Part shown: piece by piece, positions 1 to 32,686 of the stretch | Layout: each line of letters begins with the position of its first letter | Position numbering within the stretch: position 1 is the first letter of the stretch | Assembly: GCA_945893075.1 (NCBI GenBank) | Contig: CAMDDX010000040.1 | Span: forward strand, 1-32,686 | Direction of reading: 5' to 3' | DNA length: 32,686 nt | Source of the DNA: Planctomyces sp. SH-PL62 | GTDB lineage: Bacteria > Planctomycetota > Planctomycetia > Planctomycetales > Planctomycetaceae | Program-made: the position numbers and the translations under genes | The notes under the pieces: generated by a model | Databases searched by the model: none | What the model was told of the DNA's origin: nothing | Seen by the model: the letters and a program-made list of their open reading frames with translations, nothing else

Positions 1-61
1 CCCCGAACTCCGCCAACGCCGCATTCGCTCGCGCCAACGAGCTTCCACCGTCTCACGCCCC

Positions 62-952
62 ATGACAGCTCTCCTGATTGCGGGTCTCAAACCAACCGCA
101 TCAGCTTACCACTGCCACCAAGAACGCATTCCGCCGGACGCTTACGATCGAACCAACATCCACACACAACTCGGCCACGCGACACCTCCTGGTCTGGTTT
201 CCTGCGCTCCAGTCCGCAGTCACACGACCAGCAAACTCACGCAGACGAATTCCAGGAGAGGAATACCATACAAACAGCAATCGCGCCAGCTCGCCCACAC
301 TACCCAGCTATGCGCGCTGGCGGTGGACAAGATGGACGGCTTCTGCGTCGGCGAACCGTGGAATGCGCGAGCGATCACGGATGGCATCGGCTTCACGTCG
401 ATCACCACGCAGGAGATCTGGCCCGATCATCCGGAGAAGGTCTGTGCCTTCACCGCCGAGTTCGCGGAGAAGAATCCCAAGACGGTCAAAGCCGTGCTGA
501 AGGCGCTGCATGAGGCGAGCATCTGGCTCGACAACATGGACAACCGGCCGGAACAGGCGGAGATCGTCTCGGCCGCGAGCTACATCAACTGCCCCAAGGA
601 GATCATCCTCGGCCGGCTGCAAGGTCACTACGACATGGGGGACGGCCGCTCGATGCAGGACAAGAACTACATGATCTTCCACGACCGCAACTGCAACTAC
701 CCGCAGCTCAAGTATGCGACGTGGTGGCTGTCGCAGTTCCGCCGCTGGGGCATGGTCGATGGACCGCCGGATTACGACGGCATCGCCAAGCAAGTCATGC
801 GGCCCGACCTCTACGAAGAAGCGATGAAAGAAATCGGCTTCGTTCACGGAGGGGCGAACTCCGAACCCGAGAAGTTCTTCGACGGCGGCATCTTCGATCC
901 CGCCGACCCGGAGAAGTACGCGACCTCATTCGCGATCAACAGTTTGAAGTAA
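62..952 (+). CDS. nrtA: Nitrate ABC transporter substrate-binding protein, C-terminal part only (5'-disrupted nrtA)
   Basis: The open frame encodes 296 residues, but only residues from about 87 onward look like a NrtA/CmpA-type periplasmic nitrate-binding protein. That part carries the family segment MDGFCVGEPW (residues 91-100) and a C-terminal lobe ending YATSFAINSLK. Full-length family members are roughly 400-450 residues, so about half is missing. The upstream part (residues 1-86) has no protein-like pattern, no Tat or Sec signal and no plausible ribosome-binding site at 62, and the frame stays open to the left edge. A good Shine-Dalgarno-like stretch (AGGAGAGGA, 253-261) sits before ATACAAACAG at 268, in a different frame from the NrtA part. 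A deletion or mis-join between about 268 and 320 is therefore likely. The permease and two ATPases of the same transporter follow. The family call is confident. Whether a functional protein is made is doubtful. Confidence 0.6.
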   Translation: MTALLIAGLKPTASAYHCHQERIPPDAYDRTNIHTQLGHATPPGLVSCAPVRSHTTSKLTQTNSRRGIPYKQQSRQLAHTTQLCALAVDKMDGFCVGEPWNARAITDGIGFTSITTQEIWPDHPEKVCAFTAEFAEKNPKTVKAVLKALHEASIWLDNMDNRPEQAEIVSAASYINCPKEIILGRLQGHYDMGDGRSMQDKNYMIFHDRNCNYPQLKYATWWLSQFRRWGMVDGPPDYDGIAKQVMRPDLYEEAMKEIGFVHGGANSEPEKFFDGGIFDPADPEKYATSFAINSLK

Positions 953-1120
953 CCCTGGAGTGCGGTGGCTCGACACCGCCCTCCATTCATTTGAAATAGC
1001 GATTCCCGAAGTCCGGGCATCGTCGCCGCGAGAGTTGGCTGAGCAATCGCCGTTTTGCTGGCGATCATCGCCGTACTTCCAATTGAATGGAGGGCTGCGT
1101 CAAGCCGCAGCACTCCAAGG
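953..1120. repeat. Long inverted repeat, family A copy 1, between nrtA and nrtB
   Basis: Arms at 953-987 and 1086-1120 pair over about 35 nt with a few mismatches (left arm begins CCCTGGAGTGCGGTGGCTCG). The left arm starts directly after the nrtA TAA. The right arm ends with CTCCAAGG, which serves as the ribosome-binding site of nrtB. Within each arm, GCGGTGG..CACCGC-type segments can also form a local hairpin. A second copy lies at 2915-3100 and a partial one at 26150. Confidence 0.85.
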
Positions 1121-1127
1121 AAATACC

Positions 1128-1910
1128 ATGAACGAACGCAAATTTCGCGGTGATTGGATCGTGTTACCTCTGCTCGGCATCGTCGCCGTCGTGGTGTTGT
1201 GGGCGATCTCCAGCATGACGTGGGCACCGAGCTTGCCGACGCCGTGGAAGACGTGGCAAGTCAGTCAGCCATATCTGATGAAGCCGTTCGAGAAGCGCGG
1301 CGAGCTGGATCAAGGGATCCTGCGCTTCACCTGGTACTCGCTGATTCTGGTGGCGAAGGGCTACACGATCGCGCTCCTGATCGGCACGCCGCTCGGCTTT
1401 GTGTTGGGCATGTCAAAGATGTTTGCGAAGACGTTCGATCCGATCATTCAAATCCTGCGGCCGGTCTCGCCATTGGCTTGGTTACCGCTGGGACTGGTGC
1501 TGTTTCAGAAATCAGAACCGGCGGCGATCTTCACGATCGCGCTCTGTTCGATGTGGCCGACGGTGCTCAACACGGCGGTCGGTGTGCGAGCGATCCCGCA
1601 AGACTATCTCAATGTCGCTCGCGTGCTGAATCTGTCGCGAATGAAGACGCTGCTAAAAATCCTGCTGCCGGCAACGTTGCCGTACATGTTCACGGGCTTC
1701 CGTCTGAGCCTCGGCATCGCGTGGCTGGTGATCGTCGCGGCCGAGATGCTGACCGGCAGCCCCGGCGTCGGCGGTTTCCTGTGGCAGGAATACAACAGCC
1801 TGATCTACGAACACATCATCCTTTGCATCCTGACCATCGGCGTGATCGGCTTCATCCTGGATCGCCTGATGGGGGTCGTCGAACGCCGGCTGCAAGTCGC
1901 GAAGGCGTGA
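1128..1910 (+). CDS. nrtB: Nitrate ABC transporter permease
   Basis: This 260-residue inner-membrane permease would form the channel of a nitrate/nitrite (or bicarbonate/cyanate-type) importer. It has about six hydrophobic segments: near residues 9-28, 80-100, 118-140, 145-165, 195-215 and 230-250. The cytoplasmic EAA-type loop that contacts the ATPase lies around [19 protein letters not shown], in the usual place for BPD_transp_1 proteins. Length fits NrtB. The frame is open from 960, but ATG at 1128 is chosen because AAGGA at 1117-1121 precedes it and the protein then begins [10 protein letters not shown]; the upstream codons belong to the inverted repeat. It sits between nrtA and two ATPase genes, as in the standard nrtABCD order. 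The exact anion cannot be proven from sequence. Confidence 0.88.
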
Positions 1911-1927
1911 TCCATTTTCCGGCTGAA

Positions 1928-2019
1928 GGCTGTCGGCTGAAAGCTGATGGCTGTTATCTCAACTCCAACGATTCGATTTGGGATGACAGCCGACAGCCAT
2001 CAGCTTTCAGCCCACAGCC
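1928..2019. repeat. 27-nt inverted repeat between nrtB and nrtC
   Basis: Arms at 1928-1954 (begins GGCTGTCGGCTGAAAGCTGA) and 1993-2019 are reverse complements with a single mismatch, separated by about 38 nt. It fills most of the 140-nt gap between nrtB and nrtC. There is no T-run after the right arm, so it is not a classical terminator. Its sequence differs from the other palindromes in the window. Confidence 0.85.
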
Positions 2020-2050
2020 GGCCATCACAATCACCGAAAGTGAATCGACC

Positions 2051-2935
2051 ATGTCTGCTCTCTTGGAAACGCCACGAATCACCGCTCGATTCACTGAGCC
2101 GGATTATGTCCGCATGTCTTCGCTGCCATTCGTGAAACTGAAGCACGTCTCGAAAAGCTACGGCTCTGGTCAGCAGCGTCGCGAGGTGCTTAAGGACTTG
2201 AACCTCGACATCGCGCGCGGCGAGTTCGTGGCGATCGTCGGCTACTCCGGATCAGGCAAGACGACGTTGATGTCGCTGCTGGCCGGTCTGATTCGGCCCG
2301 ACTTCGGCACCGTGATGATGGACGGTCGCGAGATCACCGGGCCAAGCCCCGAACGGGGACTCGTCTTTCAGAACTATTCACTGCTGCCGTGGCTGACGGT
2401 TTTCGAGAACATCGCGCTCGCGGTCGATCAACTCTTTCCCAAATGGTCGAAGGAAAGACGACGAGCACACATCGAGCACTACATCGCGATGGTGAATCTC
2501 ACGCCGGCGCGGACCAAACGGCCGCACGAGTTGTCCGGCGGAATGCGGCAGCGAGTGTCGGTCGCACGAACGCTGGCGATGAACCCGGAGATGCTGTTGC
2601 TCGATGAACCGCTCAGCGCGCTCGATGCTCTCACGCGCGCGACGTTGCAGGACGAGATCGAACAAATCTGGGAACGCGACCGTAAAACGGTCTTGCTCAT
2701 CACGAACGACGTGGACGAAGCCTTGCTGCTGGCTGACCGAGTCATCCCGCTGAGCGCCGGCCCCGGCGCGACGCTCGGCCCGGCGGTTGATGTCGATCTC
2801 GACCGTCCGCGCAATCGCAAGACGATTCAACGTGACCCGCATTTCAAACGCTTGCGCAACGAGGTGCTGGACTATCTGCTCGGTGAAGGAGCACGCCAGA
2901 AACCACGCCGCGAACCCTGGAGTGCGGTGGCCTGA
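2051..2935 (+). CDS. nrtC: Nitrate ABC transporter ATP-binding protein, NrtC-type
   Basis: This is a 294-residue ABC ATPase of the nitrate/taurine importer group. It shows Walker [10 protein letters not shown], a Q-loop in [10 protein letters not shown], signature LSGGMRQR, and Walker [13 protein letters not shown]. The switch region reads [13 protein letters not shown], so the usual H-loop histidine is Asn. I recall the same TNDVDEA feature in NrtC of other bacteria, whereas the partner at 3109 has the normal TH. It lacks the C-terminal substrate-binding-like domain of cyanobacterial NrtC. ATG at 2051 follows a weak GAAAGTG-like site. The open frame runs much further upstream, but that part overlaps nrtB in another frame and is spurious. 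The last residues (PWSAVA) and the TGA stop are encoded by the left arm of the following inverted repeat. Confidence 0.88.
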
Positions 2936-3100
2936 CACCGCCCTCCATTCGATGGCAGTCACGGCAACCAAATGGCGATCGCTCAACTTCGTGAGTGAAG
3001 ACTCCTTTTCCAATGCGACTTGTCACGACGAGTCGTTTCGTAATCAGTAACTCGATTCCGCAATTGATGGAGGGCGGCGTCGAGCCGCCGCACTCCAGGG
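2915..3100. repeat. Long inverted repeat, family A copy 2, between nrtC and nrtD
   Basis: Arms at 2915-2949 and 3066-3100 pair over about 35 nt. The left arm (CCCTGGAGTGCGGTGGCCTG) is nearly identical to that of copy 1 at 953, but here it overlaps the end of nrtC and supplies its TGA stop (2933-2935). The right arm ends CTCCAGGG, giving the ribosome-binding site of nrtD. The spacers of copies 1 and 2 are unrelated, so it is the arms that are conserved. Confidence 0.85.
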
Positions 3101-3108
3101 AACTACCC

Positions 3109-4023
3109 ATGAATCACCCCGAGAAATATCTGGAAATCTGGAAGCTGCAGAAGGCGTATCCGTCGCCGAGTGGCCCGCCGGCCGTGATCGTCGGGGACTT
3201 CACACTTAACGTGGCCGAAGGGGAATTCGTTTCGGTCATCGGTCACTCCGGCTGCGGCAAATCGACGGTGCTGTCGATGATCGCCGGGCTGAATGATCCA
3301 ACCGGCGGCGGCATCGTGTTGGCCGGCCGCGAAGTCAAAGAGGCGGGCCCGGATCGCGGCGTGGTGTTTCAAGCTCCGTGTCTGCTGCCGTGGATGACGG
3401 CGTTGCAGAACGTGACGCTGGGCGTCGAGCAAGTTGCGCCGCACAAATCCCGCGCGGAGCAGCGCGGCGTCGCAGCGCACTATTTGGATCTCGTGGGACT
3501 CGGCGATTCGCTGGACGTGCATCCGAACCAACTCTCCGGCGGGATGCGGCAGCGCGTCGGCATCGCGCGGGCGTTTGCACTGTCGCCGAAGATGCTGTTG
3601 CTCGACGAGCCGTTCGGGATGCTCGACAGCCTGACGCGAATGGAGCTGCAACAAGTGCTGCTCGACCTGTGGGCCACCGATCGCAAGACCGCGCTGATGG
3701 TCACGCATGATGTCGATGAGGCACTGTTCCTCTCGGATCGCATCGTGATGATGACCAATGGCCCAGCCGCGCGGATCGGCGACATCTTGGAAGTCCCGTT
3801 CGCTCGGCCGCGCGATCGCCACGACGTCTTCGAGCATCCGGAATACGACCGCTTGCGACAACGACTGATCTCATTCTTGGAGGACCATGCTCAGCATCCG
3901 CAGGCGGACGACGAATCGGTGGACGATCCGCGGAACATCCCCTCGCGCGAGCCGGGGGATCGGGAGTCTTTCTCAAGTCGCCGGACATTTTCCGTGACAC
4001 CCAAGTCCCACGATGCGGCTTGA
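3109..4023 (+). CDS. nrtD: Nitrate ABC transporter ATP-binding protein, NrtD-type, with palindrome-derived C-terminal tail
   Basis: This 304-residue protein is the second ATPase of the importer. It has Walker [11 protein letters not shown]-loop [10 protein letters not shown], signature LSGGMRQR, Walker [13 protein letters not shown] and a normal H-loop in [15 protein letters not shown]. It probably pairs with the NrtC-type subunit, giving one canonical and one altered catalytic site. ATG at 3109 is used because CCAGGGAA precedes it; the frame is open from 2995 through the inverted repeat. The ATPase fold ends around residue 263 ([13 protein letters not shown]). The last ~40 residues are low-complexity and hydrophilic, partly encoded by the two arms of the inverted repeat 3954-4042. 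The stop codon lies in that repeat's right arm. The natural end may have been lost when the repeat arrived. Confidence 0.88.
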
Positions 4024-4042
4024 GAAAGACTCGCGATCCCCC
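3954..4042. repeat. 28-nt inverted repeat overlapping the 3' end of nrtD
   Basis: Arms at 3954-3981 (starts GGGGGATCGGGAGTCTTTCT) and 4015-4042 are reverse complements with two mismatches. Both arms overlap the nrtD reading frame, and the right arm contains its TGA (4021-4023). Confidence 0.85.
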
Positions 4043-4049
4043 AAGACGC

Positions 4050-4113
4050 ACCAGCACGACGCGACAGCGAGTGGTTGTTCGAGAAAAACCACTCGCTGAT
4101 GCGTCGTGCTGGT
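4050..4113. repeat. 27-nt inverted repeat downstream of nrtD
   Basis: Arms at 4050-4076 (starts ACCAGCACGACGCGACAGCG) and 4087-4113 pair with two mismatches around a 10-nt loop. It directly follows the repeat at 3954-4042, so two unrelated palindromes stand in tandem after the transporter operon. A smaller hairpin GACTC-GGA-GAGTC lies at about 4187-4199, just before the kinase gene. Confidence 0.85.
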
Positions 4114-4230
4114 ATTGGAAGCCCAACATCTGGCGACTTCGGCTACACTTGGACGTTTTCGCGTCCACTGTGAGAATTCAGAGCCGACTCGGAGAGTCAG
4201 CCTACGGTGGCCCAGTCAAAGGATTGAACC

Positions 4231-5385
4231 ATGACCGACTTGATCCGCGTTCCCCCGCCTCTCACCGAACCTGAGCCTGTGCTGAACGACTCGTTGCCCT
4301 CCACGCGATTCCTCACCCGTCGCGATCCGCCACACACCGCTAATCACGCGCTGCGCGAGCTTCAAGAGCAATTTCACAACATCATCGCCAGCGCCGACGT
4401 GCGCTGGACCACGCGCTATCGGTTGATCGAAAAGTTGGGGGCCGGCAGCCAAGGGATCGTCTTCCTGGCCGAGCGGCAGGGAGCACACAACATCTCACTG
4501 CCTGTCGCGCTGAAGGTTTTCTCCCCGCAAACTCACACCACATCGCGAGCGTACCGCCACGAAATGGAACGGATGGCGCGCGTCTCGATGCACTTGGCGT
4601 TGATCCAGCAAGACCATGTGCTGGATGTCCAAAACTTCGTGAAATGCCGCGGCGTGCGGATGCTGGTCATGGAATGGGTCGATGGCTTTGACCTGCGGCA
4701 TCTGCTGAAGCCGGCCACTCTGCGCAGTGTGCAAAGCCGGCTCAGCCCCGAACGCGTCGACTACCTGACCGACGTGCTCATCACGGACGGCCCGCAGCAC
4801 TCGCGTTTGAAGCCGGGGTTCGCGATCGCCATCTTGCGCGAATGCCTGTCCGCGCTGGCGGCCATTCACCGCAACGGGATCGTCCATGCCGATCTCAAAC
4901 CGTCCAACATCATGCTCAAGCGGACTGGCAATGCGAAGGTGATCGACTTCGGATTCGCGTTCGAGGTTGCTGACAAGACCGCCCCGCGCGCCTGCACGCC
5001 TCAATATGCGGCCGTCGAAGTCCTGCGCGGAGCGAGTTCGTCTCCCGTGTCGGACCTGGCCAGCTTGGGTTACGTTCTGGTCGATCTGCTGTGCGGCATG
5101 TCTCCCTTCGCTGGAATGCAACGCTTCGCCGATCTCATCACGGCGAAGAAACAACTCCCCGATCGCCTGCCGGAGTTTCTGCCGGCGGAGATTAAGCAGG
5201 ACGAACGCTTACTCGCTCTGTTGCGTGGCTTGATCGCAGCGGACCCCGCCAATCGTTTTCCCGATGCTGAAGCCGCCGACTTATACGACCACGGTGCCGC
5301 CAACTTTCAGCGCGAACTTGTGAAGGGGAACCTCTCCAGCGAATACGAAAACGAAATCCGCTTGTGGTTGCAGGAAGTGGAGTAG
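4231..5385 (+). CDS. Serine/threonine protein kinase (Hanks type), soluble
   Basis: This 384-residue kinase has the full set of catalytic motifs: glycine loop GAGSQGIVF, ATP-anchoring Lys95 in ALKVF, catalytic loop HADLKPSNIM with Asp221, metal-binding DFG at Asp239, and an APE-like AAVE after the activation segment TPQYAA. The first ~55 residues are Pro-rich and probably a flexible tail. No membrane segment or sensor domain follows the kinase fold, unlike many planctomycete kinases, so it is probably cytosolic. An insert (about residues 150-190) separates the N-lobe hinge region MEWVDGFDL from the C-lobe. ATG at 4231 is preceded by AAAGGA at 4219-4224. It appears to be a single gene between palindromes and a terminator. 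The substrate is unknown. Confidence 0.9.
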   Translation: MTDLIRVPPPLTEPEPVLNDSLPSTRFLTRRDPPHTANHALRELQEQFHNIIASADVRWTTRYRLIEKLGAGSQGIVFLAERQGAHNISLPVALKVFSPQTHTTSRAYRHEMERMARVSMHLALIQQDHVLDVQNFVKCRGVRMLVMEWVDGFDLRHLLKPATLRSVQSRLSPERVDYLTDVLITDGPQHSRLKPGFAIAILRECLSALAAIHRNGIVHADLKPSNIMLKRTGNAKVIDFGFAFEVADKTAPRACTPQYAAVEVLRGASSSPVSDLASLGYVLVDLLCGMSPFAGMQRFADLITAKKQLPDRLPEFLPAEIKQDERLLALLRGLIAADPANRFPDAEAADLYDHGAANFQRELVKGNLSSEYENEIRLWLQEVE

Positions 5386-5394
5386 CGAATGCAA

Positions 5395-5424
5395 AAAGCC
5401 CGCTCGACGAATCGAGCGGGCTTT
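5395..5424 (+). terminator. Intrinsic terminator after the kinase gene
   Basis: A perfect 13-bp stem (5395-5407 with 5412-5424, core GCCCGCTCGA) closes a CGAA tetraloop and ends in TTT, 9 nt after the kinase stop. A-run and T-run at the stem ends would let it act in both directions. Confidence 0.8.
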
Positions 5425-5530
5425 CGCTGTGGCACACAGTGAGTCCGGAAGCGTGGCTTCCTTGCCGGCGGCGAACATTCCTGTTCAACGCTTCGCGGAC
5501 GCGCTGGGCCTTGGTTCTGTTCCGTAAATC

Positions 5531-5589
5531 AGCCGCAGGGCGCTAGCCCCGGTTTGTATGACGAGAACCGGGGCTAGCGCCCTGCGGCT
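5531..5589. repeat. Perfect 24-nt inverted repeat between convergent genes
   Basis: Arms 5531-5554 (starts AGCCGCAGGGCGCTAGCCCC) and 5566-5589 are perfect reverse complements around an 11-nt loop. It lies between the kinase terminator and the stop codon (5602-5604) of the minus-strand small gene. It lacks a T-run. Confidence 0.9.
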
Positions 5590-5601
5590 CATTTGCAAAA
5601 C

Positions 5602-5919
5602 TTAGAACACATCCAGAACGAAGTGATGGCCTTTGTGGTACGGCTGCGCGGTGTCGTGGAAGTTGTGCCAGTTCTTGTTGAGCACCGGGATGCGCTGCGA
5701 TGGCCCATACCGGTAGTACAAGTTGTCGTTGCTCCCTTGCGGCCGCTGGAAGTTGTGCGGGTAGTACAGGAACGGGTAGTACATGAACCGATTCCAATCG
5801 GTCGGTTGCCCGCGTCCGGCAGCCTGGGCGGTCGAGCCGCCAAACTGTGTTGCCGCGGCCACCGCCAAGCAGAACAGCCCTGTGGTCAGAATTCGTCGCA
5901 GCGTGATTCGTCGCAGCAT
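5602..5919 (-). CDS. Small secreted Tyr/His-rich protein
   Basis: The protein has 105 residues. A clear signal peptide covers residues 1-33 (basic start MLRRITLRR, hydrophobic core, AQA cleavage site). The mature part is short and aromatic, with RFMYYPFLYYPHNF, LYYRYGPSQRIPV and a His-rich end HKGHHFVLDVF. I recall planctomycete families of this kind, with the YPHNF motif, that are automatically labelled calmodulin-binding; I give that label little functional weight. AGGAG at about 13 nt upstream of the ATG on the minus strand supports the start. It is divergent from the peptidase gene at 6146 and convergent with the kinase. It is probably periplasmic or envelope-associated; role unknown. Confidence 0.72.
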   Translation of the reverse strand: MLRRITLRRILTTGLFCLAVAAATQFGGSTAQAAGRGQPTDWNRFMYYPFLYYPHNFQRPQGSNDNLYYRYGPSQRIPVLNKNWHNFHDTAQPYHKGHHFVLDVF

Positions 5920-6065
5920 GGTCCGCGTGCTCCTGAGTCTTCAAAGTCGGACAGAGTGCCCTCCCTATCATCGGCATCGGCACGATCCGCACCGCAGGAA
6001 AAACCGGCAGAGCTTTTCAGACCGGCAAACTCTTCCGCTTGAGCCGTGTGTTCGATCGGCCATAA

Positions 6066-6120
6066 CGTAGCCGCACTCGCCAGAGTGCGGGCGGCCCGCG
6101 TTCTGGCGAACGCGGCTACG
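6066..6120. repeat. 19-nt inverted repeat, family F copy 1
   Basis: Arms 6066-6084 (CGTAGCCGCACTCGCCAGA) and 6102-6120 pair with two mismatches around a GC-rich centre. It is 26 nt upstream of the M28 peptidase start. The first 26 nt are repeated exactly at 14349-14374. Confidence 0.85.
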
Positions 6121-6145
6121 GTTTCTCTCAACAACGGAGTCTGCG

Positions 6146-7366
6146 ATGTCTCGATTCGTTCGATGTCTGCTCGCCTTGGCCTGGGTCGCGACATCGGTCT
6201 ACGCCGACGATCTGCCGAACGAATGGGAAGGCTCAATCAAGCCGGAGCACGTCCGCCCGCACGTCGAGTTTCTGGCAAGCCCTCAACTCGCGGGGCGATC
6301 CGGAGCCAATTCGAACAAAGCGGCCGACTACCTGATTCAGCAGTTTCGCAAATCAAAACTTCGGCCACTGTTCCCGGACAAAGACTTTGAGCAACCGATT
6401 CCCACGTCGGCCGAAGAGCGCGAGGAAAACGCCAACCCAGCCAACGGGGGTGGCGACGCCGATCCGCCGCTCAAGACGCCGCGCATCATCGGCCGCAACG
6501 TCGGTGCCTTCCTGGAAGGGAGCGACCCGGAACTGCGCGATGAACTGATCGTGATCGGAGCACACTTCGATCATCTCGGCGTTCGCAAAGGGGCGGTCTA
6601 TCGCGGCGCGGACGACAACGCGAGCGGCACGTCCATGATGCTGGAAGTCGCTCGGCAGTTGGCCACGGCGAAGCGGCGGCCCAAGCGGAGCATCGTCTTC
6701 GTCGGCTTTGATCTCGAAGAACAGATGCTGTGGGGTTCGCGCTGGTTTGTCGCGCATCCGCCATTTGAACTCAGTCGCGTCAAGCTGTTCATCACCGCCG
6801 ACATGATTGGCCGGTCGCTGGGCGATCTGCCGCTGCCGATCGTCTTCGTAATGGGCAGCGAGCACGCGCCGCGCTTGAAGACATTGCTCGACGATGTCGG
6901 CACGCCGCGCGGTTTGGAAGTCGCGCGGCTGGGCGTCGATCTGATCGGCGTGCGCAGCGACTATGGGCCGTTCTGGGGTGAGAAGATTCCGTTCCTGTTT
7001 TTCTCAACCGGCGAGCATCCCGATTACCACACGCCGCGCGACGTGCCGGAGAAACTCGATTTCGACAAGATCGCGCGTGTGTCGAGCCTCGTCCTGAAAG
7101 TCGTCGAGGGAGCGGCGAACTCGGTCACTGCTCCGGAGTGGATCGACGAAGTCCCGCCCGATCTCGACGAGGTCAAAGCCGTGCAGCGCATCACTGACTC
7201 GCTGCTGAAAGCCGGCGAGAAGAAACCGCTCACCGACCTGCAACGGCTGATCGTCACGCAGGCTCACAACAAGTGTCAGCAGATTCTCGATCGCGGCACA
7301 TTCAACGCCGACGATCGCAAATGGCTGATCCGAATCTCGCAGTTGCTGCTGCTGTCGGTGTTCTGA
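6146..7366 (+). CDS. Secreted M28-family zinc aminopeptidase
   Basis: The protein has 406 residues and a signal peptide (about 1-20, ending VYA before DDLPNEW). A short linker leads into an M28 peptidase fold with every metal ligand in order: HFDHLG (His140, Asp142), GADDNASG (bridging Asp157), FDLEEQ (catalytic Glu and ligand Glu), DMIGR (Asp) and YHTPRD (His). These bind two zinc ions and cleave N-terminal residues from peptides. About 80 residues after the catalytic domain are helical and unassigned (KAVQRITDSLLKAGEKK...), ending in a hydrophobic SQLLLLSVF. Ribosome-binding site: ACGGAG, 6133-6138, before ATG at 6146. Probably exported to take part in peptide degradation; a protease-associated domain is absent. 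Confidence 0.87.
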   Translation: MSRFVRCLLALAWVATSVYADDLPNEWEGSIKPEHVRPHVEFLASPQLAGRSGANSNKAADYLIQQFRKSKLRPLFPDKDFEQPIPTSAEEREENANPANGGGDADPPLKTPRIIGRNVGAFLEGSDPELRDELIVIGAHFDHLGVRKGAVYRGADDNASGTSMMLEVARQLATAKRRPKRSIVFVGFDLEEQMLWGSRWFVAHPPFELSRVKLFITADMIGRSLGDLPLPIVFVMGSEHAPRLKTLLDDVGTPRGLEVARLGVDLIGVRSDYGPFWGEKIPFLFFSTGEHPDYHTPRDVPEKLDFDKIARVSSLVLKVVEGAANSVTAPEWIDEVPPDLDEVKAVQRITDSLLKAGEKKPLTDLQRLIVTQAHNKCQQILDRGTFNADDRKWLIRISQLLLLSVF

Positions 7367-7386
7367 TCTCATCGCCTCCGGGCTTG

Positions 7387-7499
7387 CCCCGGTGGTTCCC
7401 GCGCTCTGAAGCTACGGTGCCGAAGAACGAAAGACGCCACGACCGAAGCCTTGCTGAGCGTTCGTGGCCCGTAGCTGCAGAGCGCGGGAACCACCCCGG
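7387..7499. repeat. 31-nt inverted repeat between convergent genes
   Basis: Arms 7387-7417 (starts CCCCGGTGGTTCCCGCGCTC) and 7469-7499 pair with about three mismatches. It fills the gap between the M28 peptidase stop and the Fae-like stop (7520). No T-run. Confidence 0.85.
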
Positions 7500-7519
7500 C
7501 GAGCGGGGTGGCGGGATTC

Positions 7520-8065
7520 CTAAATCTGCCCGTCCAGCGCCATTTGATGGAAGCAGTGGGTCGTCTTCTCTTGGTTCTCCAGCAGCCAGTCGATCGACGG
7601 TTCGTTGTGCATCGCTTTGTGAATCGCTTTGGCGGTAGCAGCGCGGTGGGTTTGAAACAAAATCGCGTGGTCGATCTTCTCGTGGACGACGCTGGGGTCC
7701 AGCCAGACCGAGATGATGATGCCCAGATCGTTGGCCTTCTCTTTGGGGATGTCGCCGGCTCGGACGGCGTCCAGCACGCCGTTGGCGATGGCGGCCTGCA
7801 CGGTCCCCATCAGGATGTTCGTGTACTTCTCGTTGTTGACCGTCACCTTGCTGACCATCACCGTCGCCGGTCGGACTTGAACGTCGCAGTTGAGGATCGC
7901 GAAAACCTTCGAGTGTCCTTTCGTCTGATCGCCGATCATGTTCGCGATGGCGTTTCCGACCGGTCCATCAAGCTCGCCGATCACGACTTCCGGTTCCGCC
8001 GCCGACCAGGCGGGGGCGGCTTCGACCAAGGCTTCTCCGGTGCGCATCACAATTCGCTGACTCAT
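7520..8065 (-). CDS. Formaldehyde-activating enzyme (Fae) family protein
   Basis: The protein has 181 residues and resembles Fae, which condenses formaldehyde with tetrahydromethanopterin. Shared landmarks in order: GEALV near the start, VRPATVMVSKVTV (Fae KPNTLMFNKVTI), GTVQAAIANGVLDAV, IPKEKANDLGIIISV (Fae IPADEADDLYVLVGV), and the C-terminal RAATAKAIHKAMHNEPS (Fae EATKLSIQRAVNGEP) ending THCF. The region corresponding to the Fae segment VAHIDLIIG reads AAEPEVVIG, so the His proposed to be catalytic is apparently Glu. It may be a Fae-like paralogue rather than the main enzyme. The ATG at 8065 follows AAAGGA on the minus strand; the upstream extension of the frame is non-coding. No other C1-transfer gene is nearby. 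Family likely, activity uncertain. Confidence 0.78.
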   Translation of the reverse strand: MSQRIVMRTGEALVEAAPAWSAAEPEVVIGELDGPVGNAIANMIGDQTKGHSKVFAILNCDVQVRPATVMVSKVTVNNEKYTNILMGTVQAAIANGVLDAVRAGDIPKEKANDLGIIISVWLDPSVVHEKIDHAILFQTHRAATAKAIHKAMHNEPSIDWLLENQEKTTHCFHQMALDGQI

Positions 8066-8165
8066 GGTGGTCCTTTCGGTGCGGGGTGCAATTGATAAAA
8101 GTGTGTCCGACGAAGAGTAGGTGTCCCGCACGGTTCGCTTCAAGTTCGTGGCCCGAAGTGTCCCC

Positions 8166-8245
8166 ATCCGTGCTCTGGCCCTGCCATCCGTGCGGCAACA
8201 TGGCATGCAGTTGAATCGCACGGATGGCAGGGCCGGAGCACGGAT
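8166..8245. repeat. 29-nt inverted repeat between divergent genes
   Basis: Arms 8166-8194 (starts ATCCGTGCTCTGGCCCTGCC) and 8217-8245 pair with one mismatch around a 22-nt spacer. It sits between the Fae-like gene (-) and the secreted protein gene at 8335 (+), so it cannot be a terminator of either. Confidence 0.88.
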
Positions 8246-8334
8246 CAGGCAAGAATGACGGCGAGTCGGCAAAACAAAATGGCATCGAGGCGCATCGTTT
8301 GGCCGTTCGCACAATCACTCGTTCTGGAGGTTTC

Positions 8335-9726
8335 ATGATGCGTTCCTGGAAGCTGGTCGTGATTCTGTTGGCCGCTCTCACTGGCCCGCTCGTTGCCGAC
8401 GAAAAGCCGTGGCCACCGGAACTGCGCGGTGCGACCAACGGCACCGTGACGCTGAAATCGAAGCAGTTCTTGAAAATACCGGACTCCGTCGTTGCCGCTC
8501 TCGAAAAGGACGGATCGGCCGGGTTCGTGATGGCCACGACGGCTCCGACCGTAGAGTTGGCGTTTCATCGCGATCTTGGGCCGGATGCGATCAGTCGGCG
8601 GCTATGGTCTTCGTGGGGAGACATCTGCTTGGCGAGCGATGGCCGGGTCTATTGCGGCATCGGCGATCACGGCAACGATGTTGGTGGCGACGCGCGCTGC
8701 TTCCTGTATTGCTGGGATCCGAAGCTGAAAACGCTCACGCAAGTCGTGGACGTGAACTCGATCGTGCCGCGTGAGCCGGGGCAGCCGGCTTGGTCCAAGA
8801 TGCACGCGAAGATCGACGAAGGCTCGGACGGGACGATCTATTTCTGCGGCACGCTCAACGACGGCAACCGAGCCAAGCTGCCGACGTACAAATGGAGCGA
8901 CTCGTTGCCCGGCGCGCAGCTTTATCAGTACGACCCGAAGACCGGCAAAGCGTCGGTCTTTGCGAATCTGCCACCGAAGCGTTGCACGGCGACATCGCTG
9001 CTCGACCGCGAGCGGAATATCTGGTGGTGCAACCTCGAAGCGGGAGAAGGGAACGCGCTGTGGGGACTGAACCTCACGACCAAGCAGCCGGTGTTTCAAG
9101 GGGCGGATGGTTCATTGGGATTCAACCGCAACTTCGCACTCTTGGCCGACGGCTCGATCCTGTTCAACGGCGAGAACAGCTTGGTGCGCTACGATGCCGG
9201 CACGAAACAGCTCGTCCCGAAGAAATCGTGGTTTCAAAAGAGCCACGGGATGCGCGCCTCGACACTCGAATCGAAGGGCGGGTTCGTGTTTGGGATCACG
9301 CATCAGACCAACGAACTGTTTCGGTATCACGTCGGCAGCGATGTGTTGGAGATGCTCGGCCCGAACTGGCTGTCGGGCATGTACACGGCCGTGTGCGTGC
9401 TCTCGCCCGATGAGCGGTTCGTGTATTACCAGCCGGGAGCCCACGGGCAAGCGTTCAAAGACGGCACTCCGGTCATGCAGTACGAGATCGCCACCGGACG
9501 CCGAAAAGTGTTGGCGTTCTTGGCGGACGTCTGCGAGAAGGAGTGCGACTACGTTCCCGGCGGCACCTACGGACTCAAGCTGAGCGCGGATGGCAGCACG
9601 ATCTATGTGAACCTCAACGGTCATGCTCCGGACGGCCTGCGACCGGCGTCGATGAAGACGAAAGGCTTCGGACTGTGCGCGTTCGCGGCGATTCACATTC
9701 CAGAGTCCGAACGGATGGCGAAATGA
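8335..9726 (+). CDS. Secreted propeller-like protein of unknown function
   Basis: The protein has 463 residues with a signal peptide (MMRSWKLVVILLAALTGPLVA then DEKPW). The mature chain shows repeated short units typical of beta-propellers: LASDGRVYCGIGDH, GSDGTIYFCGTLND, LYQYDPKTGKASVF, LWGLNLTTKQPVF, LLADGSILFNGENSLVRYD, VLSPDERFVYYQPG and KLSADGSTIYVNLNG. No catalytic motif was recognised. A perfect GGAGG (8326-8330) precedes ATG at 8335; the frame extends upstream to 8224 only through the inverted repeat. Six or more repeats fit one complete propeller. A role in binding or lyase chemistry in the periplasm is possible, but I cannot name the function. Confidence 0.75.
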   Translation: MMRSWKLVVILLAALTGPLVADEKPWPPELRGATNGTVTLKSKQFLKIPDSVVAALEKDGSAGFVMATTAPTVELAFHRDLGPDAISRRLWSSWGDICLASDGRVYCGIGDHGNDVGGDARCFLYCWDPKLKTLTQVVDVNSIVPREPGQPAWSKMHAKIDEGSDGTIYFCGTLNDGNRAKLPTYKWSDSLPGAQLYQYDPKTGKASVFANLPPKRCTATSLLDRERNIWWCNLEAGEGNALWGLNLTTKQPVFQGADGSLGFNRNFALLADGSILFNGENSLVRYDAGTKQLVPKKSWFQKSHGMRASTLESKGGFVFGITHQTNELFRYHVGSDVLEMLGPNWLSGMYTAVCVLSPDERFVYYQPGAHGQAFKDGTPVMQYEIATGRRKVLAFLADVCEKECDYVPGGTYGLKLSADGSTIYVNLNGHAPDGLRPASMKTKGFGLCAFAAIHIPESERMAK

Positions 9727-10132
9727 TTTCTCGACGTCTCGCTAGCTAGGGGAGGGGCTGACAGAAAGATGGGGGACAGAAAAAAGAGGAACGATTGGTT
9801 GTTACTAAGGTCGCGACTTGGTGGGCTTGCAGACGCCGAACTCTGTGGCCTTTTTTCTGTCCACTTTTTTCTGTCAGTCCACTGAAACCATCCGTCGAAC
9901 AATCGGCCGCAGCGAGAAGTCTACCAGTCGGACATTCCATCCCATCGCGACCTCTGCGACCTTCTGTTCCGAACGCCGACTTCGACAACGGACACGAGGG
10001 GTCGCGGAAGTCACGAAGGGATTGAACTTGCTGCTCGGACAAAAGCTGTCCTACGATCCGCGCGGGTCAGGCCGTATTTGGTGAATCGGTCAGGGATGAT
10101 CGACTCTCAGTCGCACAGGGAGTTTCAACGGA
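9727..10132. other. 406-nt gene-free gap before the squalene-hopene cyclase gene
   Basis: The gap contains a long inverted repeat (9756-9880) and then about 250 nt without a convincing gene. Short open frames there are not protein-like. A weak pair of related segments (GCGACCTCTGCGACCTTCTG at 9950-9969 and GGTCGCGGAAGTCACGAAGG at about 10000-10019) could form an imperfect stem. The promoter of the cyclase gene presumably lies here, but no convincing -35/-10 pair was seen. Confidence 0.5.
9756..9880. repeat. 31-nt inverted repeat rich in CTGTC/T-tracts
   Basis: Arms 9756-9786 (GGCTGACAGAAAGATGGGGG then ACAGAAAAAAG) and 9850-9880 (CTTTTTTCTGTCCACTTTTT then TCTGTCAGTCC) pair with a few mismatches across a 63-nt spacer. 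The A/T-tract-rich arms differ in composition from the surrounding G+C-rich DNA. It begins about 30 nt after the stop at 9726. Confidence 0.8.
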
Positions 10133-12301
10133 ATGAGTTCGGATTGGTTGGATTCACGTGGTTTACGTTTTGATCCCGCTCACGCGCGGTTCGGACGCGA
10201 CCCGGCGTTTACGACGGCTCAAAGCAACGCGGGAGCGGAACTCGACGCGGCTTTGGCGGCGAAGGCTCCCGAACGAGCACAATTGCATGATGCGATTGGC
10301 CGCACGCGCGAGTATCTCTTCTCGAATCAGCACGAGGACGGTTTCTGGTGCGGTGAGCTGGAAGGGGACACGATCCTCGAAAGCGAATACATCCTGCTGT
10401 TGACGCATCTCGGCCGCGGACAGTCGGAGCAATCGCAGCGGTGCGCGAATTACATTCGCCAACAGCAACTGACCGACGGCGGATGGGCGATCTATCCGGG
10501 CGGGCCGCTGGAAGTCAGCGCCTCGGTGAAGGCGTACTTCGCATTGAAGATCGTCGGCGACTCGGCGGACGCCGAGCACATGCTTCGCGCGCGGCAGGCG
10601 ATCCTGGCGGCCGGCGGGGCGGAGAGGGTCAACAGCTTCACGCGGTTTTATCTGGCTCTGCTCGGCGTGATTTCTTACGAGCAATGTCCGGCAGTGCCTC
10701 CGGAAGTTGTGCTGCTGCCGAAATGGATGCCGTTCAATATCTCCGAGATGTCGGCGTGGTCGCGGACGATCATCGTACCGCTCAGTTTGATGTGGGCCTT
10801 TCGCCCGGTCACTCGGCTGCCGGCGGAACAAGGGATTCGCGAGCTGTTCGTTCGCACGCCGGAAGAGCTGCCGGCGTCGATGCCGAAATGCGAACAGCTC
10901 GATGAGTTGTCCAAGCAGACGCTGATTGACTGGGAAGCTTTCTTTCGCCACGCGGATGCCGCGCTAAAAACGATCGACCGCTGGCGAATCCGACCGCTTC
11001 GCAAGCGAGCGATCCGGAAGGCGACGAAGTGGATGATCGACCGGTTCGCCGACAGCGACGGACTGGGAGCGATCTTTCCGCCGATCATCTGGAGCATCGT
11101 CGCGCTGCGTTGTTTGGGGTACGGCGACGACTCGCCCGAAGTCCGTTCGCAGTTGCTGGAACTCGAACGGCTGACGATTTCCGAGGACGGTGTTGATCGT
11201 CTGCAACCGTGTAAGTCGCCCGTGTGGGACACGGCCATCGCGACGATCGCTCTGCGCGATGCGGACGTGCCTGCGGAGCATCCCGCCTTGCAGCAGTCGG
11301 TGCGGTGGTTGCTCTCGCAAGAGATTCGCCGGCGCGGTGACTGGGCGGATCGGGACACTCAGACCGAACCAACCGGCTGGGCTTTCGAGTTTCGCAATGC
11401 GTTCTATCCCGACGTCGATGACACCGGCATGGTTTGTATTGCGCTCAGCCGCTGCCTGCCGGAACACAATTGGTCAACGGACGTTTTACTCGACGAATGG
11501 AGCTGGCACCCCGAAGACAAAGACGTCGCCGCCGTCGTGTCCGGCAAGGCCGAGGATGCCGAAGACGCGGTCGCTCAGGTTCATGCGATGGGACCACTGC
11601 TAAGCGCGATTCATCGTGGTGCTCGGTGGGTGCTGGCGATGCAGTCGAGCGACGGTGGCTGGGGTGCGTTCGACAAGGACAACACGCGCGAACTCTTTAC
11701 GCGCGTGCCGTTCGCCGATCACAACGCGATGATCGATCCCAGCACCGCCGATTTGACGGCGCGAATGATCGAGATGTTCGCCGGACTCAACGTCTCGATC
11801 GACCACCCGGCGATTCAACGCGGCTTGAAATTCGTCTGGTCCAAGCAGGAACACGATCACTGCTGGTACGGCCGCTGGGGCGTCAACTATCTCTACGGCA
11901 CCTGGCAAGTCATCGTCGGTCTGACGGGCATCGGCATTCCGACGACCGACCCTCGCATCCGCCGCGCGGTCGAATGGCTGAAGGCAAAGCAGCAACGACA
12001 CGGCGGCTGGGGCGAAACGATTCGCAGCTACGACGAGCCGGCATTGCGAGGACAAGGCGAAGCGACCGCTTCGCAAACCGCGTGGGCGTTGCTCGGATTG
12101 ATCGCCGCCGGCGAAGGGCATTCGGACGAGGCACAACGCGGAGTCGATTATCTCCTGCGCACGCAGTTGCCCGACGGAACCTGGCACGAGCCGACCTGGA
12201 CCGGCACCGGCTTCCCGAAAGTTTTCTATCTGAAGTACCACCTCTACCGGATCTATTTCCCGCTGATGGCGCTGGGCCGGTATGCAAAGGTGTCTGGCTG
12301 A
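10133..12301 (+). CDS. shc: Squalene-hopene cyclase
   Basis: The 722-residue enzyme cyclises squalene to hopene/hopanol, giving hopanoid membrane lipids; it is a monotopic membrane enzyme. The catalytic DXDD motif is DVDDT at residues 427-431. QW-type repeats are visible: DGFWCGELEGD, QLTDGGWAIYPGG, QSSDGGWGAFDKDN, QQRHGGWGETIRSY and QLPDGTWHEPTWTGTGFP. The C-terminal signature FYLKYHLYRIYFPLMALGRY is also present. It is longer than common bacterial enzymes (about 630-680), largely through an acidic stretch of about 45 residues just after the DVDDT strand (around PEDKDVAAVVSGKAEDAEDA). ATG at 10133 follows CAGGGAG with 10 nt spacing. It stands alone, without hpn genes of the squalene pathway in the window. 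Confidence 0.93.
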   Translation: MSSDWLDSRGLRFDPAHARFGRDPAFTTAQSNAGAELDAALAAKAPERAQLHDAIGRTREYLFSNQHEDGFWCGELEGDTILESEYILLLTHLGRGQSEQSQRCANYIRQQQLTDGGWAIYPGGPLEVSASVKAYFALKIVGDSADAEHMLRARQAILAAGGAERVNSFTRFYLALLGVISYEQCPAVPPEVVLLPKWMPFNISEMSAWSRTIIVPLSLMWAFRPVTRLPAEQGIRELFVRTPEELPASMPKCEQLDELSKQTLIDWEAFFRHADAALKTIDRWRIRPLRKRAIRKATKWMIDRFADSDGLGAIFPPIIWSIVALRCLGYGDDSPEVRSQLLELERLTISEDGVDRLQPCKSPVWDTAIATIALRDADVPAEHPALQQSVRWLLSQEIRRRGDWADRDTQTEPTGWAFEFRNAFYPDVDDTGMVCIALSRCLPEHNWSTDVLLDEWSWHPEDKDVAAVVSGKAEDAEDAVAQVHAMGPLLSAIHRGARWVLAMQSSDGGWGAFDKDNTRELFTRVPFADHNAMIDPSTADLTARMIEMFAGLNVSIDHPAIQRGLKFVWSKQEHDHCWYGRWGVNYLYGTWQVIVGLTGIGIPTTDPRIRRAVEWLKAKQQRHGGWGETIRSYDEPALRGQGEATASQTAWALLGLIAAGEGHSDEAQRGVDYLLRTQLPDGTWHEPTWTGTGFPKVFYLKYHLYRIYFPLMALGRYAKVSG

Positions 12302-12306
12302 TTCTC

Positions 12307-12372
12307 GCTCGTAGTGACCCCATTCATGGGGTCGAGCACCACGCGGATCCGATAAATCGGGTCACGACGAGC
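12307..12372. repeat. Two-part palindrome after the cyclase gene
   Basis: Outer arms 12307-12320 (GCTCGTAGTGACCC) and 12359-12372 pair with one mismatch. The left arm can alternatively pair locally in GACCCCATTCATGGGGTC (12316-12333). It starts 5 nt after the shc stop. Confidence 0.7.
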
Positions 12373-12515
12373 GTCGGCTGCTTGCGGCTGCGCGAACGAC
12401 TCGAAAGGATAGTCCGGCTCGCGGGTTGGGAATTTTGCCCGGCTCGGAGAATAACCCCGGAAAGCCGCGCATCGCTTGAGGGCTGCGACCTTTGCCGGCG
12501 GACGGAGACGAAAGC

Positions 12516-13082
12516 TTGGCCACCGGCAAGGACAGTTTCGAGCCTGCGGATGCGGCGAACTCACTGGAAAAACAGTGGTTTGCCGAATTCGCGGGAGAGT
12601 TGCGGGCCTTCCTGCTGGGAGTGCTTCGTAACGACGACTCGGCGAGCGAGGCCCTGCAAGCCACGCTGGTCAAGGCGCTCGAACGAGGACATGAGGCTCG
12701 GCCGGAAACCCGTCGCGGGTGGCTGTTCCGAGTGGCCTTGAACGAAGCGTTGGTCCTGAAGCGGCGAGCGAAGATCCAGCAGAAATCCTTTCGCGAATTG
12801 GCTCAGAACGACCCCCGTCGGCATGAGTCGGCGGAAGGTTCGGTCACTCGGAATGAATCCCCCGCGGGGTTTGCTCTGAAAGCCGAAGTGATCGAACGAG
12901 TGCGTCTCGCGTTGGACGGCCTGCCGGCCGAACAGCGACGAGTGGTCCGAATGCGAATCTACGAACACAAAACTTTCGCGGTCATCGCGAGCGAATTGAA
13001 AGTGCCTCTCGGAACCGTGCTGACGCGAATGCGACTAGCAACGGAAAAGCTACGGGACCGATTGGCTGAGTTGGACAGTTGA
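12516..13082 (+). CDS. ECF-type RNA polymerase sigma factor
   Basis: This is a 188-residue sigma-70 family factor of the extracytoplasmic-function type. Region 2 runs from about residue 20 (WFAEFAGELRAFLLGVLRND) through ARPETRRGWLFRVALNEALVLKRR. Region 4 is the C-terminal helix-turn-helix (LDGLPAEQRRVVRMRIYEHKTFAVIASELKVPLGTVLTRMRLATEKLRDRL). TTG at 12516 is preferred as start because GGAG at 12504-12507 lies 8 nt upstream; an in-frame TTG at 12492 lacks such a site. The gene for a single-pass membrane protein follows after 4 nt, the usual position of a cognate anti-sigma factor. The target promoters are unknown, but the downstream DUF1549/DUF1501 genes are candidates. Confidence 0.87.
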   Translation: MATGKDSFEPADAANSLEKQWFAEFAGELRAFLLGVLRNDDSASEALQATLVKALERGHEARPETRRGWLFRVALNEALVLKRRAKIQQKSFRELAQNDPRRHESAEGSVTRNESPAGFALKAEVIERVRLALDGLPAEQRRVVRMRIYEHKTFAVIASELKVPLGTVLTRMRLATEKLRDRLAELDS

Positions 13083-13086
13083 AATC

Positions 13087-13623
13087 ATGACGACTTCTGA
13101 AATGACAAATCAAAACGAACTCGCATGGCTGGCAAACCGCTACGTCGCAGGCGAACTCTCGGTCGATGAGACTGCGGCGTTCGAGGCTCGCCTGGAGACC
13201 GACGTAGCTGCTTGCAGCGCGGTCGCTCGCGCGATGGAACTGAATCTCGCGATCGCCGCCGCGTTCGACCAAGAAACTTCGCAACCGGTCGCACGACCGA
13301 TTCAGGAAACCGTCGCCCCGGCCCGCTGGTCGGTCGCGTCCCTCGCCACGTTGGCGGCTTTGGCAGCCGTGGCGGCGAGCGTCGCGTTGATGGTCGGACA
13401 CATCGGCTCAAGGACGAACGGGATTGCTCGCAAGGATGGAGCGGATCGAATCGTCGCAGCCTGGGTTTCGGGCGAGGCCGCTCGAAACAACACGGATGAC
13501 GATGATCTCCTCGACGCGACGGATGACGACGATCTTGATCCGCCCGACTGGATGCTCGCGGCGCTGACGGTTGAAGACGTGAAAGAACAGCTCCCCGGCA
13601 ACGACGACATCCGAGAAAACTAA
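13087..13623 (+). CDS. Putative anti-sigma factor, single-pass membrane protein
   Basis: The protein has 178 residues. The N-terminal ~60 residues (ELAWLANRYVAGELSVDETAAFEARLETD) look like the helical sigma-binding domain of anti-sigma factors. Only one Cys (residue 43) is present, so the zinc-binding HxxxCxxC of ZAS domains is missing. One transmembrane helix lies at residues 82-104. The extracytoplasmic tail has two acidic clusters (TDDDDLLDATDDDDLD, about 136-151) and then a hydrophobic PPDWMLAALTVEDV. It begins 4 nt after the sigma factor stop, so translation is probably coupled. The role is inferred from position and topology. Confidence 0.7.
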   Translation: MTTSEMTNQNELAWLANRYVAGELSVDETAAFEARLETDVAACSAVARAMELNLAIAAAFDQETSQPVARPIQETVAPARWSVASLATLAALAAVAASVALMVGHIGSRTNGIARKDGADRIVAAWVSGEAARNNTDDDDLLDATDDDDLDPPDWMLAALTVEDVKEQLPGNDDIREN

Positions 13624-13626
13624 CCG

Positions 13627-14346
13627 ATGCGGCTCAATCGACTCACAGACTGGCTTGGCAACACTTCGCTGCGACGGCGAGCGATTTGGCTCGGCGTCGC
13701 TGCGTCTGTTTTGGTGAGCGGTCTCGTGGTCCGTTCAATGGCCGACGACAAGCCGGCGAAAGCCAGCAAGTCCGCCGCGGCCGACAAAGTTTCCGCCAAG
13801 AAACCAGCGGCCGCCGAAGCGTCCAAAGTCGACAACGAACCGATCTCGCCCAAGCGAGAATCGGCAGCGGTTGCGTTCGCTCAGCAGCATCACCCGCAAT
13901 TGGCCGAACTGCTCACGCGACTCAAGGCCAGTCATCCCGATCAATACACGAAGGCTCTGCGCGAGTTGGACAAGACGCTTACGCGTCTCGAAAAGGCGCG
14001 GGAGACCGATGCCGACCGTTACGCGATTCTGCTCCGCGAATGGCAACTCGATTCGCGCGTGCGGCTACTGGCGGCGCGGATCACCATGACGACTTCCGAA
14101 GAACTCGAAACCGAATTGCGACAGGTGCTGACCGAGCGGCACGACGTTCGGCTGCAACTGCTGACTTACGATCGCGAGAAGTCGAAAACTCGCCTCCAAA
14201 AAGTAGACGAGCAAATCGCCGAACACGTCCAGAATCGTGAGACGAGCATCGATCGCGAATTTGACCGAATTAAAAAGACCGCCGAGGTGCGCAAGAAGCC
14301 GGTGACAAAACCGGCCTCGAAGCGAACCGCCGACAAAGACAAATAG
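13627..14346 (+). CDS. Membrane-anchored coiled-coil protein of unknown function
   Basis: The protein has 239 residues. It has a basic N-terminus (LRRRAIW), a transmembrane/signal-anchor segment around residues 20-38, an Ala/Lys/Pro-rich linker (about 40-75), and then a long charged helical region (residues 80-225) with heptad-like Leu spacing such as LAELLTRLKASHPDQYTKALRELDKTLTRLEKA. The end is basic (KKPVTKPASKRTADKDK). It starts 3 nt after the putative anti-sigma stop, so it is in the same operon. It may be the periplasmic partner or sensor of the sigma/anti-sigma pair; no family was recognised. Confidence 0.72.
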   Translation: MRLNRLTDWLGNTSLRRRAIWLGVAASVLVSGLVVRSMADDKPAKASKSAAADKVSAKKPAAAEASKVDNEPISPKRESAAVAFAQQHHPQLAELLTRLKASHPDQYTKALRELDKTLTRLEKARETDADRYAILLREWQLDSRVRLLAARITMTTSEELETELRQVLTERHDVRLQLLTYDREKSKTRLQKVDEQIAEHVQNRETSIDREFDRIKKTAEVRKKPVTKPASKRTADKDK

Positions 14347-14348
14347 TT

Positions 14349-14413
14349 CGTAGCCGCACTCGCCAGAGTGCGGGAATGTGGCAAGAACCCCGCGTTCTGC
14401 CGAACGCGGCGAC
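14349..14413. repeat. Inverted repeat, family F copy 2
   Basis: Positions 14349-14374 are identical to 6066-6091. The right arm (TCTGCCGAACGCGGC, from about 14396) matches that of copy 1 with few changes. It starts 2 nt after the TAG of the coiled-coil gene. The centre differs from copy 1 (AATGTGGCAAGAACC inserted). Confidence 0.82.
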
Positions 14414-14459
14414 TTCAGTTATCAGAGTCCCTCAGTTCTTGATTGCGAAGGACACGGAA

Positions 14460-17216
14460 ATGTCTCGTTCCATTCGACCTTGGTTGTTGACCGCTGCTGC
14501 GGCCGCAGTTTCATTCGGTTCGGTGACGCTCGCCGCCGACACCGTGATCAAGCCGGCCGACCAACGCTTCGCCAGCAAAGACGCCAGCGAAACGCCGAAC
14601 TTTCAGCAGCACGTCGTGCCGCTGCTCAGCCGCCTGGGCTGCAATGGCCGCGCGTGTCACGGATCGTTCCAAGGCCAGGGGGGCTTCCGCCTGTCGCTGT
14701 TCGGCTACGACTTCAAGCTCGATCACGATGGATTGACGAAGGGGAACAAAGACAAGAACAAAGAATCCCGCGTCATGGTGGAAGAGCCAGAAGAAAGCCT
14801 CGCACTCTTGAAGGCAACGCTCGAAACACCGCATCGCGGCGGCAAGCGCATGGACGCCGATAGCTGGCAATACAACATTTTCCGCAACTGGATCAAAGCC
14901 GGTGCGAAGAGTGTCGATGAAGACTCGCCGAAGTTCGTGAAACTCGAAGTCACTCCTTCCGAAATTCAGTTCGCCAAGGACGGTCAACAAACGCAGATCA
15001 AAGCGGTAGCCGTCTGGTCCGACGGCTCGCGAGAAGATGTCACGCCGCTCTGCCGGTTCAACTCGAACGACGACTTGATTGCGGCAATCGACGCCAACGG
15101 CATGGTCAAATCGGGCCAGTCGGGCGACACGCACATCGTCGTGAACTACGACGCTGGAGTCGTGCCGATCCCGGTCATCCGTCCTGTCAGTGACAAGGCC
15201 GGCAAGAAGTATCCGAAGGTCGAAACGCCGACGAAGATCGACGAACTCGTCGTGCAGAAGCTCCGCAAGCTCGGCATTGTGCCGTCAGCGCTGTGCGACG
15301 ATCACGAATTCCTCCGCCGAGCCAGTCTCGACCTCGCCGGTACTCTGCCAAGTCCGCAAGAAGTCGTCGCGTTCCAGTCGGACACCGATCCCAACAAGCG
15401 AGCCAAGAAGGTCGATGAACTGCTGGAGCGCCCCGGCTACACCGCCTGGTGGACCACGAAGCTGTGCGACTTCACTGGCAACAACTCTCAGAATCTGCAG
15501 ATCAACAACGGCTTCAAAGTTGATCGGACGCAGGAATGGTACGACTGGATTTATCGCCGCGTCGCCGCGAACGAACCGTATGACAAGCTCATCGAAGGCA
15601 TCGTCACCGCCGTCAGCCGCAAGCCGGACGAAAGCTACTCCGAGTACTGCGAGCGAATGACCGTGATGTACGGGCCGAAAAAAGAAGGCTCCTACGCCGA
15701 GGCCGGTGGACTGACTTACTTCTGGGCTCGCCGCAATTTCCAAAAGCCGGAAGAACGAGCCATCGGATTCGCCTACACGTTCATGGGCATTCGCATTCAA
15801 TGTGCTCAGTGCCACAAGCACCCGTTCGATCAATGGACTCAGAACGACTTCAACCAGTTCACCGGCTTCTTCAAAGGCACGGCGTACGGAACCAATCCAC
15901 GCGACCGAAAAGAAGAGCAGGCACTCAAAGAGAAGTTGGGGATCGCGACCAAACTCGCTAACAATGAGTTGCAGAAGGAACTCGCCAAGCACATCAACGC
16001 GGGCGAAGTGATCCCCGTGGCAGAGCTTTACTCGGTTCGCGCGGAAGCCCCGAAGGCGAACGCTCGCGACAAGAACAAAGACAAGGACAACGGCAAGCAG
16101 TCCGCGCGACAAGCGCCGCCGCCCTCGGCCAAGCTGCTGGGTGCCGAAACGGTCGTGCTGTCCGATCACGACGATGTCCGCGTCCCACTGATGAACTGGC
16201 TGCGAGACAGCAAGAACCCGTACTTCGCGAAAGCCTTCGTAAACCGCGTGTGGGCGAACTACTTCAACGTCGGCATCGTCCAGCCGGTCGATGACATGAG
16301 CCTCGCGAATGCTCCCAGCAACGCCGCGCTGCTTAACTATTTGGCCGAAGGCTTCATCGAGCACAACTTCGACATGAAGTGGCTGCACCGCGAAATCTGC
16401 AACAGCGCCGCCTATCAGCGAAGCTGGAAGCCGAACGAGACGAACAAGCTCGACCAGAAGAACTTCTCGCACGCGATCCCGCGCCGCCTGCCGGCCGAAG
16501 TCGCGCTCGACGCGCTCAAGCAAGCCTCCTTGTCAGACGCCGAGATCTCTGGCTGGCTGGCCAGCAATAAAGACCACATGACCGCGATCCCAGGTTCGGT
16601 CAACCAGCGCGGCGGAGGCGGAGCCCTCGGTTCCGGCTTCGCACTGACGGTCTTCGGCCGTTCGACTCGCGAGAGCAACTGCGACTGCGACCGCTCGATG
16701 GAAGCCAGCTTGCTGCAAACTGTCTACATGCAGAACGACGATCAAGTCTTCGGCATGCTCAACGACAACAAAGGCTGGTTGCGTTCGCTGACACCACCCT
16801 CCGCCAAGCGGCCGGCCCGGTCTGAACGAAAGGACGCGGACGTCTCGAAGGCTCGCAAGAACTTCGAGGTGCTCCTGTCCAATGCCGAACGAGAACTCAA
16901 GAAAGCTCGCAAGGCGGAGAACGAAAAGGACATCAAAGAACTGGAACAGCGAGTTGCCGACTTGCAGGACAAGTTTAAGGGGACCAAGGGAACCGTTGAG
17001 TCCAAAACGGAAGAGGTCGCTCCCGTTGAAGTCGTCAGCTTGCCACCGGAAGACATCATCAAGGCCGCCTACCTCCGCTCGCTCAGCCGCTTGCCGAGCA
17101 ACGCGGAAATGGAAACCTCGAAAACGTTCCTGACCCAGTCCGAAGACCGACTGACCGGCGCTCGCGACCTGCTGTGGGCACTGATCAACACGAAAGAGTT
17201 CATTGTGAATCACTGA
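14460..17216 (+). CDS. DUF1549/DUF1553 secreted protein with Ig-like domain and cytochrome-like motifs
   Basis: The protein has 918 residues and a signal peptide (MSRSIRPWLLTAAAAAVSFGSVTLAA). Order of parts: an N-terminal cytochrome-like region with CNGRACHGS near residue 60, a bacterial Ig-like (BIG2-type) domain around residues 160-245 (LEVTPSEIQFAKDGQQTQIK...), DUF1549 (from about 265, with DELVVQKLRKLG and FLRRASLDLAGTLPS), a CAQCHKHPFDQW haem-type motif near residue 450, and DUF1553 (from about 560). A Lys/Glu-rich coiled coil lies near residues 795-845. ATG at 14460 has AAGGACAC upstream. The DUF1501 gene follows, the pairing seen throughout planctomycetes. It is thought to act in the periplasm; the reaction is not established. 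The family call is very secure. Confidence 0.9.
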   Translation: MSRSIRPWLLTAAAAAVSFGSVTLAADTVIKPADQRFASKDASETPNFQQHVVPLLSRLGCNGRACHGSFQGQGGFRLSLFGYDFKLDHDGLTKGNKDKNKESRVMVEEPEESLALLKATLETPHRGGKRMDADSWQYNIFRNWIKAGAKSVDEDSPKFVKLEVTPSEIQFAKDGQQTQIKAVAVWSDGSREDVTPLCRFNSNDDLIAAIDANGMVKSGQSGDTHIVVNYDAGVVPIPVIRPVSDKAGKKYPKVETPTKIDELVVQKLRKLGIVPSALCDDHEFLRRASLDLAGTLPSPQEVVAFQSDTDPNKRAKKVDELLERPGYTAWWTTKLCDFTGNNSQNLQINNGFKVDRTQEWYDWIYRRVAANEPYDKLIEGIVTAVSRKPDESYSEYCERMTVMYGPKKEGSYAEAGGLTYFWARRNFQKPEERAIGFAYTFMGIRIQCAQCHKHPFDQWTQNDFNQFTGFFKGTAYGTNPRDRKEEQALKEKLGIATKLANNELQKELAKHINAGEVIPVAELYSVRAEAPKANARDKNKDKDNGKQSARQAPPPSAKLLGAETVVLSDHDDVRVPLMNWLRDSKNPYFAKAFVNRVWANYFNVGIVQPVDDMSLANAPSNAALLNYLAEGFIEHNFDMKWLHREICNSAAYQRSWKPNETNKLDQKNFSHAIPRRLPAEVALDALKQASLSDAEISGWLASNKDHMTAIPGSVNQRGGGGALGSGFALTVFGRSTRESNCDCDRSMEASLLQTVYMQNDDQVFGMLNDNKGWLRSLTPPSAKRPARSERKDADVSKARKNFEVLLSNAERELKKARKAENEKDIKELEQRVADLQDKFKGTKGTVESKTEEVAPVEVVSLPPEDIIKAAYLRSLSRLPSNAEMETSKTFLTQSEDRLTGARDLLWALINTKEFIVNH

Positions 17217-17260
17217 GATTTGAAATCTCAGATCTCAAATTTCGAATCCGAAATCTCGAA
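17214..17260. repeat. AT-rich palindromes overlapping the DUF1553 stop codon
   Basis: TGAGATTTGAAATCTCA (17214-17230) is a perfect 8-bp-arm palindrome whose first three bases are the TGA stop of the preceding gene. A second related palindrome with centre ATTTCGAATCCGAAAT follows. The stretch is much more A+T rich than its surroundings. Confidence 0.75.
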
Positions 17261-17291
17261 CCCTCAATTTCCCTTTGAAAGGACGACCCTC

Positions 17292-18590
17292 ATGCCCACG
17301 ACAATGACTTGCAATGGCGTTCGACGACGCGATTTCCTGAAGGCCGGCGTGATCGGCGGCACTGGCCTGACGCTGGCGAACTACATGAAGTTCGCATCGG
17401 CGGGCGAGGTCGCCTCAAAGGCCACGGCCAACGCGGCGATTTTCATCAATTTGACCGGTGGTCCAACTCACATGGACACGTTTGATTTGAAGCCGGAAGC
17501 GAAAGCCGAATTCCGTGGCGAGTTCAATCCGATCGCGACCTCGATTCCTGGAATCGAAATCAGCGAGCACTTGCCGAAGCTCGCACAGAACATGCACCTC
17601 TTCACGATCCTGCGCGGTGTGACGCACACGCTGGGCGCTCACGAACTCGGCACCGAGTACGTCAACGCCGGCAGTCGTCCGCTCCCGTCGCTGGAATATC
17701 CGGGCTACGGTGCGGTCGTCACGAAAGAACTCGGCGGCAACGGCAACATCCCGCCGAACGTCGCGATCCCCGCCAGCCGTCAGAAGACCGGTTACCTCGG
17801 CGTGCAGTACGCGCCGCTCAACACCGGTGCGACTCCGAAGCCGAGCGAGATGTTTTCCGTGCGTGGCTTGAAGCTGTCGGGCGGTCTGACCATCGACGCC
17901 GTTGAGAAGCGTCAAGCTCTGCTGAGTGATCTCGACAAAACGTTCCGTGGCGTTGAGGAGACCAACCAACTGGTGAAGGGTCTCGACAAGTTCGGCCAAC
18001 AGGCGCATGCGATGATCACGTCGCCGAAGTCGCGCGAGGCGTTTGACGTCAGCAAGGAATCGCCCAACTTCCAGAAGCTGTTCGGTGAAACTCCGTTCGA
18101 CCAAAGCTGCTTGCTGGCGTCGCGATTGATCGAAGCCGGCACGCGGTTCGTCACCATCGAACTGGGCGGCTGGGACACGCACACCGACAACTGGAATCAG
18201 TTGAAGAAGAAGTCGCCCCCGCTCGACAGTGGTCTGTCCGGCCTGCTGCTAGGTCTGCAATTGAAGGGTCTGCTGGAAACGACCACCGTGTTCGTCACGG
18301 GCGAATTCGGCCGCACGCCAAAGATCAATACGACTCGTAACGGCCGCGACCACTACCCGCGCTGCATGTTCATGCTCATGGCAGGTGGCGGCGTGAAGAA
18401 CGGTCAGGCGATCGGCAAGAGCAACGCCGACGCGACGCTACCCGACAGCAAGGGCTTCTCGCCCGACGATGTCGCCGCATCGCTGTTCCACACGCTGGGC
18501 ATCAACCATCAGAAGGAATACCACACCGACACCGGCCGCCCGATCATGATTGTCCGCGACGGCCATGTGATCCCGGAACTGTTCGCGTAA
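17292..18590 (+). CDS. DUF1501 family Tat-exported protein
   Basis: The protein has 432 residues. A twin-arginine signal (RRRDFLKAGVIGGTGLTLANYM) is followed by the DUF1501 fold, related to alkaline-phosphatase/sulfatase-type proteins. Visible landmarks include AAIFINLTGGPTHMDTFDLKP near the start of the mature part, ELGGWDTHTDNW around residue 292, VTGEFGRTPKIN and GRDHYPRCMFMLMAGGG. ATG at 17292 is chosen because GAAAGGACG precedes it; an upstream in-frame start at 17220 lies in the palindromic AT-rich spacer. It follows the DUF1549/DUF1553 gene in the same direction and is probably co-transcribed. The Tat signal implies folding before export. The substrate is unknown. Confidence 0.9.
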   Translation: MPTTMTCNGVRRRDFLKAGVIGGTGLTLANYMKFASAGEVASKATANAAIFINLTGGPTHMDTFDLKPEAKAEFRGEFNPIATSIPGIEISEHLPKLAQNMHLFTILRGVTHTLGAHELGTEYVNAGSRPLPSLEYPGYGAVVTKELGGNGNIPPNVAIPASRQKTGYLGVQYAPLNTGATPKPSEMFSVRGLKLSGGLTIDAVEKRQALLSDLDKTFRGVEETNQLVKGLDKFGQQAHAMITSPKSREAFDVSKESPNFQKLFGETPFDQSCLLASRLIEAGTRFVTIELGGWDTHTDNWNQLKKKSPPLDSGLSGLLLGLQLKGLLETTTVFVTGEFGRTPKINTTRNGRDHYPRCMFMLMAGGGVKNGQAIGKSNADATLPDSKGFSPDDVAASLFHTLGINHQKEYHTDTGRPIMIVRDGHVIPELFA

Positions 18591-18598
18591 TTAAATGC

Positions 18599-18647
18599 GT
18601 AGGTTGGGACTCCGTCCCGACCGGGTCGGGACGGACTCCCAACCTAC
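18599..18647. repeat. 24-nt inverted repeat after the DUF1501 gene
   Basis: Arms 18599-18622 (starts GTAGGTTGGGACTCCGTCCC) and 18624-18647 pair with a single mismatch around a one-base centre, so it is close to a perfect palindrome. It starts 8 nt after the stop and stands before a separate terminator. Confidence 0.9.
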
Positions 18648-18660
18648 CGAACTTCCCCCA

Positions 18661-18690
18661 CGCAGAGCCGCTCCGGTGGCTCTGCGTTTT
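18661..18690 (+). terminator. Intrinsic terminator after the DUF1501 gene
   Basis: CGCAGAGCC (18661-18669) pairs with GGCTCTGCG (18678-18686), followed by TTTTTC. It would end the DUF1549/DUF1501 transcript before the gene at 18723. Confidence 0.8.
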
Positions 18691-18722
18691 TCATGTCCGC
18701 TCAGTGAGAAGGAGATTTCGTG

Positions 18723-19229
18723 ATGACCAAGTTCTGGAAATGCCTGCTGTCGTTGAGCCTCGCCGCGTTCCTGCTGTCCCCCGCGATGGCCGAGGACGCC
18801 AAGGCTAAGAAGAACAAGCCGAATGCCCGCAAGGAACAGCCTGCCGTCCAGCTTCCCAAAGACATCACGCTGACTGACGAGCAGAAGACGAAGGTCGCGG
18901 AGTTGGAAAAGGAGTACGCTCCGAAGATGAAAGAGCTGCGTGAGAAGCTCGACAAGGTCATGACCGAGGAGCAAAAGAAAGCTCGCCAGGAAGTGATGAA
19001 GGAGCATCGTGAGAAAGGCAAAGAAGGCAAGAAGGGCAAGGAGCTGGCTCAAGCGATCAAGGACGCGATGAAGCTGACCGAAGAGCAGCAGAAAAACTAC
19101 GACGAGGCCGACAAGAAGGTCACCGCTCTGCGTCTGGAGATTCTGGAGAAGGTCAAGCCGCTGCTGACTGACGAGCAGAAGGCCAAACTGCCGAAACGTC
19201 CGGAAGCCAGGAAGAAGAAGGCCGCTTGA
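18723..19229 (+). CDS. Small secreted Lys/Glu-rich protein with LT(D/E)EQ repeats
   Basis: The protein has 168 residues. A signal peptide (about 1-24, FWKCLLSLSLAAFLLSPAMA) is followed by a charged helical chain with three LT(D/E)EQ motifs (LTDEQKTKV, LTEEQQKNY, LTDEQKAKL). This resembles Spy/CpxP-type or other LTxxQ periplasmic proteins, although the family link is weak. The region between is Lys/Glu dense (GKEGKKGKELAQAIKD). ATG at 18723 is used: AAGGAG at 18709-18714 has ideal spacing to it, while GTG at 18720 is also in frame. It lies between two intrinsic terminators, so it is probably its own transcription unit. Its function is not known. Confidence 0.8.
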   Translation: MTKFWKCLLSLSLAAFLLSPAMAEDAKAKKNKPNARKEQPAVQLPKDITLTDEQKTKVAELEKEYAPKMKELREKLDKVMTEEQKKARQEVMKEHREKGKEGKKGKELAQAIKDAMKLTEEQQKNYDEADKKVTALRLEILEKVKPLLTDEQKAKLPKRPEARKKKAA

Positions 19230-19261
19230 TCCGAGTCGCCATTTCACAGTTCCGAAACACG

Positions 19262-19296
19262 ACGCCCGACTTTCTGCCAGAACGTCGGGCGTTTTC
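19262..19296 (+). terminator. Intrinsic terminator after the LT(D/E)EQ gene
   Basis: ACGCCCGAC (19262-19270) pairs with GTCGGGCGT (19284-19292) and is followed by TTTC. It lies about 30 nt after the stop. Confidence 0.75.
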
Positions 19297-19314
19297 GTTG
19301 ACGCAAACGGCGGC

Positions 19315-19412
19315 GGGGTCGGGTCTACGATTTTTCGGAATTGGCCGATATCGTGCTGTGATCTTGGATAAACCGTCGTCGGCCAATTCCGAAAAATCGT
19401 AGACCCGACCCC
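19315..19412. repeat. Perfect 34-nt inverted repeat just upstream of the GTPase gene
   Basis: Arms 19315-19348 (starts GGGGTCGGGTCTACGATTTT) and 19379-19412 are perfect reverse complements with a 30-nt spacer. The right arm ends 12 nt before the GTPase ATG, covering where its ribosome-binding site would be expected. Such perfect conservation suggests recent insertion or selection. Confidence 0.92.
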
Positions 19413-19424
19413 TAATCGAACACG

Positions 19425-20414
19425 ATGCCTGCCAATCTCACTCCGCAATATCAGCGACTCGAAGAACAATACCGCCGAGCACACACGGCTCAGGAACGGG
19501 CCGACCTGCTCGACGAGATGCTGGCGACGATCCCCAAGCACAAGGGGACGGAGAAGCTGCAGGCCGATCTCAAGACGAAGCTCAAAGAAACGAAAGCGGA
19601 GTTGCAGTCGGAAGCATCCGCCCCAAAGCGCGGCAAGACGTTTCGATTTCCACGGCAGGGTGCGGGGCAGGTTGTCATCGTCGGTGCTCCGAACGCAGGC
19701 AAAAGCCGCATCTTGAAAGAGCTGACGAAGGCCGAACCGGAAGTCGCTCCTTACCCGTTCACGACGCGCGAACCGCTGCCGGGGATGATGCCTTGGCAGG
19801 ACGTCAGCGTGCAGTTGATCGACACACCGCCGATCACCGACGCGCACTTTGAACCGTATCTGCTGAATCTCGTTCGAGCTGCCGATGCGGTGGTGCTCGC
19901 GTTTGATGGCTCGTCCGATGACGCCCCCGATCAAACGGCTGAGGTGCTCAAGCAGTTCGCCTCGCGCAAGACGTTGCTGTCTGACGTGACGGGCTTCGAC
20001 GACGAAGACTTTTCGATCATCCGCGTGAAGACGCTGCTGGCCGTGACGCGCGGAGATGATCCGGGCTGCGAAGATCGTCTCGCGTACTTTCGCGAGATGG
20101 CCGAGACCAACTTCGCGACGCTCAAGGTGGATCTCGATCAGCCCGTCGCTCGCGAATCCCTGCGCGAAGCGATCTTCCAATTGCTGGGAGTCATCCGCCT
20201 CTACACGAAGAAGCCGGGCAAGCCTGCCGATTACTCATCGCCGTTCGTCATCAAGTCGGGCGGCACGGTCGAAGACCTGGCGGCGGACGTGCATCGCGAT
20301 CTGGTCGAATCGCTGAAGTTCGCCAAAGTCTGGGGCAGCAGCGCTCACGACGGCCAATCGGTCGGCCGCGACCATGTATTGCACGACAAAGACTTGGTGG
20401 AGCTGCATGCGTAG
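19425..20414 (+). CDS. Obg/DRG-related GTPase with TGS domain
   Basis: The protein has 329 residues. A helical N-terminus (about 1-75) is followed by a GTPase domain: G1 GAPNAGKS (residues 87-94), a G2-region threonine in YPFTTREP, and G3 DTPP (from residue 133). A C-terminal TGS domain begins around IRLYTKKPGKP and ends LHDKDLVELHA. The expected G4 NKxD is replaced by TRGD in LLAVTRGDD, which may lower guanine specificity. The order of domains resembles DRG and YchF/Obg relatives that bind ribosomes. No Shine-Dalgarno is seen before ATG at 19425, only the arm of a long palindrome. It converges with the FAD oxidase gene; both stops lie inside one inverted repeat. Confidence 0.85.
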   Translation: MPANLTPQYQRLEEQYRRAHTAQERADLLDEMLATIPKHKGTEKLQADLKTKLKETKAELQSEASAPKRGKTFRFPRQGAGQVVIVGAPNAGKSRILKELTKAEPEVAPYPFTTREPLPGMMPWQDVSVQLIDTPPITDAHFEPYLLNLVRAADAVVLAFDGSSDDAPDQTAEVLKQFASRKTLLSDVTGFDDEDFSIIRVKTLLAVTRGDDPGCEDRLAYFREMAETNFATLKVDLDQPVARESLREAIFQLLGVIRLYTKKPGKPADYSSPFVIKSGGTVEDLAADVHRDLVESLKFAKVWGSSAHDGQSVGRDHVLHDKDLVELHA

Positions 20415-20468
20415 TTCGGACGCCTACGTCCGAACTCATGGCCGACCGGACGTAGGCGTCCGGTCTAC
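20411..20468. repeat. Inverted repeat spanning both stop codons of convergent genes
   Basis: Arms 20411-20432 (starts GTAGTTCGGACGCCTACGTC) and 20447-20468 pair with two mismatches. The left arm contains the TAG of the GTPase gene (20412-20414). The right arm contains the TAG of the minus-strand oxidase (20465-20467). The palindrome is thus exactly the whole intergenic unit. Confidence 0.9.
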
Positions 20469-21886
20469 AGCACCTTGCCGGGATTCATGATTCCGCGCGG
20501 ATCGAGAGCGGTCTTGATCGCTCGCATCGCTTCGACGGCGGGACCGAATTCGCGGCGTAGAGCGGCACGCTTACCGAGACCGATACCGTGCTCGCCGGTG
20601 CAAGTGCCGTCGAGCGCGAGAGCGTGAGTGATGATCTCGTCGCTCAGTCGTTGCACCTCGGCGAGTTCCTCGGCGGAGTTCAATTCAATCGAGAACACGA
20701 CGTGGAAGTTGCCGTCGCCGACGTGGCCGAACAGCGGGGCTGGGATGCGCGTGCCTTTGAGCGTCTCTTTGGATCGGCGAATGCACTCGGCGAGATTCGA
20801 GATCGGGACGCAGACGTCGGTGACGTAGCCGGTCCCGTTGGGAGTCAGTGCCAGCGAGGCGTAGTAGGCGTCGTGCCGCGCTTGCCACAGTCGTCGTCGG
20901 TCAGCCTCGTCGGTCGCCCATTGGAACTCTTCGTTGGTGAATTGGCTGATGATCGCGCGGGCGGCTTCCGTTTGCTCGGCAACACCCGAAGGGCTGCCGT
21001 GGAATTCCAAGAACAGCGTGGGCGACTCGCGATAACTCAACGCGCTGTAGCGATTGACCGCTGCCATCTGCACTTCGTCGAGCAGTTCGAGGCGTGCCAT
21101 TGGGATGCCGGCGGTGAGGATTGCAATCGCCGCCTGCACGGCGGCATCGACGTCAGGAAACGCACACACAGCGGCGGACACGGCATCGGGCTTGCGCGCC
21201 AATCGCAGCGTCACCTCGGTGATGAGGCCGAGCGTTCCTTCCGAGCCGACGAACAAGTGTGTGAGGTCGTAACCGGCCGATGACTTTCGCGCACGCGAGC
21301 CGATGCGGATGATTTCGCCGTGTGCCAGGACGACGGTGAGCGCGAGCACTCGATCGCGCATCGTACCATAGCGCACTGCGGCACTCCCAGAGGCGCGCGT
21401 TGCGGACATGCCACCGAGCGTGCAGTCGGCTCCAGGGTCGATGGGAAAATAGAGGTTCGTACCTGACTCATCGAGCGACTTGTTGAGTTGCAGACGAGTC
21501 ACACCAGCTTGCACGGTGACGTCCATGTCGTCGGGACTGAATCGCAGGATGCGATTCATGCGGCTGAGGTCCACGCAGACTCCGCCGTGAATGGCGACGA
21601 CTCCTCCTTCAACCGCAGTGCCGGTGCCGAACGGGATGATCGGCATGTGATGCTCGTGACACAGTCGCGCGACGGCAGCGACTCCGTCATTCGACAGCGG
21701 GAACACCACGCAGTCCGGCCGCTGTGGTTTGTGATGCGAGACGTCTTTCGCGTGCTGGTCGAGATCGGCGGACAAAACCGAACAGCGGTCGCCGAGCAAG
21801 GTCTTGAGTTGTTGAACGACGGCGGTTCGCTCGGCGGAGTCAGCGAAGTTGGCGGTTGTGCTCAGCGATTCGGTTGTGTCGAGCAT
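20465..21886 (-). CDS. FAD-binding oxidase, GlcD/D-lactate dehydrogenase (Dld) type
   Basis: The 473-residue flavoprotein oxidises a 2-hydroxy acid such as D-lactate or glycolate. The FAD-binding (FAD_binding_4) domain covers about residues 50-230, with PIIPFGTGTAVEGGVV, DPGADCTLGGMSATRASGSAAVRYGTM and SEGTLGLITEVTLRL. The C-terminal FAD-oxidase domain contains FGHVGDGNFHVVF and the family end CTGEHGIGLGKRAALRREFG...LDPRGIMNPGKVL. It lacks the iron-sulfur domain of larger fusions. The start at 21886 has only a weak ribosome-binding site and is 15 nt after a possible 18-codon leader frame (21902-21958). D-lactate dehydrogenase (cytochrome) is the best guess; glycolate oxidase subunit D is the alternative. 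Confidence 0.88.
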   Translation of the reverse strand: MLDTTESLSTTANFADSAERTAVVQQLKTLLGDRCSVLSADLDQHAKDVSHHKPQRPDCVVFPLSNDGVAAVARLCHEHHMPIIPFGTGTAVEGGVVAIHGGVCVDLSRMNRILRFSPDDMDVTVQAGVTRLQLNKSLDESGTNLYFPIDPGADCTLGGMSATRASGSAAVRYGTMRDRVLALTVVLAHGEIIRIGSRARKSSAGYDLTHLFVGSEGTLGLITEVTLRLARKPDAVSAAVCAFPDVDAAVQAAIAILTAGIPMARLELLDEVQMAAVNRYSALSYRESPTLFLEFHGSPSGVAEQTEAARAIISQFTNEEFQWATDEADRRRLWQARHDAYYASLALTPNGTGYVTDVCVPISNLAECIRRSKETLKGTRIPAPLFGHVGDGNFHVVFSIELNSAEELAEVQRLSDEIITHALALDGTCTGEHGIGLGKRAALRREFGPAVEAMRAIKTALDPRGIMNPGKVL

Positions 21887-21901
21887 GTCAAACTTTGCGG
21901 G

Positions 21902-21958
21902 TTAGCGAGATTGGTGGGCGGGATGTTGTTCCCCAACGTCCATTTTCGGCTCGAACAT
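21902..21958 (-). CDS. Possible 18-residue leader peptide upstream of the FAD oxidase
   Basis: ATG at 21958 on the minus strand is preceded by GGAAAGG with 6-nt spacing, a much better site than that of the oxidase itself. The frame encodes MFEPKMDVGEQHPAHQSR and stops at TAA, 15 nt before the oxidase ATG. It could couple translation of the two, or be chance. No family was recognised. Confidence 0.3.
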   Translation of the reverse strand: MFEPKMDVGEQHPAHQSR

Positions 21959-22181
21959 GGGAAACCTTTCCGACAGTAGCAGTCGTGCGGTGTGAAAACC
22001 GTTGCTCGCCGCGAGACCGTGAGAATCCAGAGCTTTTCGCTCACGAGTCGACTCAACGCAGCTTACGCTACTGCCACAAACCGGAAAACTAGATCGACTG
22101 GGATCATGCTCGCATGACCTCGTCGGACGCCAGAGATACCCCTCGCTTGGCGACGCGGTCCACACCCTGAGGAGACATTTC

Positions 22182-23564
22182 ATGAGAGCCATTGTGTTGG
22201 GATTGGTGGCGATCGCCACCCTCGCCGCCGCGAGCACTGCTCAAGCCGGCGGCTATTGTGGTAGCTGCAACTACGGTAGTTGCCCCACGAGCGCTTGTCA
22301 GCCATCGGCGTGCTACACGTCGTGCAAGGTCGAACGTCAGACCTGCTATCGCACCGTTTATGAAACGGTCTACGAACCCGAACAAGTCACCTGCAACAAG
22401 ACAGTTTATGAAACCGTTTGGGATGAGCAGCAAGTCACGTGCAACAAGACGGTCGTCGAGACCGCCTATCGCGAGCAGACCTACACGGTCTGCCGCCAAG
22501 TCGCCGAGACCTCGGCGCGCGAGGAACGCTACACGGTGATGAAGCAGATCAATGAGACCTGCGAGCAAGAACGCAGCTACACCGTCTGTAAACCGGTTTG
22601 GGAAGAATCCGTTCGCGAGTGCCGTCGCACCGTTCAGAAGCAAGTCTTCGAGGACAGCTTCCGCGAGTGCCGACGCACCGTGATGCGTCCCGTGACGGAA
22701 ACGATCAATCGCGAAGTTTGTCACACGGTCATGCGACCGGTCACTCGCTGCGCGACGGTCCCGCAAGTTTGCGGCCAGTGGGTCTGCAAGCAAGATTGCT
22801 ACTACGGACTGCCGACGCCCAAGTGGCAATGCAATCCGTGCAGCCCGACCCCGACACTGGGTTGGCAGCCGAATGTGACGCCGATCACTTATCGAGTCTG
22901 GCAAACGCAGGTCGTGCAACGCCAAGTCAATTACACGACTTACGAGCCGCAAGTCGTCCGTCAGATTTGTCCTCAACAAGTTTGCCGCTACGTTCCTGAG
23001 GTCGTCGTGGATCGCATCCCGGTTCGCACCTGCCGCATGGTGAATGAGGAAGTGATTGATCGGATTCCGGTTCGGACCGTCAAGTATGTGAACGAGACGG
23101 TCACTCAAAAGGTGCCGGTCCAAACTTGCCGTTGGGTCAAAGAAGAGCACGTCCGCAGCGTCCCTTGCACGACGTACAAGAACGTCGAAGAGACCAAGAC
23201 CTGCCAGATCCCCTACCAAGTCTGCAAGCAAATCCCCTACGTGGTGACTCAGCGAGTCGCTCGCTGCGTGACCAAGCAAGTGCCGACGACGTACACCCGC
23301 ATGGTGGCTCGTTGTGTGCCGAAGCAAGTGGCTTACGAAGTCTGCTCGATGGTTCCGGTGACGGTTTGCAATCCGACTCCGGCTGGTTGCAATTCGTGTG
23401 GAGTGGCCGCTCCGGCCAGTGAAGCTCAAGAGCACAAGGTCTTGAAGCCGGAAGCCGATCCGGCCTCACAGCCACCTCCGAAGGAAGAAGCACCCACTCC
23501 GAAGGAAGAAGCACCGAAGAATGACGTACCGAAGCCCGCCGAAGGTGCTGCTCCGACCGCGTAA
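22182..23564 (+). CDS. YTV-type cysteine-rich surface protein
   Basis: The protein has 460 residues and a signal peptide (1-22, ending AQA). The mature chain is built from degenerate repeats of about 15-25 residues with Cys and YTV/YETV-like cores: CYRTVYETVYEPEQVTCNKT, then YETVWDEQQVTCNKTV, REQTYTVCRQVAETS, EERYTVMKQINETCEQERSY, and further on CRYVPEVVVDRIPVRTC and VTQKVPVQTCRWVKEEH. This matches the YTV repeat family known from planctomycete cell-envelope proteins. A Cys-poor Pro/Glu tail (PPPKEEAPTPKEEAPKNDVP) closes the protein. TGAGGAGAC (22168-22176) precedes ATG at 22182. Abundant Cys suggests disulfide cross-linking at the cell surface. A long antisense frame over the same DNA is a composition artefact. 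Confidence 0.85.
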   Translation: MRAIVLGLVAIATLAAASTAQAGGYCGSCNYGSCPTSACQPSACYTSCKVERQTCYRTVYETVYEPEQVTCNKTVYETVWDEQQVTCNKTVVETAYREQTYTVCRQVAETSAREERYTVMKQINETCEQERSYTVCKPVWEESVRECRRTVQKQVFEDSFRECRRTVMRPVTETINREVCHTVMRPVTRCATVPQVCGQWVCKQDCYYGLPTPKWQCNPCSPTPTLGWQPNVTPITYRVWQTQVVQRQVNYTTYEPQVVRQICPQQVCRYVPEVVVDRIPVRTCRMVNEEVIDRIPVRTVKYVNETVTQKVPVQTCRWVKEEHVRSVPCTTYKNVEETKTCQIPYQVCKQIPYVVTQRVARCVTKQVPTTYTRMVARCVPKQVAYEVCSMVPVTVCNPTPAGCNSCGVAAPASEAQEHKVLKPEADPASQPPPKEEAPTPKEEAPKNDVPKPAEGAAPTA

Positions 23565-23593
23565 CCGCTCATCGAATCATTCTGCCAGAGAAT

Positions 23594-23631
23594 AGGCCGT
23601 TCGAGTGACCTCACTCGGACGGCCTTTTTCG
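23594..23631 (+). terminator. Intrinsic terminator after the YTV-type gene
   Basis: A 15-nt stem (23594-23608 with 23611-23625, AGGCCGTTCGAGTGA / TCACTCGGACGGCCT) has one mismatch and is followed by TTTTTC. It lies 30 nt after the stop. The remaining ~235 nt up to the phosphoesterase gene hold no gene or long repeat that I could support. Confidence 0.85.
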
Positions 23632-23864
23632 TTGACTCATCGCATTCGAGAAGGGCCGAACTTTTCCCCAGCTTTTGGGACGGCCATAAGTCGGATTGCC
23701 CCCAAAACCGAGTGTGGGATATGAAGCCATTTGCGTCTGGCGAGAGTTCAATGTGGGACGGTCGTTGTCGAGAATCCTTGGTGGGCTGACGCCCAGCCGC
23801 TCGCCAACATCGACCAGAATCCCAATGAGTGCTGTTTACGATCGGGGCTAAGGAGAACTTCTGA

Positions 23865-24641
23865 ATGGGCACGCGAATTGTGCAAATCACCGACCTGCAT
23901 TTGATGGCAGATCCGCTGGGTGAGTTAAAAGGGATCTGTACCCGCACCAATTTGCAGGCGGTGCTCGATGTCTTGCGACGAGATTTTGGCTCGGCGGAAC
24001 TGTTGATCGTCACCGGCGACTTGGCTCACGACGAATTGCTGGAAACCTACGAAGTGCTGCGTGAGATGCTGGCCGAGTGGCTGCCGAAGCTGCGGGTCAT
24101 TGGCGGCAATCACGAGAATCGTGCCTTCATGCGCCAGGTCTTTGGTGAGCGAGTGACCGCGTTGGACGATCGCAACGTCTTCGCGGACACGATTGGAGGC
24201 TGGCGGTTGATCGGACTGGATTCACAACTGGTCGGAGAGGTTCGCGGCCAATTGGGGGAATCGCAGCGAGACTGGCTGGTCCGAGAGCTGGCCGTCGAAC
24301 CGCTCCAACCGACGGGGATCTTTCTACATCACCCGACCCAGGAAATCGGTAACGGCTGGCTCGACGAGATTCGCCTCGAAGACGCGGATCAATTGAACAA
24401 GCTGCTGCCAAGAAATCGGCAGGTGAAGTTCATTTGTGCCGGACATATCCACCACGAGACGATGGTCTTCCAGGGGGACGTGCCCATGCTCACGACTCCT
24501 GCGACGTGTGTGCAATTCCTCCCGGAAACAGACCGGCTGATTCCCGACCCGATCCCACCAGGCTTTCGGATCTTCGACTTGGAGCCTGACGGTTCGTTTC
24601 GCACTCGAGTCGTGCGCGTACCGATAACATCCGCTCGCTAA
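23865..24641 (+). CDS. Calcineurin-like metallophosphoesterase, CpdA-like (class III cyclic-nucleotide phosphodiesterase)
   Basis: The 258-residue, probably cytosolic protein has all five metal-ligand motifs of the class III family in order: ITDLHL (Asp, His), TGDLAHD, GGNHEN, LHHP and GHIHHE. This places it with CpdA/Icc-type phosphodiesterases that hydrolyse cyclic nucleotides, although related enzymes act on other phosphodiesters. The 3' end encodes a short beta-rich cap (PGFRIFDLEPDGSFRTRVVRVP). AAGGAG at 23850-23855 precedes ATG at 23865. It appears monocistronic. The substrate is inferred from family resemblance only. Confidence 0.87.
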   Translation: MGTRIVQITDLHLMADPLGELKGICTRTNLQAVLDVLRRDFGSAELLIVTGDLAHDELLETYEVLREMLAEWLPKLRVIGGNHENRAFMRQVFGERVTALDDRNVFADTIGGWRLIGLDSQLVGEVRGQLGESQRDWLVRELAVEPLQPTGIFLHHPTQEIGNGWLDEIRLEDADQLNKLLPRNRQVKFICAGHIHHETMVFQGDVPMLTTPATCVQFLPETDRLIPDPIPPGFRIFDLEPDGSFRTRVVRVPITSAR

Positions 24642-24688
24642 GCGGAATGAGTCCGAGCCTTTTCATCGGGGACGCGGCCTGATAGGTA

Positions 24689-24779
24689 GTCACCCGACGC
24701 GTCAGCGAGGGCGCGCTCGAGGCGTCGCTTCATAGTCATATTTGTTGCCGCACACTCCCTCGCTGACGCTTCGGGTTAC
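24689..24779. repeat. 23-nt inverted repeat containing a GCGTCAGCGAGGG core
   Basis: Arms 24689-24711 (starts GTCACCCGACGCGTCAGCGA) and 24757-24779 pair with two mismatches. I recall very similar GCGTNAGCGAGGG elements as common intergenic repeats in planctomycete genomes; this would need a search. Confidence 0.8.
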
Positions 24780-24798
24780 GCGGATTATCACGGCTCAT

Positions 24799-24855
24799 GT
24801 GGGGCAGATTTTCAACCTGCCCGGACTGAGCGGGCACGTTGAAAACCTGCCCCAC
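24799..24855. repeat. 25-nt inverted repeat upstream of the sulfite-oxidase-like gene
   Basis: Arms 24799-24823 (starts GTGGGGCAGATTTTCAACCT) and 24831-24855 pair with two mismatches around a 7-nt loop. It stands next to the repeat at 24689-24779, forming a second tandem pair of unrelated palindromes. It ends 28 nt before the next start codon. Confidence 0.88.
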
Positions 24856-24883
24856 GAAGCCGCCTCATTTTCTGGAGCATCCC

Positions 24884-26146
24884 ATGTCCGCTTTCGATGA
24901 GTTCTTGAATGAGCACCAGCACCTGACACGGCGATTCTTCTTGAGCGTGAGTACGCTCGGCGCGGCAGTATTGGCCGTCGGATCGCAGGCCGCACGAGCC
25001 AATGAGCTTTCTCCGGAGTTGGCCGAGGCGATCGGGAAGCTCGAATCGTTTCTGACGCCGCTCGACAAGTTCCGCGATGTGTCGCGCGGCAAGCCGTTGC
25101 CGCATTCGCTGCCGCCGGAGAAGAAGGCGGAAGTCGGACTCACGCGTGAAACGTGGAAACTCGAAGTCATTTCCGACACCGATAAGTCGGCCACGCGCCT
25201 CAGAAAGCCGATGACCAAAACCGACGGCACTGCGCTCGATTTCAACGGGCTGATGCAGATTGCGGAGACACACGCGGTGCGGTTCGCGAAGGTGATGACC
25301 TGCCTCAACATTGGCTGCCCGCTGGGCACCGGCATTTGGGAAGGGGTTCCGCTGCGCGAGATCATTTGGCGCACGCAGCCAGTCGAGAATTTGCGGCGCG
25401 TGTTTTACTACGGCTATCACAACGACGAACCGGGGCAGATGTTTCGCAGCTCGCTGCCGATCGGCCGAGTTCTCGAAGATCCGTTTGATCTGCCGCCGGT
25501 GATTCTGTGCTACAAGCTCAACGGCCAGTTCTTGTCGCCCGAGCGCGGCGGGCCGGTGCGCGTGGTCGTTCCGGAAGCCTACGGCTTCAAGTCGATCAAG
25601 TGGCTGAGTCATGTCGTGCTGACGAATTTCGCGGCGGCGAACGACACCTACATCGACGGCAACAACGACGTCGATAGTCCGCTGAAAACGTGGGCCGCGA
25701 CGTTGTCCGTGCCGAAGGAAGTCGCCGCCAATCAGCCGATCCCCGTCACCGGCTATGCGCAGGTCGGCATCTCCGGCTTGAGCAAAGTCCAAGTTTGGAT
25801 TTGTCCGAAAGGGACTGAACCGGAGGGCGACCCCAACTTCCTCACCGCGGCTTGGGCCGACGCGACGATTCTCGATCCACCGAAAACCGGCAACTGGGGC
25901 GGTGATCTACCAGACAACAAGATCCCAGCGAACACTCAGGGCTTCGATGCCGATGGCCGACCGAAGACCTGGCCGATGCGGCTGAGCAAAGTCCACTGGG
26001 CCGCGCTGCGACCGGGACTACCGGCCGGCGAATACACACTTCGGTCGCGCACCGTGGATGAAAAAGGACACGCTCAACCGATGCCGCGACCGTTCAAGAA
26101 GTCCGGTCACGCGGCGATCGAGCAAGTGAGTCTGGTCGTGAAATAG
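24884..26146 (+). CDS. Tat-exported sulfite-oxidase-like molybdopterin oxidoreductase
   Basis: The protein has 420 residues. A twin-arginine-like signal (TRRFFLSVSTLGAAVLAVGSQAARA) starts the chain. The central domain resembles the sulfite oxidase/YedY molybdopterin fold: VMTCLNIGCPLGTGIWEGVPLREI places a likely Mo-ligand Cys at residue 140, and RVVVPEAYGFKSIKWLSHVVL is a typical strand-helix pair. The C-terminal part (PVTGYAQVGISGLSKVQVW...) fits the dimerisation/Ig-like domain of the family, ending AIEQVSLVVK. Length is near that of bacterial SorA. ATG at 24884 has GGAG 7 nt upstream, while the earlier in-frame start lies in the palindrome. No cytochrome partner gene is adjacent, so the electron acceptor is unknown. 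Confidence 0.82.
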   Translation: MSAFDEFLNEHQHLTRRFFLSVSTLGAAVLAVGSQAARANELSPELAEAIGKLESFLTPLDKFRDVSRGKPLPHSLPPEKKAEVGLTRETWKLEVISDTDKSATRLRKPMTKTDGTALDFNGLMQIAETHAVRFAKVMTCLNIGCPLGTGIWEGVPLREIIWRTQPVENLRRVFYYGYHNDEPGQMFRSSLPIGRVLEDPFDLPPVILCYKLNGQFLSPERGGPVRVVVPEAYGFKSIKWLSHVVLTNFAAANDTYIDGNNDVDSPLKTWAATLSVPKEVAANQPIPVTGYAQVGISGLSKVQVWICPKGTEPEGDPNFLTAAWADATILDPPKTGNWGGDLPDNKIPANTQGFDADGRPKTWPMRLSKVHWAALRPGLPAGEYTLRSRTVDEKGHAQPMPRPFKKSGHAAIEQVSLVVK

Positions 26147-26149
26147 TTT

Positions 26150-26178
26150 TGGAGTGCGGTGTGTCAGCACCGCTTTGG
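26150..26178. repeat. Partial family A repeat after the sulfite-oxidase-like gene
   Basis: TGGAGTGCGGTG, 3 nt after the TAG (26144-26146), matches the left arm of the repeats at 953 and 2915 and can close on itself through GCGGTG..CACCGC. No full right arm was found downstream. Confidence 0.6.
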
Positions 26179-26297
26179 ATCTTTCGCCGAAGTTTTGGAG
26201 ACGCAGGCTCCGACGCCACTGAATCAACTTTGTCACCGAATCGGCCGCCAGCGCCACTATGCTGGGGTGGTAAGTTTTCACGGTTCGGAGCGAGATC

Positions 26298-28061
26298 ATG
26301 GCGACGGCAGCAGTTGGTTCGGACGTGGCGTTGTGGCAATTGGTTTGTGGCGACGACCGGCAGGCGTTTGCGGAGTTGGTGGGGCGGCATCAGTCGGCGG
26401 TGGCGGCGGTCGCGTACAGCGCGTGTGGCGATTTGACGCTCAGCGAAGATATCGCTCAGGAAGTCTTTTGGGCCGCATGGCGAGAACGGACGGCGCTGTT
26501 GGACCCGTCTCGGTTGCGGGCTTGGCTGTGCGGGATTGCTCGGAATCTGGCCAACAACGCGATGCGGAGAGCACGGCATTCGGAATCGCTCGACGGACGG
26601 ACGGAACAGTCGGCCGGCAAGCCCGAACCGTCGGACGAAGCGGCTTCGCGCGAAGAGCAAGCGCTGGTCTGGCAGGCGTTGGAAGAGATTCCCGATGCGT
26701 ACCGCGAGCCGTTGATCTTGTTTCATCGCGAATATCAATCGGTGGCTGAGGTCGCGACGACGCTCGAACTTTCCAGCGATGCGGTGAAGCAGCGCTTGTC
26801 TCGCGGACGCGAGATTCTGCGCGAGCAGGTGGCGGACTTAGTCGAACGGACGTTGAAGAACAGTCGTCCGCGATCCGGATTCACGACCGCGGTCATCGCT
26901 GGCCTCACGGCTCTTTCGGCCGGAACAAAGTCTGCCGTCGCGGGGACTGCGGCAATGCCAGGTTCGTCGGCCGCCGTGTTGTCGAGCGGCGTAGTGGCAG
27001 CCGGCAAGGCGGCGCTGATGAGTCCATTGATTGGAACGCTGGCCGGCTTGGCGGGAGGCTGGTTCGGAACGTGGCTCCCGGCACAGCTCGCACCGACGAA
27101 TCGTGAACGGCAGCATCTGCGGAGTGTGGGACGACGAATGCTCATCGTCTCGGTGCTGGCCACATTGCTGTTGTTGGTCGCGATCTGGCTGTGCGTCTCG
27201 ATGCGCGCGAGCGGGATGGAAATCGCTGCCATTACGATTGGTTGGATCGTCCTGTTTCAAGGCTACGTCTGGATCGAGTGCCTCGTCTCGTATCGCGCGG
27301 TGCGGCAGATTCGGGCCGAGACGCCGACCGATTCCGATCGCAATACCGCTCCGCTGGCCGTGGCCGCGCAGCGGCTGGCGAATCGTTGGGAAGGGCGCGT
27401 CTATCGCAGTTCTGTCTCGCTGCTGGGTTTGCCGCTGATCGACATCTGCGTCAGCGATCCCGGTTCATTGTCGTCCGGTTCGGCGACTCCGCCACCACGA
27501 CTGCGTGCTTGCGGTTGGATCGCGATCGGCGACCGAGCGGATGGAGTCCTGCTGGCGATCGGCGGCGTGGCTCGCGGCTTCATCGCGTTGGGAGGCATCG
27601 CGATCGGATGTGTGAGTTGCGGTGGAATGTCGATCGGCCTGGTCTCGGTCGGCGGTTTGGCCATTGGAGCGGTGGCCCTGGGCGGACTCGGCGTCGGCGG
27701 ACTCGCGTTCGGAGGCGGAGCCATCGGCTGGCAAGCCTGCGGCGGCGGCGCACTGGCCTGGGACGTCGCCGTGGGGGGCGCGGCAGTGGCCTATCACGCC
27801 GCGTTCGGCGGAGCCGCAATCGCTCATGACGTCGCACTTGGCGGAGGCGTCTCGGCGCTGCACGCCAACGATGACGTGGCGAAGTCCTTCTTCGAGGGAC
27901 ACTGGATGGTGGATTCGTTGACGTGGCTGCAATCGCACAACACGGCATTCCTCGTGACGACGATCATCGTGAGCCTGCTGCCTTCCCTGATCAGCGCAAA
28001 ACTGATGTACCGCCGCAAACCGGCCGAGGCGAATTCTGATCTCCCAAGCGGTCATCCCTGA
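26298..28061 (+). CDS. ECF sigma factor fused to membrane segments and a glycine pentapeptide-repeat array
   Basis: The protein has 587 residues. Residues 20-95 form sigma region 2 (SEDIAQEVFWAAWRERTALL, RLRAWLCGIARNLANNAMRR). Residues 125-180 form region 4 with a helix-turn-helix (SVAEVATTLELSSDAVKQRLSRG). An Ala/Gly/Ser-rich section follows (195-260). Transmembrane helices lie at about 279-301 and 308-332, and one near the C-terminus at 549-570. Between them, residues 415-520 hold a five-residue array, for example GGIAI GCVSC GGMSI GLVSV GGLAI GAVAL, with GG every ten residues. GGAG precedes ATG at 26298. No separate anti-sigma gene follows, so regulation may be built into the fusion. Domain calls for the sigma part are firm; the role of the repeats is unknown. 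Confidence 0.85.
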   Translation: MATAAVGSDVALWQLVCGDDRQAFAELVGRHQSAVAAVAYSACGDLTLSEDIAQEVFWAAWRERTALLDPSRLRAWLCGIARNLANNAMRRARHSESLDGRTEQSAGKPEPSDEAASREEQALVWQALEEIPDAYREPLILFHREYQSVAEVATTLELSSDAVKQRLSRGREILREQVADLVERTLKNSRPRSGFTTAVIAGLTALSAGTKSAVAGTAAMPGSSAAVLSSGVVAAGKAALMSPLIGTLAGLAGGWFGTWLPAQLAPTNRERQHLRSVGRRMLIVSVLATLLLLVAIWLCVSMRASGMEIAAITIGWIVLFQGYVWIECLVSYRAVRQIRAETPTDSDRNTAPLAVAAQRLANRWEGRVYRSSVSLLGLPLIDICVSDPGSLSSGSATPPPRLRACGWIAIGDRADGVLLAIGGVARGFIALGGIAIGCVSCGGMSIGLVSVGGLAIGAVALGGLGVGGLAFGGGAIGWQACGGGALAWDVAVGGAAVAYHAAFGGAAIAHDVALGGGVSALHANDDVAKSFFEGHWMVDSLTWLQSHNTAFLVTTIIVSLLPSLISAKLMYRRKPAEANSDLPSGHP

Positions 28062-28470
28062 GTCGTTGATTGGGGCGATTGTACTTTGGCCCGAAGGGTC
28101 ATCACTCGAAAGCCCAGGGCAACGCCCTGGGTCACCGACGTTGCGGACTCTCAAGCCCTGAAAGGGCGGAACTCTCTGCGATTGTTTGTTTCGCCCTTTC
28201 AGGGCTTTGGCTGTCTCGAGATCGAATACCCAGGGCGTTGCCCTGGGCTTTCGAGTTGCGACCCTTCGGGCCAAAGCGCAAAACTCATGCTGAGCCCCAA
28301 TATCCGCACGGCGATCCTGAGAGCACCGCTCGCCTTGGTTCGTCGGAACTGCTGGCCCTCGACACCGCTCGTCATTCACGACGCTGCGAGAACGTGATAC
28401 GTTGCTCGGCATACTCACCGTTCCCTGGAAACCGATGAGTTTGGTGAGTCCCTAATTGCGAGGCAGACCG
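28062..28470. other. 409-nt gene-free gap with a nested palindrome
   Basis: The first half is the three-stem palindrome 28085-28275. The remaining ~190 nt to the ATG at 28471 hold no convincing gene, promoter or repeat. Short open frames here are just readings through the repeat. Confidence 0.5.
28085..28275. repeat. 191-nt nested inverted repeat (three stems)
   Basis: Outer arms 28085-28132 and 28228-28275 (48 nt each) pair with a few mismatches. Each includes its own local palindrome CCCAGGGCAACGCCCTGGG or its complement. Inside, AAGCCCTGAAAGGGCG (28153-28168) pairs with CGCCCTTTCAGGGCTT (28192-28207). In RNA form it would fold into a long hairpin with an internal stem, or a cloverleaf. 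No protein is encoded. Confidence 0.9.
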
Positions 28471-31400
28471 ATGCGACAACTTTCTACGGCTCACGCGTTC
28501 GGAACGGTTTTGGGTTGGATGTTGTGGGGAGCGATCTCCACCGGAGTGACGGTTGCCGCCGACTGGCCGACCTATCGCGGCGACAACGCTCGCAGCGGAT
28601 CGGCGGCGGAGACCGTTCGAGTCCCGTTGCAGCCGCGCTGGATCGCGAGCGCTCCCGGCGCGCCGCGACTCTCCTTTTCGAGTGCCGAAGGGCGAGTCAT
28701 CGAAGGACATTTGCTGGGGCACCGCGCCAAGTACGATGATGCCATCCATCCGGTGGTTGTCGGCCAGCAAGTGTTCTTCGGGTCGTCGGTCGATCATCAA
28801 TTGCACTGCGTCGATCTGCACACGGGCTCGGAAGTCTGGACGTTCTTCAGCGGCGGGCCGATTCGTCTCGCACCGACGGTGAATGGCAACCGTGTCTATT
28901 TCGGTTCCGATGACGGGTTCGTCTATTGCCTCGCCGCCGCCGATGGCCGGCTGTTGTGGAAGCTGCGGGGCGGGCCGGCGGACGAGTGGTTGCTGGCGCG
29001 TGGCGAGATGGTGTCACGCTGGCCGGTGCGTACCGGCGTATTGGTGGATGGCGGGGTCGCTTACTTCGGCGCGGGAATTTTTCCGCACGATGATGTCTTC
29101 CTGACCGCGGTGAATGCGGCTGACGGTTCGATTGTCTGGAAGCAGGACAACATCAGCTCGCTCGACGCCGGGCGAAACGATTTGTCGCCGCAGGGATATC
29201 TGCTCGTGAGCGACAATCTGCTGGTCGTTCCCTCGGGTCGGTCGCTGCCGGCGGTGTTTGATCGCGCGAACGGACGCATGTTGCACAAGCGAGAATTCGG
29301 TCGTGGGACGGCGGGAGGCGTGGTCGGCAGCGTGCAAGCGTTGCTCGCCGATGGGCAAATCTATTCGGCCGGGCCGCATCATTTGCTCGCGATGGAGCAG
29401 AAGACCGGCGACATGGGTTTTGGCTGGATCGCCGGACGGCAGATGGTCGTGAGCGATGATGCGGCCTACGTTGCCACCGGCGAAGTTGTCTCGCGGTTGA
29501 ATCGTTTGGAATACGCCGCTAACAGTCGCCGCCGGCATCAACTGGAATTGGACCTCACGAGCTTCAACAACCAAATTCGTGCCGCCACCGCGGTCCCCGC
29601 CAAGGCGGTCGAGATTCGCAAGAAAATCAGTGAGGCTCAGGCGGAACTCAAACGCATCGCGGATGTCGGCGTCGTCTGGGAGAAGCCGGCCAAGGATGAC
29701 TCGGCATTGCTCGCGGCCGGTGACCTCGTCTTCCTCGGAGGCAAAGGACGCGTGACGGCTTACTCGTCGAAGACCGGCGAGAGTCTTTGGCAGAGCGTCG
29801 TTGACGGTGAAGCGCGCGGACTGGTGGTTGCCAGCGGACATCTGCTGGTCAGCACGAGCACCGGGCACATCTACAACTTCGCTTCCGCCGATCTCAAGTT
29901 GGCCGCCGTGCCACCCGCCGCGAAGCCGATCGACAATCCATTTCCTGATGACAACCTCACCGCGATGTACCGGCAAGTGGCCGAGGAAATCCTCAAACGC
30001 TCCGGTGCGAAGCGCGGCTATGGCCTCATCGTTGGTAACGAACAAGGCCGGTTGGCTTACGAGTTGGCGAAGCGCAGCGAACTGAAAATCTACGCCGTCG
30101 AATCAAACGCGAAGAACGTGGCGGAGGCGCGAACCAATCTGTCGCGAGCCGGACTCTACGGCACGCGGATCGTTGTCCATCAGGCTGATCCCGCGAACGT
30201 GCCGTACTCCAACTACTTCGCCAACGTCATCGCTTCCGATTCGCTGGTGAAGACCGGCACGTTGGTCGGCGATCCGCAAAAACTCGCCCGGCACCTGAAA
30301 CCCTTGGGGGGTGCGATCGTGCTGGGTCGCCCGGCGGGAGCGTCCGGTAAGCCCATTGAAATCGCTGACGCGACCGCGTGGCTGCAACGAACCGAGCTTG
30401 GCGAACATGCTCGACTCATGGCCGCTGATGGCTGGGCCACGCTCACGCGCGGCGCGCTGCCGGGGGCCGGCAACTGGTCGCATCAGTATGGCAACGCCGC
30501 CAACACGGCGGTCAGTCTCGACAAGCGGGTGAAGGGAGACCTCGGTGTGCTGTGGTTCGGCGATCCGGGTCCGGGTGATATGGTCAACCGTCATGAGGGT
30601 GCGGTCGGACCGCTCGCCACAAACGGCCGGTTGTTCGTCCAAGGCGAAGACAGCATCTCGGCCTACGACGCTTACAACGGCACGTTTCTGTGGAAGTACG
30701 AAAACCCCAAAGCGCTCCGCACGGGCGTCTTCCAAAATCAAAACCCCGGCAACCTCGCGGCGTCGGACGATCGGCTGTTCCACTTCGTCAAAGACCAGCT
30801 CATCGAACTCGACGCCGCCACGGGCGAGACCAAACGCATCCACCGCCTGCCGCCGGACAAGGACGACGGCAAATACGAATGGGGCTACGTGGCGACGGAG
30901 AACGGTTTGCTGTTCGGCACGGCCACCATCCGCAAGGAACTCGAAGCGAAGCTGAAGCGGCGCGGACTGAAGACCGATGACGCGACCGACGGCATCTTCG
31001 CCATCGACATCGAAACCGGGAAACATCTTTGGACCTACAACGGGCAGAGCATCTCGCATCACACCATCGCCATCAGCCCGGAGAACGTCTACTTCATCGA
31101 CAGCTCAGTCACGCCCGAACAACGCGCGGAGATTCTCCGAAAGGACAAGACCGAACTCGCCAAGCTCTCCGGCAAAGAACTTGAGATCGCCGAAGAACGC
31201 GCCAAGAAAGCCGACCTCCGCCAAGCCGTCGCGCTCGAAGCTCGCACCGGCAAGCTGCTGTGGGCCAATCCGGTGGACGTGACCGATTGCAGCGACATCG
31301 GCATCGGCGGCGGCAAGCTCACGCTGATGGTTCACGACAACGTCCTGCTCTTGGGCGGAGCCAACGCCAACGGCCATTACTGGAAGCAGTTCGTCGCCGG

Positions 31401-32451
31401 CGAGTTCTCGCGACGCCGGCTGGTGGCGCTCTCCGCGCTGCACGGCTACAAGCTGTGGGCGAAGGACGCCAATTACCGCCATCGTCCCATCATCGTCGGC
31501 AGCCAGGTCATCGCCGAGCCTTGGTCTTTCGATCTCAGCAGCGGCGAACAAAAGACGCGGCAGCATCCGCTGACCGGTGTGGAAGAACCTTGGAGCATCA
31601 TGCGCACCGGGCATCACTGTGGAATGCTCACTGGTTGCGAATCGGGCATGTTGATGTTTCGCTCCGGAGCGACCGGGTTTTACGACCTCGATTCCGACCA
31701 AGGGACGCGGCATTTCGCCGGTCATCGGCTCGGCTGCTGGATCAACGCCATTCCGGCCGGCGGTCTGGTGATGATCCCCGAAGCCAGCGCCGGCTGCGTC
31801 TGCCTGTTCTCGATCGCCTCGACCATCGTCATGGAACCGCGCGAGACGCGCCGTCCCTGGACGATCGTCAGCGCGGTCGGTGCGCAGACTCCCGTGCAGT
31901 CGATGGCCCTCAACCTCGGCGCTCCCGGCGACCGCAAGGATGCCGACGGCAAAATGTGGCTGTCGTATCCGCGACACAAGGCATATCAGGAAACGTCGCT
32001 CGACATCAAACTGGATCTCAAGCCCAAATTCAAAACGGGCGGCCAATTCACCAGCGTCAGTGAAACGCTGCAACCCATCGACGGAACCGAAGCGCCTTGG
32101 CTCTATACGTCCTGGGCCGAAGACTTGGAACAACTCACGCTGCCGCTCCTCGGCCCGAAAGATCAGCCGGCCACCTACACCGTGCGATTGCACTTCGCGC
32201 GGTTGGGCAACGCAGGGCGCGAGCCGATCGTCTTCGACGTTCAATTGCAGGGAAAAACGGCGTTGGAGAATTTGACGTTGCCGATCACTTCACCGTCGCC
32301 AGCGGAGGATGCGGTCGGGCATGCGACGGCGATCGTCCGCGTTGTCGAGAATGTGCGAGTGACCGACAACCTGGTTGTGGGCTTGATCGCCAAGCAAGGC
32401 AAAGCTCGGCTGTGCGCGATCGAAGTTGAGAGAAACGAAGCCGGACGATGA
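28471..32451 (+). CDS. Large secreted PQQ-like propeller protein with a central methyltransferase-like domain
   Basis: The protein has 1,326 residues. A signal peptide (about 1-30) leads to DWPTYRGDNARSG, the usual opening of planctomycete PQQ-like propellers. First propeller: residues ~30-480, with repeats such as LHCVDLHTGSEVWTF, VYCLAAADGRLLWKL and VTAYSSKTGESLWQS, interrupted by a short coiled coil near 350-395. Residues ~495-665 look like a class I methyltransferase fold: LIVGNEQGRLAYELA (degenerate glycine motif), IYAVESNAKNVAEARTNL and a VIASDSL strand. Second propeller: ~670-1170 (ISAYDAYNGTFLWKYE, IFAIDIETGKHLWTYNGQ). A C-terminal beta-rich domain follows, about 1200-1326. ATG at 28471 has GAGG 6 nt upstream. 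A methyltransferase fold in an apparently exported protein is odd; it may be a degenerate binding domain. Confidence 0.87.
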   Translation: MRQLSTAHAFGTVLGWMLWGAISTGVTVAADWPTYRGDNARSGSAAETVRVPLQPRWIASAPGAPRLSFSSAEGRVIEGHLLGHRAKYDDAIHPVVVGQQVFFGSSVDHQLHCVDLHTGSEVWTFFSGGPIRLAPTVNGNRVYFGSDDGFVYCLAAADGRLLWKLRGGPADEWLLARGEMVSRWPVRTGVLVDGGVAYFGAGIFPHDDVFLTAVNAADGSIVWKQDNISSLDAGRNDLSPQGYLLVSDNLLVVPSGRSLPAVFDRANGRMLHKREFGRGTAGGVVGSVQALLADGQIYSAGPHHLLAMEQKTGDMGFGWIAGRQMVVSDDAAYVATGEVVSRLNRLEYAANSRRRHQLELDLTSFNNQIRAATAVPAKAVEIRKKISEAQAELKRIADVGVVWEKPAKDDSALLAAGDLVFLGGKGRVTAYSSKTGESLWQSVVDGEARGLVVASGHLLVSTSTGHIYNFASADLKLAAVPPAAKPIDNPFPDDNLTAMYRQVAEEILKRSGAKRGYGLIVGNEQGRLAYELAKRSELKIYAVESNAKNVAEARTNLSRAGLYGTRIVVHQADPANVPYSNYFANVIASDSLVKTGTLVGDPQKLARHLKPLGGAIVLGRPAGASGKPIEIADATAWLQRTELGEHARLMAADGWATLTRGALPGAGNWSHQYGNAANTAVSLDKRVKGDLGVLWFGDPGPGDMVNRHEGAVGPLATNGRLFVQGEDSISAYDAYNGTFLWKYENPKALRTGVFQNQNPGNLAASDDRLFHFVKDQLIELDAATGETKRIHRLPPDKDDGKYEWGYVATENGLLFGTATIRKELEAKLKRRGLKTDDATDGIFAIDIETGKHLWTYNGQSISHHTIAISPENVYFIDSSVTPEQRAEILRKDKTELAKLSGKELEIAEERAKKADLRQAVALEARTGKLLWANPVDVTDCSDIGIGGGKLTLMVHDNVLLLGGANANGHYWKQFVAGEFSRRRLVALSALHGYKLWAKDANYRHRPIIVGSQVIAEPWSFDLSSGEQKTRQHPLTGVEEPWSIMRTGHHCGMLTGCESGMLMFRSGATGFYDLDSDQGTRHFAGHRLGCWINAIPAGGLVMIPEASAGCVCLFSIASTIVMEPRETRRPWTIVSAVGAQTPVQSMALNLGAPGDRKDADGKMWLSYPRHKAYQETSLDIKLDLKPKFKTGGQFTSVSETLQPIDGTEAPWLYTSWAEDLEQLTLPLLGPKDQPATYTVRLHFARLGNAGREPIVFDVQLQGKTALENLTLPITSPSPAEDAVGHATAIVRVVENVRVTDNLVVGLIAKQGKARLCAIEVERNEAGR

Positions 32452-32469
32452 CGAGGCTGACAACGTGAA

Positions 32470-32500
32470 GAAGCCCGGCTTTTCTAAAAAGCCGGGCTTC
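32470..32500. terminator. Bidirectional intrinsic terminator between convergent genes
   Basis: A perfect 14-bp stem (GAAGCCCGGCTTTT, 32470-32483, with 32487-32500) closes a 3-nt loop. The A/T ends give a U-tract in either direction, serving the propeller gene (+) and the partial gene on the minus strand. Confidence 0.75.
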
Positions 32501-32533
32501 CGGTTGGTGCGCTGTGACTCGATGAGTTGCTGA

Positions 32534-32686
32534 CTACAGACCAATGGTTCGCTCGCGAGTGACCATGTCTTCGATCGACGCTTGGCCCAGCTCAGTCGTT
32601 GTGCGTTCGAGCTACTGGGAATTACCCTTGGTTTCACCGCCAGCGCGTGTGGAAAGAGAACGCCAGACCAATTGATCGATCTGATT
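32534..32686 (-). CDS. 3' end of an unidentified minus-strand gene, with an in-frame TAG
   Basis: Reading leftward from the window edge gives 24 coding-like codons (NQIDQLVWRSLSTRAGGETK...), a TAG at 32612-32614, then 25 more coding-like codons in the same frame (LERTTTELGQ...SIEDMVTRERTIGL) and a TAG at 32534-32536. Either the gene ends at the first TAG, or the first TAG is a nonsense mutation or sequencing error and the gene ends at the second, close to the terminator. No family was recognised in so short a piece. Confidence 0.35.

Follow-up and report, generated by a model that had tools for sequence, protein, structure and literature searches.

A planctomycete ECF sigma factor joined to a membrane hairpin and a glycine beta-roll module: a candidate autoregulated, membrane-tethered switch

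Membrane-tethered ECF sigma factors are few and poorly studied. In IutY of Pseudomonas putida (ECF243) the sigma factor is fused to its own membrane anti-sigma factor and stays tethered until signalled; the protein serves cell-surface iron signalling, and Prc and RseP free its sigma part by regulated proteolysis (PMC8999054). ECF48, ECF52 and ECF53 proteins (e.g., SCO4117) carry a zinc-finger domain, to which ECF52 adds a proline-rich and a carbohydrate-binding part (PMC8999054, PMC5826349). In ECF41 a C-terminal extension regulates sigma activity, the targets are neighbouring COE genes, and the promoter reads TGTCACA-N16-CGTC (PMC3426412).

The gene at 26298-28061 (+) of the window (the whole 32,686-nucleotide stretch of DNA analysed here) encodes a 587-aa protein in which an ECF sigma factor is followed by a transmembrane (TM) hairpin, a glycine beta-roll array and a C-terminal TM helix. 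As in IutY, sigma and a membrane-bound part share a single chain, the latter being here a putative regulator; unlike IutY, the window protein has a glycine beta-roll and no conserved neighbours. With ECF48, ECF52 and ECF53 it has in common a long C-terminal extension with TM helices, but its linker contains neither Cys nor His and its array is different. The C-terminal extension (regulatory in ECF41) and the -35 motif TGTCAC recall ECF41, from which the window gene differs in that its apparent target is itself and that a membrane array replaces a soluble domain. Its motif, TGTCACC-N15-GCCACT, has the TGTCAC core alone in common with the ECF41 promoter and falls outside that class, and a SnoaL-like C-terminal extension of the ECF41 type gave no Pfam match in the protein at E<=1. 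The initial annotation had considered a membrane-tethered sigma factor an unusual design, a view that the membrane-fused IutY, ECF48, ECF52 and ECF53 do not support (PMC8999054). Tethered ECFs are already known, and the window protein adds a glycine beta-roll variant.

The reading frame starts with ATG and is unbroken over 587 codons, and the parts of the gene and the promoter-like motif described below lie on the same (+) strand. The order is sigma region 2, region 4, three hydrophobic helices, glycine array, C-terminal hydrophobic helix and basic tail. Region 2 (26376-26576, residues 27-93; PF04542, Sigma70_r2, E 3.4e-11) and region 4 (26664-26813, residues 123-172; PF08281, Sigma70_r4_2, E 3e-8) exceed their Pfam cut-offs, which bears out the complete region 2/4 pair noted initially, and together with a TIGR02937 match above its own cut-off they identify the protein as an ECF sigma factor of the sigma-70 family. 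The same genome has 37 Sigma70_r2 matches but a single full-length match to the sigma-array fusion. Region 4 is followed by a low-confidence linker rich in Ala, Gly and Ser (26853-26990, residues 186-231, by direct reading), and AF2 run with the full alignment gives pLDDT <50 across residues 174-240. Direct reading of residues 186-231 found no Cys or His, so the zinc anti-sigma motif is absent; an ECF52-type zinc finger between sigma region 4 and the membrane segments was also sought, with no Cys in residues 186-270 and no Pfam zinc-finger match. This linker is a candidate release region.

The initial annotation placed two TM helices ahead of the array; hydrophobic helices are indeed predicted there, and AF2 makes them three. 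The first (26991-27086, residues 232-263; AF2 helix, hydropathy) is Gly-rich and either transmembrane or interfacial. The other two (27099-27320, residues 268-301 and 306-341; AF2 helices, hydropathy) look like a hairpin whose two outer sides are each flanked by basic residues, by K/R counts. The final TM helix proposed after the array coincides with an AF2 helix and a hydropathy peak at residues 548-570 (27939-28007); the residues ahead of it are acidic, and the tail after it, MYRRK, is basic. With hydrophobic segments called by a simple hydropathy scale, and signal sequences throughout judged by eye, the segments and their basic flanks are consistent with membrane anchoring.

The array module starts with an N-terminal cap (27384-27503, residues 363-402; consensus YRSxxxLLGLPLxDI...ARG) that is common to stand-alone and kinase-fused modules. 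The glycine beta-roll array proper (27504-27857, residues ~403-520, from AF2 strands and repeat statistics) includes a core free of D, E, K and R (27576-27761, residues 427-488). Eight GG-to-GG spacings of ten occur in the array against a mean of 0.63 in composition-preserving shuffles, and G-x-x-[AS] occurs 19 times against a mean of 8.4; in neither case did any of 20,000 shuffles reach the observed count, so neither pattern is due to chance. The array, described initially as five-residue repeats with GG every ten residues, is real, while its repeat unit is ten residues made of two five-residue halves, lengthening to 11 in the C-terminal third. AF2 with the full alignment predicts beta-structure over residues 403-519 (pLDDT 92-95), and with the array alone, continuous beta-structure with pLDDT up to 97. 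The predictions point to a solenoid or roll, in agreement with the solenoid suggested earlier, and the array is neither disordered nor a peculiarity of this protein, being confident beta in AF2 and kept in homologues. A helical glycine-zipper array was also considered and was dropped because of the AF2 beta-structure and the 5/10 period. Unit statistics were drawn from 507 ten-residue units in 91 modules, collected with a pattern that fixed positions 1 and 6 as G and restricted position 2 to G, N or A. In 94-96% of the units positions 4 and 9 hold A, G, S or T; hydrophobic residues fill positions 3, 5, 8 and 10 in 79-86%, with charge tolerated there. This composition is what a flat roll would show if small residues made up its core and hydrophobic ones its surface; the ten residues per coil (from sequence), the handedness and the inward or outward direction of each position are putative. 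The charge-free core has a median length of 59.5 residues in the ECF types and ranges from 28 to 89 over all modules examined.

This is a conserved module absent from the family libraries searched (Pfam, NCBIfam, PHROGs), which returned no convincing match to it, one PHROG reaching E 0.029. It resembles pentapeptide-repeat proteins in its five-residue half-repeat and differs from them in its period of 10-11 with GG. The array, initially called a pentapeptide array, was not recognisable as one in the classical sense: no such Pfam match was obtained at E<=1, and solved pentapeptide proteins are missing among 41 Foldseek matches, an absence that leaves a distant relation to these or other families possible. 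Foldseek searches of the PDB and of viral models with the array turned up no fold of significance, and a PDB sequence search returned chance-level matches only, V-ATPase subunit K among them. The closest solved folds in VIA-align are YadA-like heads of trimeric adhesins, BpaC (Z 7.8, rmsd 7.0) and BoaA (Z 7.0, rmsd 5.5), followed by the Lolium ice-binding protein LpIBP (Z 4.5), with Foldseek E-values >1; the scores are moderate, and chance arrangements reach the Z of the adhesin heads too. YadA heads are left-handed beta-rolls, and in Pfam the YadA head profile did not match the window protein at E<=1.

Where else does this module occur? Cap and array are found C-terminal to Ser/Thr kinases, to an Xre HTH domain in Clostridium symbiosum (L124) and after zinc ribbons, and also as stand-alone proteins. 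ECF-TM-array proteins occur outside planctomycetes as well (L108, L109, L114, L122). The module is represented in Planctomycetota, Verrucomicrobiota, Hydrogenedentota, Pseudomonadota, Acidobacteriota and others, and at least 38 of the 392 genomes in a phylum sample gave a match at E<=1e-5. The contig scan used alignment A4, alignment A3 being too diverse for it. The array is thereby a conserved domain, new to the libraries searched, that sits on three kinds of cytosolic regulator and alone in several phyla, and it probably marks a little-known link between membrane state and gene control. Other combinations were seen in passing. A verrucomicrobial protein (L134:3617-5821) joins a TM hairpin and array to Acyl_transf_3 with no sigma domain, and two further proteins (L055:1264-1986 and L159:1288-2034) combine the array with an N-terminal helical domain that lacks a convincing Pfam match and appears sensor-prefix-like by eye.

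A second recurrent partner is an M16-type peptidase. Several Isosphaeraceae-like proteins run on past the array into an M16 peptidase; Singulisphaera acidiphila (L091) and a further Isosphaeraceae genome (L094) have instead a separate M16 gene directly downstream of the ECF-array gene, its ATG in L094 overlapping the upstream stop, and both M16 proteins have signal-like, lipobox-like N-termini by eye. Kinase-array proteins show a parallel association. One of them (L160) is fused to an M16-like domain, the strict kinase-array-M16 fusion being confined to one genome, and in related genomes an M16-like gene with a signal-like N-terminus lies directly downstream of the kinase-array gene, at 35 nt in G433 and about 80 nt in G476. 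Further M16-like genes with signal-like N-termini are present on other stretches of these genomes, with no established link to the kinase gene. In Pfam the kinase-linked proteins are weakly M16 (L160 tail, E 0.16; L166, E 0.00021, just below the cut-off) or, for L172, without an M16 match; a home-made profile (E 5e-9 to 1e-14) and an HxxEH motif tie them to the sigma-linked M16 proteins. To judge from these N-termini, the separate M16-type partners of the sigma systems and those of the kinase systems alike look exported. Fusions that lack the C-terminal TM helix (L064, L067 and the kinase fusion L160) have no signal segment before M16, and M16 fusions that have this helix keep one. An M16-family gene was found neither in the window nor beside the gene in its own lineage, and the M16 matches that its genome does contain are distant, at 23-29% identity.

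A putative autoregulatory promoter, TGTCACC-N15-GCCACT, lies at 26231-26258, 67 nt upstream of the ATG, as read from the aligned upstream regions of five orthologues. TGTCACC-N15-RCCACT stands ahead of the window gene and of its close orthologues, with variants ahead of distant ones. Of 31 ECF-array upstreams, 15 had the bipartite motif (shuffle mean 0.09, max 2), about half lacking the full form, and 23 had TGTCAC (mean 1.8, max 5); these counts are descriptive, the motif having been derived from the same upstreams, several of them from close relatives, and its presence in distant lineages carries more weight. Among genomes of the genus, the strict motif stands clearly ahead of a gene start at this gene only, and other matches, including the one in the own genome, fall inside long open frames. 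Relaxed searches for a wider regulon placed most other matches inside long open frames, and a script run on short stretches found none recurring before one gene in two genomes. Conservation of the motif at orthologues fits autoregulation; regulation of the gene itself alone is suggested by exact-match searches in five genomes, which weaker sites would escape. Neither this motif nor the wide family, the kinase and Xre fusions or the M16 partner figured in the initial annotation.

The analysis shows, at the level of sequence, an intact two-domain ECF sigma factor whose chain continues into a predicted membrane hairpin, then the conserved module with its glycine beta-roll, and lastly a C-terminal membrane helix; the tethering and the self-promoter are putative. 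The preferred reading, to which we assign a probability of roughly 55%, is an autoregulated, membrane-tethered one-protein sigma switch. The membrane part would stand in for an anti-sigma factor and keep sigma off core RNA polymerase, and the roll with its membrane contacts would sense a change in membrane or envelope state. Sigma would then come free, either through proteolytic cleavage of the linker ahead of the hairpin or through a conformational change in situ, and would transcribe chiefly its own gene and, in species having one, the adjacent M16-type peptidase gene. This reading draws on the intact sigma regions, the conserved architecture and pN/pS values below 0.5 (see below), the promoter motif, the basic flanks, the occurrence of the module on Ser/Thr kinases and an Xre HTH protein, the M16 link and the IutY and ECF41 precedents. 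It also draws on the neighbourhood, no neighbouring gene being conserved at orthologues. Against it stand the lack of the M16 link in the window's own lineage, the derivation of the motif from the upstreams in which it was counted, and the share of upstreams without the full bipartite form. In agreement with the initial annotation, no gene next to the window gene was recognised as coding for an anti-sigma factor. The window neighbours had also been considered as an operon, which was rejected on the same lack of conservation.

How the switch would work depends in part on where the array resides. Tentatively, it may stay on the cytosolic side, forming a hydrophobic rod that rests against the membrane or oligomerises and that acts as a platform or autoinhibitory domain. 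The kinase- and Xre-fused modules, with no preceding TM helix or signal, favour such a location, and the moderate-Z analogues, trimeric adhesin heads, are in line with oligomer formation; the basic C-tail would, however, have to be outside, and the M16 domains of L064, L067 and L160 would lie in the cytosol though separate M16-type partners look exported.

Alternatively, the array itself could cross the membrane as a beta-roll with its N-terminus cytosolic and its C-terminus outside, small residues inside and hydrophobic residues toward lipid. By the positive-inside rule, the basic hairpin flanks, the acidic stretch before the last helix and the basic tail, the latter two fitting a tail inside and an array C-terminus outside, require the chain to cross the membrane an odd number of times between residues ~345 and ~548, a stretch whose main hydrophobic element is the array. 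The lack of an earlier TM helix in kinase and Xre fusions, in several of which the array supplies the only long hydrophobic segment outside M16, or the chief one (some kinase types, L120, L133 and L045, having further hydrophobic segments after it), implies a cytosolic array N-terminus, and signal-less M16 fusions (L064, L067, L160) beside signal-bearing separate M16 genes imply an outside C-terminus; together with the odd crossings these points make a crossing roll a serious possibility. The charge-free core in the modules examined and the small (4/9) and hydrophobic (3/5/8/10) positions agree with it, as do charges around the core (K/R 3.5 vs D/E 1.6 before, D/E 2.3 vs K/R 1.9 after), although these counts come from related sequences and their p of 4e-12 ignores kinship. 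Against it, a limited literature search found no precedent for such a transmembrane fold, which would be its significance if true, and no insertion route is known. AF2 gives no membrane placement, the ten residues per coil come from sequence, the core length varies, the strict kinase-array-M16 fusion comes from a single genome, and signals were judged by eye. We hold the crossing roll doubtful, and equally doubtful its corollary that the array lets a cytosolic sigma, kinase or HTH domain signal directly across the inner membrane, in some lineages together with an exported M16-type partner.

Since a tethered sigma needs release or must act in place, a further alternative, compatible with any topology, is that sigma works while still bound to the membrane, with no proteolysis, much as membrane-bound one-component regulators do. 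No conserved protease gene adjoins the window gene and the predicted target is the gene itself only, which suit this mode; RNA polymerase would have to come to the membrane, though, and the IutY precedent points to release, so that we consider it unlikely. Less likely still is that the helices in residues 232-341 all cross, making the array of ECF members a periplasmic, outside sensor and placing kinase and Xre modules in another compartment. The three hydrophobic helices in AF2, the exported M16 and a basic C-tail inside would agree with such an arrangement, but it leaves two strongly basic loops outside, and L134 apparently has the hairpin alone before its array, by eye.

When 99 relatives were searched with the C-terminal part, same-genus orthologues came up at 75-79% identity over that part, along with full-length relatives in other families. 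Across Planctomycetia the sigma-TM-array architecture recurs, complete genomes included; 29 of 297 genomes of the class have a match at E<=1e-40, some of these being sigma-TM proteins without the array. An alignment of 23 proteins spans sigma, hairpin and array, with the C-terminal helix in most. Over the array, pN/pS against five orthologues is 0.17-0.43, similar to the sigma part, with the two most distant pairs saturated at silent sites; values below 0.5 for sigma and array point to purifying selection on the sigma, TM and array parts. That a frameshift or mis-assembly fused two genes is scarcely credible, for although the source genome is a draft of 484 contigs, the identical architecture in same-genus and distant, independent genomes, some complete, and the selection over all three parts exclude such an origin in practice. 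In a sigma-domain tree the array-bearing ECFs do not form one clean clade (four changes, modest support) and the M16 fusions fall into two supported sets; the outgroup is one own-genome sequence on a long branch, and the rooting is unsure. Related sigma-TM proteins without the array (L079-L085) mostly have the TGTCAC motif upstream. In two planctomycete genomes, ECF-array copies appear decayed or frameshifted, one with internal stops (L074) and others in two frames (L077/L086).

Several other features of the window may be recorded. The stretch 10133-13623 holds, by eye, a squalene-hopene cyclase-like gene, after which comes a small gene for an ECF-type sigma factor (12492-13082); the next gene, 13087-13623, encodes a protein with one hydrophobic stretch that may be the anti-sigma factor of 12492-13082, which would give the window a possible canonical pair. 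A YTV-domain neighbour of the window gene (Pfam), like the named relatives, indicates a planctomycete. At 28456-32451 a long protein combines PQQ-type beta-propeller repeats with a methyltransferase-like stretch in mid-chain. Directly downstream of the gene, at 28079-28281, is a large inverted repeat of two 94-nt arms, 80% complementary and 15 nt apart, which might be a dispersed palindromic element.

Follow-up and report, generated by a model that had tools for sequence, protein, structure and literature searches.

A class I methyltransferase fold whose donor-holding part appears to have been rewritten is embedded between two propellers in an exported protein of Planctomyces sp. SH-PL62. The protein is encoded on the forward strand of the window (by which we mean the whole stretch of 32,686 nucleotides that was analysed, from contig CAMDDX010000040.1 of assembly GCA_945893075.1), and relatives of similar length and layout are found well beyond this genome. 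Because the part of the domain that would hold the donor is rewritten, the domain probably does some other job outside the cytoplasm. The reading that we tentatively prefer, at a probability that we would place just short of even, is that of an exported envelope scaffold in which a methyltransferase fold without a standard SAM site joins two propellers and has been kept as a ligand-binding or coupling module. A limited literature search found no description of exported propeller proteins with a methyltransferase fold.

Architecture and export

The domain order runs from a signal peptide through a BamB-like propeller, the class I methyltransferase fold and a second PQQ-like propeller to a malectin-like domain (Table 1), and AlphaFold2 models residues 31–1190 as one body with a pTM of 0.90. 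The frame is read from an ATG at 28471; a TTG in the same frame lies at 28456. An earlier note, made from the letters of the window alone, had described this open reading frame as having propellers on both sides of a methyltransferase-like domain, and Pfam bears this out: PQQ_2 (cut-off 27.6 bits) matches residues 31–485 with 87.7 bits and residues 671–1139, the putative second propeller, with 49.5 bits. A frameshift or an artificial fusion was rejected because orthologues that come from separate assemblies show the same layout within a single open frame.

Table 1. Features of the gene and its product, in window coordinates
Feature	Residues	Position	Strand	Basis or remark
Whole gene, exported two-propeller protein	1326 aa	28471..32451	+	orthologues similar in length and layout
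Signal peptide	1–30 (end near ...VTVAA-DW)	28471..28560	+	read from sequence
First propeller, complete, BamB-like/PQQ-like	31–474	28561..29892	+	PQQ_2 and fold match
Helical hairpin (predicted), inserted in first propeller	345–396	29503..29658	+	model helices 315–341 and 346–366
Class I methyltransferase-fold domain	about 495–665	29953..30465	+	Methyltransf_25, model, 3dlc
Rewritten motif I (acid to I520, Gly2 to E524; G526 = Gly3 kept)	518–526	30022..30048	+	
Retained acid, end of strand 2	E544	30100..30102	+	acid in 73/79 rows
Second PQQ-like propeller	about 670–1135	30478..31875	+	PQQ_2; mostly beta, one helical stretch in model
Conserved cysteine block (C1050, C1089, C1109, C1111)	1047–1111	31609..31803	+	alignment
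Malectin-like carbohydrate-binding-type domain	1198–1303	32062..32379	+	Pfam Malectin

When compared with known folds, the model of the first propeller (model residues 1–444), which takes up the list of matches, aligns over nearly its full length with eight-bladed PQQ-like propellers at Z scores of about 29–35 (Rv3035, 35.3; tetrathionate hydrolase, 33.1; YxaL, 32.8; BamB, about 30), and it is by this match that we class it as an eight-bladed BamB-like propeller; the BamB equivalog model of NCBIfam (TIGR03300) gives 69.7 bits, below its cut-off of 285.2. The window protein differs from propellers of the BamB type in adding the helical hairpin, the methyltransferase fold, the second propeller and the malectin-like domain. 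The match of this last domain is weak: Malectin (PF11721) reaches 23.8 bits, just over the cut-off of 23, when residues 1140–1326 are tested alone but stays below it, at 18.7 bits, over the full chain, and a sequence search of the PDB with this part gave no match at E ≤ 1. The initial description had left out the malectin-like C-terminus, the hairpin predicted in the first propeller and the second propeller's four invariant cysteines.

The signal peptide can be read in the window sequence, as had been claimed, and in 73 relatives a hydrophobic stretch and small residues precede the conserved mature start. All 73 loci that have an N-terminus (it is missing in 7 of 80) contain a signal-peptide-like stretch by a simple hydrophobicity rule, used here in place of a trained predictor, which also passes 18.6% of internal stretches (n = 4739); under a stricter hydrophobicity cut, 70 of the 73 pass as against 2.6% of the same 4739. 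We infer that the proteins of the family are periplasmic or surface-located. The suggestion that the protein may act in an unusual compartment found no support; the signal peptide and the domains of extracellular type indicate a place in the ordinary envelope or periplasm.

The methyltransferase fold and its altered cofactor loop

The strand-helix pattern of a class I methyltransferase had been noticed between the propellers, with structure prediction and a survey of the pocket in homologues named as checks. Prediction confidently returned a complete class I Rossmann methyltransferase fold (AlphaFold2 domain model, pLDDT 91.7), whose closest solved structure is 3dlc, a putative SAM methyltransferase (Z 17.8 over 173 residues). 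Methyltransf_25 scores 25.2 bits in the whole protein, under its cut-off of 27, and 28.2 bits, over it, in the domain alone, and it is found at E ≤ 0.01 in 63 of 74 aligned domains; of 80 loci, 75 passed the length filter for this alignment and 73 were used together with the window protein. For the long alignment 68 loci passed and 59 were used, giving 60 rows with the window.

The survey found a pocket that is not fully conserved for SAM. Where the canonical motif I is D-x-G-x-G-x-G, the window protein has I-V-G-N-E-Q-G, so that the degenerate glycine motif reported earlier is confirmed, but as what looks, from the alignments, like a largely fixed rewriting (acid to Val or Ile, Gly2 to Glu, with the ribose-side acid kept) and not like random decay. 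The motif I acid is missing from all 79 family rows (2 of 81, without the motif, were left out), whereas 27 of 28 control methyltransferases have it. At Gly2, 54 of the 79 rows have Glu and 10 have Gly; among 29 controls none has Glu there and 25 keep Gly. The controls are methyltransferases of the window's own genome, the best 30 of 43 matches minus one exported paralogue, with their motif sites read by position and not realigned, and they lean towards the canonical motif because the best-scoring matches were chosen. Neither the window protein nor any other of these 79 rows has the motif I acid together with the G-x-G-x-G loop of class I methyltransferases.

Across the pocket, conservation is uneven around a domain mean of 2.31 bits. 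The β1 loop (2.69), the β2 end (2.98), the β4 end (3.20) and residues 578–585 (PYSNYFAN; 3.57) lie above it. At the end of strand 2, where class I methyltransferases contact the ribose, stands E544; the end of strand 3, presumably the adenine-contacting position and occupied by D573 in the window protein, is poorly conserved (residues 570–574, 1.53 bits; D at a frequency of 0.39 in its column). Some of this pocket conservation can be structural, as with the helix N-cap D546 and the Rossmann-core sequences FAN and KPxGG.

The Gly2 site is labile, as at least 29 changes are required on the domain tree (a quick tree that includes the motif columns), on which Gly2 is something other than Glu in 9 of the 63 rows read off for the window's clade. 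The clade in which the rewriting is largely fixed comprises record titles of Planctomycetota, Verrucomicrobiota and one Zipacnadia. A wider paralogue set, 94 aligned stretches minus 15 short second stretches, also came to 79 rows, 11 of which are the window protein and close orthologues and 40 of which were hand-picked from domain-profile matches; here 10 rows keep the motif I acid, and in five of these the acid-G-G-G pattern is complete. Because some rows keep Gly2 or the motif I acid, SAM binding is possible in parts of the exported family.

Spread of the family

Relatives, either full-length or cut by contig ends, occur under the record titles Planctomycetota, Verrucomicrobiota, Armatimonadota and others. 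At least one title is doubtful: a locus titled Kuenenia (L078) looks misassigned, as its protein is 84% identical to that of the window. Of 294 genomes from the phylum, 55 contain matches to the domain profile, with up to 12 copies per genome, and each of the matches listed belongs to a long open frame of at least 709 aa; absences in these whole-genome searches are soft because the number of candidates scored per genome was limited (16 in the orthologue search, 11 with the domain profile). A viral or mobile origin was considered and rejected, viral contigs having given no match to a single-protein query, a scan that reaches close relatives only. A neighbouring protein with conserved cysteines, sampled by one member (L080), is matched by neither Pfam nor NCBIfam, and its single PDB match (E 0.91) is at chance level.

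Possible roles of the embedded domain

Class I methyltransferases are generally seen as SAM enzymes of the cytosol. The family resembles them (Methyltransf_25/11; 3dlc, MMP1179) in its complete fold, its sequence relationship and its strand 2 acid, but differs in its motif I, in its poorly conserved adenine side and in its setting inside an exported propeller protein. The methyltransferase-like fold, the export and the degenerate SAM motif together make a non-SAM role probable, and to that extent the initial proposal that the domain may bind another ligand is supported in part; that it carries out no methyl transfer and no standard SAM binding is what we infer from its residues, and that it binds a ligand and relays this binding is speculative. 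In the scaffold that we prefer, two BamB-like or PQQ-like propellers would be linked by the fold lacking a standard SAM site, a putative pocket would bind a small extracellular ligand presenting a sugar-type diol to E544, and binding would be relayed to, or would position, both propellers and the malectin-like end.

The domain might instead be a purely structural spacer, a dead methyltransferase fold that fixes the distance and angle between the propellers and binds no ligand, and we regard this as possible, at appreciably less than an even chance. The loss of the motif I acid in all 79 rows and the modelling of the chain as one body would agree with it, as would the loss of the third glycine as well in some paralogues and a mean conservation of residues 495–672 (2.33 bits) that falls below that of most propeller segments (2.66–3.09 bits; residues 396–480, at 2.20, are the exception). 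A spacer is harder to reconcile with a pocket rim conserved above the domain average, with the persistence of the ribose-side acid in 73 of 79 orthologue and 64 of 79 paralogue-set rows, and with those paralogues in which the domain is N-terminal and not between propellers.

Somewhat unlikely, in our estimation, is a widespread receptor-like exported family in which the fold has turned into a non-SAM pocket, coupling an extracellular nucleoside- or sugar-like ligand to the two propellers and the lectin-like domain; here the Glu of the glycine loop would occupy the place expected for SAM's methionine end, and the diol-binding acid would have been kept.

We consider it rather improbable that the protein is a PQQ- or metal-dependent periplasmic redox enzyme, in which the second propeller, rich in cysteines, would hold the active site and the methyltransferase fold would play an accessory part. 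Such an enzyme is suggested by the PQQ-like blades and by the four cysteines, invariant in all rows with a letter at the position (C1050, 74/74; C1089, 73/73; C1109, 72/72; C1111, 72/72), which may nevertheless be plain disulfides. PQQ-dependent alcohol dehydrogenase has a vicinal Cys-Cys disulfide beside PQQ, whereas the window protein has no vicinal pair; no CxxCH occurs in the 43 family frames scanned; and three NCBIfam quinoprotein models among the matches listed all fall under their cut-offs, TIGR03075 (PQQ-dependent alcohol dehydrogenase) with 60.3 bits against 480.05. ModA-like binding-protein genes, a label that rests on one gene, lie near 9 of the 50 family loci with more than 2.5 kb upstream, which would agree with such an enzyme, but are absent from the ten window ORFs scanned.

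An exported SAM-dependent methyltransferase or SAM/SAH sensor, fed by lysed cells or by export into the envelope, is very unlikely: the match to Methyltransf_25, the retained ribose-side acid and the motif I acid in part of the paralogue set speak for it, but a standard SAM methyltransferase is not favoured for the window's clade, which lacks the motif I acid, usually has Glu at Gly2 and has a poorly conserved adenine side, and no supply of SAM to the periplasm is known.

Tuwongella immobilis has 28 BamB paralogues of 43–193 kDa (PMC8567305), and the likeness to the present family is that of many BamB-annotated paralogues, some of them large, in a planctomycete; the available text of that paper does not mention an internal methyltransferase fold. 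What the present family adds is that a methyltransferase fold whose cofactor loop is consistently altered recurs in exported proteins of several bacterial phyla by record titles. If the domain is only a spacer, it would be a caution against naming such proteins methyltransferases. If the pocket binds another ligand, as in the scaffold that we tentatively prefer, it would be a clear case of the fold of a cofactor enzyme reused outside the cytoplasm, and would open a way into the large uncharacterised set of BamB-like proteins in planctomycetes.

Architecture and export of the protein

The ATG-initiated frame at 28471-32451 (+ strand) encodes 1326 residues, and Pfam confirms the order that the earlier note had read from the sequence, with a methyltransferase-like domain flanked by PQQ-like propellers: PQQ_2 exceeds its cut-off on both sides (see table), and Methyltransf_25 lies between at 25.2 bits when the whole protein is scanned and at 28.2 bits, above the cut-off of 27, on the isolated domain. 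A malectin-like C-terminal domain, absent from that account, scores 23.8 bits scanned alone (cut-off 23) and 18.7 in the whole protein.

Structure prediction, which the same note had proposed as a check, recovered the methyltransferase fold. Residues 486-680, modelled with AlphaFold2 on an alignment that included 73 relatives, reach a mean pLDDT of 91.7 and a pTM of 0.87. Among solved structures the model fits best to the putative SAM methyltransferase 3dlc, over 173 residues at Z 17.8 and rmsd 2.9 with 22% identity; 3dlc also came first in Foldseek (E 1.3e-12) and in a profile search of PDB sequences (E 3e-14). When residues 31-1190 were modelled (pLDDT 89.1, pTM 0.90), model residues 1-444 (protein 31-474) superposed on solved PQQ-like propellers (Rv3035, Z 35.3; tetrathionate hydrolase, 33.1; YxaL, 32.8; BamB, about 30), from which propeller 1 appears complete ahead of the methyltransferase fold; a helical hairpin is predicted within it (residues 345-396). 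Support for the second propeller consists of the Pfam match and a mostly-beta prediction.

Orthologues were sought in 40 genomes, the window's own and 39 relatives, with up to 16 candidates scored per genome. Near-full-length orthologues (51-92% identity) are present in 10 of the 39, one running off its contig: 5 of 11 congeneric genomes, 5 of 13 from other genera of the family and 0 of 15 elsewhere in the class; many of these genomes also carry more distant paralogues. A one-genome-per-species scan (84,980 species) gave at least 489 relatives among at least 590 matched stretches, and the best 80 of these, the family loci analysed here, have record titles naming Planctomycetota, Verrucomicrobiota, Armatimonadota, Zipacnadia, Kiritimatiellae, Hydrogenedentota, Acidobacteriota, Poribacteria and Lentisphaeria. 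Among 294 genomes from the phylum of the window, at least 55 match the domain profile (up to 11 candidates scored per genome), with at least 12 matches in the richest genome, and among the matches listed all lie in large open frames, the smallest of 709 residues.

Export, also claimed earlier, is predicted for the family loci by a simple hydrophobicity criterion, cruder than a trained predictor. Of the 80 loci, 73 include the part preceding the conserved mature start, and each of these combines a hydrophobic stretch with a suitably spaced start codon, by a looser cut that 18.6% of 4739 internal stretches of the same proteins also pass; a stricter cut is passed by 70 of 73 N-termini versus 2.6% of internal stretches. 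An A-x-A-like ending is found in 70 of 73.

Coordinates of features in the window and in related loci
Feature	Location	Description
PQQ_2, N-terminal half	residues 31-485	87.7 bits; Pfam cut-off 27.6
PQQ_2, C-terminal half	residues 671-1139	49.5 bits; Pfam cut-off 27.6
Four-cysteine block, propeller 2	window 31609-31803; relatives' loci L078-L157	GHHC and GCxC pattern
ECF-type sigma factor	window 26298-28061	Sigma70_r2, r4 matches
Molybdopterin oxidoreductase	window 24839-26146	Oxidored_molyb; two genes upstream of propeller gene
Protein with planctomycete YTV repeats	window 22182-23561	
Divergent gene cluster	relative's locus L080:626-7689; partly L084, L089, L122, L130, L138	Cys-containing protein of no known family, FtsX/MacB-like permease, LolD-like ATPase, double ModA-like binding protein, ModB-like permease, ATPase; adjoins family members
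Paralogue	L055:2964-6878 (own genome, contig C45)	signal peptide, methyltransferase-like domain, then PQQ propeller and LamG

The altered SAM site

The degenerate glycine motif reported earlier is a property of the orthologues at large. Of 81 aligned orthologue rows, 79 cover motif I; its leading acid is present in 0 of 79 (V 58, I 16, L 2, M 2, A 1), with the Gly2 site occupied by Glu in 54, Gly in 10 and Q, N, D, R, K or A in the remainder. Methyltransf_25 proteins encoded elsewhere in the window's genome, used as controls, have the acid in 27 of 28 with the site covered and, at Gly2, Gly in 25 of 29 and Glu in 0 of 29; these 29 were drawn from the 30 highest scorers among 43 matches, with one exported paralogue excluded, and are therefore biased to the canonical motif. 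The strand 2 end retains its acid in 73 of 79 orthologue rows. Column information exceeds the domain mean of 2.31 bits in the loop after strand 1 (2.69), at the ends of strand 2 (2.98) and strand 4 (3.20) and in residues 578-585 (3.57), and is low, at 1.53 bits, on the adenine side (strand 3 end). The parts ascribed to these sites in SAM binding are those usual for class I methyltransferases.

A wider set of 79 rows of the domain was drawn from paralogues in the relatives and from further genomes of the phylum, and includes the window protein and close orthologues as 11 of its rows. The motif I acid occurs in 10 of the 79, 5 of the 10 showing the full acid-G-G-G pattern; the Gly2 site has Gly in 44 rows and Glu in 13, and 64 rows retain the strand 2 acid. 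A quickly built tree of 148 domain rows requires at least 4 changes for the motif I acid state and at least 29 for the Gly2 state, and the window's clade (support 96) usually has Glu at Gly2 (54 of 63 rows read off the tree, some being copies of one gene), so that the rewriting of motif I, judged from these sequences, is mostly stable in that clade and loose elsewhere. In other paralogues a LamG domain is added, or the signal peptide leads straight into the fold, and in the latter the motif I acid site is His in 5 of 6 rows and Gln in 1 of 6.

Gene neighbourhood

Neighbours on either side were counted as sequence clusters in the 50 of 80 loci with more than 2.5 kb upstream. Transporter-type genes comprise an ABC ATPase (12 of 50), an FtsX/MacB-like permease (10), a ModA-like double binding protein (9) and its matching permease (7), named by Pfam and NCBIfam scans of one member per cluster from L080, where the ModA label reflects TIGR01256 (128.2 bits against a cut-off of 62.5). 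Other neighbours are a Cys-containing protein of no known family (7), another propeller paralogue (12) and a sulfatase-like gene (10, labelled by eye from one sequence). The window gene itself has an ECF sigma factor and a molybdopterin oxidoreductase upstream and the contig end downstream, and none of the family-neighbour types is among the ten ORFs scanned in the window; a tie to oxyanion or metal uptake is therefore a lead from the relatives' loci. The sigma factor bears a long glycine-rich, hydrophobic repetitive tail with GGIAIG-type repeats.

Possible roles of the methyltransferase fold

On the likeliest reading, the fold has no methylating activity now. A glycine loop that carries glutamate and lacks the leading acid would suit SAM's methionine end poorly, and the retained strand 2 acid would still fit a sugar-type diol. 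This rewritten site with its kept strand 2 acid, together with export and the adjoining propellers and malectin-like domain, suggests a ligand-binding or coupling module in an envelope scaffold, a reading we favour tentatively. The earlier note's interpretation, that the domain may bind a ligand other than SAM or the protein may act in an unusual compartment, is partly supported and sharpened, its ligand-binding side being taken up in such a module.

The main rival makes the fold a pure spacer, a possibility that we regard as somewhat doubtful and that has to be set beside the column information around the altered site. Propeller 2 holds a cysteine block that is better conserved than the methyltransferase fold. 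Its four cysteines are invariant in rows with a letter there (C1050 74/74, C1089 73/73, C1109 72/72, C1111 72/72) and may bind metal or form disulfides; no CxxCH was found in the 43 family frames scanned and no adjacent Cys-Cys pair in the window protein. A redox role centred on propeller 2 seems unlikely, and as it is compatible with any other reading, our confidences need not total one. Use of SAM in the periplasm, for which one might look to some exported paralogues with an apparently intact motif, is possible but quite improbable given the site as rewritten here.

Open full-text literature, judged at summary level, yielded no exported protein in which propellers flank a methyltransferase fold; a study of Tuwongella immobilis records 28 BamB paralogues of 43-193 kDa (PMC8567305). 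The family is a variant of two known kinds, the class I methyltransferase fold and BamB-like propellers, and the pocket of its methyltransferase fold raises a testable question.
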